The notes below the pieces were generated by a model, which searched no databases, was not told the DNA's origin, and saw only the letters and a program-made list of their open reading frames with translations. A DNA stretch of 64,000 nt from positions 294,062-358,061 of the forward strand of contig NC_031470.1 of NCBI RefSeq assembly GCF_000006565.2. Reading direction: 5' to 3'. The translations under genes and the position numbers were made by a program. This DNA is from Toxoplasma gondii ME49. Taxonomy: Eukaryota > Apicomplexa > Conoidasida > Eucoccidiorida > Sarcocystidae. This document shows, in pieces, positions 1-64,000 of this stretch. Each line of letters starts with the position of its first letter. Within the stretch, counting starts at the first letter, position 1.

Positions 1-2735
1 CAGGGGTTTTTCTGGGCCAACAGGTGTCAAATGATGTACTTTCCGTCCATTTCATCGAACTGCCACCAGGAAGTCACAGGTCGACAGTGTAGATATCCAG
101 CTCTTGTCAAGAAGATTCCTGTGTTTGAAGTTAAATACAATCGACAAATCCTAGTGATCCCTCCATTTCATGAAGTCGCGCGAAAAGACTTCCTAACATC
201 ACAGAACCGTACAGGAGTCTGTGGAACATGACGGCAGAAAACGAGGTCCGACTGAAGCGGCTTACCGGAACCGCCTCTCTTCCCTGAGGCACTGGTGGCA
301 AGCAGATCCGCATTTTAGAAAAATTCTCTCCTATGCTGCTGTGACGCCGGTGTGTGCAAAGCGTGTCCTTTCGCCTCACGCTGATTGCCCCGTGCGTTGG
401 ATTTCAGGATTCCCGGAAATCGGCACTGTGGCTTGATGTTACCGATATGGATCCATCTGGTCGGTAAGTGGGACAAAATGTATGTCTTGGCTTGAGAGCC
501 TACAAGGAAAGGAGGTAAATTTCTCTGCACATTGTTAGGCTATTCGGGGACACAAATCGCGCCTGGCGAAACAATACGACCGTAGTCACGCTACACGCGA
601 AGACGCCTCAAATTCCTGTGCACAGACTCAGTTTCTGTCTTACAGCGGTGCATCAACCGCAAACAGCTTTGGTTGGGGACAGGACCTTTCTTCTTATCTT
701 GATGAGGAAGTCTGTTTGGATTCCGGAGGAAAAGCTGGGAAAGTGTCATGGTTTTTCAAGCGAGTCCCTGGGATTACCTCAAGCGGATTTGCCTGGCGGT
801 GTGTGAATAGGAGAGCACAGAACATCTCTCGTCCTGCCGACAAACGGAAAGCGTGCAGCGTCGCACGTTACTGGCAGACGAATTCACGCATTTAGTTGAT
901 TCCCAACACCGATGAAATTTCCTGGTGAAGAAGGAAATCCGCACAGCTAGCATTTAGGCTCGCTGCAGTCGGACACTGTGGCTTCCTTGGCACCCGCTGT
1001 CTGGCTATCGTGCGGGGCGTTGAGGGCCGCTTTTCGCCAGCGGGACAGAGAACAGAAACAGTAAATGTGAGCCGGAACTTTTCTTTTTGTGCACTGGAAA
1101 CGGAAAAAGAGAGAGGCGCACGCTTCACCACTGGAAACAGAGGAGTAGAGGATTTGTTTAAGCGTGCGTACCGTGTCGCTGGTTCGGTGGGTCAAGACAA
1201 GAACTGGCGGCGACTTCTTTTCGAGTGACCTCGGAGACCCGCGTCGCAGTGTGGCGAGACACGCACCTGATCTCCAGTAAGATGTCTGGTTTGAGAAATA
1301 ACAGCCATGTCACCTTGCCCACAAAACGCAAATCAACCACTTTTCTCAGGTCGAGCTACTCTTCTTGACAGAGACCTATCATTGAAGTTTCCAGGAAAAC
1401 TTGACGGCGCCCAAGACTGTCACGATGCGATGATCCTCGTGGGAAAGATATGTTGTAGTATGTCGTATACAACCGCTAGGCAAAGAAAATTATAACATGC
1501 TTTTAGGCAAACAATGTGCAGATACCAGTAAGCCTAAATGTACTTTTCGTGTCGCTAAATCACAAGACATAAGAGACTGGGGTACCCGATCGTGGTAAAC
1601 GGACGTTCCGGTCTGTGGTGGTGCGATTTCCTGTGCTGCCACTGACAACTCCAGTGTACAAAGAACGGATTCGTCCAGCTTTTTTAAAGCAGTGCCCCCT
1701 TCAGTGTGAAGTACCATTCAAGTTAGAACTACTGAAATTGCTGCCCTCTGCGGTCACTTCGTGTCCGCAACTGTGTGCCAGCATTCAGAGGGATTCTTAT
1801 TCGCGGAGCAACACCCCACTTCTGTGGTCAGTGCTGTTATTGGCGGGGCCAACATTTCGCTGTACGAATTGCCGCCCTCTCCAGTGTTTGCACTGTCGTC
1901 CATAATCGTCGGCGCTTTCTAACCGTTCTTGGAAAGGTAACACGTCAGCTGGACCCAAGGCCTTGGTTGTTTCGTTGACGCTGTTTAAGGGAGCCAGCAG
2001 TACGCGGAGTGGATCTGCATCCCATCCGAGAGTCTTCGCCTTAGTGATCCTCACATTCGCAGTTCAAATCAGCAGTAGAATCGAGTCTGAAAGCGGCATT
2101 TACAAACGTTACCAAGCTGCAACAGCTACAGTGCTAAAAGAGCGGAAACTAACGTGACACTAGCAGAAAATGCCAGTCCTAAGTGCCCGAACACAAACCT
2201 GAGAATCCTCTGTCGCGTTTTGCTGCCGAGGAGCCTCTTAAAGAATCATCTCCCACAGTATCCCGCGAATGAGGATGCGTAAGTACCACGCGCACCTTCG
2301 GGTTCCCATGAGAGACACGACGTGAAATAGACGAACTACCCAGAGCAAAACATCGGCACGCCAAGCCATGATTTCCACATTCAATTCCACCGCATGTACT
2401 GAAGGAGGTTTCAGTTCAAACAGCGCAGCAATCGTTGTACAGAAGGGACTGCCACTACCGTGCCCTCGATACGACGGGAACTCCAGCTAACGGCAACACG
2501 AAACTGGCCCCTCAGAAAAAAAGCAAGACACAGGCACAGTTTCCTCTGAGAAGATTCGTACTTCCTGGACAACATGCATGCTAGTAACCATCCGGAGCGC
2601 AAGGGCCACCAACAACGCCAGCAACAGCCACCCACCGTCGCAGCCCCCAGTGATCAGTAGACGCTTTCGGGCAGCTGACGGACAGCTGCCTACCGCAGCC
2701 TTGTGACAGTAAGCGGAGAACTTCTCTGTCATATA
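1..2735. other. Non-coding or unassigned sequence at left edge
   Basis: No gene can be supported here. Open frames are short, overlap in several frames and show no recognisable domain. The last few hundred bases lie directly downstream of the methyltransferase stop on the minus strand and probably hold its 3' UTR. A short hydrophobic minus-strand reading near 2550-2730 is most simply UTR sequence. Confidence 0.5.
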
Positions 2736-4061
2736 TCAGTCACCTCTTTTTAGCTGGAAAAGAGATATGCACGTGGGCAACTCGTTGACAGATTCAAAAA
2801 TATGGTTGTAGCGGTGGTCAGCAAGGCTTGCTTTGACAGCATCACCATTCGTCCTGCAAACTTCTTTCCAACCGAAGTCCTCGACCCATGTCGCCATATT
2901 AGCTGGCAAGAAGGTCCACTTCTCGGGTGCATGTGTTATCAGGTGACGCATTCGCTTCAGGGGACCGTGCCGCCATTGCTCGCCTCCCCATCGTGCTCCT
3001 GCTTCCTGTCGTTCGTCTTTGAACTTCTTTCCCTCTGCGATGCGTGTCTCCTCTGTGTAGTCATTCTTCGAGTCATCCGCATCGATCAGATAATCCATGA
3101 GAAGATGCACCTCGGCCCCCTTTGGGCCACTGTTTTCGTCTCCAGAAAGGGTAAAGTATTTACGAATATCGTCCAACATATGACGCAGTTTGTCTGTTGA
3201 AACGTAAGGAGAAACTCCCTCGACAATGAATGCTGTGTTGACGTCATGTCGAATTCCAGGGCATCTCAGTTTCTCCTCAAAACGATCGCTCTCTAAGTCG
3301 CACGGAATGAAGCGGAGCGTTCGATAACCGTTGAGGAGGTCATCCGCCTTGAGAGACCTTAGAAGTTGTCTACACTTGTGCCGCTGTACATTGTGCAAAT
3401 CCATTTCAAAAACACAGACGCCTTTGTGCTTTATGATTTCAGCGAATCGATATGCACGTGTATCGAACCCGGCTCCAACTAAAATAACCTGTTGCACGTC
3501 TTTCTTTAGAACAGCCCACCGGAAAAAAGATTCGAAGTGCGCGGTCCGTACTGTGACGTACCCCCAGAGTTGGAGAAAGGCGCGGCTCAATTCCGAGACA
3601 AACGAAAGCTTGTGACATAGCCTCGAACACCAGTACACAAGTTCTGCATGCCAACTAGGGAAGACTGACATGAACCTCATAATGCATCTTATTAAGAATA
3701 CTGGACAGAAGCCTGTTAAAAAACGTCTCTCTGAGGAGTCATGTGCGAGGGGGAACTCGTCAGGAAGGTAAGGACATGTAGCTGTTTCCTTCTTTTCCTC
3801 GGGGTCTCGGGACTTGTTTCCCTTCTGACCTTGCTCTTCCTTACTAGCCGCCGCAACCGGATATATAAATGTTGACAAAAAACGCATTCGAGCCACATGA
3901 GCAGCATTCCATGTTTTGTCTTCAAAGAATGAGGCTAAGAAAACGAATGCATCTTCAACAACACGCACGATACCAAGTACGATACTCATGCCTACGAGAA
4001 TCAAGGCCCCTGGCAGGCGGCGGGCAATGTGTAGCAGCGAGCTTGCAGAACTTCCCTTCAT
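2736..4061 (-). CDS. Membrane-anchored class I SAM-dependent methyltransferase (leucine carboxyl methyltransferase / COG3315-like)
   Basis: A single-exon protein of 441 residues. The ATG at 4061 has a good AAAATG context; the frame is open further upstream but contains no earlier ATG. Residues about 17-36 form a hydrophobic helix, so the N-terminus is probably a membrane anchor, followed by a charged Lys/Glu linker at about 73-95. The catalytic domain begins near 165. GAGFDTR at 196-202 is the SAM-binding glycine motif, acidic residues at 219-221 suit ribose binding, and IVEGVSPYV near 279-287 matches the motif-IV region. The GAGFDTRAYR form is closer to the bacterial-type COG3315/TIGR00027 methyltransferases than to eukaryotic LCMT1, which methylates the PP2A C-terminus. 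The substrate is unknown, and a polyketide- or small-molecule-type O-methyltransferase is also possible. Family assignment is confident; the role is not. Confidence 0.85.
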   Translation of the reverse strand: MKGSSASSLLHIARRLPGALILVGMSIVLGIVRVVEDAFVFLASFFEDKTWNAAHVARMRFLSTFIYPVAAASKEEQGQKGNKSRDPEEKKETATCPYLPDEFPLAHDSSERRFLTGFCPVFLIRCIMRFMSVFPSWHAELVYWCSRLCHKLSFVSELSRAFLQLWGYVTVRTAHFESFFRWAVLKKDVQQVILVGAGFDTRAYRFAEIIKHKGVCVFEMDLHNVQRHKCRQLLRSLKADDLLNGYRTLRFIPCDLESDRFEEKLRCPGIRHDVNTAFIVEGVSPYVSTDKLRHMLDDIRKYFTLSGDENSGPKGAEVHLLMDYLIDADDSKNDYTEETRIAEGKKFKDERQEAGARWGGEQWRHGPLKRMRHLITHAPEKWTFLPANMATWVEDFGWKEVCRTNGDAVKASLADHRYNHIFESVNELPTCISLFQLKRGD

Positions 4062-4899
4062 TTTGACATGATATAAAGCCGCCTCCGACGACTGTTCTGT
4101 GACAAGAAAGTACACGAGTCTAGTTGAAAAAAAATACCTTGACGTAAACTGCCAAAAAAAGAGTCCGTCTCGGGCGGGGTCGTTCCCCGTCTTTGTGAAG
4201 GTACAACTAATGGTAGCTCTATTAGCCAGTATGAGCGTTCCCCGTGTGCCACGGACAAAAAAGTCGTATCATACTTGGATGATCACGTTGTCACGGACAT
4301 CAAGGTGGGAGGTGGTGGTACTGTTCGTCCTCGCCGACATGATCCCCCGTTCATGCGGGAAATGCGCAGCTGATCCGTTTCTGCTAACTCGTACGCCAGA
4401 AAACGCATGTTGGCTCGTTGCACAACAGCTAGCTAGAGCATAGCTCTGTGACGATTAAGACGTCTCGAAAAATCCACAGCAAACCACTCGATAATAAACC
4501 TGGGTGCTGTCGTGGCGGGCAGTGTAGTGACTTACGTTCGCTCGCTAGAGTAGTCGGGCATGGCAGCAGAAAACATGCCCCCAATTATACTTTGTATCAC
4601 CTTCGACGAACATACAACATTCTTGGCTGTGAAATTTAGCGATCTGCTGGCGACCTCCGCAGCACAACGCAGCGAATGTCGCCGCTGCTACGTGACGTTT
4701 TACTTTAGTTACGATGCACACGCTTTGCGGCAGCGATACAGAGGGACGTCTGAGGCACCACATATCTAGGCGGGCAGGACTGAAAAGCCACGTTTTTCAT
4801 AATGCGGAGATGTGCGAAATCTCTTCACTTTTTGTGTCTTTACGGGAGGCCTGCATCAAAGCTCTTGAGTCTGTTTCACTACACTAGGCAGAGGTTACC
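4062..4899. other. Intergenic spacer
   Basis: No coding signal is convincing in this interval. It holds the methyltransferase promoter and 5' UTR (minus strand) and probably the 3' UTR of the minus-strand membrane-protein exons that end at 4900. Confidence 0.5.
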
Positions 4900-5720
4900 C
4901 TACTTTCCATCTCCACTCTGATAGCAGTGCGTGAGGCGAAAGCTGCCTCCGTACGGAGGAATGGCGAGCCAGAGCAAGCTAAACAACTTGCCAACCGAAC
5001 AGTGCAGCACTTGCTGTTTCATTTCACAAACACGAATGACAAAGCAACCTGCAACCACAAATAGAAATGCCACTCCTACGCGGTACACCCAGAAGACCTG
5101 AACAGAAATCGGCGCCAAATCTGTGACTTGTGGCGTGCCGCTGCGAAGTCCAACTCGCGTTGCACCCACGGGGAACACAGCCGCAAGTCGTTCCATTCTT
5201 CGAAGGCTCAGAGAAACATAGCCTACTGCGTCATCCACAAAAAAGCTGGTGTTCTGAGGCAGCTTACATCACTGTAGATGTAAGGCACATGTAATGAAAA
5301 CGTCTTGTCCGCGACGCTACGACACACCCGACAGGTATGCGGATTGCTGCTCGACATGTGCAGACCTCATCGCCAGCAAACCGGTTGTGCACCGGCAACT
5401 GACTTCCATTGGCAGCAGTGATCAGTGTGGTGTGACACTACCGCGGTTTACTTCCCTGTTCATATGGCAGAAGATCCTCAGCACTCGCACTCTGTCGCAA
5501 GAGCACATCACGTAGCAGGAAGATTTGAAGTAGCTCTCGCACGACACTGCTGGTGAGAGTGCCAGGCGTCTCACGGCGTTAATGTAGGCCCGACTATCGG
5601 TGGCGAAGCTCAGATAGGGGCGCACTCCTATCAGATGACAAGACAGCGGAGGTTGTGTCCCCTCAGGAGATATTGTTCGACGAAAAGAAGATGGAGATGA
5701 CAAAGAAGATACTTCATGCA
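4900..5720 (-). CDS. Candidate terminal exons of an unidentified membrane protein
   Basis: Two minus-strand blocks join in phase. The last exon runs from about 5253 to 4900 (acceptor CTCAG, stop at 4900). The preceding open block runs from about 5720 to 5452 and ends at a GAA|GTAAAC donor, also phase 0. The last exon encodes about 117 residues: a soluble stretch, a strong transmembrane helix (VFWVYRVGVAFLFVVAGCFV), then a second hydrophobic stretch (KLFSLLWLAIPPYGGSF) near the C-terminus. The true start lies upstream and was not found; more open sequence on the same strand at 5714-6100 could hold further exons. I do not recognise the family. The call rests on hydrophobic patterning and matching splice phases only, so a chance open frame remains possible. 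Confidence 0.35.
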
Positions 5721-7039
5721 AAGGGAATTTTCATTGAGCTAGCCAAGCAGTCAGGTGCTGAGCTATAAACTGTAGTTATCATACAGGTGTGTAACTGCTT
5801 TTGATCCATCATGAGCAAAACAAGACAAACATCACTCGCGTAGAGGCCCACGTCTAGATCTTTTGGATTTAGTAATACCTGTAGAAACTCGATCCTCCGT
5901 GCCCCACACACGTGCCTAGCGATATTCGTAGCGCATTTGCTGTGGGGACTACGGTGGTTTCCTTTCCCTGTCTGCAGCCCTTGTCTGTCTCTCTTTAGAG
6001 GAAGTTGTCCACGTCTCGTGCGGAGTGCGAAAAACTGGTGGAACGACAGTTGAGAGAAGCGTCTGCAGACGAATACACGATTCATAGCTTCGTGAGGCAT
6101 CACTTCACATTACAAGGGCCACTGTGAGGGCCGCGGTCTCTCCGTTCATTCACGGTGACCATCAAACACGTGTGCAGAAGAAGAGGTTTTGGTTACTCCA
6201 TGGCTAAGCGAGGCTCTCGTTAAGCGATTCTGGGACACTCTTCCACTTTTACCTCGCGCCAACAGATGAGACGGTTGCTGAAACGATGAAGAGTGGACGA
6301 GGGGGGGGGGATGGGGGGCACGCGCCCTCCTCCCACAATCACGAGCAATCACAGCGTGACATTCTTCTGGTGTGACGGCGGGCAAACGCGGCACGAAGTG
6401 TCCCACCGCGCGGCCACGACGGACGTGGTCCGAACCTCCATCGCGATTTGACTTGTCAGTTTTCGCGTATGTGGGTCCCCTAGTTCTGTGTTGGTTTTCG
6501 GGTTCGTGCAGTTCACTGCGGGAGCCGAGATATTCAAGATTTCTCTGCTGCTTGTCAGTTGAGAGCGTTGCGATTGGATTCCCGTTCCTCCCCTTGGCTT
6601 CGGCTCAGTTCGTCCTTTAACATCACGGCAATTTGTAGCAACTTCCCGAAGCTCAGGCGGGGCTTCTCGCTTTGCATAAAGGGTACTTCGTTTCGTTCCT
6701 TTGTGACAGCTTTGTGCAGGCGAAACCACTGCAGTGTTGAAAACAAGTTTCGCGTTTCAATATCGGGTGCCATCGTTTCGAAGCGGTGGGCATCCCCCAC
6801 ACCGTTCTTTTGCGACAGCACAGCGTTCGAGTCGTGCTTTAGGCCCAGCCGTTCAAAAACGCACGGCTCGTTTTTGGCTGTTCCCTTACTCAGACTTTTA
6901 GAGCACGCGTAAATACTGTATACATAAAGTGTGCGTGTCATTTGTCTCGTTTATGCCCCCTCGGGTTCTGTAAAGTGGCCTGCCCGTCCGTCTTTGCGCA
7001 CACCTCCAGGTCCATTGTGGAGGTCGTCCCGTTAACGCC
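5721..7039. other. Intergenic region with possible upstream exons and the promoter of the Trp-repeat gene
   Basis: A minus-strand open stretch at 5714-6100 could be an upstream exon of the membrane-protein candidate, but it has no clear splice sites. A run of ten G at 6301-6310 is followed by a second G run at 6313-6318. From about 6400 to 7039 several overlapping open frames occur on both strands without domain signal. This is probably the promoter and 5' UTR of the plus-strand gene starting at 7040. Confidence 0.4.
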
Positions 7040-9673
7040 ATGAATCCCGCACGTGATTCTACCTGTGAACCGACTAGTGTAAAGATGGTGTCAGAGGCAC
7101 CAGGCGTTCCTTCCTCGCCGTCCACAGAAGTGCGCACTGCTGCGTTGAAGGCGTGGCGAGCGTGGCGAAAGGACAACAAAGGTCCCCTAGAAGAGGTCCT
7201 GCAGAACCCTGCTGGGTACAGTCTTTACAAAGCTATGAAGTCATCCGCAGGAGGGCCGGTCCCAAATACGTTTCAGCAATGGCTGCAGCAAAATGAGCAT
7301 GCGAAGCGGTGGCTTGCATGGCGCCAGGGATGTCCGGGGCAGTTGCGGGAGGTTTTGGCAGACCCAGAGGGCTGGCGGCTCTTCTCCACGATGAAGCGCG
7401 AGAAGGGTCAGCCGGTTCCCGACACGTATGAGGAATGGCGAGACTTGCCGGAGCACAAAATCGTTGTGAGCAGACGGACGTGGTCAGCTTGGCGTCGCGC
7501 CCATCCGGGGCCTTTGGCTGCGACGCTGGCGGATCCTGAGGGCTGGGCCCTCTACCGTCAAATCAAAGTATCGGACGGAAAAGATGTTCCAGAAAGGTAC
7601 GAGGATTGGGTGTCTCACCCGACTGTGCGCAAGCAGGCGGCCATGGAGGCCTGGACGCAATGGAGGCACGAGCATCCCGGCCAGCTGGCGAAAGTTCTCG
7701 CGGATCCTCAGGGTTGGACGCTGTACAAAGCCATGGTTGAGTGTGGAGACAAGCGGATTGAGGCTACCTACGAAGAGTGGATGGCGAAGCGCGACGCGTC
7801 CCCGACGTCCTGGGCAGTGTGGCGTAAGTCGCATCGCGGCCCCCTCAACGAGGTTCTGAAGGACCCAGCAGGGTGGGCGGCTTTCACAGCGTACAACACG
7901 AAGAAGGGTGTCTCTCTGCCCGCAACCTACGAAGAGTGGGTGCAGCTGCCCGAGCAGCAGAAAGGTGCAGCCTCTTTCAAGTGGTCCTCCTGGCGGAAGA
8001 CCCACAAGGGACCCCTCGCGGAGGTTCTCGCGGACCCCGAAGGCTGGGCGCTCTACGTCAACATGCTCGAAAAGGGTTCTCACGCCCGCATCCACTCGTC
8101 CTACGCCGAGTGGCTCGAGGCGTACCGGGCCGCAAAGAGTCCGGGGAGCAGTGCGGCGCAGTGGCGGCAGTGGCGCAAGGCCCACGAAGGACCGCTCGAG
8201 CAAGTCCTCGCTGACCCTGAAGGGTGGAAGCTGTACGCTGCGCACATGCAGCGAGGTGGGCGCCGGGCTTTCCCAGGCGACTTCGATACCTGGCTTCGCA
8301 TCCACCAAGCAGAAGCCAAGTGGATTGAGTGGCGGCGAGTCCACAGCGGGCCGCTGAACAAAGAACTTGCTGACCCGGAGGGTTGGGAACTCTTTCGCCT
8401 GCGCAGCGCCGCTCGAGGCAACACCACCGTTCCGGCGACGTACGCTGAGTGGATGAAACTGCCCGAACAACAGGTCTTCGTCGCTGTGGACGCCTGGGCC
8501 GCCTGGCGCCAAACCCACCCGGGACCGCTGAAGGACGTGCTTCAAGCTGATGGCGCGACTGGCTGGGTTCTGTACCGCGCCATGCTTCGCGCTGCGGACT
8601 TGGACCTCCCGGACGACTTGGCTACGTGGCTCCAAGACTCCGGGAAACACATCAAACTCGCCTGGCAGGCCTGGCGCGACAAGCACAAGGGCCCGCTGCG
8701 CCGCGTGCTGGCAGACCCCCTTGGCTGGGTCCTGTTCAAGAACATGGTGGAGAGTTCCGGGGCGTCGATCGAACAGACCTTCGAGGAATGGGCACAGAGC
8801 AAGGCTCCATCCGGGAACGAGTGGATCAACTGGCGGCGGGCGCACAAGGGCCCGCTGCACGAAGTGTTGCAGGACCCCGAGGGTTGGAAGCTGTATCGGG
8901 AAAACCTGGTTAGGAAGAACGTGGTTGATGTGCCGCAGAGTTTTGAGGACTTTCTGCAGCAGCCCGACCAACAGAAAGCTGCCGCGACGTCTAAGTGGTC
9001 GTCTTGGCGCCGGGTCCACCGCGGCCCGCTTGTCACCGTTCTGGCAGACAAAGAAGGCTGGCAGCTGTATGTGAACATGATGGAGAAACTAGGGCATAAA
9101 ATTTGCTCTTCATTTGAGGAGTGGTCTTCATCTGCGCAGATGCACAAAGGCCGGGCGGCGCGCGAATGGCGGGCCTGGCGACGGGTGCACAAGGGGCCTC
9201 TCACCACCGTGCTCGCCGACCCGGACGGATGGGACCTGTACAAAGCGTGGACTGCAGGCGCCTCCAACCGTATGACACACAACTCGTATGAGGAGTGGTG
9301 TATACAGAAGGAAAAAGGCCGCGAATGGCGCGACTGGCGCACGAAGCATCCGGGGCAACTGAGGACCGTGCTGGCTGACCCTGAGGGCTGGGAGCTATTC
9401 AGAAAGTACAACGAGGCGCGAAACCGCTCCGTGCCCGCGAGATTTGCTGAGTGGCTCGAGCAGCAGCAACAGCAAAACCCGGTTGAGAAGGAGGAGTGGC
9501 TGGCATGGCGTCAAAATCACGCTGGAAAGCTGTCAGATGTCCTCGCCGACCCCGAGGGATGGAAACTCTACCGTAAAATGAAGGAGACGGCTCGAGAGCC
9601 GGTTGCGGCCTCGTACGTGGAGTGGCTTCAGGCGTCGCGGAACGTAGCTGTGAACGGCGTCGCTCAGGCGTAA
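7040..9673 (+). CDS. Trp-rich tandem-repeat protein, 15 repeats in five triplets (uncharacterised)
   Basis: An intronless 877-residue protein with its ATG at 7040 (GCCATGA context). After a 30-residue Ser/Pro-containing leader, the whole chain is 15 repeats of 52-60 residues. The consensus is W-x2-WR-x2-H-x-GPL-x2-VLADPEGW-x-LY, then a variable charged stretch, then P-x-x-Y-x-EW. The first Trp of each WxxWR lies at residues 39, 91, 148, 205, 258, 315, 375, 428, 486, 542, 595, 653, 710, 763 and 820. There is no signal peptide, transmembrane helix or Cys-rich motif. The regular Trp, Tyr and Pro positions suggest a helical solenoid-like scaffold; that is inference. I know no named family with this consensus. 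Base composition is more GC-rich than the flanks, and the repeats create long antisense open frames. Confidence 0.9.
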   Translation: MNPARDSTCEPTSVKMVSEAPGVPSSPSTEVRTAALKAWRAWRKDNKGPLEEVLQNPAGYSLYKAMKSSAGGPVPNTFQQWLQQNEHAKRWLAWRQGCPGQLREVLADPEGWRLFSTMKREKGQPVPDTYEEWRDLPEHKIVVSRRTWSAWRRAHPGPLAATLADPEGWALYRQIKVSDGKDVPERYEDWVSHPTVRKQAAMEAWTQWRHEHPGQLAKVLADPQGWTLYKAMVECGDKRIEATYEEWMAKRDASPTSWAVWRKSHRGPLNEVLKDPAGWAAFTAYNTKKGVSLPATYEEWVQLPEQQKGAASFKWSSWRKTHKGPLAEVLADPEGWALYVNMLEKGSHARIHSSYAEWLEAYRAAKSPGSSAAQWRQWRKAHEGPLEQVLADPEGWKLYAAHMQRGGRRAFPGDFDTWLRIHQAEAKWIEWRRVHSGPLNKELADPEGWELFRLRSAARGNTTVPATYAEWMKLPEQQVFVAVDAWAAWRQTHPGPLKDVLQADGATGWVLYRAMLRAADLDLPDDLATWLQDSGKHIKLAWQAWRDKHKGPLRRVLADPLGWVLFKNMVESSGASIEQTFEEWAQSKAPSGNEWINWRRAHKGPLHEVLQDPEGWKLYRENLVRKNVVDVPQSFEDFLQQPDQQKAAATSKWSSWRRVHRGPLVTVLADKEGWQLYVNMMEKLGHKICSSFEEWSSSAQMHKGRAAREWRAWRRVHKGPLTTVLADPDGWDLYKAWTAGASNRMTHNSYEEWCIQKEKGREWRDWRTKHPGQLRTVLADPEGWELFRKYNEARNRSVPARFAEWLEQQQQQNPVEKEEWLAWRQNHAGKLSDVLADPEGWKLYRKMKETAREPVAASYVEWLQASRNVAVNGVAQA
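7145..9643 (+). repeat. Coding tandem repeat: 15 units of about 165 bp in five triplets of about 500 bp
   Basis: Spacing between the first Trp of successive units is 52,57,57 | 53,57,60 | 53,58,56 | 53,58,57 | 53,57 residues. Every second unit of a triplet ends in a linker resembling LPEQQ (residues 136-139, 303-307, 473-477, 641-645 and a poly-Gln version at 808-812), whereas the first and third units do not. The array therefore probably grew by duplication of a three-unit block after the single unit had already been triplicated. Confidence 0.85.
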
Positions 9674-10362
9674 GCGTTTGGTGTTCTTTCGTTGCGCAGA
9701 AGTACGCGCTAATTCAGTTGTGAGTCTTGATGTGGAGACACGGGGTAGTTTTTCTGTTTTGTTGCGGGTGCATGTGGAATTCCGCGTTGTCCGTGTAGTA
9801 ACGGTGAGTGGTATTTAGTTGGGATTGCAACAAAATTGGGCCTCACGAACAAATATAGTGTGTCGTTCTTTTTTGGTCGTGCTACGGTGTGAGTTTTCCG
9901 TTCTCTTCGCTCACATGCCTCTACAATCAGGTAGCTTTTTGCCAGGGATCTATGTGAGCGGTCCTTCCTGTGCAATTCTTTGGTCTAAACATTCACGGTG
10001 AATTGTATAAACCTCTATGTTGTACGGCGAAAACATCGCGCGTATCCCCCTGTTTTAGGTAATAGTCACTTGTTTCCCACCGGGTGCGACATCCAGGTTA
10101 CAGATAAATGGGAAATGGTTGGTGGGCGTATGGCCCAGTTAAATGTTTGCGAACAATTTCGGCACTTCGCCGACGTCCAAACGCGCGTCTTTAACGAGCG
10201 TGGCTGGCTGAAGAGCCGCCTCGAAGAACGGTGATCCTGCGTGAAGTGGAGCGGCAAAGTACTACGCCGATTGCAGCTACCTTTGAAGTCGCGGGTCAGT
10301 AAAAGAAGTCAGTGCACGGATAATTCTGTCCTTGTAGATACATTAGAATCATACTGAACGTC

Positions 10363-10385
10363 ATATATATATATATATATATATA
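10363..10385. repeat. (AT)n microsatellite
   Basis: Uninterrupted alternating AT dinucleotides in intergenic sequence. Confidence 0.95.
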
Positions 10386-10508
10386 CATGTAGTGCGGTTG
10401 GTGCTTGCACCAAGCAGAGGATGCGAGGATCACCGACGGCAGCTAGACCATGTATTTTAATTATCACGTTATAAGTAGATATTGTCTCTGTACAAATGAT
10501 CCATGATC

Positions 10509-10768
10509 CAGAACTGTATAATCAAGTCGAATAAACAGAGACATTATAGTACCAAGGGGGGGCATCCCTGTAGGCCGCACCCCCCAGTGGCGTCTTCGGT
10601 TTTGATTCGGAGGATGTAAACCCCAACGTCCGATCTGCCCCGTGGACGGCCATTCTGCCCTACCGGCGGGTATTTCTGCCATACCCTGTCGCAGTTTTGT
10701 GACCCATCATCCCGATCTAGAGGCAATTCTGTCATTCGCGGAAATCATAGTACTTCGAAGAAGGTGAA
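10509..10768 (+). repeat. Two diverged copies of the same dispersed short repeat
   Basis: 10509-10553 contains AGAACTGTATAATCAAG and ACATTATAGTACC. 10723-10768 contains CAATTCTGTCATTCGCGGAAATCATAGTACTTCG, which aligns in order with the 74-bp unit at 31.8 kb. Confidence 0.5.
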
Positions 10769-12364
10769 CTCTACGGTGCCTAAAAAAACACTGACTTCAT
10801 CACCCGTGGTTTCCGAGGGGACTACACGAAAGGGGTAGCAGCTTTAAATGGATCCGCAGAAAAATAATTAAAAATAGCAACATCCACAGTCACACGAACA
10901 CCTGCTCATTTGCATACTAAGTCAAATGCATGTTCCCCGTCTCAAAAGAGAGACTCAAACAGGGAAGTAGCGCGATCGCTCGCGACCGTAACAGCCCCTG
11001 CGGTTGGTTCCAGGCGATATGTCGTCAAAACCTGGTATCCCTATCGCCGTATCTCTTGAGCCTGCAAAATAAAACAAAACCGACGACTTCGGCACCTTCA
11101 GTCGAATCATACACCACAGCAAATAATTGTGGCTAAGCCTACTCTTGTTTCACGTTACATGCCCGACAAACCGCTGTCAGCACCGATTACAGCTACTGTA
11201 GACACCTATGATCACTCGAGAAGATTGAGATCTTATCTCTGTACAAATAAACACCTCACCTACATATAAATATTAACTCTGACGTAAGACGACACACAAC
11301 AAAAAACATAACGATGTACTTATAATGAAAGCGTTATTTTCTGGACGACTTGACAACCCCAGGGATGACCAGGTTACAAGTGCTAACACCCACACGGAAA
11401 TAAGTCGGTGAGTGAATGCGAACTCGAGGTGACCACATGCATTGTCACTCGGCTGCCGCTATTCAAGCGTTGAGATAGAGTTTGCAGAGGAAGTACGAGT
11501 ATACAGGCCAGAACACGTTTCGGAATAATGTGTACTGCTGACTAGAATATGCGAAGTGACTGGTTTAGATGTTGAGGAAGGTTTCCGGTTCCAAGGTCCA
11601 TTGTGGTTTTCATTACAGTCATCTTAAGTGTATTAAGTATGATGGTATGTAAGGGTGTCCGGGGAATACTTGAAGAACGGAATGTGGTTGTCTCTATCTC
11701 AAAACTGGAGTCATACTCAGTATCCTACGAACTATAATGCGTCTGTATACTCGGTTTGACTTGCCCGCTCCTGTATCGTATATCTTTTGTGCAGAGAAAA
11801 ATGCGCTATGTGGTAAAAACAACCCATGTAGCTACTAGGTTTTTGTCCGGTTAGCAGGACGGGACCCCGGTGTAACAAGAGGCATTTGACGTCATCGGTT
11901 GGCCGTCACCACAAGTGTGCGTCGCGTACACGTCCATCGTAACAATGGACAATCCCTCACCTTGACGTGTCCCTTCAAACGCCATATCCTCCTCTTTCCA
12001 GAACTTCCAGCCTCTTCCCCGAGCCTACGGACACGCAAGCACACAATATCGACAAAGGCACAAACACCAACACTGTCGCATGTGTCCGAGTTTAAACGCC
12101 CACGAACGGAAGTACCAAGAAAGCGTCACGTCAATCGTTCCAGTTTCCTCCATGAAACTGCGCACCGAAACGGCATATGTTTGAACCCTTCAACCCAGTT
12201 GTATTCGTGAAACAAATGAGTGGTTATGTGGCCAAACGCTACAAGTGTCTTACCGCGAAAAGAACATCTAGAAGAAATAAAGCACACATCTCCTGTGCGT
12301 CAATTTCAACCGACCATATCCACTGGTCCATATCGACCCTTGAAGAGAAACGTAACAGACGATC

Positions 12365-14042
12365 TTAGAGGGGCTGGTGTTGAAGTATGTCCTCAGAGGA
12401 GCAAGTAAGCAGTCATACACACACCCGTTTGTAAGTAACCGACCACAAGTACAGAAAAATACGCTGTATTGACCAAAAAATCGACATCACCGCTTTTCCA
12501 CGTACCAAGCTGAGAACGATGGGGATGCTGGCGATCAGGAGAGCCATCGCGGCGAAGTCTGCTAGAATGGCCCACAGCTTGACATAGTGTCTCGTTTCAC
12601 CGCTCACCGATGGTGGCAGGTAATACGGCTCATCACGTGTCGCTTGCGAATCGGTATTCTCTGGAACATGACAGCACACGCGACGACCGAAGAATGCCAG
12701 GATAGATTCCGAGCAAGGCGACGACCCAAATATTATGACGGCAGTCAGCAGGCGTCCCAGCGAAGCCGGAAAAAATCCGGCCACGAACCAGGTATTTACG
12801 AACGTTTCCACCAAATTGGTGCCGTTTCCCACTTGCGTTCTAGAGATCAACAAGTCGGTCAACGTGTCCCCAGCATGTTGCGTGTTGGTCTCCTCACGTT
12901 AAAAGTCGGCACCGGAGTGCTCAACTTCACTTGACTAGACTCACTACTATAGCAAATGCATATCCGTGGTCAGTTTTCGTCCCAGTGTGCTCCTCTCTGG
13001 CGACAAGTACCCATGGGAAAGCCCCACAATGGCATAACACCTCTCTTTGGCGTTTACCCGTGCGTGTAGAGCCGTGCTGTGTCTCGACACGTGCGCCGGG
13101 ACCTTCTGACGGAGTGGCATTTGCTTCAGAAGTCGACAGCGCCTCTGGCAGTTGCTTGCCCGTCCACGACTCGTCCTTCAGTCTCTTCTGATCCGACAGC
13201 CCCCCGTGAAGATGAATCTGTGAAGACAAAGGCCCTGAGTCTACGCCTGAAGAAACACGCACCAAGAATTCGCTCGCTCCTTTCTCGTTTCTCGACGAAT
13301 CCGCAACTGTACCACTGTTTAGGGCCACTTGCGTGTCAGGTTCTTTGTGTGTAGCCGGGGTTGTGGACATCTCACGTTTTTGTTCAGCAGAAGCGAAGGG
13401 AAGAGGCGAATCTGTTGGTCTCGGGGGAACTTGCAAAGCTCCCTTTTCCGAAGCAGTCGACATCGAGACTCCTGAAACTGCAACTGTCTTGTTGACAGAG
13501 ACATGCGGGCCTGACGGGCTCCTGATATACTCCTGTATCGGATCTGGAGTCACAAAAACATCCGTGGCATAGGGACCAGCTGGATGAAGGCCTTTGACTG
13601 AGGGAACGTCTGCTGTGTAGGCACTGGCAGCCGAACTCAAGACTGGCGTGTCGGCTGAGAGACTTTCTGCATCAGAACGCGAAAAGGAGCGTCCACCATC
13701 GTCAACAACAGCGTCCCCCGCCTGGGCATCCTCGTCAAAAGGCCTGTCATCCAGTGAGCCTGATGTGAGATTAGCCGTCGCGTCGGGGCTAGATGGCCAT
13801 CCCATGGAAGAGTTAGTACCACGACGGCTCCCGTTGAAGTCACCTCCGGCGCCCCCCTCCTGGGATTCAGGCGACATCCGCTCCTCCTGAACGGATGCAG
13901 ACGAGGGCATGTGAGTTCGAAAAGCATCTGACAGTACGCAGTGCGCTAGCAGAGCAAAGGCGGCGACGAGCACACAGGTGTGCGTTCTGTTCTCGCCACC
14001 CCGGTGGCACTGTTGAAACACGCTGCTCTGGGCGGCCTCCAT
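12365..14042 (-). CDS. Secreted/signal-anchored, largely disordered membrane protein (uncharacterised)
   Basis: Proposed model: exon 1 14042-13041, donor GAG|GTGTTA; exon 2 12892-12506, donor TTG|GTACGT; a short exon 3 12391-12365 after a pyrimidine-rich acceptor. All junctions are phase 0, giving about 471 residues. If intron 2 is not removed, the frame instead stops at 12413. The ATG at 14042 sits in AAGATGG. Residues about 23-40 (CVLVAAFALLAHCVLSDA) form a signal peptide or anchor. Residues 45-330 are Ser/Thr/Pro/Gly/Asp-rich and predicted disordered. Exon 2 supplies two hydrophobic helices, one in TWFVAGFFPASLGRLLTAVI and one near the end (WAILADFAAMALLIASIPIV). This architecture resembles apicomplexan secretory proteins such as dense-granule proteins, but no family was recognised. 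Exon 1 is firm; the 3' exons are tentative. Confidence 0.55.
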
Positions 14043-15995
14043 CTTCGATATAAAAAAGAGACACGCAAGGATTTTTCCTCACGTCGTCTCTTGTTGACTT
14101 TTCCAAGACACAGACGCACCCTTTTGGAGGCAAACACACATCTAAACGCCAAACCACATAGCGAAGCAGACGATGCACGTTCCTCAGGCTCACTAACCCA
14201 GCGCACTTCCAACCTTGTTCCACTTCCCCATACCCGCATCAGTTAATTTCGGAGTCAGATGGAGGCAGAAACACCCCCGAAAACGAAGCCTTTGGCGGGC
14301 GTACAAAACTATTTAATATATGTGCACGTTCGGTTACTTGAACCGGTTACTGTGCAGAGCCACACACATTACTCAGGAATGCCGGCGAGCCTGCCGCAGG
14401 CAGGTGAAGACGAAGAAGCCGGAGCTAACATTGTGTCTCTAAGCACCAAAAGACATCATCCAGCTTTACTTGTTTGTTGAAGCAAAGTAATATTCAATTT
14501 CTAAGAAGGGACTGCGGCCGTCTCTCTCGATTGTGCATCGATGTGCGCAGCAAATCGAAGTTAGGCGAGTGTTGTCGCCGCCTCCGAAACTCGATTCGCA
14601 CACCAGACAGCCATCCTTTCAACCGTCAGGAACACCAAAAAGAGAACACTGACACCAGATCAGCACAGGTTCACAAAAAGCGCATTTCTCTTCTGTTGGA
14701 TTACCCTTGCGTTTGTTCGCGTACTCGCCCTCGGCACAAACGGTTTGCGCACCCTTACCTAGAAGGGTAAGGGTTTCATAAAATGACGGACGCATGCCGG
14801 GAAACGCTGGCTTTCTTGACATGCCCGTTTCAACCCAAGCGCAGCTGATCAACTTGTCGATGCAAAAATTTCCTTCCGTCGATGAGGTTCACGCCGTTTG
14901 CGTTCAACCCAGGCCCGGGAGTAGAAGAGCTAGCAGCGCATGCTCTACGCAGTGTTTTTTCGACTGCTGTTAGCAGAGCAACGCAACGGTAAGAATGCTG
15001 AAGAGCGCAGCCTGCTGAGTCTCTATATATTGTTCTGTTGCCATTGACTTGTGGCAAGAAACACACAAAACCTTTGGTCTCACGGAAATGTAGCGGTTGA
15101 CTGCATGTTGTGAAAAGCTTATGTTCAGGAATGAGTCTTTCATAAACACGTTTCGGTGCTTGCAGTGCAAACTGTGAATGTTGACTCGGGAAAGCAAACA
15201 TTCTAACAGCGCGCCCACTGCTCGAAGATTTGTTTTTTTTGTTTCTCACATTAAGGTAGTATTATCACAGGCTCCCCTCCTTATTTGACTCTAGCGTCTT
15301 AAGCGCACGGCATTCTCGTCCGCGCAAGACTGTCGCACAGTCGCAGCAGATTTGGGTTGGTTTTGTTTGAATGCAACATGAGAGCGTCTGTTTCCGTTAA
15401 GAAGCAACAATGCAACATCCCAAGGCTTTCTGATGTGGTACGATAAATGAAGCCTGTAGCCTCCGTCAGTCGGTACACTGCAGGCGACCTTTCGCGCGTT
15501 GGCGGCTTCTGTAGTTGCGGCTGTGTACAAGGAAAAATCACTTTTCTATGGAAATATTTCGCGTAACCTTACGTGACAGCTTCCCAGCATTCCTGGTTCG
15601 TGAAATTGATAGCACTCCGGAGGAAGTTGCCTGACTAACAGACGACCGCGAAACTGAAGCGCAGCGCTTAATTAGATCGTCACATGACACGCGGCAAAAA
15701 GGGAGAAAGGAAGACTTCCTCTATTCCGCAGACACATAACTCACACGTATCACTCTATCCAAAAGGGCCGCTCATTTATTCTCCTTCTCCCCGAAAACCA
15801 GCACGGGCCGCCAAGTGCCGTAGCACGGTGACACTGAAAACTAAAACGCCTGCTCCGTTACAAGCCCGAACGGCAAGCGCGCAGCTCTACATTAATACAA
15901 ATGTTTAAACACAGAAGGGAAGGACGCGAGTACCGCAGCTTCGGACAAAGAAGCCCTTGTATCGTTTCAATTCGACATCCTCGACGCAATTATCT
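14043..15995. other. Intergenic spacer
   Basis: Contains the promoter and 5' UTR of the minus-strand gene starting at 14042 and the 3' UTR of the HECT gene ending at 15996. Short minus-strand open frames at 14830-15249 and 15291-15541 have no domain signal. A small perfect hairpin occurs at 14751-14774. Confidence 0.5.
14751..14774. repeat. Small perfect inverted repeat (9-bp stem, 6-nt loop)
   Basis: ACCCTTACC is followed after six bases (TAGAAG) by its exact reverse complement GGTAAGGGT. It lies upstream of the minus-strand secreted-protein gene. It may be a regulatory hairpin or chance. Confidence 0.6.
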
Positions 15996-18900
15996 TTATG
16001 ACAACCCGAAACCCTCCGCGCCTTCGATAGCTTCCATTAGCCGCTCTCTCAGAACCTCTTTCGATTCATAGGGTGGAAGTTTGAGCAGGTTCACACATGT
16101 GCTGCTCGTTGGCAGACGGTGTCGTTCTGGAACTCTGTGGACTGTGAAGGAAGGATGGAGATTGCGGAATCCCAAGAGAGGTGGCCGCGAGCAAGACGTG
16201 ACGAACATGAGGAACTTGGACCGCTCCTCGCTACTCATTTCCTCCTGACCAAAGAGGAGCAGCACCTCGAAGTGACATTAGAGTTGGTAGCCGCCGCCTT
16301 CTCTTTCCCCAGAAAGCAATTTGCATGGGAAGACAGGCCATGCCTACGTGCTCGGTCGACGGACCGCTGTAACCACTGTTTATCCGCGATGTCGGGAACA
16401 CAGAAACGACGCTCGAAAGCCTACGACTTGTTCAAATCGACTAAGATGCCAGAATCAAGAGTCCTACCGTTCATGTGTAAACGAAACAACAGGTGTAGAG
16501 TAGACTTCTTCTCATGAACGTAACGAGGAGCCGCTTCCTCAAGCCCCAAAAGATCAGCATCCTTTGTTTTATCTCCTTGTATTCCCAAATCCCCCGACAG
16601 TTGAATCCGACTTCCTGTGCCGCGGAACATGAAACTGCTCGGAAAACAGAAAATGACGTTCCCTATTCGGCCACTATCCTACTTCATGCCATTCTAGCAC
16701 ACGTGGAAATAACTCTCCTTTTGCTTCAGGACCATTACAGAAAGAGGCTACCAGTGAAAGTGCTTGACGAAATATAGCAGCGATCTAGCTGTGCGTGTAT
16801 GCCTTTCGTCACATTGTTTTTAGAATTAGTTCAACTACTTTCAATACCTACCAGAGTATCCCACAACCAACATATGGTCGGCGAGGAGGCTTCGAACCCT
16901 CCGGTGAAGTTCGCATGCGCTCGCAAGTCCGCCACATCGAAACCTGGCGGGAAGAATCTCTAGACAGGACTCGCTTCAGTGACTGTCATCCTTTACGGCA
17001 TTGGATATGCCCCTCCACCGGAAACATGCACTCCCAAAAACATTTCTCCCGTGACAAAGACAAGCCACTGTAGAGGTGCCACACAACATGCGAAGGTATG
17101 TTGTTGTCCGTTCCACAGCGATAGTCGGGACCGCTGTGCGTAAAGCCGGCTCGGTTACTGGAGATCCGCATTCCAGATATGGAAAGAAGCCTGTTTGCTG
17201 CACCCGCGAGTCAGGCAGGCACAAACCGTACACAGCTTAGTTATGTCCCTCTGCTCATCTAAGTCGATGCTCGGGTATGTACGTTAGATGCTAACTTCCC
17301 GACTGAACTTTGATTTTCTACCTCGCGTCCAGCCATACATCTTTCTCCCGCACTTCCCCGTCTTACCTAGCGGGCTGCCCGAGATCAACAGCTGAAGCTC
17401 TGCGGGGCTAAACATCTTCAGCCACTTGAGAGGAATCACCTGGGACAGGCCATTGAGGAAAGCTTGCGTCTGTTTGGCAATCTGCTTCGTGCATTTGAAG
17501 TGCGCGACGGCCTGGATGTACCGCAGTTTCGAGTCGCTGTATAGACATCCAAGGAATCAGACGCAGCGCGCCTCCACTGTGACCACTAATTGCGCTTTTG
17601 CTCTCGCTGTCAACACGTTGTCACAGTAATTCAGACATTACGCGTAGAAAGATGACTTCTGGTACTCTGAAATCATACTGACGGCGAGAAGGACAATGTG
17701 TTTCAAGGAACAGGAGCGATTAGCATGAAACTCGGACACGCTCAGGGATTCAGCGTTCACGATGACCTGGCGCTCACGCTCCAGCCAAGCCTCACTGCTT
17801 TGCGCCAGTCTACACTAGGGTTCGGAAGCCACTTCCACAGGAACTAACGCGTCTCTTTTTATTCGATTGAGTTCCACCCTTGTGAACGTTGGGGAGGCTC
17901 ATGAAGCGTGAACGCAGAGACGGAACTACACAGTTCTGTATCTGTCGTATTCATCCGCGGGCACCTGCGTACTTGGTAACAGGAATGGTTCTTCCGTTTG
18001 GAATTAGATCTTCTTCCTCGTTGCTGCCAAAGTCGCCCAACGTGGCGCTGAAGGAGAGGGCAAGGTTTTGGACGTTGTCGGTGTAGTGTTTCAGAAACAG
18101 CAGGTTTTTGTGGACAACTGGATCAAGTGCTTGGACGTCGTCCACTTGGTTAGGCCTTCCGAGGAGCAAATTCAAAAAGACGCGATTCAGCTGCGGCTCA
18201 ATGAGAATTTTTTCGTATATCGCCTGAACGCGCCGACACCAGACCGGCAAACGCGCGGCACATCCACGTAAATGCGTCTGTCTGACCTCGGCAAACCATC
18301 TCATGGCTTCAAAAAAACATGTCCTTGGTACTGCATATCATGCACTTGCAGTAGTCCTGCCAAGCCTCGTGCTTCACATAGATTTCATGGAACTTATCAA
18401 ATTCGCTTGTTTGATCGACAAATAGCGGATAGTAAGCAGTCACTCAAGATTTATCGATCCATCGCACGTGCAATCTAAGGCCCCGTTGTACTCTCACGAG
18501 CAACCGTGGTGAGCTTCGTCTCTCACCACCTTAGACAGACAGTCCAGGATTCTGGACATGGCCTTCTCACGCTGCAGACACAGTTGTCTCTCTGCGAGTG
18601 ACCGCGTTTTTGACGCAGCTGTACAGGCAACCATCAAAGGCGACTGCCAAAGTGAATATCACGATACTTGTACAGAAGGTATGTCTGCTAGGTGTCAACG
18701 GATCGGAGTGTTGGCCCAGCACCAGCTTAGCAGCTGGAAGGAGGGTGAGAAGCAAATCTCCCTGGAGATCGATAGATGAAATCGAACGCGCCGCTAAGAT
18801 TGACGGCCTTGCCAACGACTTTTTCACTAATAAAAACATTCCGCTCTTATTCCTGGAAATACCACACTTCACAACGCCACAACTCTGTACGAAACACTCA

Positions 18901-21900
18901 CCTTTCGAGCGCCATGAAATTGCAAGTGAACGCAGGGGACACGTGAGCAGCTCGCAACCTCGTGCGATGACGTCAATATTGCCTACCTTGCCAACGACTT
19001 TACCAAGAGCATTGTAAAGTGCCGTAGGATGTGTATGTGCGAGGTGAACACTTGGGTTCGGATACAGAGAGTTGTCCGACGATGCCTGTAACGGAAACAA
19101 AAGCATAGCACTCTTTGAATGAGATCGAAGGTCTCTATCATCGCTTCACAAGGGAAATCTTCTGTCTCCACCCAGTGTGTCTCTCTGCCTGGCGATGCAC
19201 GCTTTCAGAATTTCCGGACCTACAGACGAGCCTCGCACCGATATTCCGAAGCCCCCTGTGCACGCAGGCCACCGGATTTACTTTTTAAGATTGTATTTCT
19301 TCCGTACCAAGGTCGACAAAGTCGAACAGACTGATTTAAACTTTGCGACACACAGATACATATGCGTCCATTTGTCGTTTGAACGGTGTTTAACTTGACA
19401 TCTCGTCCAGCCGGCTGTGGGATTTTAGACAACCCGACAAACGCTGAGGTCGTCGTCAGCAACTGGAGGAATCCTTTCTTCCCCCGGATAGAGAAAGGCA
19501 ATAAAAGAGATTTTAGGCCGCATTGCGGAAGACCGTGAGAAACCGAAGCAGCACCAGTATTACTTACAGTCGGAGCAGCTTAGGACTCCTGCATTTTTCA
19601 CTGGGAGCGCCCCTACCTTGAAGAGTCCGTAGTCGGGATCAAAGACCTTTCGAGACAAGAGCACCTGTGCATCGTTTCCAAAGACACGCAAACGCAAAAG
19701 CGGACCCAACAGACGCAGTTCTCGCCACTCGTTTCCGAGGCATCAACTCAGCGTGTCCTCAACAAAAACGCAACGATTTGGTTTTTCCGCATGTCCAGTC
19801 CCGGCTGTCTCCTTGAGGCAGGCGTATCGTGTCTCGTTTTCTGAAGCCCTACACACTCCCTCTGGTGGAGTTTAGCGTATGGCCAGGACAAAAGGCAGCC
19901 ATTCGGTGTCGGCTGGAATTCCTTTAACACCCCAAAAGAATGCAGAAAAAACCAGCCCCTGTGTGCTTCACACAAATCCGCACACTCGTCATCGATAGCC
20001 GTGGAAACACCATGTGTCTTGCATGCGCAAAAGGTATGCCAAGAATTTTTAACATTGCATGTAACGTAGGATGCAGCAGAAATCCCCGAACAATCGTTGT
20101 GAATACTCACGAGAAACTCCTTGAAGAGTCCGCCGCCGTCGATGCCTTCTTCGGGGACGCCCTCGCCCGTTATGAACTGAATTCGAAAAAAACCCTTGAG
20201 GTCGTGCTCTGGAAGAAAGACAAATCGAACTCCACTGAAAGACCAACGTTTGATTCCAGGCTGTACAACTATCACCATATCATCTTTTGGATTCTCCTAC
20301 GTCCAAAGGCGTCGCACACCTTCTACTCTGCAGACACGCTCCGCAAAGGCCGGTAAATACTAGCAGTTCAGCCTGAAACAGATGCGCCACATGTCCGTGC
20401 TTGAACGAATGCTTTACACTGATACATGAAGCCTTTGATTCGAATGCCCTCTCTATATGTATACATGTGTACAGGCATACGTATTTATTTTCACGCATAG
20501 ATATATACGCAAATGTATGTATATATATGATTAGATAGACACGGGTGCTGTGAGCACATACAAATTTATGCCCGTATTTACCTATGTTAATATCGAACGA
20601 TCCACGCGCATCTATTCACGCGCACACTGTTCTAGGGTCCGGTCAGCGTGTTCGCGTCTAAATAACTTGATACAGATATGCAAGTATACGTGTGCGGGTA
20701 TCTTTCACCGCAGTGATTCGCGGACGCACATGCCTATGTAGATAAAGATGAACTCAGAAGTCGACAACCACATCCCTGTCTCTCCTGGAAACCGAGACGC
20801 ATTTTTTGTCAGTGTATATCAGCGGACTGCATGCCAACCGATCATTTCTGAAAGGCCAGACCCGAACAAAAGGCGAATGGCGTCTCCTTCATTTCCCTTA
20901 CCGTCGGCATATCCAAGCGCAAAGAGGCCATCCTCAACTGCAAAAGGATTCCGCATTTATGACAGACACGCCAAAACTGCCGCACCCACGTGAGCAGTCA
21001 AGTGGCTGAAAGTTGAAGGAAGTTGAAGAGTAGTAAACTCACTCACCACACAGACACTCTGCCACCAGCACAAACGTAAAGAACGGTAGAGAGCAAACGA
21101 TGTCTAGTTCGCCCTACGAAACCTGCGTGTGTTCAGCCGGTGTCCTCCTGCAAAAGATATTCTCCGTCCCTACTTTGAGAACGACTGCATGCAGACATCT
21201 GCATCTCTCCAAATGAGAAGCACACTCTCCGACGTGTCAACGTCTATACGCAAAGGTGGCGTCTCTACAGAGTCGCTTGATTCGGGTCAGAAAATCTGTT
21301 GTGCGGAATCTCTGAAGCAAGACGGCCCAGCCCTCATCTTGTCTTTCCGTGCCTGAAAGCCACCAGCCACCGAAAGGCGCCGCGGCTCCGGCCCCCCCTC
21401 CGTCAGACCATAACTCAGGCCACCTCGAATCAAACAAGAAGCCTGCTGAGACTCGATGGTGGTATATTCTATTCTTGGGTTCCAGTCTAGAGTCAGAAAC
21501 ACGCCATTCCTCTCCTGTGGACTGGAGGCACTTCCTCCATGTCTTCTTTGAATTTCGTGACAGCCGATCAGCAACTGAGACGTCAAGTACGTCTAAACCG
21601 CACAACAATTAATTATGCCCATCTCTGCATCTAAGTTGAGAATCGGTTACAGATGTTAGACGCTATCCTCACAACTACTCTGTGACTTACTAAACCAGCC
21701 TGATATCACAAAAGTAGTATATATGGAAAAACTGAGTGTCCCCCCCCCGAGTGGAGGACTCGAGAGAAAAAGCCTTCGTGAAGACGCCTCTTTCTCACGG
21801 CCTCTTCATTTGAATGATTTGGAGACCTGAACTTCGCCGTGCACGCGTAATTCACAATTCGTTTACCGAGGCGCCGACGGCATGCATGCGACTCGCGAGC

Positions 21901-24900
21901 GTACCGATGTAGCCTCGTCTGATCTCGTGGAGGCTGCGATCAAAAGGCATCTGGTGAAAGGCGTCTCTGAATCGGAGGCGGTCCGCGTTGATTTTGTCGT
22001 AAAAAACCTGAAAAAAAAGACAGACATGTGACCATGGAAACGAGCGTCCGATAATGGGGCTTGCAGGGAAAACGAGAGAAAGCATACAAAGACTCGACGT
22101 GCCTTTCCAGCCAGAAATGCTCTGGAAGCGCGTGCTCGCAGCCTCAGCAAAGACCCTTCAGCACCTTGCGAGGATAAAAAGATCGACAGAACGAAAGAAA
22201 ACGAACTGCCGCAAATACAGAAGAGAAACACACCACACTACGAGACACAGACGAATGAAAAAACCGTCTAGTGACAAAAGAAACACGCGAAGGTAGCATC
22301 TCGCTTTCTATCTGTCCCTCTCCTTCTATCTTCCCACCTATCTCAGTATGTCCCTTTCTGTCTCCCTCTCTCTACCCCATCAATCTATCTCTCTCCATCT
22401 CTCTCTGTCTGTCAGTTTTTCAGTCCGTTTCTTGATTTCCGGACACTTACGAGGACTCGGTCTTCAAAGGCCATTGTATGGGGAAGCTCTGTGAGGAGGG
22501 CAGCGAGTATTTTTTCGGCGTGCTTCACTCCTGTGTTTGCAACTCTCTCCAAGCCCTCTGTGGCTGCCTCTTCTGCGCGGGGTGGTGGGGCGAAAGAGGC
22601 GTCGAGCTGGGCGAGGCGCTCCTGCTGGTGGAGCAGAGCCTTGCTCTTCAAAAGGTACATCGTGTCGGGGAGAATCCAGGACGTTTCTGGGAGGAAATGG
22701 AGGCGACTGTTACGGTCGAAGAGCTGTCGAACGAGGGTTGTGAGGACGCCACGCAGAGAAGAAGAGTGCGACCTCGAGAGCCCCCTCCGGCGTTCCTCGC
22801 CTGACCGAGAGTGGCGGCCCAGACGCTCGGCGCCGAGGCCCGAAACCCCGGGAGAGACCACAGCAGCCCACGCATTTGAGAGAGAAGAAATGGGAGCTCT
22901 GAGGGCAGAAATCGACGGCGGTGAGGAGACACTCGGCGTATAGCACGCTTGGAGGAGCTTCCACGCAACTTTATTCAGGGTCAGCGACAACCACTGGAAG
23001 TCCGAAGCCGTCAGAAGGGGAGAGCTGGAAAGAGGCGCCAAAGAAGAAGAGGAAGAAGACGAAGAGGAAGAAGATGCAGGCGGGCGAAAACCAGGGAGCG
23101 GAGCAGAGCGCGACGTCTCCACCAGTTCAGAGTCGTACATGAGCTGCAGGAGGCGGAGAGAGAACACCAAAGTGGGCGCGTGTTTCTGTTTCCTGAGAAC
23201 TTCCCCAAGTATCGGATTGCATTTCTTCTTGATGTGTTTAGGCTCCATATGTTTTCCATGACTTCGGCAAGCGCACGAAGGAGAGCAAAGAACTGCAAAA
23301 CTTCCGAACTTCCCTTTCCGTGCGTTGACCACGCACAGGGTTCGAAGCCATGCAGGAGCGAGTGAAACTGGAAATCTACGTCGATACACCCGAAAGTGGA
23401 AAAGAAAGGAGAAATAGCGAAGGAGAGGAGCTGCTGCCAAGAGAGCGCAGCAGTCAGGCGCCGGAAGAACGATCGCGGGAGGGGTCCAGAACACAAAAAC
23501 GCAAAACCCAATTCACAGAAAGCCTGCAATCACATGTTCGATTGGCACTAACTCGCGGATAGACAACGCCTGACGAACGGCAGCTTGTAAGAAGATCACT
23601 CCAACCCAGGATGGTGGAGAGTCACATCCGGCATTCGTCGCCCTGACCTGAGGACCGAACTCCGCGGCTCTCTCACCCGCGCAGCCTCTCAACAAGTAGA
23701 GAGCAAGGAATGTTCACACCGCGGAAGACCTGGTGTACTGCGTCACTCGAGCGCGAACAAGAAACAAGCCCAGATCCTGAGAATATATGCATTCCCTTGG
23801 AGCGCACAGACGCGGAAAGCGACCAATCACCACACGCATTCAAGCGTGTAAGCGAAAAAAACGACCTCAGTGACAGGACTGCACATTCGAGGCAACCCAC
23901 CTCGAGTTGATACTGCAGAAGCGTGCAAGCCGCACGGAGCACCTGGCCGAGAGGAGCGTCGAAGAATGGCGCCGGTCCCAGGCGTCTAAGAAACTGATCG
24001 ACGTCGCCGCCGCACTCCGCATCGAACTGGTGAAAGACGCAACGTGCAAATCGGGAAGCGAGAAATGAAGAAAAGACCACATGACACAAGCAGACACGCG
24101 GATGAATGACAAAACACAGAGCAAAAACGATTCATCCAGAGAAGACCTGCAGAACAAGACGACCAGCGGAAGACAGAGACAGACAGACAAAGACAATGCG
24201 GAGAGAGAGATAGGGAGAGCCAAAAGAAGAAACAGGAGCAGGCGAGAGAGGAAAGGATAATGCAGGTCAAACAGAACACACCAACAGGAAGAAGCAAGAC
24301 GCCGAGGACAAGAGCCGTAGACAGGAAAGCAACAAAGCAGTCAACACAGCAGCGAACGTCTCGCGAGGCGCTTCTTGAGTTCAGAGCCCCCCTGGAAAAG
24401 CGAAATCAGGTAAAGGGAAAAACCTTGAAAACAATAAACGAAAAGATCAGAACTTACGACGTGTCGGATGACAGGGAGGAGATGAGTGGAGAGAGACGTG
24501 TTCATGGCTAGCGCGTTCAGAATGAGTCGATCGACGCCTGCGGAAAATGCAGACCCGGAAAAACGCAAAAAAACATATTTGCTGTATTCTTTATAAATAC
24601 CTTTCACCCACTTGTTCCCGCGACAGTTGCCCTCCGATGAAGAAGGCGAACCTGTGCCTCACCTCACTCCTTCGCGACAAATGCAAACGCACGCAGCTCT
24701 TCCTCTGATTTGTCTGCGTTGGACCTAGAACCTACGAACGCAATGGCTTGATTAAATAGAGAGGAAACTAGAGCGGACAGCCACGCTGCAGCTAAAGTTC
24801 TTTCTTCCAAGAACAACAGAGACGGGGAATCCGCAGCACAGAAAGATCAATTAGATTCTGCATTCAGAGCGCCTCAAGGCTTAACTTTTGCACTTCGCGT

Positions 24901-27900
24901 TCTACACAGCTTCGAATGGCGCCACTGTTTTACGCTTCCACCTTGCAAGACCCAAACAGAAGTCTGTCAAATACGGTTCTTTCGAATGAATGTTCGAACA
25001 CATGACGCGGTGTTGGAAGTGACACCATCTCAAAAAACAGTGGTTCGTTACTATTTACGTCAACAACATGTCAATAAACATCAACAAAGACTAAGTCAGT
25101 TGGCTACCATCACGACGCTGAGGATTGAACGGAGTATCTCGAGTGAAGGCTTTCTACACAGGCGGACAAGCACTACGGGGCCTAATCCGCTTAATACGAT
25201 GGCCTGGAAAAACCCGCGAGGACGAGGTAAAGGAAAAGGAGACCCGGACCCCGCCTTCGGCCCCCCACCCTCCCCACCTCGTGATAGGTGTCTCCACGAA
25301 GCGGAGAGGAAGTATGCGTGGAGGCGCTGCATTTCAGTGGTAGTATGAAAACAAATGAACCGCAAATGCGGAACCGCATAATTCAGATCGAATACACAGA
25401 CACAGTACAGTGCCTAGGATACTGAATATGGTTCCAAAGAAAGGCTGTTTCTTTGCGGTTCTTGGTGGTGTCGTTGGTGAGAGAGCCCCAGAGAGGCCAC
25501 ACGGGGTTGCAGCATATTGACACGCGTTGTGATTTTCTTCATTGGACATTCTTTTTCGTGAAAAAACACTTCCCCATAGTTTATCAGTCTTACTTCTAGG
25601 AGTTCAAAATACAAACTAGGTATCTCCAATGCATCTTTCCTATGTATTCTTAAAGAACACGCATGTAAAGATATTCCTGGCTGTAGAGGTTTTGAGCGAG
25701 TCAAGACAGAAAGCTTCCCGCGAGATTGAGATCCGCACTCTGTAGACTCTAAATAGAACACGCTCGTTACCCTTGTTAGCATAGCCTTTTGACCGCGCAC
25801 TGACCTATGGCAGGTTCTGAGCCGCCATCTGCAGATGGGTCCGCGGCACTGGCATTGAAAGCTGTCATGGTGTCTTCGGTTTCGTCCTCAGAAGACTCTT
25901 CTTCAGACGGCTCTTCGCGTGCAGAGAGACTTTCGCCCGCCTCGCCTTGCGGCGCTGTGTCTACTCGTGTGTCCGCACTCGGGCATGCGCACAGAGAGGG
26001 AGGGAAAAAGATACGCAGAAGGGGAGGAAACCCTGCAGAAGATCAGACAGTTTAGGAAAGTCGAGAAGAGTCGAGGAAAATGCGATCAGACCAAAAAGTT
26101 GCGCCCATAATACTCGGTTGCGAATACAACGTTGTGCCCCCGCATTTGACGGTCCAAACTGTAAGAAACAAAGAACTCCCTACCCAGACACGCCGGGCGT
26201 GGTTCGCTTCAATGCTCACGACAGAGTACTGGATTGGATACCCAGGAAACTGCGTTTCCATCAAAGGGCATCAGAAAAACTTAGGTGGAAAGACGCAACG
26301 CGAGGTGCAGAGACAATACAGACGCGCATACAAATCTACCGTAAACAGACAGTGAGAAGGCAACGCATGCGCGCAGACACCAATGCCGAAAAGCAGACGA
26401 AGCCATTGTAGAGAGGTCTCTGCAAAAGAAAGGATGTGGAAAAACCTATGTTATACGCCTATAAACAAATATACATATACACGTATATATATACTTACAT
26501 GTTTCACTGCATTTCAATTTGAACATCAGAGGAGCAAAGTGAGTGTGTGGATCGGTTTGCAGTTGGACATTCAACGAATTTTTTCCTTTTTCTCACGATT
26601 TGGTGGGTCTTCATCGGCGCAGTCGAAGAGGGCACGGAGAACTGCGGGCGTCATGAGGAGGCGCAGCTGGCGCCTGAGGGCAGCGTCGATCCCGGGTTCT
26701 TTTTCTCCTTGTGTTTCGCCTGTCTGTTGTTCCTCGGAGCTCAAAACGCTCTGCCGCAGCAGTTCGTCGTGGGCAAAGGTTGCAGCCCAACACAGAACGC
26801 ATAACAGCGTTCTCTGCGCAGCTTTGTCTTCCTGGCCGCCCCCCTCTTTGTCTCCTCGGTTCTTCGCCCAGTCGCGCGAGTCTGGATCCCCGACCTCGAT
26901 CTGGTTGTGCAGCAGACCTAACGCGTTCCCTGCCAAGCAGAGAACGAGCGGACTCTTCCTCACCTGCACTAACTCGCCTTCCCGACCGTTTGCCGCCTCG
27001 GCCTCAGTCCGCACTCTCCTGGAAACGTCTTTCGTCACCAAATCGCGAATTTGTTGCTCGGCCTCGCGGAGCCGACGACTCGCTGTCTGGCCTTCAAGCT
27101 GCTTCGCCGCGGGCGGCTCGCCTCCCAGGGCTCCACGAGAAGGAAGAGTGACAACGGTGGATTTGGGCAGAGCCCCCCGATGTTTCGGGGAAAGCTGGGG
27201 TAGCTGAAGCATCTGAAGAAGCGACTGAAGCGCGTCGCATCCCGCTACGGAGCTCAGCATGCGGCCGAGAACGAGGGTCAGGAAGCGCGTGCGCCGCCTC
27301 CACTTTTCGCTCTCATCGTCTGCGAGCAGCGGGAGCCGAGAGGCAGTCAAAACAGAGGGAGAGGAAGAAGACAAAGGCGATGGAGGCGGCCCCGTGGCGT
27401 CGAAAACCGGAACCAGACACGGAGCGCCAAAAAGGTGGACGAGAAACTCCAGCTCGCCGCTCACGTCTAAAAAAACGGAAAAAGCACACAGGAAAGATGG
27501 AGGGACGAACTAAGAAAAGAAATGCGGACAAAAGACACGGGCTGGCGAAGCATCCGAAAAAGGGGCAGGAACGAGCGGCAAGAGACAAAAGCGGGAACAT
27601 CAGATAGAACGGAAACGTGGATGCCACGACTACGAGGGAAGAAGGAAAGACTGGTGACAAGGTAACAGTGCCGTCGCTGTAGCTGTTGGTGAACGCGAGA
27701 TCGACAGGTGTTTTCCAAATTCGACAGCGCAGAACTCAGAACTTCGCTGTATGGCGCGTTTTAACAAGCTATAGGCAAGAGACTTTGAAACTACACTCTC
27801 CAGCGAAAAAGCGACTCTGAATTGACAACGGCGGAGAAATAGGCAAAACTCCGTCGCGAAGGCCAGGGACATTCCCCACCGACTCGATCGAGAGAGCGGA

Positions 27901-30077
27901 CCTGGCTCCTGAGAGAGATTCAGCCGCTTTGATCTTTAGTGTAGTTCAGTGAACACCTTCCCTTTCATCAAAGGATATGACTGATTTCAGAAAAAGTCGA
28001 ACCAGAGAGGAAAAGGCCTGTCAAACCGGTGAGCGCCGAGGCCCCTAGAGGGTGGCCAGATGCTCAGAGTGATCCTAAATCGTTCCTTACCATCTGCTGC
28101 TCTGCATACGCACAACCATGTTTCGACGGCCGCAGCGAGGTCCCGCTCCCGTCGGTCTGAAATGGTTCGTCCTTCGCCACAGATCGCACCCTCCTCGACT
28201 TCGGCCGGAGTCGTCATCGCGTCTGCCAGAGCGTCTCCGAGCATGGCTGCTAGCGGGCCTCCGCCGACAGCCCGCCAGCTGCGCAGCAGGCGAGAGAGCC
28301 CACCGGCGTCCGAGGAGTTGGGGAGGATTTCTGCGACTCGATCGCTCTCCAACGAATCCCCCGATGCAGACGCAGAGGCGACAGCGAGAAGAATATCCCG
28401 GACGCTTCGAATCCAGTGCCACAGCTCCTGAACTCCTTTCTCCGGCGTCTCCGGACCCGCAGGCAGCAAGAAAAAGGGCGGATCCGACGCACCCACGCTT
28501 CGCCTTCCTGCAAGCAAATTGCTGGCCACATCCACGCCCTCTTCCGCGTTCTCTTGCCCCCCCAAAAGGGCGCTTGGTCTCTCGCCCAGGCCCCCGGACT
28601 CCCCCGCCCCTACGCCCCCAGAAGTCGCAGGTTCCTTCTTCCCGTTCGTCGCGGCATTGTCGTCTGTTCTCGCGAATGTCCGCAGGGACGAGGCGAGGAC
28701 GCTGCCTCTCCAGCCGCATGCAGGCCTCAAGTGCACCCATGAGAACGCGCTGAGGCCCGCGACTCGTCGCGGGGGCTCGTCCCCGCTATTTCCGTTCTCT
28801 AGGCCGAGGAGCCGGGTCATCTTGTCCTGCTTCAAACCCCACTCGGTGCGCATCTCCCGCGTGCCAAGACTTCCCCTGCCCCCAAACAGAGAGACGGTTG
28901 CCGGCGCAGCAGTCACGGACGAGTCGCAGGCCGCGGGGGATCGATCCCTGCTGCCTTCTGAGGCTTGGGGAACAAGAAAACGGGGTGGCAGCAGAGACGC
29001 GGGAGCCTCGTTGCTGAAGAGAACAGCGCGGTAGCGGAGAGCAGCGCACTGCAGCAAGAGGCGCAACTCTGTGGTGGCCAAAAGCTGAAGAAAACGAGGC
29101 TCATGCGGCAGACGGTCTCGCGCAGAGGCTCTGGTGGAAGGCGCATGACTCGAAGAATCTGGGGCTTGCGAGGTTAGAGGTGGAGCAGGTGTCTGCTCGG
29201 TTGAGCGCAGCTCTTCCGCCGCGAGAGGGAAGAGACAGGTATTGATTGATGCGCGAGTTGCATCCTCCATCTCCACGTCGAAGGGCGCCTGTCTCCTCGA
29301 AGCGTTGCATGTGCCACAGAGCCGTCCGTGTATCGCGTGGTCTTCTCCGAGATTCAGCACCCAGTCACACAGGAGGGCGAGTCGCGCGACGTCGTCGGTA
29401 AACACCGTCGTTCCACCGGCATAAAAGGTGACTTGCATCCCTCCTGAACTCCGCTCTTGAGCGAGTGTCCGCGCCGCGCAGTCCGACTTGTTTCCTGCTT
29501 CTCCGACGGTTGCAAGCGTCGACGCGTCGCCGGCTGTCGGCACCTCCAGCTCGCGGGTCTGACGCCCCCCCTGACTCCGCGAGGGGCTCCGCCTCCTCTG
29601 GCCATCTTCGTCCGGATCGAAGAAGAACGCAAGTTGCCGGATGAGCCTCGGCAAAGCGCGTTGAATGCAGAGTGCACGGCGGGCTGCAGGCTGCCCGTGT
29701 GTATGCGTTTCACAGCTCTTCCCCTCAAATCGAGTTCGGCGCCCTGTCTCTGAGGCTCCGCTGCCCGTGCCGTCCTCCGCCCCTGCAAGGAGGCCAGCAA
29801 CAGCGGCATCGAAGGCGCGCCGGTGGTCCCCCTTCGTTTGCCTTCGAACGAAAGAAGATCTCCAGCACCTCTGGACTTTTAAGGCAGCGTCCACAGACCT
29901 GCGATGCTGCTCTCGCAGTTGCCTCTCTCGACGCTGGAACTCGAGCAAGGAGGAGCGACAGGCGGCGCCGGAGGAGCCAGCGACCCCGGCTGCAAGGCGC
30001 CCGCGGACGAAGGCCGGACGCGAGGCGCCAGAAAGATCGATCCTTCGGTTGGAAGAGTGCGTAAAGTCCGAGAACAT
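15996..30077 (-). CDS. UBE3C: HECT-type E3 ubiquitin ligase, UBE3C/Hul5 family
   Basis: Exons (phases agree except where noted): 30077-28091, 27466-26597, 25960-25805, 24537-24458, 24026-23901, an exon ending 22451 with uncertain start (about 23.15-23.4 kb), 22007-21867, 20206-20111, 19664-19617, 19085-18987, 18223-17973, 17536-17367, 16943-16852, 16244-15996. The product is about 1750 residues against about 1080 in human UBE3C. The ATG at 30077 lies in CCACCATG, and the N-terminus resembles UBE3C (MFS..., GASR, then an Arg/Glu-rich helix and an IQ-like helix near 64-80). The HECT domain holds [45 protein letters not shown] and TSSTC, with the catalytic Cys codon at 16095-16097, and ends EGFGLS, keeping the conserved Phe near the C-terminus. 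It should accept ubiquitin on the Cys and transfer it to substrate lysines. Long coccidian-specific inserts are acidic or Ser-rich. Confidence 0.92.
20452..20545. repeat. AT/TG-rich microsatellite-like tract in a HECT intron
   Basis: Imperfect TATATGTATACATG-type repeats, with no coding signal, within the intron between the exons at 22007-21867 and 20206-20111. Confidence 0.6.
22300..22430. repeat. Polypyrimidine (TCTC/TATC) low-complexity tract in a HECT intron
   Basis: About 130 bases of imperfect TCTCTC, TCTATC and TCCCTC on the plus strand. On the transcribed strand this is purine-rich and lies just downstream of the donor at 22451/22450. Confidence 0.7.
25377..25435 (+). repeat. Diverged copy of a dispersed short repeat in a HECT intron
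   Basis: The start (ATAATTCAGATCGAAT) nearly matches 31719-31733 (ATAACTCAGATCGAAT), and the later part (tag-gatactgaat-tggttcca) follows the order of the 74-bp repeat unit at 31.8 kb. Confidence 0.5.
26460..26502. repeat. AT-rich microsatellite-like tract in a HECT intron
   Basis: Imperfect ATATAC/TATATA repeat between the exons ending at 26597 and starting at 25960. Confidence 0.6.
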
Positions 30078-33000
30078 GGTGGAAAAAGCGAGACCTTTGC
30101 GACTCACAGAGACAAGACGGCCGTCTGCTCCGACAAAGGGTGCCGGACCAGACGTCGCCGCGAGCGTCCACAGATGCCTCACACGCTCAGTAGGCAAGAC
30201 AAATTAGGGAGGAGTGAGAGGAAGACAAAGCAACGACAGAGGAAGGAGGGAGGCAGGGACAGAGCACGTGAGTTCTCCGACACAAGGCGGAAACAGCAAA
30301 CGGGTTCGCGGTCCGAAACTGAAGAGCTGTAGAGAGCTGCCACAAGTTTAGGACCACGATTCCCTCTTAGGCACGCTCTGTGACGTGCCCGCCTGCGGCG
30401 GGTGAGCGACAACAGAAAATCCAGGTTCTTTCTGTGGCTTGGTCGGACTTCGAGGCTTCGGTATAGTCTCGGAGTTTCAGAAATGACGCGGTCGCTGCTT
30501 TGACAACATGAGAGCGTGTGAAAGGGTTTACGACGACGAAGAAACGAGACGGGGGGGGTTCGGCCAACACCAGAGCGCGAGCAAGGAAGACGGATGAGAC
30601 AGGAGCGGGAGGCTGACTTCAGCAATGCCGGAAATAACGCGGGATCTCTGAAAGTTAGCTATGAACTGGGAGAGTGGTTTTTCCTTAGAAAGACAAAAAG
30701 CAGTGTTTCCCTGGAAGATCCGTTTTAAAACAGAACGTTTTCGACGGTACTGTGTATGGGCCCCGACTAGGAACATAGCCGCGTTCGAATGGCCAGCGTT
30801 TCTCTCTTAGGAATCTGAATGGAAACATCCTCCCGTCAAGGAATCTGTCCTCCTCAAAAAGACCGACTTTTAGTTAGCAGTGGTTAAGATTTTACGTGTA
30901 GTCAAGCATACTTGTGCCTCTTCTCGAAGCGGTTCCTGCACAACGAAACGTTTCAGCATCAGAGGGTGTGTCTGCCTGTCTCGCTGTTGCGTGCATGTTA
31001 CGCGCGGACACAGTCACTATTTCGTTGGCCTCGGTGACATTTCACGATCAGAAGTTCGGTTCTTGTGAAAAAGAAGGCGAACAACGCCCTCAAAAAGACC
31101 CATTCCACATGTTTTTGATTGCGAAGTCCTTTTCTTCGAGGATTGAGCCTTTGGTTCCTGTCTCTAGTGCCTCGCTTCTCCGCTGATCGTAGTTCGTTTC
31201 AGAGTCTGTGTAGAGGCGCGCTGGACAGCGGGAGCACGCCAGCCGCCATCTGCTGCCGGAAACTCCGCCACGCTAATGACAAGTTACCGCTTTCTCGGTA
31301 AAGAAAATTCAAGGGCAATACGATGAAAGCACGTTTAAACTTCACACTGGGTTCGTTTAATGTTAACTTACTACAGACCATCGGAGCGACGATAATCTAC
31401 CATGTAACTCCGTTCATGGAAATCAAGAGCTGAGCTTAGAAAAAGAAATTGTTCTTCGCGAAGTAACTTACCGCAAACTGTCCCGGAAACGAGTTGACGG
31501 CAACCTGCCCGGTGTGTTGTACAGCAGATGTCAGGTTCGATGAGTACCGGTTCGAACATAGCCTTTCCTCCTTGAGTTTTTGCGTAGTTCTTTTTTGTGA
31601 AGGAGGAGCCATTTAATGAATTCGTCGCGAAATCCGCTCCGATAGAAAGCAGCATAACAGTTGCAGGAGTGCTGACCTCCGAGACAGTGCCAAAACACGA
31701 GCGTCCTGCAGAACGCCATAACTCAGATCGAATGAAAAGACATTATAGTTCCGACGATAAAAAAACGGGATACGACCCACGTCATCAGATACAGATAATC
31801 AAGTTCCGTATTATTGCGGACATTGTAGTACCTCGGATACCGAATCCGACTCCAATCAGGAGATACAGACAATCAAATTCTCTATAATAGCCGACACCGT
31901 AGTACCTCGGTTTCTGAATGTGACTCCAGACGTGAGTCACAGACAACCAAGTTCTGTATGATTACCGTACACCGCCGCAGGGCACAGCGAGTCCAAGAGC
32001 AAACATGAGTAAGAAAACCTTTTTTACAGGTCACCGGGCCCTTCAAAACGGGTGTACGTAGTTATCTGGGCAATATAATTAGGGTGGTCGTGTGCGGTTA
32101 ATTCTGGAAAGTGCGTCGTGTTCCAGAAGGTTGAAACGTTGGCATTTCAAGAATACTCTCGCCGATGTGCCCGATGAAGGGGTGCAATACGTGTCATCGT
32201 CTGAGTAAAGCCCTACTACCTGCCTCCTGGATTGAGCAAGCATTCATCTTCGTATTTTGAGTCCTCGATGATGTTCATAACAGTGCATTCAGCGTGCCTC
32301 CCACTGTCGGAAGCAGCTCCTATTATATGACCCCGTGAACATTTTTACAGGCCTGGTATCCACTACCGTTCACTTCTTCGAGATTCGGACCCCTTGCGAT
32401 TGACCAAAACACACACTGTAATAGGCCCGCTTGGGTCGGCAGCAATGAGAGGCAGGCGAGACTTTCTTCGAAAAAAGAACTGCCGTGTATCTCCCGTTAA
32501 CATGTGCACGGATCCCAACTGCCAGAGCAAGACGGCGGCAGCACTGTGCATCGTCCGAGGCGTGCAGATACTTACCATGTAGCGTCCCAAGAGAGAGTTA
32601 ATAGGAATCCAGTGGCTTGAAACAGTGTACCCTTTCAGGTTCTGCTCTGTAAAACGCGTACATATATATGTATATAGGAACTGCGGTTGAGGAAGGACGG
32701 AAGGACTTCGTGCCTGGGTTGAATACACAATAGTGTTTGTCTGAATAGGTATCTACGATGGAAACGCGTAAAAAGTCTGCACACGGGCACACCCTCTATT
32801 TTGCCGCTAACAATTCGTCGAGTGGTCAAGCGTGGACTATAACCGCTGGTCGAAACTGACGCTGCAGGTGGGAATTGGTTCCTACATCTAACGGTTGGGA
32901 ACTGAAAGTCAGGCCACTTGACTTTGTAGCTCTTACTGATCTGGGGCGAATCTTTGATAAGCAGTTTTGAGCTGGGACTCACACGGCACCAACAAGTTTA

Positions 33001-33964
33001 GATCTCATACCGTTTCAATTTCACGAAGAAGAGGACGCTCGCCAATGGCGACACGCAGTCAAAAAATGGGGAGAAAGAAACAATTCTCCCCTTCCCTCTG
33101 AAGCACACCGATTGAGACAGCACGCACACAACTAGCGACACCCACGATTCGGAAATGACAAGATTCACAACGCGTTGGCTGCGACTTTCCCTTGATACGC
33201 ATTGAATGCCTCTGACTGTCAGTGGCACAAAAACAACCAGACCACACATCTGGTTATGTCTGTCCCGCAAACTTGGACCATATCCAAGCGGCGGGACCAT
33301 CCCTCAGGGGCCTTGCCCTGCCAGCGCCATGTCCGAGACGATGCCTCACAAAGCCGCTGGTGTAAGAGTGGTTTCCTCCCTTCGTTCCTTAGAAAACGCA
33401 AGCAGTGCTATGTTCACTGCAAGATGCCTCAGCCATCCTCCCAAGAATGCCCCCGTCCTGCTACACTGCACCATTTACCGGTTCCTTCACACACTCCAAA
33501 GTTGGCGAGACAACAAAACGCGTGAAGGTCCGGTGCAGAGCCGCCAAGCATCCTGTCTCCGGGCGAAGCGCAGCTGCACAACCTTTTTTCAGAAGCTGTA
33601 AACGCGGTTCTCCACTCCCTTTTAGACGGGTTGCTTCAAAAGTTAGGAGACACTTCGTCCTCCATTACGACCGCTCACCCTTGGCATCAAACAAGACATC
33701 GATGCGATCCCCTAATCTACAGGGAGAAATGCTGAAGAAAAGCGACACAGTTCGTTTCGCTGTCCCCGCAGCCCGTGCATTGCCCTTGCAGGCACACCCT
33801 CTGCGAGTCCAGCACGAGGCACCCGCTAGGCAGTTAGCGCCAATAGCACACCTCGTACATATTCGCCGAGATACTGTACATGCTGATCGCGAACGCCAAT
33901 TTGGATGCGAGGCATCCCATCAGCAAAATACCGCCGGAATTAGCAGCATGCTAAAACTTCGCCC
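30078..33964. other. Intergenic region between kinase 3' end and HECT 5' end
   Basis: Contains the HECT promoter and 5' UTR next to 30078 and the kinase 3' UTR below 33965. Open frames are short and overlap in many frames. It includes a G8 run near 30551, a 74-bp-period tandem repeat at 31.7-31.97 kb and no recognisable domain. Confidence 0.5.
31719..31970 (+). repeat. 74-bp tandem repeat, about 2.5 copies plus a degenerate leading unit
   Basis: The phrase AGATACAGA(T/C)AATCAA starts at 31787 and again at 31861, and ACAGACAA recurs at 31865 and 31939, all 74 bases apart. Each unit continues with a TTC-TATAAT-like stretch, CA(T/C)(T/C)GTAGTACCTCGG and GA(C)TCCA. A degenerate unit with CATTATAGTTCCGA precedes them. 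Confidence 0.8.
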
Positions 33965-36900
33965 TCAGACCCCTTCCACGGCTTCCGGGGGCTGCTGTGT
34001 CGACATGAGCCGGGCGCCGCCGGCCATCTTCTCCGCTGTCTGCTGAGCCGGCTGGAGATGGCAACCAACAACGTGACCCTGCAGATAGTTCAGTGACGGA
34101 ATGCCACTCATATTCCCTCCCTTCACCTGTGGGTCGCGCTTCTGCGCATTCACTTTCATGAGGCGTCCGACAGACGCGTGACCCTGCCACTGCGCCTTTG
34201 TCATGAACGATTTTAGCGCGCTTTCGAGTCCGGGCTGGCCCGCATCCAACACTCCTTCGCGCGTACATACACCTTGGTCTGCACTATTGGTCTGCGGAGT
34301 GGTGGCGGTTTTGCGCCACGCGCTTCGACTGCTCGCCAGTCCCGCAGCTGTTTCGCCTTGCAACAGCCCCAATGTCGATTGTGAAGAACTGAAGAAATGC
34401 GGAGAAGACGTGACGTCGGTCGCACTTGCACTCGTGGAGTCCCCCGATGGAGTTTGATTTCTCAGCGAGATGTGTTGTACCACAGGTACGCTTCGTCCTG
34501 CCCGCGAGGCGAAATAAGCCGATGACGAGGCCTCGGGGGAAGACATAAAGTCGGAGGAACCGGGCGTCTCAGTCGTCTCCGGTCTGGAAAAAAATCAGCG
34601 CAGATGGCAAAGCAAGTTTTTATCCAGATAAAGGACCACATGGTGCCATCAAGACATCTAGGAACTGTCGCCTCAAACGTATTCGGTCAGCTCGTTGTTC
34701 CGGCCCTTTCTAGCCCACGCGTGCATTGTTCAGAAACACTTTCACTCGGATTCACTGGCTACCTGAGTCTCCAGTGAGCCTAGCCCTAAACACGACTCTG
34801 GGATCTCAGAATTCTGTCCTTCTCACAGTTCTCCAGCTTACCCTTTTGATGTGGACGCGGCCGTGAGGAACATGCTGGAATCATCTGCAAGACCTGGGAA
34901 GATGAGCCGCATATCTTGTTGCCCTGCTCCACCTAGCATTTGAGGCCCTCCGACACTTCTCATTTGTTGCGGGTGGGCAACGGCATGAGCATCGCGCTCA
35001 GACTGTCGCGAGGAGGTCGCAGATTTTGGCGGGAAGAAACTCAGGGCAGAAGCGGTAGCAGACACATCGGGCGCTTCCCGACATCTCGAGTCATTTGTCA
35101 GAGGCAAAGTCGTGTACGGGAAATTTTCGCCGTGAGGAAATCGCTGCGACGCGGAGGTAGCATGCGAAGCCCACTCTGTCGGAGGGGGACCGTCATGCCG
35201 TCCAGTGCCAGACACCGAATTCGTATATTCTGCAAGCATCTCTGGAAGAAAAGAACAGGCATACCACAAAACACGCAAGCAACCGAGGGCTTCAGGGAAG
35301 GTGACTCACGACTTTATGTACAGGCGAACTTAAGAAGCCTCAGACGAGGAGAAACTCAGAACGAGTGAGTAAAATAGAGGCGGACCCCAGTCACGGTCAA
35401 GCACATAGACATGATCAGGAGCCTCAGACAGCACCTGAGTTGGCAAAAGAAGTATTCTCCGTGATCGTGAGAGAAGCCCTCCCACTGCTCATCAACGACA
35501 CAAAACGATCAGCTTCCCCCACGATAAAGATCCAAGAGTTTCAGCGAAACGCCCACAGGAGCGGGTCTCTCTGTTGTCACAAGATTTCAAGAGTTAACAT
35601 TCCGATTGGGCTGTCTAACGAATGCCAGGACGTGGCAAGCATAGCAGTGTTGCATGCAATATCCGTTTCTCTGAAAAAGGGGGAAACGTGACTACGGAAG
35701 AAAATGTCGCCTCTGAACATTCTCGAATGGATGAGACACATGGCGCTTAACAACCATACAGACTCTGGTTGTCTATGTCTTACAGCTGGACACATGGGCA
35801 GTATCTTAGGTTCCCTATCAACCAAGTGTCTGCGTGCAGCCTATCAAAACGAAGAAAAGCGTCCAAGTCACCGGACTCACCGCTAGAGGCGCTCTCAGCG
35901 AGAAACATCGGGGATGAGTGTTCCGCATTGTCTCGACCGAGACCCAGAGAAGCAGCTAAGAAAGAGATTTGCGCTTGACTGCTGAGGCGCATTGCGGTAG
36001 TCGCCAGCTGTTTCTGCTGAACCGTGGTTACTCGACCTCGCGCGGAGCTTCCAGCTGCGTTTCCTGCAACCGCTGACGAGTTCTCTCCCAGACAATCCTC
36101 TGCCGCCGATGGCGCCACTCCCATCGGCGTGGCTCTTGCGCTGTGAGAAACTCCCTGACTGTGTCCTGCCGCGTTGGCGCTCCGATTCGAAGTTGCACTC
36201 TCTCCCCTCTCCCCAAGACGGTTTTCGACGGGTCCACTGGGCCCGCCTGGACGAACGACCAAGGCGCCTTCAGGGGTCCTTTCCGGCACTCCCGCAGAGA
36301 CAGAGACTGCAGCTCCAGGGCCGCCTGCGCCCGGCCACCCTTGCTGCATGCGCGCTGCCTCATTGCGTCCGAGTTGCTGGGGTAGACTGTAGCAGGACAC
36401 CGCTTGGTCCGACGAAGGAACAAACTGCCAAGTGGGGAGAGCGTTCGAAAGAGCTGGGAGACTGCCCACGTCCACTCGAGGCATCGGAGGAGCAATCCCC
36501 GTCAACCAGGGGTGACAGAGGGCCTCGTACGCTGCGACACACACATCGAATCGCAAGAAACGAAATTAGAGGATGCCCATGTTTGGGTGTGTCATACAGG
36601 GAAAATGCCCTCCATTATAGAGGCCGTCTTCACAGATGGTGCTGCGAATGCGCATCCTCCTCCTCTTCTACCGTTTCACAACGTCTCTCTGCTGTGAGCT
36701 AGACCTCCTGCTGCCCTCAGTCTCGGCTGCCACCAACACCAGATCACCCTTGCGCGACCACTTTCCGATGACAGATCTCCTAAATGGAAAACGTAAAGGT
36801 CGGTAGCTTGTTTCCAGGCAAATATGCACGACTTGATACGACAAGGACACAACGTAGATGAGGATCCAGAGGCCAAACGGGCCTCTGGATTCTGGGTTCA

Positions 36901-39900
36901 GTCCGAGTGATCTAAACTGTGGAGCCAAAAAGGTGCAAATCGTAGAACGAGTGTGGCCCCTTTGTGCATCGGGAACTCGGTTATTTATTTCAGACGCTTC
37001 CTTCCTGACATCCAGTCGACGACAGTTCCCACACAGGCACAATGTGTGTTGCGAGTTTACCTGTGCCTAAACGCTGAATCGGGTCGTAGGTCAAGAGACG
37101 CTGAATGAGGTCAACCGCCAGAGGATGGCGGTCCTTGATCCGCTGCTCAAAACGCACCCCCTGGCGTAGTCGGCGTCGGATATCTCGACTGCTGCTTCCT
37201 GACTTGTCTGTGCCGTTTGCGGCACCCTGCTTGGCCCCGCTGCCACTCTGTTTCTTTGTGCAGTTGTTGACGTCGAACGGGAAGTGGCCGTCGATCAAAA
37301 CGTAGAGAATAACACCGATGCTCCACATGTCAGACGCCGTGCTGTAGTTCCCTTTGTAGCACTCAGGCGCCTTTAGGCACATGAAACAGGAACAAGAAAA
37401 ACGTCCACCAGCGGTAAAAGCCATGCACAGTCGCCCGGACAAGTGTGCACGCGTTCCATGGAAAAAATTACTGGAAAGACTTATATGACTCAACTGTGAA
37501 GAGTTGCTATTTTTCGAACTAATAATTTCAGAAAGACTTGGAAGAACTCTGCTTTTTGAGAATATCAGCACATCTACCTCGCGGAAGAGGTACACCATGT
37601 TATAACGATCAAAGAACCTGCAGGCGATGCGCACTTGGGGATGCCTGATGTAAACGGAGGACAGGTCGTGCTCGTTGCAAGGATAGTCACTGATTCGTCT
37701 CAAAGCACCGGCACAATTGCGGACATCAGGTTGATCATGCAGCAAACCAGTTCAAACAGGGATTTAGAGGAAATGTGTCTCCGTTTTTTATTCGCTTCCT
37801 TTCTCCGGTGTCATGGATTATGCCGAATGCGTCCGGTACAGTGACTATTGAAGTTAGGAAAGTACTATATCCTGTCTGTTAGATTCCCTAGTCAACTACG
37901 TGCGTTCTGAGAAGATGGATTGCCTCATATTTCCCCTAGATCCAGTGAAACCGAAATTTTCTTACCATGTACTCCCGCGTGCCCACAACAGATATCTCGT
38001 TGGCGTTCGTGAGAGGTTTAGGAGGGCCAGGACGGTCTAGCAGGAGACACATGTCAAAATCGATCAGCGCCACCTCGCTGCCTAGGCTAGAGTTGCAGGT
38101 GCGATTTCTGGACTGCTGTGAGTCCGTGTAAGGATAACGAAACATGATGTTGTCGAGCTTGATATCTCGGTGAAGAACCTGGAGAAGCGAAAAGCAGGCA
38201 TTCGACAAGGAGTGGGCGCGCAGACTCACACTGCCGTAAGCGAAGCCGCAGCGATTCGATGCATCCAGAAGAACAATAGCCAGAGTTAAGCTTTTCGTCC
38301 CAGAACACGACCACGCTTTGGTGTCCTCACCTCACGGAAATCACCAAGACTCACCAAGAATCTCCGGTGAGTTCAGCTAACATAGTCTGACTCGCAGCGA
38401 ACAGTCTTATCAAAACGCTAGATGGCTGTAGTTTGACGATCGGGTCACAGACCCAGCGCGGGAACGCGGAGACGCGACGAGGTAGGTCACTCCACAAGTT
38501 AAGAACCAATGTTTTTTTTTTGCGATGCGTGTTGGTGTGCGAGTCGCTCGTCTACCACGGGGATTTATCCGCTAGCTGGCAGATGATCACGAAAGTGACC
38601 CATTTCGTTTCTTCTTACATTGTGGCTGTGAAGGGCATGCACTGCCAGAAGGAGCTGCTGCAGGAGGCGCTTGCACGCTGATGAGCTGATCCCAGCTGGA
38701 GGATGTTTCAGTACATACTCTACCATGTCGCTCCCGTGACATCTCTCCATGACCTACAGAGCAAGAAATGACCCGCAAAACAGGCAATGCCAGGTTCAGA
38801 ATGGTGACAGTAGGGCCGTTTGATGCCAAGAGACACAGCTCTTCTTGTCTGAGCGTGTTGTTCTCTCCACTTCGCCCTGTAGAGCTCTGCATGTAACCAG
38901 GTCCCTTGCGACAGGCATATCCCTGAGCAGCTGAATCCGTCGATCTTGCGGTTAACAGCCCCGCATGAAAACGCTGAACTCTCAAGGACATGGGGGCCTC
39001 TCTAAGTCCCCAGCCCCGCAGGTAGATTGACGGCAACTAAACGTTTTCTGTTAGTGCACTGACACCTTCAGAAAAGCCGGTTCGATGCTCACAATATAGA
39101 AATGTGTCTCTGTTTCCAGAAGTGCAATCGGAGGGAGCAGAAGGTGACGATGAGGGGGTAACTTGGCAAGCTTCTCGTAGACGGCACGGTAGTAGGAGTC
39201 GCACGCGATCAGCCTGATGAGAGCAAATAAAAAATCTCAACAGGCACATGCGTCCTTGAGATCAGTGAGGATAATTTTGTCGTTACAAAATTCACGCTTT
39301 TTGTTAGGTGCTTACTAGAACGAAGCGACGTGGATTTCCCCAAGGAACATGATGGCACAAGCCGTCAAAAAGAGTTGGTCAGACGCCGCATACAATAACC
39401 CAGCATCTTCCCTCCCACTTGAAGAAAATCTAGATATTCCATAGATGATTCGGATGCCTCTAGAGTTACACATCTGCACACTTAAAGTTATTCTCACGTT
39501 CGTATATGGAAACGACGGGCAACTAAGTGTTGCAAGTTCCACCCGGCGCCTTCCAATCACTTTTCTCGCTGGTCAAAATCGTCCTCGAGATGTGCTCACC
39601 TCTGTCGGCTTTTGTCGACATCCTTGATGGCGACAACTTGTTGGGTGGCGAGACACTTGGCCTCATAAACACTTGCAGTGTAGCCAGAGCCCAGCTTTCG
39701 ACCCATAGTGTAGTGGTGGCGAATGTCCTGGATCTGTCTGACGACGGAAGAAGTCCTTTCCGCGGTCAGTCGTTCCGAGCAAGTTCCTTTGTCCACACTA
39801 TTGGTGCATGTCTTGCTAGAGACGCGTGGCGCTGATGCTGCTGAAGCTTTTGCGCTCATGCCTCCGGGCGCGGCTACGCACACGGCCACCTCAGGATTCG

Positions 39901-40543
39901 ACGATGGGTCTTGGAGAAGCGCGTGGTTGCCATTGCTGCTGATGCTGCCGGTTCCGCCCTGAAGTTCTGTCACAGTTCCGGCTGTTGTCCCCGTTCTCCA
40001 AAGGCCCGCTGGTGCGCTCGTGCTGCTCGCGTTGGATGCCGCCATGGTTGTCGACGTCCTCCTCGTCATTCCGCCTCTCGCGAGGGTGCTGGCTCCCTCG
40101 CATGTGCCAAAGAGGGCGTGTGAGGGTGGAGCAGAAGCACATGTTGCCGACCACCGGTAGGCGGCACTTTGCAGGTCATTCGAAGTGTAAGGTGGAGAAG
40201 GCGTGAAGGCCTCATTTGAGTAAGACTGGAAGGGGAACGGCGACAGCGACCCCATTGGAAGTAAAGACGTACCAGTCGGTAAGCTTCCGGGAAGAGGCAT
40301 CGCTGGTTGCTCGTGGAGTCCGGGAAGACTTTGTGCGGTGCCGAGAGTCTTAGAAGAGGCACCGGTGGGAGCAGACGCCTCGGTGACACGCATCCGCGGA
40401 TTCCCATTTCGAATGTGGGGGTGACAAGACGACAGATAGCCTCCCGGCCTAGGCGAAGCGGTTAAGTCAAACGCCGATCCCGTGTAGCCGCCCAGAATGG
40501 CCGGCGCCGTCGTTGTGACAACTGCTGGACCCAGGTCTGCCAT
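33965..40543 (-). CDS. Ser/Thr protein kinase (CAMK-like) with variant DFD motif and long flanks
   Basis: Eight exons with fully consistent phases: 40543-39600, 39213-39093, 38753-38619, 38178-37966, 37370-37061, 36531-35881, 35241-34842, 34583-33965. These total 3393 bp, or 1130 residues. The ATG at 40543 is in AGCATGG. Residues 1-277 are Ser/Pro/Thr-rich. The kinase domain spans about 278-586: glycine loop LGSGYTASV at 284-292, catalytic Lys 307 (VAIK), hinge YIVME near 354, HRDIKLDN from 403, DFD at 440-442 where DFG is usual, APE at 472-474 and HPWL near 581. All catalytic residues are present. An insert sits between HRD and DFD (about 415-435), and a Gly/Ser/Lys-rich insert follows HFPFD. 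Residues 587-1130 are disordered and Gln/Ser-rich, with no EF-hands seen. HPWL and the RLGT..EAL..HPW region suit CAMK/CDPK-like kinases. The substrate is unknown. Confidence 0.92.
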
Positions 40544-41016
40544 GCTCACTAGGGACTACCGGCGAAAGGAGACAGTGGTTGAGTGTGACGAAAGTGCCCA
40601 GGATCAGCGATCTCTGAGCTGCCGAATACAGAGAAGAAACCACCGCGCGAGAAACGGCACTAGCGAACGACTTGCTCAGGCGCCAGTTCTCGGGGCTGGG
40701 AAGACCCCGTAAGTCCACAAGATATCGCACCTGGAGCGACTTATCTAAAAGCATCCGATCGTTGGCATAAAGTGCGGGGAGGTGAAGTTCCCTTTGGCTA
40801 ATGATACAGGTGTGACCACCCCCTAAGAGTTCGGCACTTTCACGTTGGCTTCAAACGAGGTGGACGTCTCCCCTCTGTGAGAAACCACTGAGAAGTCCAG
40901 ATCCCCCTTGAAAGAAACTATATCAAAAGCACCTGCCAGCAATTGCACATCCGGAACGATAAGGAAATGTTACGACATATGGGATTTGGTGGAGCGTCGT
41001 CCATGCGTAGAAGGTT

Positions 41017-41038
41017 GGGAAGGGAGGGGGGGGGCGGG
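41017..41038 (+). promoter_or_regulatory. Putative G-quadruplex motif about 0.5 kb upstream of the kinase start
   Basis: Pattern GGG-AA-GGG-A-GGGGGGGGG-C-GGG on the plus strand. This meets the usual four-tract rule. A regulatory role is inferred from position only. Confidence 0.4.
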
Positions 41039-43270
41039 CTCCGGCTACCTTGGGGAGAAAGGTCAGGCAGATCGATGGCGTTCCGAATAGAACAAGCGAT
41101 GCTGGTAGTGGATAATTCTTGTTGGCAAGCTTGTATGGGCTGAACCTATGGCAGCTTGATCCTGGACAAACCAACGTCATACAAAAGACGATAAGCTGAC
41201 GCTGCTTGCACGTTTACTCGATCGCGTCGTGCGCAGACATGCGGGCGATAAACCCGAACAGGTGTAAATCAGGATATAATCGGGAAGCATAGAGAAATAT
41301 GCGCGAATCGATTAAATGTAAGAATCAACGCATGTGAAACTAACAGGCTTACAACGTGGTCCTCATCCCACCTATGGCAGTGCTGCTGGGGATCAACACG
41401 CAGATTCTGAGCAGGGACCTGCTGCTCGCCAAGGCAGCTGCATCCAAAAGAGATTTAGCGGCGATATTTTAGTTTACGTAACACACGAATCAGTCATCAG
41501 AATGTGCTGGCAGCGCGTCTGATCTGCATGAACCTGATGTAGCAAGGACAAGACCAACGACGTCGAAGTTGCTCAAACGGCTATCGAAAATGCCCGATCA
41601 TCTAGCCGTCTACTCGGGGCATCCAGTAAAACGTACACCAAAAGTTCAAGTACATGAAACCACGAGATCTGTATCTCAAGGGGCGAAAAACAGCTGCAAT
41701 CTCTCTTTTCTGGAGTTTCTGCATGACCCTGTAGTTTACTAGGAAAAGACGCCGGTATGACCACAGACGCGAAGACGCCAAGGAATGTGCGTACGTTCCG
41801 CCGCACTAAGCAGTTCCCTTCGCTGTATCACTGGGAAGGGCTGCGATAGCCTATGAAAACGAATAGCTTTTGTCTGGTGTGTACTCTGTAGATGCGTTTT
41901 TATGGTAGTTTTCTGGAATGCTCTGAGGCACATCAGACTCACAAGACAGGGGGGCGGGGACGGGGGGGGTGCCGGAGAAAGATCCTGAACAAAGGTCTCG
42001 TGCATGCGAATCGCGGTGTTGTAGGTATCGGAATCTGCTAATAGAGCTGCTCCCGTGAGCTCTAACGCATTTGCGGATTTTCCGGAGAATTTCGCATGGT
42101 TTGGTCTTTGGTCCAGAATATTGCTTCATACGCCTTCGGGAATAGAACAGAGGTGAACATAGATGTGGGCGTCGCGGGGGCCGCGTCCCTCTCCGTCCTC
42201 AAGGGCCTGGTGTGTATGCCAGAGAAAATAGCTTCTCCAAGAAACAGGGACATCGGAATGCGAGGACTGCAAATCACTCGATAATAGGGCGAAACTTCAA
42301 AGAAGGGGCATTTCGGGTGGATGCTTCCCGTATTTCGCAGTTTTTCTGGGTTCGTATTTCATCGGAGCCTGTCGCGTCTTCCGAAGCCGTGGAGTACGGC
42401 TCGCGCAACCATACCTATCTAGCGAGACACACCTCCACTTCTCTCTCCGGGCGTGGATGCTGAAACGGCGACGGTAAAAACTGCGAACTTCATTCAGCAG
42501 CTGAGGATTGCAAGTTAAGCAGGGCTTGCCTTGTGATTGGTCAGGTGGATTAAGGATGTCCTTTGATCGAAAGAGCAAAATGCTGCGTCAAGAGCTGAAG
42601 CCGAGCTGATACTCGAATGGTGAGAGGGGTGGTGGCTGCAGCCACCTTTTCGCCACCTTGAGAGGCAAAAAACGACGTCTTGCGGATCAGGACACGTGAA
42701 AGCGGGACCGCATAAGAAAGCAACAGGGAGTCCCCTGCCACTCTGAGCAACGGCGAAAGTGTAAGATGCGATCGTCATACCACAGTGTATTGTCCTGCAG
42801 AGAAGTGTCAGAATACAGTCGAGGGCAAAGGGATCGTCGTGGGAACAGGCGAGACACGACGCCGGTCACTTGCGGACGCAAGAAGTCACCCCAACGCTCC
42901 AGTGAAAACGCAATGCCAGTCTTCTAGTCGGCAGTGTCAAGCCCCGACCATCAACATCTTCCGACGTTCAGATAGCTACCTTATGATCGCAGATTTTGGG
43001 CGCTCGTACGACAGCGCCGGAATTCGTACGCGCATAGTCAACCTGACAAATTATTCTCGACGCCTCCCAAAAATCTGACAATCGAATTATTTAATACAGT
43101 ATTGACGAACCGGCTGTTTCCCGAGGGAAAGCCTGTATCATGTAGCCTTTTCTCAGTTACGCTGACGGGCTGCTGCTGACGCTGAACCACTTTCTCGGGA
43201 TTGCTTACAGCCAAAAAGTGATACCATCGTAGATATGCTCGAACTAATCGTGGAAAGCAGTCAGCTCTTA

Positions 43271-43292
43271 GGGCGGTAGGGGGTAGGGAGGG
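43271..43292 (+). promoter_or_regulatory. Putative G-quadruplex motif
   Basis: Pattern GGG-CGGTA-GGGGG-TA-GGG-A-GGG on the plus strand, in the shared upstream region of the kinase and acyltransferase genes. Confidence 0.4.
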
Positions 43293-45482
43293 TTCGGTGT
43301 ACACAGATCGTAGAAGGTGATGTTATTGAATCGAAACCAAACAGGGAAAAGTGCGCCACCAACATCGAGACAGGAAACCAAACATTTGCACAGCGCACTC
43401 GTTCCCCTATTTGATCGACAGCAGGAGCGTCTTCAGTGTTTTGCGACTCCTGCTGTTGAACGAAAAGTGCAAGAAACAGTTGACGGTTTGCTTCCTGTTT
43501 TCGCAAGGCGAGAAGATCAAGGCCGGTGCTTCGTGTCCGTGGATCAAATCAGTATTGATGTCATACTGAAGGCCCGTTCTTTCCTGTTGAAATATTCAAG
43601 GGGAAGTACGTAAAGCAGTTCACAGACAAGCTGCACCAGAGGGAATTTCTAACATAGGTTCAATTTGTCACCCAATTAATATCGTCATACAGTAGTAATT
43701 GTTTGTCATGCGCCTGTATTGAGTGGGGCGAAGTTCCAAAGAACAAGTTCTGAACGGTGCTATGTCAAATTGGAAATGGCTCCTTAACAGTTCTAGGCCC
43801 TGTACAATGCTCGAGTTACCTGGCCTTGACATCATCTGTAAAGAGTCCCAAGCAAAGAGCGAGGCGTCTACGTTATACTCGCTGTTGTTGACTCGCTTTA
43901 TAATCACAAGAATGTTTAAATCGAAATGTGGCATCATTTCGATGTGAGTGACTGACCTCAATGGATTAAGCAGGTTAGAAATTGTGACCTTTCACCCATT
44001 ATCATGCTGAGCGCGTGTGCTGACTCACTGGATGTCTCAAGACAAAAATCAGGTTTCGTGACAGCGCGATTGTCACTTGTTTAGAATTGTACCGCGGTGG
44101 GCGCTCGCCTGAACACTGTGAACCCCCTTTCCTGCAGCTCGTCTAATTCTTCTTAACGGCGTACCAGTTTGTGTCGGAAATGGGGCGAATGGAAAAACGC
44201 TTCGTCTTTTGGCAGAAAAGGTACTGACGAGGAGTATCAATGAATACGGCGCCACAAATTAGGCCTCGCCTGTCTTCCGATACGAAAAGGCTGCCTTGGT
44301 ATCTAAGTACAAAAGAAGACACATAAGCAGCGTCAAAAGATACTGTTGAATTGTTCCAATACGGAAGAACGAAACGAAACACATGGGTTAGAGAATCCAA
44401 GATCCTGCAAACCACGGGTGACTGCAAGAGGCCATCAATGAGTTGCAGCTGAGAAGATAGTTTTCATGTGTAAACGCAAGTGCGGCATTCAGCATACTAA
44501 AGGAATTCGGCACAAGTGCGTTGACCACGCGTTATCATGCCAAGACACAGTTGGGGCATTGCTGGCATATGTTTGTTACTTGGCCTTTTATGCTTATTCC
44601 CAATCTTTTAGCTTCCCTGTATAAATTTACAATGTTTTAGATGCATCACGACACTGATTATACGGGAACCTTGCCGGCACGACAAACTGTAAGAGTATCT
44701 TTTTTCCTGTGCGCCAACACTAGCATCTACGGAAGCTGCAGCTTTGCCACCCCGGAACTATGCATTTCTGAAAACTTCTGTGTACACCTTTGCGCCTTTT
44801 CAGGCAACTTGTCGTCGCAGTACAAAGCATCTAGAGAAAAGCGTCACCATCTCATATGCAACACTATAGTCTACTATCTCAGGCCCACGTACATGTGAAC
44901 ACTTCAGCGTGTAATTGCGGCCCGCTTCACCCTTCTTCTCCGCCTGTCAGGGTGCTCGAGTTTTGCAGCAGACCCTGAGAAATAATTGTGCTGAACTGAG
45001 AGTCAGAGAGAGTCCGCAAACGACGTTATATGGTTTCCGTTGTAGCTACATGAGCGCTAGTCTGTAAACAGGAGGTTATATTATGTACATGTGTGTATAT
45101 ACGCATGCGTTTTCCCGCCTATGGTAATCTTCCCATTTTCGGAGAGAAAATGCAATTTTGGGGCGTCCCAAAACTTCGCGCAGAAAAACAGGAAAGACCG
45201 CATCTGGTGCACTTCTCGGCTGTTAACGTAACGAAAATAGTCCTAAGCAGCCGCTGAGTTCGGTCGGATCGGGATCAGCGTCCGATCTTGTCAATGAGCC
45301 CACGTGTGTGCGTTGACTGTGATGCGATCGAAGGTTCTCACCGTACGTGTTTTCGAGAATACACGACTTGCGAGGACCTGCTGATACGTGCTTGCACTTC
45401 CACGTATCTGTGGTGTGTCAGGAATTTTCTGTCATTGTCAAAACTGCATGGGTTGTATGTCGAGATTTCGATTTTTTGAAGC

Positions 45483-48400
45483 ATGTTCTGCAGTGACTGT
45501 GATTTACGCCACAGGATGTCAACTGTTTCGCCGACAGCTCCTGCCTCAACCAAATCAGAATGCCGGCTAGCAGGGAGACATCTGTTTACAAGAGTGTCAG
45601 ACTCTGCAACTTCCGTATCCATCTCGAGTTCACAAGCTATCTTGTCACGCCTTCGAAGGCATCCTTGTTCTTACAAAGGACGCACTGATTTTGGAGTGCT
45701 TTTCAGGGAACCTGGAAAACAAATGGGTAGTGTGAGTTTGCGTTCCCGTGAAGCTCTGCCGTTACACCGCTTGTCACTCCTACAAAACATCCGTGTCATT
45801 GATGCAGAATGCATGAGTTTCTCGTCTTACGATAGAGGTTTGCATACTCCAGCGTCTCTGGAAGGTCCGCTTGTTTCAGACACCACAAACAGGCACAGAT
45901 CTCAGAGAGGCACTGGGGTACCTGGAGCCAGAATCAGCAACGTAGGAAATAATTCGTCTCGGGTGAAACTGCATCACTCGCCACCAACCAAAGAAAAACG
46001 AAAACAAACAGACGTCTCTTTCCCAAAATCCCTCACCGCCGCCTGGACGGTTCTCTCACGCATTCACTTTGAGGAACCCTTCCCGCCAGTTCAGCAACAT
46101 CTTCTGTTCGCGAGAGAGAAGGGAACTCGTTGGCGAGCCTATGCTTCTCTTTTTCCACATCCTATTTCCACAAGAGGGGAACGTGTGCGGGCTCTTTTTC
46201 TGCAGTTTTTGCTGAACGGATGGTTCCTCTATGTCCCTCCAGTGCTCTACATTATCTACCGACGATACTGTATTACCAAACGGCAGCGTTTGGTATTTCT
46301 TGCAATTTTACTTTTCCTGGTTTTGTGTCCGATTCCCCGTTATCTACCCATTAGAAGGTGGAAAATGTGGCGTTTATTGCATCGCTACCATCGAGCCACA
46401 GTAATTGTCGAGGACGCCAAGAGTCTTCCACCGAGCAAACCGACCATATTTACTGCCGTCCCTCATGCCATCGTCCCCGTCGCACAGGTCCACAAAACAA
46501 AACACCAACTTAAAACGTCTGAGTCAACATCAAACGCGTCGTTGTGTCCCGGGACCTAACGGCATCGCTGCATTTCCTCTAACTGAGTTGTTGAGCTCTG
46601 TCGTTTTGTCAGCATCACCTCACACAAATGTTACAGACGGGTATACGCGGGGTCATTTCTTAAAGTAGTTCCAAAATAGCGCTTTCTCAACACATTCCTT
46701 TACCGAAAATGTACCCAAAGAGCATTTTCGTGTCAAGTGCCCCGTAAATTGTACTACGCGATAAGCGCTCTTACAGTCCAGGGCAGGCCTCAGCCGTCGG
46801 AGACTCACTCAGAGTACACAGTGATAGCACTGGTTTACGCATTGTTGAAATACGCACGACCGTAGATGCAACGTCAGCATGGTTGGTAGCATATCCACCA
46901 GAACAGCCATGCTGATAATCTCTTTTTTTCCGCTGTGTGTTTCCAGGCGCTTCTGCCCACAGGAGAATTTGGATCACTTCTTGGCAACATCACTATGGCT
47001 GTCGCGTCGATCGTCAAATACGTACCAGTCTACGGTCATATCATCCGTCTCATTGGTTCTCAAGACGTTTCTTGGTACGCGCAGTACTGTGACCCCTGGC
47101 TGCCAAACGCAGCGATCAGCGAATTGCTGGTTGGAGCTGACACTTGTGTGGCTCACGTTCTTTCCCTGCTCATGGCTCAAATGTTCAATTTACCAAAACC
47201 TCCCACAGGGACGATCTTCCCCTGGAAGGGATTATGACCGCAGTCGCTGATGAACAGGTTTTTCCTTCTCGTGTAGGGTCACTCCCATCCTCATGGGTGG
47301 ATGTAACACGTACTGCGAAAGAGAAGAATTCGTATCGTGCGCCTCCAGGGACGTGAAAGGGAAGTGTTGATGACATGTGCTGTAGGAAATTTGGAGATGC
47401 TCGTTTATGCTCAGGGCGGAACTGACAACCACTCTTACTCGCGACGGCCAAAGTGTTGTTATTTCGCCGGGTGGCATAGCTGAGATGTATACAGTTGATG
47501 AGAAGACTGTAAGTCGCTGAAAAGGAAAAATCCACATGAGCTCGCTGGATCATTCCCACGACACGTGCCTGGGACAGCTTTGGTGGTTGTAGGTCCTGGC
47601 AAGCGTCTCGAAAGGAAGTGCAACACAGTCGACTAAACACATTTACATCCAACGACACATGAATGGTGTGAAACCGTTTTCCGGACGGTGTCGACAGCCT
47701 GCCAGAACTCGCCGTTTGGGTAGATGTTTTGGAGACGTGCTCTCTGGTGTTGGCATGTCATTCGTTGCTATCAAATAATTGTGTTATTGTGTAACGGTGT
47801 AGCTTAGAGGGAATTTATATAGTAAGCGCTGATCCTTGGAAGTTCCAATCTTTTAGAGTTCCGACGAATTGAATGCTGCTGTGTCACCGGCATCTTCCCT
47901 CTCTACTTATTTTAGGAAAATCTGCTTCTGAAAGACCGCCAAGGCCTTTTGAGACTTGCCTTACAGACAGGATCAGACGTCGTGCCAGTGTATTGCTTTG
48001 GAAACTCGGAGACGTTTAAACTCGTAAAAGCAAGCACAAAGCTGCAGCCCCTTGCAAGGTACGGTACGCCATTACCCCGGCATTTAATCTATGTTCCACT
48101 ACTTGCTTCCTAATATCTGTGAGGAAACCTGGCGAAGATGTACCCTCGTGACTCCGTTTGACCCTGGGTACACATTATTTGCCACACATGCGCCAACCTG
48201 TTTATCGCATCGTCCGTTGTGGTGATGTATCTGTCTGCATGTTTCTACCCATCCACTTAGTTTATGCTATTCATTAACGAAGGTACCTTTCTTCCTGTCT
48301 CCACGTCGGCGTCCGCATCGTTCTGACCACAACCTTTCCGATTGGCGAACTGCTGAAACTTGAATACATGCTCCGTCAGGTTCTTCCGAGTGGCCCTACT

Positions 48401-48788
48401 GCTCTTTTTTGGTCGTTTCGGTTTACCCGTTCCTTTCGAAGTGCCCCTCCTGTATGTTATCGGCCGCGGCCTGCGTCTGCCAAAGGTGGAAGACCCTACA
48501 CAAGAGGTGAGGTTCCACGCATGGCGCGTGAGAAGCTGCAGATAACTCCTCGTGAGCTCACCGAGTGACGTGGCGTTATTGTCTTGCTTTCTAAGCCGCC
48601 CGCGTGAGTTTACTAGTCGTGCAAAGTCATCTCAAACCTGCTCAAATGGTATACGGATTCTCCTCAATGTTTTTATTCTCCAGGACGTCCAAATCGCGCA
48701 CAGAAGGTACATGTCAGAGATACGGAGAATTTTTAGTACTTACAAGGGCCTCTATGGCTGGAAAGAAAAGGAGCTCATTGTCCACTAG
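45483..48788 (+). CDS. DGAT2: DGAT2-family acyltransferase, copy A
   Basis: Six exons: 45483-46487, 46947-47074, 47415-47508, 47916-48058, 48380-48506, 48684-48788; phases agree and the product is 533 residues. An in-frame TGA lies two codons before the ATG at 45483; ATGs at 45516 and 45723 are alternatives. Residues about 240-290 hold two hydrophobic helices (FLQFLLNGWFLYVPPVLYII and LVFLAILLFLVLCPIP), as in DGAT2 enzymes of the ER membrane that make triacylglycerol from diacylglycerol and acyl-CoA. Family motifs: HRYHRATVIVED, the HPHG site written VPHA (residues 326-329), SPGGIAEM, a DRQGLLRLAL block, VPVYCFGNSETF, GRFGLPVP and PKVEDPTQEDV, ending with the YM-x6-F-x3-K motif. Intron 1 has an unusual donor, GTCCAC. 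Substrate specificity (diacyl- or monoacylglycerol, or a wax alcohol) cannot be read from sequence. Confidence 0.9.
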
Positions 48789-51653
48789 AAGGCTGAAATC
48801 GTTCTTCATGCTGACAGTTCTGTGTCTCTGTGTGGTAACCGACTTTTGGTAGACTCATGGTCCTCCGATTTGCACGCTCATTTCCGTTGTCGGCGTCAGC
48901 CGTCACCTCGACCATCACGACACCTCGAAGCTCGATGTGCCCCGTCGATTGCAGACGGCTCCAGGGGGCCTTTGACCTAGACACATGTTCAGTGTCGTCC
49001 GAGAGTGACGTTAAATGGACAACCTCTGGTGTGTCTGCTAATCTGTGAAACATGAAACATCTGGACGGCCCTACTGTAAACTTTATGTGTCCACATGTAT
49101 CCCTAGCGAGTGGTGCATTCATCGCCTCATGTGGTTGGCAATATTTTTTCTCTGGGTCCGTTTCTAGAAGAGACTTGTCCAGTATATAATTATGTAACAC
49201 TTGCTCGCGCAAGTTCCTGCGTCTTATGTTTCCCCATCTCGCTGAATCTCTCAACATACCATTTCTGCGTCCCAACTGTGTCTCCTTCGGCTGTGTTTGT
49301 GTAACCAGCTAGCAGCAGTAACGGTTTTTCACTGTCCAGTTGCGTGCGTATACCACAGGTCCGTGCTTGCAACTGCTTTCAAGCTTCATTATCTGTCTCA
49401 TATTTGGCTGGGATTCGCCATTTTGTCTTCTAGATTGTTGACTTGTTGCCGTTTCGTCCTTACGGTTGCTCTCCGCAATATCCCTTGTGGCTGAAATCAG
49501 GAAGCGCCACATCGAGATGGTACTTATTGGTGCCACTCGTTCCAAGTCAGCGAGACAGTGGTAACAGTCAGTATCACCACTTTTCCAGTCTCCCCTACAC
49601 AGTGGTGCAATCGTTGAATCCTAGGCATCTCACCGACCCACTGCCGATGAGCTACATTCGTGGTGTCGGTTTGATTTCTTTTGAAAAGCGAAAAGTACTT
49701 TGCGTCGCGAGATAAGATACGATGCGCACAGACCAATCCGGCTAAAATGTCTTTCAACTAGTAGCGGGGGGTGCATGGGCATCTCCTGGAGTTGCGGATA
49801 CGTATGAAAAAAAAGAAGGCAGGCTCCATATGCCTTCTGTCGGAACCACCAAAATCTGGCGTTCGCGAGTTTCAGTGCATCTGTCGCCTAAACACTAGCA
49901 TCCGCTTCCCTCGTGAATCCGTTGCCGCATCGCTACCTCTGAAGAAAGCTGTTCCTACGTGCGCGAATGTGGGAGGGTCATGAGGTTCACGAAAGACAGG
50001 CTCTATTCAAATGTACACACCATCATGTAACATTTTCTTTTGAAAATTGATATCGCTGTAAAGTGTAGATGCGTACCAGATTTTGAGGTAGTTCACCGCG
50101 CAAAATGTGCTATCGGCAAACCTTGGAGTGCTCAGTCTCGTTACAATATCAGCACCACGATTTATAGAAGAATTATCTTCTGTTAAATACCATCTGTAAA
50201 CAAATTCATTTCTGACGCGTTGAGTCGGAAACTGTCAGTACCTAATCCCGGTATAGACATTTTCGGTAGAAAACGTCACTCTTTTGGTTCCTCTCCCACA
50301 TGGTTGTAAGCCGAACTAAACAGAACTATATCCCTTTTACCGAAACAGTATTAGACTCTCCATAAGCGACTAGGGTGGTTGTACTTAAACGCCTACATTA
50401 CGTCCAAGACATGTTCTGTGGAGACAACAGTGTCGCACAGGCGTTGTGATTGGCAGAGTCCACCCTTTTGACAGAATCCGGGTTGTTATCACCCGATAAC
50501 TACAAGAACAAAAACTCTGGTATTTTCTTTCAGCTTTGAACGTGCCGTGCTATTAACGGTGTCCCGTACCTGAGAACAATCATACAAATGTGTCGGTGAG
50601 CGACTCGCTTCTCCATCTCGAATGTGCACCCGCTTTTTCATGCCAGCTCTCCCAATAGCATGCATGGCTTGCTAACTTTTTGACGCAACCTGTGTTCTAG
50701 CATTATGCCGAGGTGCATGTATCGGAGAAGGAAAATGGCCATGTATATAAAAATTGCAACCGAGTCTATGTCTCATGGACGTGTTTCCTTGGAAACCTTC
50801 GAAAGCGTGGCGCACCTGTACTGCACATCCTGAGTCAGTACTGTCTCGCGGGGCTAACGCGTCAAATTTCGAGTACCGTGACAAGCTGGTGGATCACAGA
50901 GATGGTGTAAGGACCGAGGCAGCTGCATGTGACGTCCTCCTTTACCGCGTATTGTTGATGTATATGGGGAGGTGCGCATGAAAAAAGACGTTTTGAATCC
51001 ATGACGTTGCCCTCAACGTTTCCCAAGAAACAATGGTATTTATGGGGCCTTTCCAAAGTGACTCTCCATCCTCATCAGCGTCAGAACTGCATGTGTAGGT
51101 GTTTGATGAGTAGTAGACCTGACACAGGAGACAAACGGTACCAGTGGCAGCGCCTCAGGTGACAAACACGGAAGGTGTACGCTTGCCGACGATGTCAAGG
51201 GTGACGTTCCGTTAACCTCATTACTGTGGTCGTTTGCTACATTACAACGCATGTTTCAGAGACATCTGTTGCCTGACTTCTCAGTCGCCAGGAAACAAAT
51301 CTTGGAGTTAGTTTGCACTGCGAGTGTCTTCCCCTTTGTCTCCTCTCTCTGGAGGGAAGTATTCTGGCTCAGCAGCTTCTCTGCTGCTTTCTCGGCCATG
51401 CTGCTCTTCCGAACAGAAGTCTACTCAAGATAATATGGACCAGTTTCGTGTGATATGAACATCACATAAATGATAGAAAGCGCTTTCGAAATGTGCATCC
51501 GATGCCGGGTTCAGTGTCGCTTCGAACGCGAGATTAGCAAGCCTATGTCGGATCTGTCAGCCTACCATCATATGTTCCCGTAGACATCTTCATAACTGGT
51601 ATGAGCACTTGCGTCGATAAATACAACAGCCGTGACCCAGTATCTGTTGAGAT
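48789..51653. other. Spacer between the two acyltransferase copies
   Basis: Holds the 3' UTR of copy A and the promoter of copy B. Open frames are short and on both strands. No third copy or pseudogene of the acyltransferase was seen. Confidence 0.5.
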
Positions 51654-54600
51654 ATGGGCTCTGAAATGCCGTTCGGCAGGCAGCCAACCCCACGTGATGG
51701 AGGGCCACAATCATCGATTACAATAGGTTCAGCTGTAGGGCGGGAATCCTCCCTGGACACTCCGCCTCACATATTCTCCGTTCCCGAGCGTATACTTCAA
51801 AGACTTTTGGAACGCAGCATACTGAAGATGGGTAGAAACTCTGTACAAAGCAGTGGCGGACTTGGAGTGCACAAATTGCCCCTCCATCGGCTTTCACTTC
51901 TTAGTACGCCTCGTGTTATCGATGCTCAGTCGTTGTATCTCACCGGTTACGGGAGGCATCTTGACAACCCACTATTCCCGGTCTCGGCGACGTGGACTCC
52001 GTTACAATTAAGTCCCTTACCAACTCCTATAACGTCTCCATTGACCTCCCCTACTTCGCAACTCGTGACTCAGGATTTAACAGCTGCACATCCGTCCTCC
52101 TCGTCGAGAGCAGCTCTTGAGCCTTTCAAAGCGTTGAATTATTCCACATGGTCACTGTCAAGGGAACAGCGAACAATTATGCATGGCCACAAATGGAGGA
52201 CTTACCCTTCTTTTCTCCCCCCTCCCATGTCTGGCACTCTGGAGAGAGTCAGCCTTTTTGCGCTGCAAATGTTCATATTAGGATCCTTCTTTCACGTGCC
52301 GCTCTTGGCCTATGCAGTCTACAAGAGATTCTGCACTACAAGGAGAAAAAAAGTTATCTTTTTCATCTGCTTCTCGCTCCTAATCTTCTGCCCAATTCCA
52401 GAGTGCAGCCCTGCACGACGGTGGAGCTTGTGGAAGCTTCTGCATCGCTATCACCGCACAACTGTCGTGGTTGAGGACCTAAAATGTCTACCAGCCAAAA
52501 GGCCTGTCATATACACAGCATTGCCCCATGGCATAGTACCAGTAGCCCAAGTGAGCTCGCCGTTCCGTTATTTTTGTAGGAAAGAGCGTGAAACCGTGCT
52601 TACTACCGACCGTTTAATCATTCGACTGGGACTGCAATCAAGGTGGTGGAAAAAGAAATTTGCGCAACGGATCTCCGGGGCATCCTAGATGACATGATCA
52701 GGTGCCTGAGTGTTGCTCCAGCGCTTTGGAGTGTTTCTACCTTGCCCGAAACAAGACCTCCCCTTGGATCCACAGTGAAAGAACTCGTTCGCAGTGTTTT
52801 CCTTGTGGCACAGTGCCCTGGATTCTTTTGGCACAACGATTCTTCCTGCCGTGTCTATTTGGTGTTACATCCGGGATGAGTATGTGCCACCGTGCTAGAG
52901 CAGGTTTTCACATGTACATATATTTGTGTAGCTGCTTAAGGACACGATTCCTCAACCGTGGTGAGACTCGCCTGTGGATCCGTCAGTTCGTGCCAGTGCC
53001 TCGAAGAGCAGGGAGTTTGGCAACGGTGATGAACGATGAATGGCTTGTTGAGTTTGAGGAGGCTGATCCGCATGCTTTGTTGAACTGTACACTGATACAC
53101 AGAACCGGAAATGGAGAATGAAGCGCAACAGCCGTCTTCGCGATACTGGACGACACATTTTAACCAACAAGGCAATTCGCCGAAGTCAAGGTGACTGTGC
53201 GCAAACCGTGTCCAAGAAAATGACACATCACCAAACCGTTGTGTCTCGATGTGCCACAGGCATTGCTTCCTTTAAATGACTTCAATTCCCTTATTGGGCA
53301 CTTCCGGCTGGCCATCGCCTCCATCGTCAAACGCGTTCCTGTTTGGGGTCACTTCGCTTGCGTTACAGGCGCGCAAGACGCCACTCGGTACAGCTCCTCA
53401 GATGTTGAGATTATGTGGAAATCCTCTTCCTAGCACGCAGCGCATCCACAGAGATTCATTAGTCCGAGCAGTTCTCCCACTGCACGCGCCAGTTTATGCG
53501 CTCCATAGAAACATTGCAATGAATAGTTTAGTAAACTCTCTCCTTTTATACGTTCTGCCGTATTGAGGAGGGAGCAATCATTTATACTCTATGGCAGATA
53601 TCCGTGCCCCTCGTGACATCTTATCTGGCTGCGGCTTTTTTTTCTGGCACAGGGCAAAACTACGCGAGGCTTTAACGATCAACGGCGATAGCGTTGTTAT
53701 TGTTCCTGGAGGGATTGCAGAAATGTATGCTATCAACCCCAGTACAGTAAGACAACAATCCTATAACAGTGTATGCATCTGTATTAGCCGCAGAACGACG
53801 GCAGAACGTCCCCTTCTGCAGAAAGTAGTTCACCCGTCAGCGGTTCAATACGCCATCAATCACCTGCATCTGGACAGCGTCTATAACCAGTCTATAGACT
53901 ATCTTTTCGATCGCAATGTGAGACAGAAGGAACGTTGTAAATCCTCGCTCGGTGCTGGCTTACCTGTGGCATACACGTGGGGCTGCTACATTCCAGGAAC
54001 GCCTACACCTGAATGAACGCACAGGGCTCTTGAAGCTCGCCCTCGAGACAGGTGCGGACATCGTCCCCATCTATTGTTTCGGCAATACTGACACGTTCAA
54101 GCTCACGAAGGGATGCAGGAGTCTTCAGCCTATTGCCAGGTGAGCGGTCACATGCAGTCTCGTAGGTGATGGTTTTGTCCTCACCCTAGCTGACGTGAAG
54201 TCTTGACCCTTTCCTCCACAGAGAAGACGTGACGAGATGGTGTTGTCGGTGCCATTGACTATCACATTTGAGTGCCAGCTGCTGCTGTCCTGTCCCAGAC
54301 TTTTTCGCACTGCTCTACTTCTGTTTTATGGACGGTTCGGGTTGCCCGTATCGTTCGAAGTACCGCTGCTGTACGTTATCGGCAAGGCCTTAAGACTCCC
54401 CAAGATTCGACACCCTTCAACGCAGGTGCTGAGCTTCAGAAATGCGATTTGCATTTCGGCTTCGAGACGGAAGACAGTTAACCACGCAGTGTAGCATGTT
54501 ACTTCCCACATGCGCGTATTCTAACAGCTGCAATTTTCAGACCCGGCCAAGTGTTCCCAGTTGGCACCCGGCTTCCCGGGAGCCGCACACCGAATTCGTG

Positions 54601-54822
54601 TTCCAAGAAGCGCCACTGCGGTCAGCTCGCTGTTCTGGACGCGCCGAAAAAGCCAGCACCGGTTGCCTGACATTTCGTCCGTTGCTGTGCTTTCAATTTG
54701 TGGTGATTTGTTGGCAGGACATTGAAGCTGCACAAAAGCAATATCTGGCGGCAGTGCAACGAATTTTTAACACGTACAAGGGTCTCTACGGCTGGCAGCA
54801 CAAGTCCCTGGAGATAGTTTAA
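51654..54822 (+). CDS. DGAT2: DGAT2-family acyltransferase, copy B
   Basis: Six exons: 51654-52550, 53260-53387, 53653-53746, 53997-54139, 54299-54425, 54718-54822; phases agree and the product is 497 residues. Exons 2-6 are 128, 94, 143, 127 and 105 bp, exactly as in copy A. The N-terminal variable region (1-200) is Ser/Pro/Thr-rich. PLHRLSLL followed by RVIDA shows homology to copy A in exon 1. Two hydrophobic helices precede the catalytic part (LFALQMFILGSFFHVPLLAY and VIFFICFSLLIFCPIP). Motifs: HRYHRTTVVVED, LPHGIVPVAQ (residues 290-299, nearer the HPHG consensus than copy A), VPGGIAEM, RTGLLKLALETGADIVPIY, GRFGLPVSFEVP and a C-terminal YKGLYGW shared with copy A. The expected reaction is acyl-CoA-dependent acylation of diacylglycerol or a similar acceptor at the ER or lipid droplets. 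Confidence 0.92.
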
Positions 54823-56320
54823 CAGACTAGGATGGTGCTCGCAAGCCTATTGGCGGTTTCTCTATTTTCCAGCAGTATTCCCTCGCCCACCACGAAACCA
54901 CTTCTGACCTTTCAGAACTCCATACAGTCGCCGCACGGGAAGCGAAAAGCCATACACAGTTACTGCAGATTTAAAGGGAATCAGATGTAAGTATTGAACG
55001 CGCGAATCATAGACAAAAGCCATCGAAAGCTCTGAAATATCTGCGTGGCCCTCTATGCTTATTCATTGCGAGACTCGAACACGTTGGAGACTGAACCCTC
55101 CCAGTCAGTGATTTCTCTTTGTAACCGCTCAATGTCCTAGTCATTTGTGCTGTATACACACATTCCGCGCGGATAGCCATGGAGCATGTGAAAGACGTTC
55201 AAAAACCGCATGAATGCAGGAGATTCTACTCAGAGATGCTTGCAAGTCATGGACCCTGTATATATCCAACACTCGCGCGCCGTTATATCGCAGCTGAGTT
55301 CTGCATCGAAATATTCCGAGTCTATCTGACATCAACATTAACACACATGCTTCCCCTGTTAAGGTCGACAGGCGAGGGGACTTGGTCAACTTGTTACAAC
55401 CCAGTGACCGCGTACGCGCGTCGACGAACCCCCCCAAAAGAACATTGATCACCCATGAAAATAGTCATTCCATCATCGCAGAGGTCTACTAGCGCCGGGC
55501 AGATGCTGGAAAGCTAAGGAGCAAGAGTTTCATTGGATGATGCATTGGCAGGAAAAAGTTAAGAGACATCGCTTGGAAATAACTTTTTTCATCGACAGCA
55601 GCAGGGTTCGACTTCAGGCAGACACCATGCAGAGAGCAACTGTTCGGACTCAAAGTCGAGACGCGTAATAGTACAATTTTGTGAAGCTGTCTTGCGTACA
55701 GCGCGGTTGGGTGACCTGCCGTATACACGCAGCTACACCACAAACACTTTATAACAGCCACCTCATCAAAATCTAGGAATTATGTGGTGGTTCGGAGCAA
55801 AATGCTGGAGTTCAGCTTTTGATCGAACGATTACTTATTCCTTCAAGTCTACCACGAGCATTTCGTTCAATTTTAAGTATCCATGGAGCCGGATGTTCCC
55901 TCCGACCCGTAGGACCGCACGAGTACGGGAAGGAGTACAGTGCGCCATCGGCATATGAGGGAAGGGAGGAAGCTCGTCCCGCTCCGAAACACTGTCTGAT
56001 GTTCTTATGGTTTCCTGCTGTGACGGACTTGCGTAATTAATTACTCTTTCGCTAGAACAGGAGTGCTACCTCCTTGGGAAACAGTCAGCGCTAGTATGTT
56101 TAACAGTGAACATCATGGGCACATTAGACCCATATGTGTGGCAAGCGCTAGTGAGGCAATTGACCTAAGTGAAGATGTGCATCAGGATGGCAACTCCGAG
56201 ACATAAGGTAATGGGATCATTCTTCACGGACGACGCAGTTAAGGGCACGAGGCAAGCAATTGAGTTTCGTCCCACCAGGTTTCCTGGCGTACTGCCCGAA
56301 CAAACCAATCAAATACTCTG
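54823..56320. other. Intergenic sequence downstream of acyltransferase copy B
   Basis: No supported gene. Short open frames on both strands at 55141-55452 and 55489-55761 have no domain signal. Confidence 0.5.
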
Positions 56321-56543
56321 TTAGAAAATCAGCGATTCATCTTTCAGGTCTCGACGAGTGTGCGTGGCAGTTTTGATTGGGGAAGAGACGACACGGGTGT
56401 CGCATGATTGGTGCCTCAAGCTCAACTGCGATTGATGGCCAGTGTGCTGACAGCTAACTGTGGTATCAGTTACGAAACGACGGATGCTGGAATTCGTCCG
56501 AGCCGAACAGCAATGTTGTCTGGAGTGTATCCCATTCACAGGT
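56321..56543 (+). repeat. Left copy of a diverged direct repeat
   Basis: Aligns with 63796-64000 in the same orientation. Shared landmarks in order: a GATTCATC...CAGG stretch, TC(A/G)ACGAGT, CAG(C/T)TT(C/T)GAT, GCGATT(T/G)ATGGC(T/C)AGTGT, CAGCTAA(G/C)TGTGG, GCAATGTTGT and TATCCC(G/A)TTCACA. The copies are strongly diverged but collinear. Confidence 0.65.
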
Positions 56544-58670
56544 GTTGATTCACGCTGCGGCCGCTCGAGCATGCATCCATTACCGCGTCAATGGTAAGGC
56601 AAACGCTGGAGCAAACGTATGACAAGGTATGGTTCCGAAGCGCCACCGGCAAGATCCTATTCAGATCACCGTCACCAGGCTTGCCCCTGTCCGTTCCTGC
56701 GTACCGTACCTGTCTGTTGGTGCGGCATGGCGTATGTGCACCATACTCCGCGCGAAGGTGCTGCAAGAAACAGCGCATCATGATGCAACATCGCCCGTGT
56801 TCCTGGTTACCGGCAGAACTCACCCATTCCGATCATCGCCATCGTGTTGCACTTGGTGACTCGGCTGCTCTCCCCGACGACACTCGAATATCGAGTTTCG
56901 TCTTCTCATCTTTTCTCTGCACCATCCGCGTTTATGTCGTCTTCACGGGAGATCGTAAAGGCTGCAGAAGCGCGGGAAACTGTATGATATACGTCGGTCG
57001 TGTATGGTGGTGATACCCTTCCAACCGCTCCCACATTAACCCGTCGACGCCCACTGCCATGCGGCATGATCGATGAACAACACAGCGTGCCTATGTTGCA
57101 GACACATTCGGCTTCACACAGTTCGCGACTCGAGGCGGAGGTTAAGAGCGCGAACGATGAACAAGCTCACCATTTGAGGCGCCTCGTTTGCGCTGCACGC
57201 TAGAACACCCTGAGGTCACACATGGCATGCATCCCACTGCTCCACAGTAGCGCTGCAGTGCTGAAGAAATGCCAGGTCTCAGTCGATCCACTTCAGGAGG
57301 TGGAAGGAACATTGTGCGATGCGATGCTTGCTTCAGTAACCTCGAAGGCCAATGAAAATCAGACCCTTCTATGTCTAGTGTGCTCGCTCGAGAAGAGATT
57401 CAGCTCATACGACCGTTGAGGAACATCAGGCCAGCCGGATCGCTAAACACAGTATCCAGGCACTGCTGTGTGTGTTGCTGCGCAGGTGTGCCGTAAGTCC
57501 AAGGTATCAGTGTAATCACGATGACACTCTGAAGATGGAGCAGGTGGGTCGTTGATATTGCTGGCTGATGCATATCGATGACATATCAGCATATCAATGT
57601 GTTGGCGTGTGTGCGGGCGGTGGACACAATTTTGGGGCAAAGGTGAGGAGGAAGTGGTTCCGTCTCACCGGGTGCATAACCCAGACAGTAGGCTGCCTTG
57701 GAGGGAAGCACGGAGGCTCAGAGTTCTGCGAATTTACCTATCCCCCGATGGCATCCACCACACACTTACTCTGATAAACAGTGGGGGTGCTTCTTTCGAC
57801 TCGAACTCTCCAACTCACGCGCGTAAACATGATTTGCTTCTGAAGCGCACATGCACGTGGCAGGCGATTCCCGTACGCCAGTCCTGACAGCTGTTCCACC
57901 GGGTCGTGAAGCACCAGCGCATGGATCCTGGGATCACGGCGACAACTGACTCTTCACGAACTGGAAAAACAGACCGGTACCAGCCTATTAAAATGTTCTC
58001 TTTCGAATAAACGATACTCGACGTTGACGGTTCACTGGCCCATTCCTTAGAGCACGACTTCAAGAGCAATGGCATGTGCGAAACCGTGCTTTGTATCATT
58101 GATATCTTCGCAATAGTGGCTGCAGAACCGGCCCCTCTGACGTCGAAACGCGATGACATCAGGCGCTTCGTCACGTCGTCTGCTGTTCAAGACCGGCGTT
58201 CATAAGGTCGGCTTTTCCAGGCAGTCTCCGGAAACGTCTTCCAGCAGTCCAAAATCGAGGGGCGAACACCGTATGATGTGCAGACAAAGAGTCGAGGAAC
58301 ATGCAGGCGCTATCTTGTGGAGTGGAAGCCCAGACACAGTCAACCATCAGGTCAGCTTACATCCAAGGAACAGGAAATCAACGGTGTTCTTGTTGCGGCG
58401 CACGACACAGGCCATCCTCCAGAATCTGGAGAACGAGCCTGTATAGACGGGTGTACACCAGGCATACTGGTCGACGTCGATGGTCTTCCTGTGAGGTTGG
58501 TTGTGTTTGGAGCGGGGGGAGTTGCATCTGTAGTGCCCGCTGTCGCAAGCGATTCCGGGGATACGGGCCGCTGCGCGATAGTGTGAAGGCCGGCGACCGG
58601 AGTCTGGGTGGCAGCTGCAGATCTCTGGAGTTAGCATTTTTTGAGTGGCAAAGACACAAGTGGAGTGCTT
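56544..58670. other. Region of weak coding signal on both strands
   Basis: Plus-strand frames at 57000-57203 and 57222-57419 read like helical protein (for example SRLEAEVKSANDEQ and LKKCQVSVDPLQEVEG). The minus strand at 58378-58600 reads as a Ser/Thr/Pro-rich disordered chain, while a plus-strand frame at 58278-58586 also looks plausible. I could not link any of these by matching splice phases, so none is called as a gene. The interval may hold exons of an unidentified gene or decayed copies. Confidence 0.3.
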
Positions 58671-59093
58671 TCAGGAAGGTGGCCAGACGGTGTGTCGTGT
58701 CCCAGTGGTAGAGATGGCGCTAGTACGGGGCCCGGTGTCAGATGTGGCAATGGGGTCTCTGTTGACGTCGGCGAACGCTGCCCCAACGGAGGGACATGTA
58801 TCGAGGGTGGTTTGGAGCGCGACGGTTTGAGCAAACCACACTTGAAGGAGCTGGCGCTTTTTGGAGTGCGACGGAGCAGGCGAACGAGAGCGACTCTCTG
58901 ATTCGGCGGGGTGCAGGAGTGTGGCGGTGGACACTGGCGCTGGACTCGGTGGCAACAGACCGCTTGCAGTTGGCACATATTCTAGTGCTGACGACGAATA
59001 ATCAGACGCTTGTTGGCTGAACTCCAAACTCGGCTGCTGCTGTAGAGATGACGATGACCCGGGAATTGGTTCGGCGAATTCTTGCGCCACCAT
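58671..59093 (-). CDS. Candidate Ser/Pro-rich coding exon (unidentified)
   Basis: A 140-codon minus-strand open frame with an ATG at 59093. The product is rich in Ser, Pro, Gln and Ala, with a short basic patch (PSHSKKRQLLQ), and is predicted disordered. The frame upstream stays open and two other minus-strand frames overlap (58982-59518 and 59002-59319), so frame choice is uncertain. The style resembles the acidic/Pro-rich tail encoded at 62747-63157, which hints at related genes, but no residue-level similarity was found. Confidence 0.25.
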   Translation of the reverse strand: MVAQEFAEPIPGSSSSLQQQPSLEFSQQASDYSSSALEYVPTASGLLPPSPAPVSTATLLHPAESESRSRSPAPSHSKKRQLLQVWFAQTVALQTTLDTCPSVGAAFADVNRDPIATSDTGPRTSAISTTGTRHTVWPPS

Positions 59094-59380
59094 GTGCCTC
59101 CTCGACGTACCCGCCGGTGAAGTCCGGAGACTGTATCCAGCCAGAGTGACCTCGGCAAAGCCATAGCACTGCTGCGTGACGTGCCGTCATCAGGGCTCGC
59201 CCAAGTTCTCCGAGAGAGATGCTTCCGTTTCTGTTTCCTTTTGCCTGAAGGGAGGTGGCTGAGATGGTCCGCTGCCAGAGTAACGACCAGGATGAATCGA
59301 CCCAGCACACTGTCGACAAACCTTATAACGATACATCCGTCACGCGGCCTCTTGCGTGACGGACTACGCCGACGCAGTCT

Positions 59381-59872
59381 TTGTTTTCGATGACCAGGAA
59401 AGCTTCCGGGGCGGCAAATAATGTCAACGACCGACACACGAGCGCAATAGTGTGGCGGTGCCACCTCCAGACGGTTAACGCTACGTGGCGCTCTAGTTAC
59501 CAGAATTATATAAGGCACTTGGCGGCGTCGCCACAGCTCTTACCGGTTCCTGTCAAGGCCTGGTTCTGGAGAGAGGACGTGTGTCGGAGAGGGAGAGAAA
59601 AGTCGCTGGCTCGACTCTTGTCTGGCGCGGTATCGAAGGCCGCCCGTCGACGCAGATTTATGCGTCTGTTCTGGCGCATGGCCGGATGTCGAAGACAGCA
59701 AGCTGTGGATTTCCTGCCCGACGGGCGTCTGCTTGACGTTTCAGGTCTTCCGCTTTTTTTGGTGCACTATGCGTTCGGTACAGTGGATTGTCCAATTATT
59801 GAACTCCTACGTCGTTGTGTTCCGGGGGCTGTGGATGGATCCTTCCTAAAGACCATGCGACAGGCAATGTAA
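59381..59872 (+). CDS. Unidentified open frame, 163 codons
   Basis: An open frame on the plus strand with Arg-rich composition (a KAARRRRFMRLFWR stretch) and a hydrophobic segment (LLDVSGLPLFLVHYAFGTV). No family was recognised, no splice context is clear, and coding status is doubtful because the minus strand is also partly open here. Confidence 0.2.
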   Translation: MFSMTRKASGAANNVNDRHTSAIVWRCHLQTVNATWRSSYQNYIRHLAASPQLLPVPVKAWFWREDVCRRGREKSLARLLSGAVSKAARRRRFMRLFWRMAGCRRQQAVDFLPDGRLLDVSGLPLFLVHYAFGTVDCPIIELLRRCVPGAVDGSFLKTMRQAM

Positions 59873-60458
59873 TCGTCAACAGGATGATCTTCCTTGCTCC
59901 AAGAGCCCTCTCTGGATCATGCCTCTCCCCATAAGTTCTGAATGGAAAGATCCGCGAACGTCACATCGCGAGTCGACGTGTGCGGAAGTCCTGACAGCAT
60001 TAACAACACACAGACACGGATAAACAGCACCGTCTGGGAGCTGTGGAGAGGTACAACTCTCATGAGCCAAGGCTGGCCGGGTCACAGGTTGCTCCTCCCC
60101 AATGGATGTGCACATTTATGGATCTGCAGTGAGACAGGGACACTGCAGCGTACACGCATACCACGGACTCTACACTGAGGAGGAACAACGCGGACAATTT
60201 TTTGGAAGTACTGTAAGCAATAACATCCACTTTGTAGAATTTCATCATCTGAATACGAATGGCATTTAACATCATGAGACGGCCGTAGACGCACATGGTA
60301 TCTTTCAGCGCCAAGCCCAAGACATGCGGATAGGAGCATCAAGAGCAAGTTCTACATGCTGGCGATGCTGATGCTGCATTGCCTGGGCAGATTCGACTCA
60401 CTCACCGCCTGAGACGCCACCAGATTCTGTAGCATGACTATCACCAGCCAGCTCTGAT

Positions 60459-60800
60459 TCATGTCTCGGTGATTCCTGGGAGTTTCGTACAAAGAGGCCT
60501 TCGGCCGCACCGCTTGTTTCTGGATCCCTCGCTATGGTGTTCAAGTAGGCACCTTCCTGAATGTGAACTTGCCCGAGGCAATAGTGATTTTGCCGCTACC
60601 AGCTGACCCATCGCCACCCATTTGTCTGCCACATAGATCAGCAGTTCCTTTTCCAAATTGTTTCCACAACCCTCAATCTTCTGTGCGCTTCTTTGCTCTG
60701 CCATCTTACAAATAAATTCTGGGCATCGCGCCTTAATTTCTGATCTTGAGTCTGACTCAAGGAACCCTGCCCATTTCTGGTAGCTCCACACTGCTACCAA
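60459..60800 (-). CDS. Candidate helical coding exon (unidentified)
   Basis: A minus-strand open frame whose central part (near SRSEIKARCPEFICKMAEQR and LEKELLIYVADKW) reads like a charged helical domain. It could be a 3' exon of the same minus-strand gene as 61984-62345 and 62747-63157, but splice joins were not established. Confidence 0.25.
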   Translation of the reverse strand: MVAVWSYQKWAGFLESDSRSEIKARCPEFICKMAEQRSAQKIEGCGNNLEKELLIYVADKWVAMGQLVAAKSLLPRASSHSGRCLLEHHSEGSRNKRCGRRPLCTKLPGITET

Positions 60801-60825
60801 GCACTATTCCCGTAAGTGAGCCCTC

Positions 60826-60837
60826 GGGGGGGGGGGG
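60826..60837 (+). repeat. G12 homopolymer inside a candidate exon
   Basis: Twelve consecutive G on the plus strand (C on the minus strand), inside the minus-strand open frame 60794-61042, whose basic RRRKRQRK stretch looks coding. Confidence 0.85.
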
Positions 60838-61983
60838 TCTTAGAAGCACTTCTCACACACGGAGCACTTGAGACAGATATTGTCGCGAGTCCGCCTGATG
60901 ATGGCTTTCTTTGACGTTTACGGCGGCGATTGGCTGAGCACACAGAACAGCACCCGTAGCCCGGCGCCCCAGAATGTCTCAGCGGCGGAGCCGGTGGGAT
61001 TCCCGTGACAGTCCGCCTGTATTGCACTGCTCCCACACGCAAGAGAACTCCTTTCTGTATCGCAGAGTCGCTTGAGAAACTACTGTACAGATCAGTTACG
61101 CAAATCGGAGCCGGCTACAAGTTGTCGGGGTTCTGGAAATGCCAGCATCTACTGGTGGGTCGAGATGCATGTTCAGTGAGAGATGGCCATCTGCGAAGTG
61201 ATCAGTGCGCCTCGATAGCTTTCGCGCACTGTCATCTTGTCTTGTCGGGCAGACCCGATTACCTTTTGCTCAACCTGTCGTGGTCTCTGTTTCTGACGCT
61301 CGCTTAGTTGTTCCTCCCCCAGAAGAGGTTCCGTTGTCGGGTATTTACTGTACCAGGGCACCTGAGGCAAGCCGCTTCTTCCATGCATTTGCCTGTGCCC
61401 GTAGCGTCCCTGCCCGCCCTCTCTGGGGCATTGTCTACCAGCTGTCTTCGTCTGGCATCTTATCGTTACCTAGTCAAGAGTAGATGAGACGGATTCTGAT
61501 TGATGCTCCGCAAAATGCGGGACGCAAACGTGTTCTGCGATATACATATCCATATTGGCCACTCAAGTGTCAGCCTCCCTAGCTTTCTTCCTCAGCATCG
61601 AATCTTCTATTTTCACATAAGATTGCACGGTCATTCTAGAGGTTCTACTCCTGCCTGCCGTATCTAACTCGATATGCCCATACACCCGAAAAAGGCTTCA
61701 GCTCGAGTCAGCAGCTTCCCTGCTGACATTTTGACCTGCAGCCCACTGGCAAGCTTGAAGTAATGGCAACACATTAAAGACATTGAGGTCGAAATAAGCT
61801 TGGTATACGTGCTGCAGCACATGTATCGAAGAAAGCTATCTTGGTGTTGCAATGGGACAAGACTATCCGTGAAAGAAGCACTCTCTCGGTTCCAACCTCT
61901 GACAACGCTGCCGAGGTCCTGCAGGAAATACACAAACGCCCCGGCCTCGGTACGACGGCTTCTGCTTTTTAAACAGGCGAATG

Positions 61984-62345
61984 TCAGCTCTCCGGATGAG
62001 ATGGCGCTGTCGCTAGTCCTCGGGCTTGATCATTCGTCCAGGATGGTGATGAGGCCTCGCCTTCGGAGCTCGGCATATCCGCTCCAACTGCCTGAAGCTT
62101 CTCCTCTACTTTCTTCACGATACACTCCAGCTTTCTCGCATCTTGCACCCGTAGACGTAACCGCCTGCTGAACGCCCTTGTCGTGTCCGCCTCCCAGTGC
62201 TGCATTTGTAACTGAGTACGACAGGCAGATTTACTCACGGTGGCGTGACCAGCGTTCTGCTTCACGAAGCTGCCCTCAACTCTCCATTTGCCTCGTAGCT
62301 GCCGCACGCGCTTCTTGAAGCGATTCAGCGCAAGCTTCGCGAATA
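61984..62345 (-). CDS. Candidate basic, helical coding exon (unidentified)
   Basis: A minus-strand frame starting near an acceptor-like GCCGAG at about 62360 and running to the stop at 61984. It encodes an amphipathic, Lys/Arg-rich chain (LALNRFKKRVRQLRGKW, later RRLRLRVQDARKLECIVKKV) followed by a Ser/Glu-rich tail. This is the strongest coding-like stretch between 56 and 64 kb. No domain was recognised. It is probably part of a multi-exon minus-strand gene with the exon at 62747-63157. Confidence 0.35.
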
Positions 62346-62746
62346 CCCACTCGGCCAGACAGTGCAGCAGTACAGGTCATGTGTAGTGCGCTCACGGCAC
62401 TTCGTGCGAAACCTGACCCGCTCTCCCGTTCGTATGCGGCTACGGGGCCTTGTCAGAGGCTTCTTGAAACAACCAAAACAACATAGCACACAGGCAGAGT
62501 CGAGGTGGCGGCACCCATAATGTGACCAACCTCCGTTCAGCGCCACATCGCATCCGACGTACGAAATAGACACGCTGCGTGAGTGCAAGGGTGGTGGACA
62601 TGTACTAGATACAGACATGTTCGGAGCGGCGGTATGCTTCATGGACAGACATACCCCTACGAAGTAGTAGACATAATATAGCGACGTGCACGGCTGGGAA
62701 AACGCATCACTGTTGTTAACACGACTGCCTGACTGTGGTTGTAGTT

Positions 62747-63157
62747 CTACAACTCACAGCGATTACGCGATTGACGCCCGGGACTGGAAACCCCCTGCAC
62801 AGGTACAGCTGGCACCGGCGCCGCAGCCTCCTCTGGAGTGCCATCACTCCCCGTCCCAGTGGGTGTCCTGGACGCCGGCAACGCCTCTAGCGTTTCCTCG
62901 TGACTCTCACTGCCAGTCACTTGGTGATGACGCGTATCCGTTTTTGTGTGGTCGTCATCATGCGGCCCTCGAGCACCAAGAACGCCCACAAACGATCCCG
63001 CAATCCCTACGCACAGCAGGGTTCCCACGCAAACGTTTTGGGACAGCGCGCGGGCTGTAGGAATCCAGTTAGTACTCGTCCGTTTGTAAATCACTAGCTC
63101 CAAAGAGCAGGTGAAGGTTGCAAGTGCCGTTCCCGCGGCAAATAGCACGGCCACCAT
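62747..63157 (-). CDS. Candidate first exon of a small double-transmembrane protein
   Basis: A 136-codon minus-strand frame with its ATG at 63157 (CAAATGG). It opens with a hydrophobic segment (VAVLFAAGTALATFTCSLEL), has a second at about residues 42-62 (VCVGTLLCVGIAGSFVGVLG), then an Asp/His-rich stretch and a Thr/Pro/Glu-rich tail. This two-helix plus disordered-tail layout recalls multicopy coccidian membrane-protein families, an inference only. A different open frame upstream (63279-63557) could be a 5' exon or a leader. The nearby diverged repeat fits a multicopy locus. Confidence 0.35.
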   Translation of the reverse strand: MVAVLFAAGTALATFTCSLELVIYKRTSTNWIPTARALSQNVCVGTLLCVGIAGSFVGVLGARGPHDDDHTKTDTRHHQVTGSESHEETLEALPASRTPTGTGSDGTPEEAAAPVPAVPVQGVSSPGRQSRNRCEL

Positions 63158-63795
63158 TTGTCTTTAGCACACGGTGTCTCATGCGGTTTGACGCACCAAA
63201 GGAAATGAAAAGCAGGCCGGCGAAACGGACATGTGATACTGGTACTGGGGTCTTGCCGCTGTGGTGACAGGCCACAAACTACTCGCATTCGCGAGCAACA
63301 GCACAGTGTTCCGACGTGGAGCGAGGGACGTGAGCAGCGTCGTCCGTCTCTGCAATAGAGCCCAGTTCTTCTCGAGTGGTGGTAATGACTGAGTAGACGT
63401 TGTCCTCGCTTGGACTCTGTCCCCCGCTATTACGGTTAGCTGTAGTAAAGGCTGACGGTGAAGCGTGAAGCAACGTGCGGACAGAGACGACATCCTTGCC
63501 AGCAGAGCAAATGCGCTGAGTGACGCTGTGTGGCAGCGTAGGCACAGCTGGAGGCATCTGCGGGGTCGTCGCGGTGGAACGACAGGGGTTTCGACGCTAG
63601 CATGGCGCTCAAGCAAAGAAGCAAACTGTGGGACACTGGCCGAGAACTGTTCGGTTCCGTCCTGATGCTGTTCTTGGTCCGCCACCCAGGGAAACCAGCC
63701 TGCAATTCTCGCTTGTCGTCCCGCTTCTATAAGTCTCATTGCCAAACGGAATTCTACCTCTCGCGCCCCACAGAAACCTGAACAGGGAGTAAGGA

Positions 63796-64000
63796 TTCAT
63801 CACTCAGGGGTCAACGAGTTTGGCCAGCAGCTTCGATATGGTTATATATCCATCAGTCGCAGGGTGGCTGTTGCCCCAGCCGCAAGCGCGATTTATGGCT
63901 AGTGTCTTCCCAGCTAAGTGTGGCTTCAGCCGCGAAATGAAAGATGGTGGACAGTGTTCAGGCCAAAAAGCAATGTTGTGTACAGCTTATCCCGTTCACA
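63796..64000 (+). repeat. Right copy of the diverged direct repeat (runs to window edge)
   Basis: Collinear with 56321-56543 about 7.47 kb to the left. It ends at TATCCCGTTCACA at the last base, so the full extent of the repeat is not visible here. Confidence 0.65.

What the first reader, a model, noticed from the sequence alone, without database searches (positions are those of the whole stretch)
7040..9673. Unnamed Trp-repeat protein built from five three-repeat super-units
Nearly the whole 877-residue protein is 15 copies of a motif (WxxWR, H-x-GPL, VLADPEGW, LY, YxEW). Spacing between units cycles 53, 57, 57 five times, and only the middle unit of each triplet carries a LPEQQ-like linker. 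The evolutionary and probably structural unit is therefore a triplet of about 167 residues. I know no family with this consensus; it may be a coccidian-specific scaffold or binding solenoid.
Basis: seen in the sequence. Interest (0 to 1): 0.85.

Follow-up and report, generated by a model that had tools for sequence, protein, structure and literature searches.

The report
Fifteen-unit helical repeat protein in Toxoplasma
A single-copy Toxoplasma gene, filed in databases as hypothetical or 'p97', encodes a chain of fifteen small tryptophan-rich helical units joined by linkers whose lengths repeat every three units; relatives turned up only in coccidian parasites or unnamed sequences, and the protein's function is untested.

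Summary
The 877-aa ORF (7040-9673, +) is T. gondii 275650 ('hypothetical'/'p97'), with 15 units of about 55 aa; HMMs from one half find every unit of the other (49-74 bits; best of 1000 shuffles 6.3). Named homologues are all coccidian (Besnoitia, Cystoisospora, Eimeria, Cyclospora); others are unnamed contigs. The T. gondii protein reaches no Pfam cut-off. The triplet is real as architecture: linkers run 9-10 / 14 / 11-16 aa, and across 14 orthologues the middle linker is exactly 14 aa in 48 of 48 measured junctions, though matched units are only 23-60% identical between T. gondii and eimeriids. A three-unit model is confident (pLDDT 90.8): all helical, with a continuous helix at the short junction. 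The triplet as duplication unit is not supported: in a tree of the 15 units the phases are not clades, and 3-6-9-12-15 is rejected (AU p = 0.017). Best reading: a coccidian-restricted, rod-like helical scaffold. A paper quoting hyperLOPIT puts it in the nucleus, but proximity data list it near mitochondrial and cortical baits, so location and partner are unsettled. Function is inferred, not shown.

The parts
7040..9673 (+). single open reading frame, 877 aa, about 101 kDa, pI 9.2, T. gondii 275650 ('hypothetical'/'p97')
   Evidence: one place in G000
7040..7141 (+). N-terminal leader, residues 1-34; residues 1-26 with pLDDT under 50 (likely disordered)
7142..7639 (+). triplet 1, units 1-3 (residues 35-200); linkers 9/14/14; unit 1-2 junction a continuous helix; residues 29-199 modelled alone at pLDDT 90.8
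7640..8149 (+). triplet 2, units 4-6 (residues 201-370); linkers 10/14/16; unit 6 is replaced by a K/S/G-rich stretch in the eimeriid-type proteins
8150..8647 (+). triplet 3, units 7-9 (residues 371-536); linkers 9/14/11; unit 7-8 junction a continuous helix
8648..9154 (+). triplet 4, units 10-12 (residues 537-705); linkers 10/14/14; unit 10 degenerate in the eimeriid-type proteins
9155..9643 (+). triplet 5, units 13-15 (residues 706-868); linkers 9/14; unit 13-14 junction a continuous helix; unit 15 not found in the 11 eimeriid-type proteins

Best explanation
A coccidian-restricted, all-helical tandem-module protein that works as an elongated multivalent scaffold or adaptor, more likely than not in the nucleus. 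Shown: 15 head-to-tail units, each predicted as helix 1 (W..WR..H), a short helix (PL..VL), helix 3 (PEGW.LY..M) and a short TYEEW helix; three junction types in fixed order; orthologues with the same order of linkers. Inferred: the conserved tryptophans form each unit's core; 9-residue A-to-B junctions can run through as one helix and stiffen pairs, while the fixed 14-residue B-to-C and the similar C-to-A junctions kink the chain, so the surface repeats about every three units; partners bind along that surface, with units 2-5 and 11-12, the best conserved between the two families, the likeliest contact sites.
For: Repeat and periodicity. B-to-C linker exactly 14 aa in 48 of 48 measured junctions over 14 orthologues; A-to-B 8-10 aa in 57 of 68, all 11 exceptions being the degenerate eimeriid unit 10, while the W25-W46 distance inside B units takes five values (21 in 53 of 70). 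Three-unit model pLDDT 90.8, pTM 0.65, helix 50-69 continuous across A-to-B and split 102-106/109-126 across B-to-C; full-length model shows continuous helices after units 1, 7, 13 and split helices after 5 of 5 B units. T. gondii-eimeriid identity by position: 60, 50, 58, 48% at units 2-5, 49, 49% at 11-12, but 34, 43, 33, 23% at 7-10. hyperLOPIT nucleus as quoted in PMC12479500 (passages).
Against: Full-length pTM is only 0.31, so a rigid superhelix is not shown; the units could be beads on flexible joints. After units 4 and 10 the A-to-B helix is broken in the model. C-to-A linkers vary (14, 13, 11, 16, 19). Cystoisospora unit spacing alone does not show the pattern (rank 399 of 2002), though its 3 measured A-to-B and 5 B-to-C linkers do. 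T. gondii units resemble the eimeriid unit of their own position best in only 3 of 13 cases (2, 4, 11), so the matching of positions rests on order, spacing and the full-length alignment. Localisation evidence conflicts: the gene was tagged as a candidate from a mitochondrial proximity proteome, and it appears in a biotinylation list for the plasma-membrane phosphatase PPM5C. No partner is known.
Confidence: 0.5

Rival explanations
1. A modular nucleic-acid-binding protein: each short helical unit contacts RNA or DNA, as PPR, PUF or Myb-type arrays do, and the three-unit register matches helix pitch.
For: Nuclear assignment quoted in PMC12479500; basic protein, pI 9.2, 126 K+R against 110 D+E; R and H of W..WR..H are common to 87% and 80% of 78 units. 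Weak Pfam matches among the 16 aligned proteins include HTH_72 in 1 (E 4.9e-4), HHH in 2 (best E 0.032) and PPR_2 in 1 (E 0.039).
Against: In the T. gondii protein the only such match is HHH at 12.9 bits of a needed 24; none of these weak matches is shared by more than 2 of 16; net charge is modest and the divergent P0015 has pI 6.9.
Confidence: 0.2
2. A mitochondrial protein (for example a helical-repeat RNA-processing or ribosome factor) that cell fractionation placed with the nucleus.
For: Candidate from a mitochondrial proximity proteome; the 27 HA strains in the table equal the number of proteins localised, 22 of which were mitochondrial.
Against: hyperLOPIT nucleus as quoted; 5 of the 27 were not mitochondrial, 4 of them among the 8 found only with BirA*; the text seen does not give this gene's own result.
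Confidence: 0.12
3. A cortical or cytoskeletal scaffold near the pellicle.
For: Listed in Table 1 of PMC6459975 among proteins biotinylated near PPM5C, with IMC13, TLAP4 and GAPM2B.
Against: One proximity list that also holds a splicing factor and a SAP-domain protein; hyperLOPIT nucleus.
Confidence: 0.08
4. Chance periodicity or a non-coding frame.
For: None found.
Against: Split-half HMM against 1000 shuffles; long orthologues at 77, 56 and 31-39% identity.
Confidence: 0.01

Closest known systems
T. gondii 'p97'/hypothetical 275650 and its coccidian orthologues (BESB_030170, Cystoisospora suis p97, Eimeria and Cyclospora 'putative p97')
   Same: This is that protein: P0001 (TGRUB_275650) is 100% identical over 877 aa.
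   Different: The passages seen in three papers give it only as a tagged strain, a table line or a 'hypothetical protein'; no description of its repeats was found.
Helical tandem-repeat proteins as a kind (TPR, HAT, PPR, ARM/HEAT, PUF)
   Same: All-helical head-to-tail units of comparable size; probably an extended binding surface.
   Different: No match of the T. gondii protein above a curated cut-off; a unit of two longer and two short helices with up to four tryptophans; linker lengths follow a three-unit order.
p97/VCP and DAP5/p97, which the database name might suggest (both recalled, not from a call)
   Same: Name only.
   Different: No AAA ATPase or MIF4G domain among Pfam matches up to E = 1.
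Drosophila LD36051p, PDB 9g7u chain A
   Same: 54 profile positions (helix 3, TYEEW, PEQ linker, next helix 1) align at E 0.0069, 19.4 bits.
   Different: One partial match at borderline E; the aligned piece matches no Pfam family and the chain is not among the 8 Foldseek matches; what the protein does was not learned.

Membership tests
Tandem-repeat proteins (class) | three or more homologous units head to tail, detectable from each other | tested here: met
   15 units; split-half HMMs find 8 of 8 and 7 of 7
Helical (alpha) repeat proteins | units wholly helical | tested here: met
   prediction only: DSSP on models of pLDDT 79.0 and 90.8 lists helices and no strand
Helical solenoids | continuous superhelix with unit-to-unit packing | tested here: inconclusive
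   three-unit pTM 0.65, full-length pTM 0.31; coordinates and PAE were not available
TPR/HAT/PPR/ARM families | Pfam profile match at gathering score | tested here: not met
   T. gondii protein: no such family among matches up to E = 1. Of 16 aligned proteins PPR_2 matches 1, E 0.039; that table shows no cut-offs
TPR/HAT/PPR/ARM families | fold match to solved members | tested here: inconclusive
PI3K_p85B (PF02192) | gathering score 27 bits | tested here: not met
   22.8 bits, no single stretch passing, best stretch 21 residues; 10 of 16 aligned proteins match at E up to 0.1, scores not shown
p97/VCP AAA ATPase | AAA ATPase domain | tested here: not met
   absent from Pfam matches up to E = 1
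   phases not clades in the 15-unit tree; AU p 0.126, 0.233, 0.017
   B-to-C 48 of 48 at 14 aa; A-to-B 57 of 68 at 8-10 aa

The most novel reading that the evidence does not exclude
A new class of helical repeat, confined to coccidia, in which the unit of function is a three-module ratchet: a rigid A-B rod made by one through-going helix, then two kinks, one of fixed length, so that an identical binding face comes round once per triplet and the protein measures or spaces several copies of one partner.
Probability: 0.25. Interest if true: 0.65.

Novelty: new variant of a known kind. Interest (0 to 1): 0.5.

Why it matters
It adds an undescribed helical repeat family with an unusually strict linker rule, kept between Toxoplasma- and Eimeria-type coccidia while the unit sequences drifted apart. 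That makes a clean case for asking how order and linker length, rather than sequence, hold a repeat protein's shape. The protein is restricted, as far as these searches reach, to coccidia and has no described function that I found.

Tried and rejected
Triplet as duplication unit: rejected for phase C, unsupported for A and B. In the 68-row tree the phase labels need 11 changes against a shuffled mean of 32.5, but orthologous units alone make them cluster, so this is no support. Hexad as unit: period 6 beats period 3 in plain permutations, and units 6-12 (57%) and 4-10 (50%) are the two closest pairs, but within period 3 it ranks 65 (T. gondii), 183 (Besnoitia), 253 (Cystoisospora) and 95 (mean of the three) of 1000; on classes A and B alone 4, 8, 36 and 10 of 100.

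Wider relatives: three protein searches, with candidate lengths limited by the tool to 0.55-1.75 times the query (877, 336 and 171 aa), gave 16, 3 and 1 proteins, the second adding P0017-P0019 and the third P0019 again. In the first two only the 7994 and 7996 candidates sharing most words were scored, so distant relatives could be missed. One prokaryote genome-contig scan with units 1-3 gave 121 pattern matches and no relative. Neospora, Hammondia and Sarcocystis were not identified by name. Own-genome searches score only the best candidates, so 'single copy' means no second place was found.

The numbering of eimeriid units after the lost unit 6 was set by the full-length alignment with spacing in view, so their phase is not wholly independent of the pattern tested. 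A first linker count with a loose regular expression mis-anchored some junctions and was replaced.

Literature: searches. The gene identifiers gave three papers; '275650' anywhere gave 11, the other 8 unrelated by title. Seen: passages of PMC12479500 and PMC6459975; passages, outline, section 8 and part 1 of section 14 of PMC6156079. 'Not described' means not found in these searches of open-licence papers; supplements and figures were not readable.

Full report
What is there. The ORF at 7040-9673 (+) is 877 codons in one open frame. The window lies in a 65.3-Mb genome (G000:C4:294062-358061) in which one place matches the whole protein; a search with the divergent P0015 gave six matches, all inside this same frame. 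The protein is identical to a T. gondii entry, TGRUB_275650, called hypothetical or p97.

The repeat. Fifteen W..WR motifs start units spaced 52-60 residues apart. Split-half HMMs find 8 of 8 and 7 of 7 units in the other half at 49-74 bits; the best domain in 1000 shuffles scores 6.3. Mean identity between units is about 40% at every separation (37-45%), so the array is old. Commonest letters over 78 units of three sarcocystid and three eimeriid-type proteins: W4 and W7 100%, R8 87%, H11 80%, G13 88%, L19 98%, G24 93%, W25 91%, W46 88%.

Relatives. The first search gave 16 proteins: T. gondii, Besnoitia besnoiti (77%), Cystoisospora suis (56%), Eimeria brunetti, E. flavescens, E. media and Cyclospora cayetanensis (35-39%), and nine without a name (31-38%). 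Two further searches added only three shorter pieces, one of them named Eimeria mitis 'P97, related'. Each of the three sarcocystid proteins has 15 HMM matches; each of 11 eimeriid-type proteins (P0004-P0014, called so here from their likeness to the named Eimeria and Cyclospora ones) has 13, which by full-length alignment and spacing correspond to positions 1-5 and 7-14, with unit 6 replaced by a K/S/G-rich stretch, unit 10 degenerate and no unit 15. Unit by unit the likeness has largely faded: a T. gondii unit is closest to the eimeriid unit of its own position in 3 of 13 cases (2, 4, 11) and within about one percentage point in four more (3, 5, 12, 14). P0015 has 17 matches in 1258 aa and P0016 11 in 759 aa.

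The three-unit order. Measuring from the TYEEW tryptophan to the next W..W on the HMM alignment, T. gondii linkers are 9,10,9,10,9 (A-to-B), 14,14,14,14,14 (B-to-C) and 14,16,11,14 (C-to-A). Over 14 orthologues B-to-C is 14 in 48 of 48; A-to-B is 8-10 in 57 of 68, the other 11 all at the degenerate eimeriid unit 10; C-to-A is 14 in 17, 13 in 11, 11 in 3, 16 in 2 and 19 in 1 of 34. Orthologues are not independent, so 48 of 48 says that the length was kept, not how many times it arose. As a yardstick, the W25-W46 distance of B units takes five values (21 in 53 of 70), while W4-W25 is nearly as constant as the linker (21 in 67 of 69). By unit spacing the short junction ranks 1 of 2002 in T. gondii and Besnoitia, 399 of 2002 in Cystoisospora, which has insertions in some units, and 1 of 126 in 11 of 11 eimeriid-type proteins on the nine junctions scored.

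Structure. The full-length model (16 sequences) has mean pLDDT 79.0 but pTM 0.31: units are well predicted, their mutual placing is not. Its helices are continuous across A-to-B after units 1, 7 and 13, broken after 4 and 10, and split by two residues after all five B units.

Evolution. In the 68-row tree the three sarcocystid units of a position come out together at 11 positions; at 11 and 12 they do not, at 6 the T. gondii and Besnoitia units 12 fall inside, and the Cystoisospora unit 10 was too short to be used; with eimeriids they join at position 2 (support 84). Phase similarity is weak (p 0.005-0.04 in T. gondii), lies in the C-terminal half of the unit next to the linker, and is not significant in eimeriids (whole unit p 0.18-0.23, C half 0.08). 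The simplest account is that the register is held by structure; an ancient triplet duplication whose sequence trace has faded is not excluded.

Function. Direct evidence is thin. PMC12479500 (passages) says that hyperLOPIT puts TGME49_275650 in the nucleus and that the protein was more abundant at high passage in some isolates. PMC6156079 tagged the gene with HA; its strain table lists 27 such strains, by my count, the number localised, of which 22 were mitochondrial, three cytosolic, one ER and one nuclear, without this gene's result in the text seen. PMC6459975 lists it among proteins biotinylated near PPM5C. No catalytic or nucleic-acid-binding family reaches its cut-off in the T. gondii protein; scattered weak matches in single orthologues, HTH_72 and HHH among them, are told under the first rival. 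An extended scaffold with repeated binding faces is therefore the most likely role, by inference, at about one in two.

Verdict. Real, orderly and, as far as searched, undescribed, but a new variant of a known kind (helical repeat protein) rather than a new kind of system; the part worth following is the strict three-unit linker rule and the coccidian restriction.

Noticed in passing
2736-4265, - strand: ORF with a leucine carboxyl methyltransferase domain (PF04072, E 2e-26), a neighbouring gene.
   Followed up: no
31787-31974: Tandem repeat of 2.5 copies of a 74-base unit, the only array in the window at score 80 or more.
   Followed up: no
27987-30203, - strand: 738-codon open frame overlapping the most GC-rich 2-kb stretch of the window (63.5%), with no Pfam match at E 0.001.
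   Followed up: partly
22001-28000: Strong AT skew (0.19-0.23) over 6 kb, unlike the rest of the window.
   Followed up: no
7484-9088, - strand: 534-codon stop-free frame antisense to the repeat gene, probably a by-product of its codon make-up.
   Followed up: no
PDB 9g7u chain A (LD36051p, Drosophila): Borderline profile match (E 0.0069) covering helix 3, TYEEW, PEQ linker and next helix 1; possibly a distant animal relative of the junction.
   Followed up: partly
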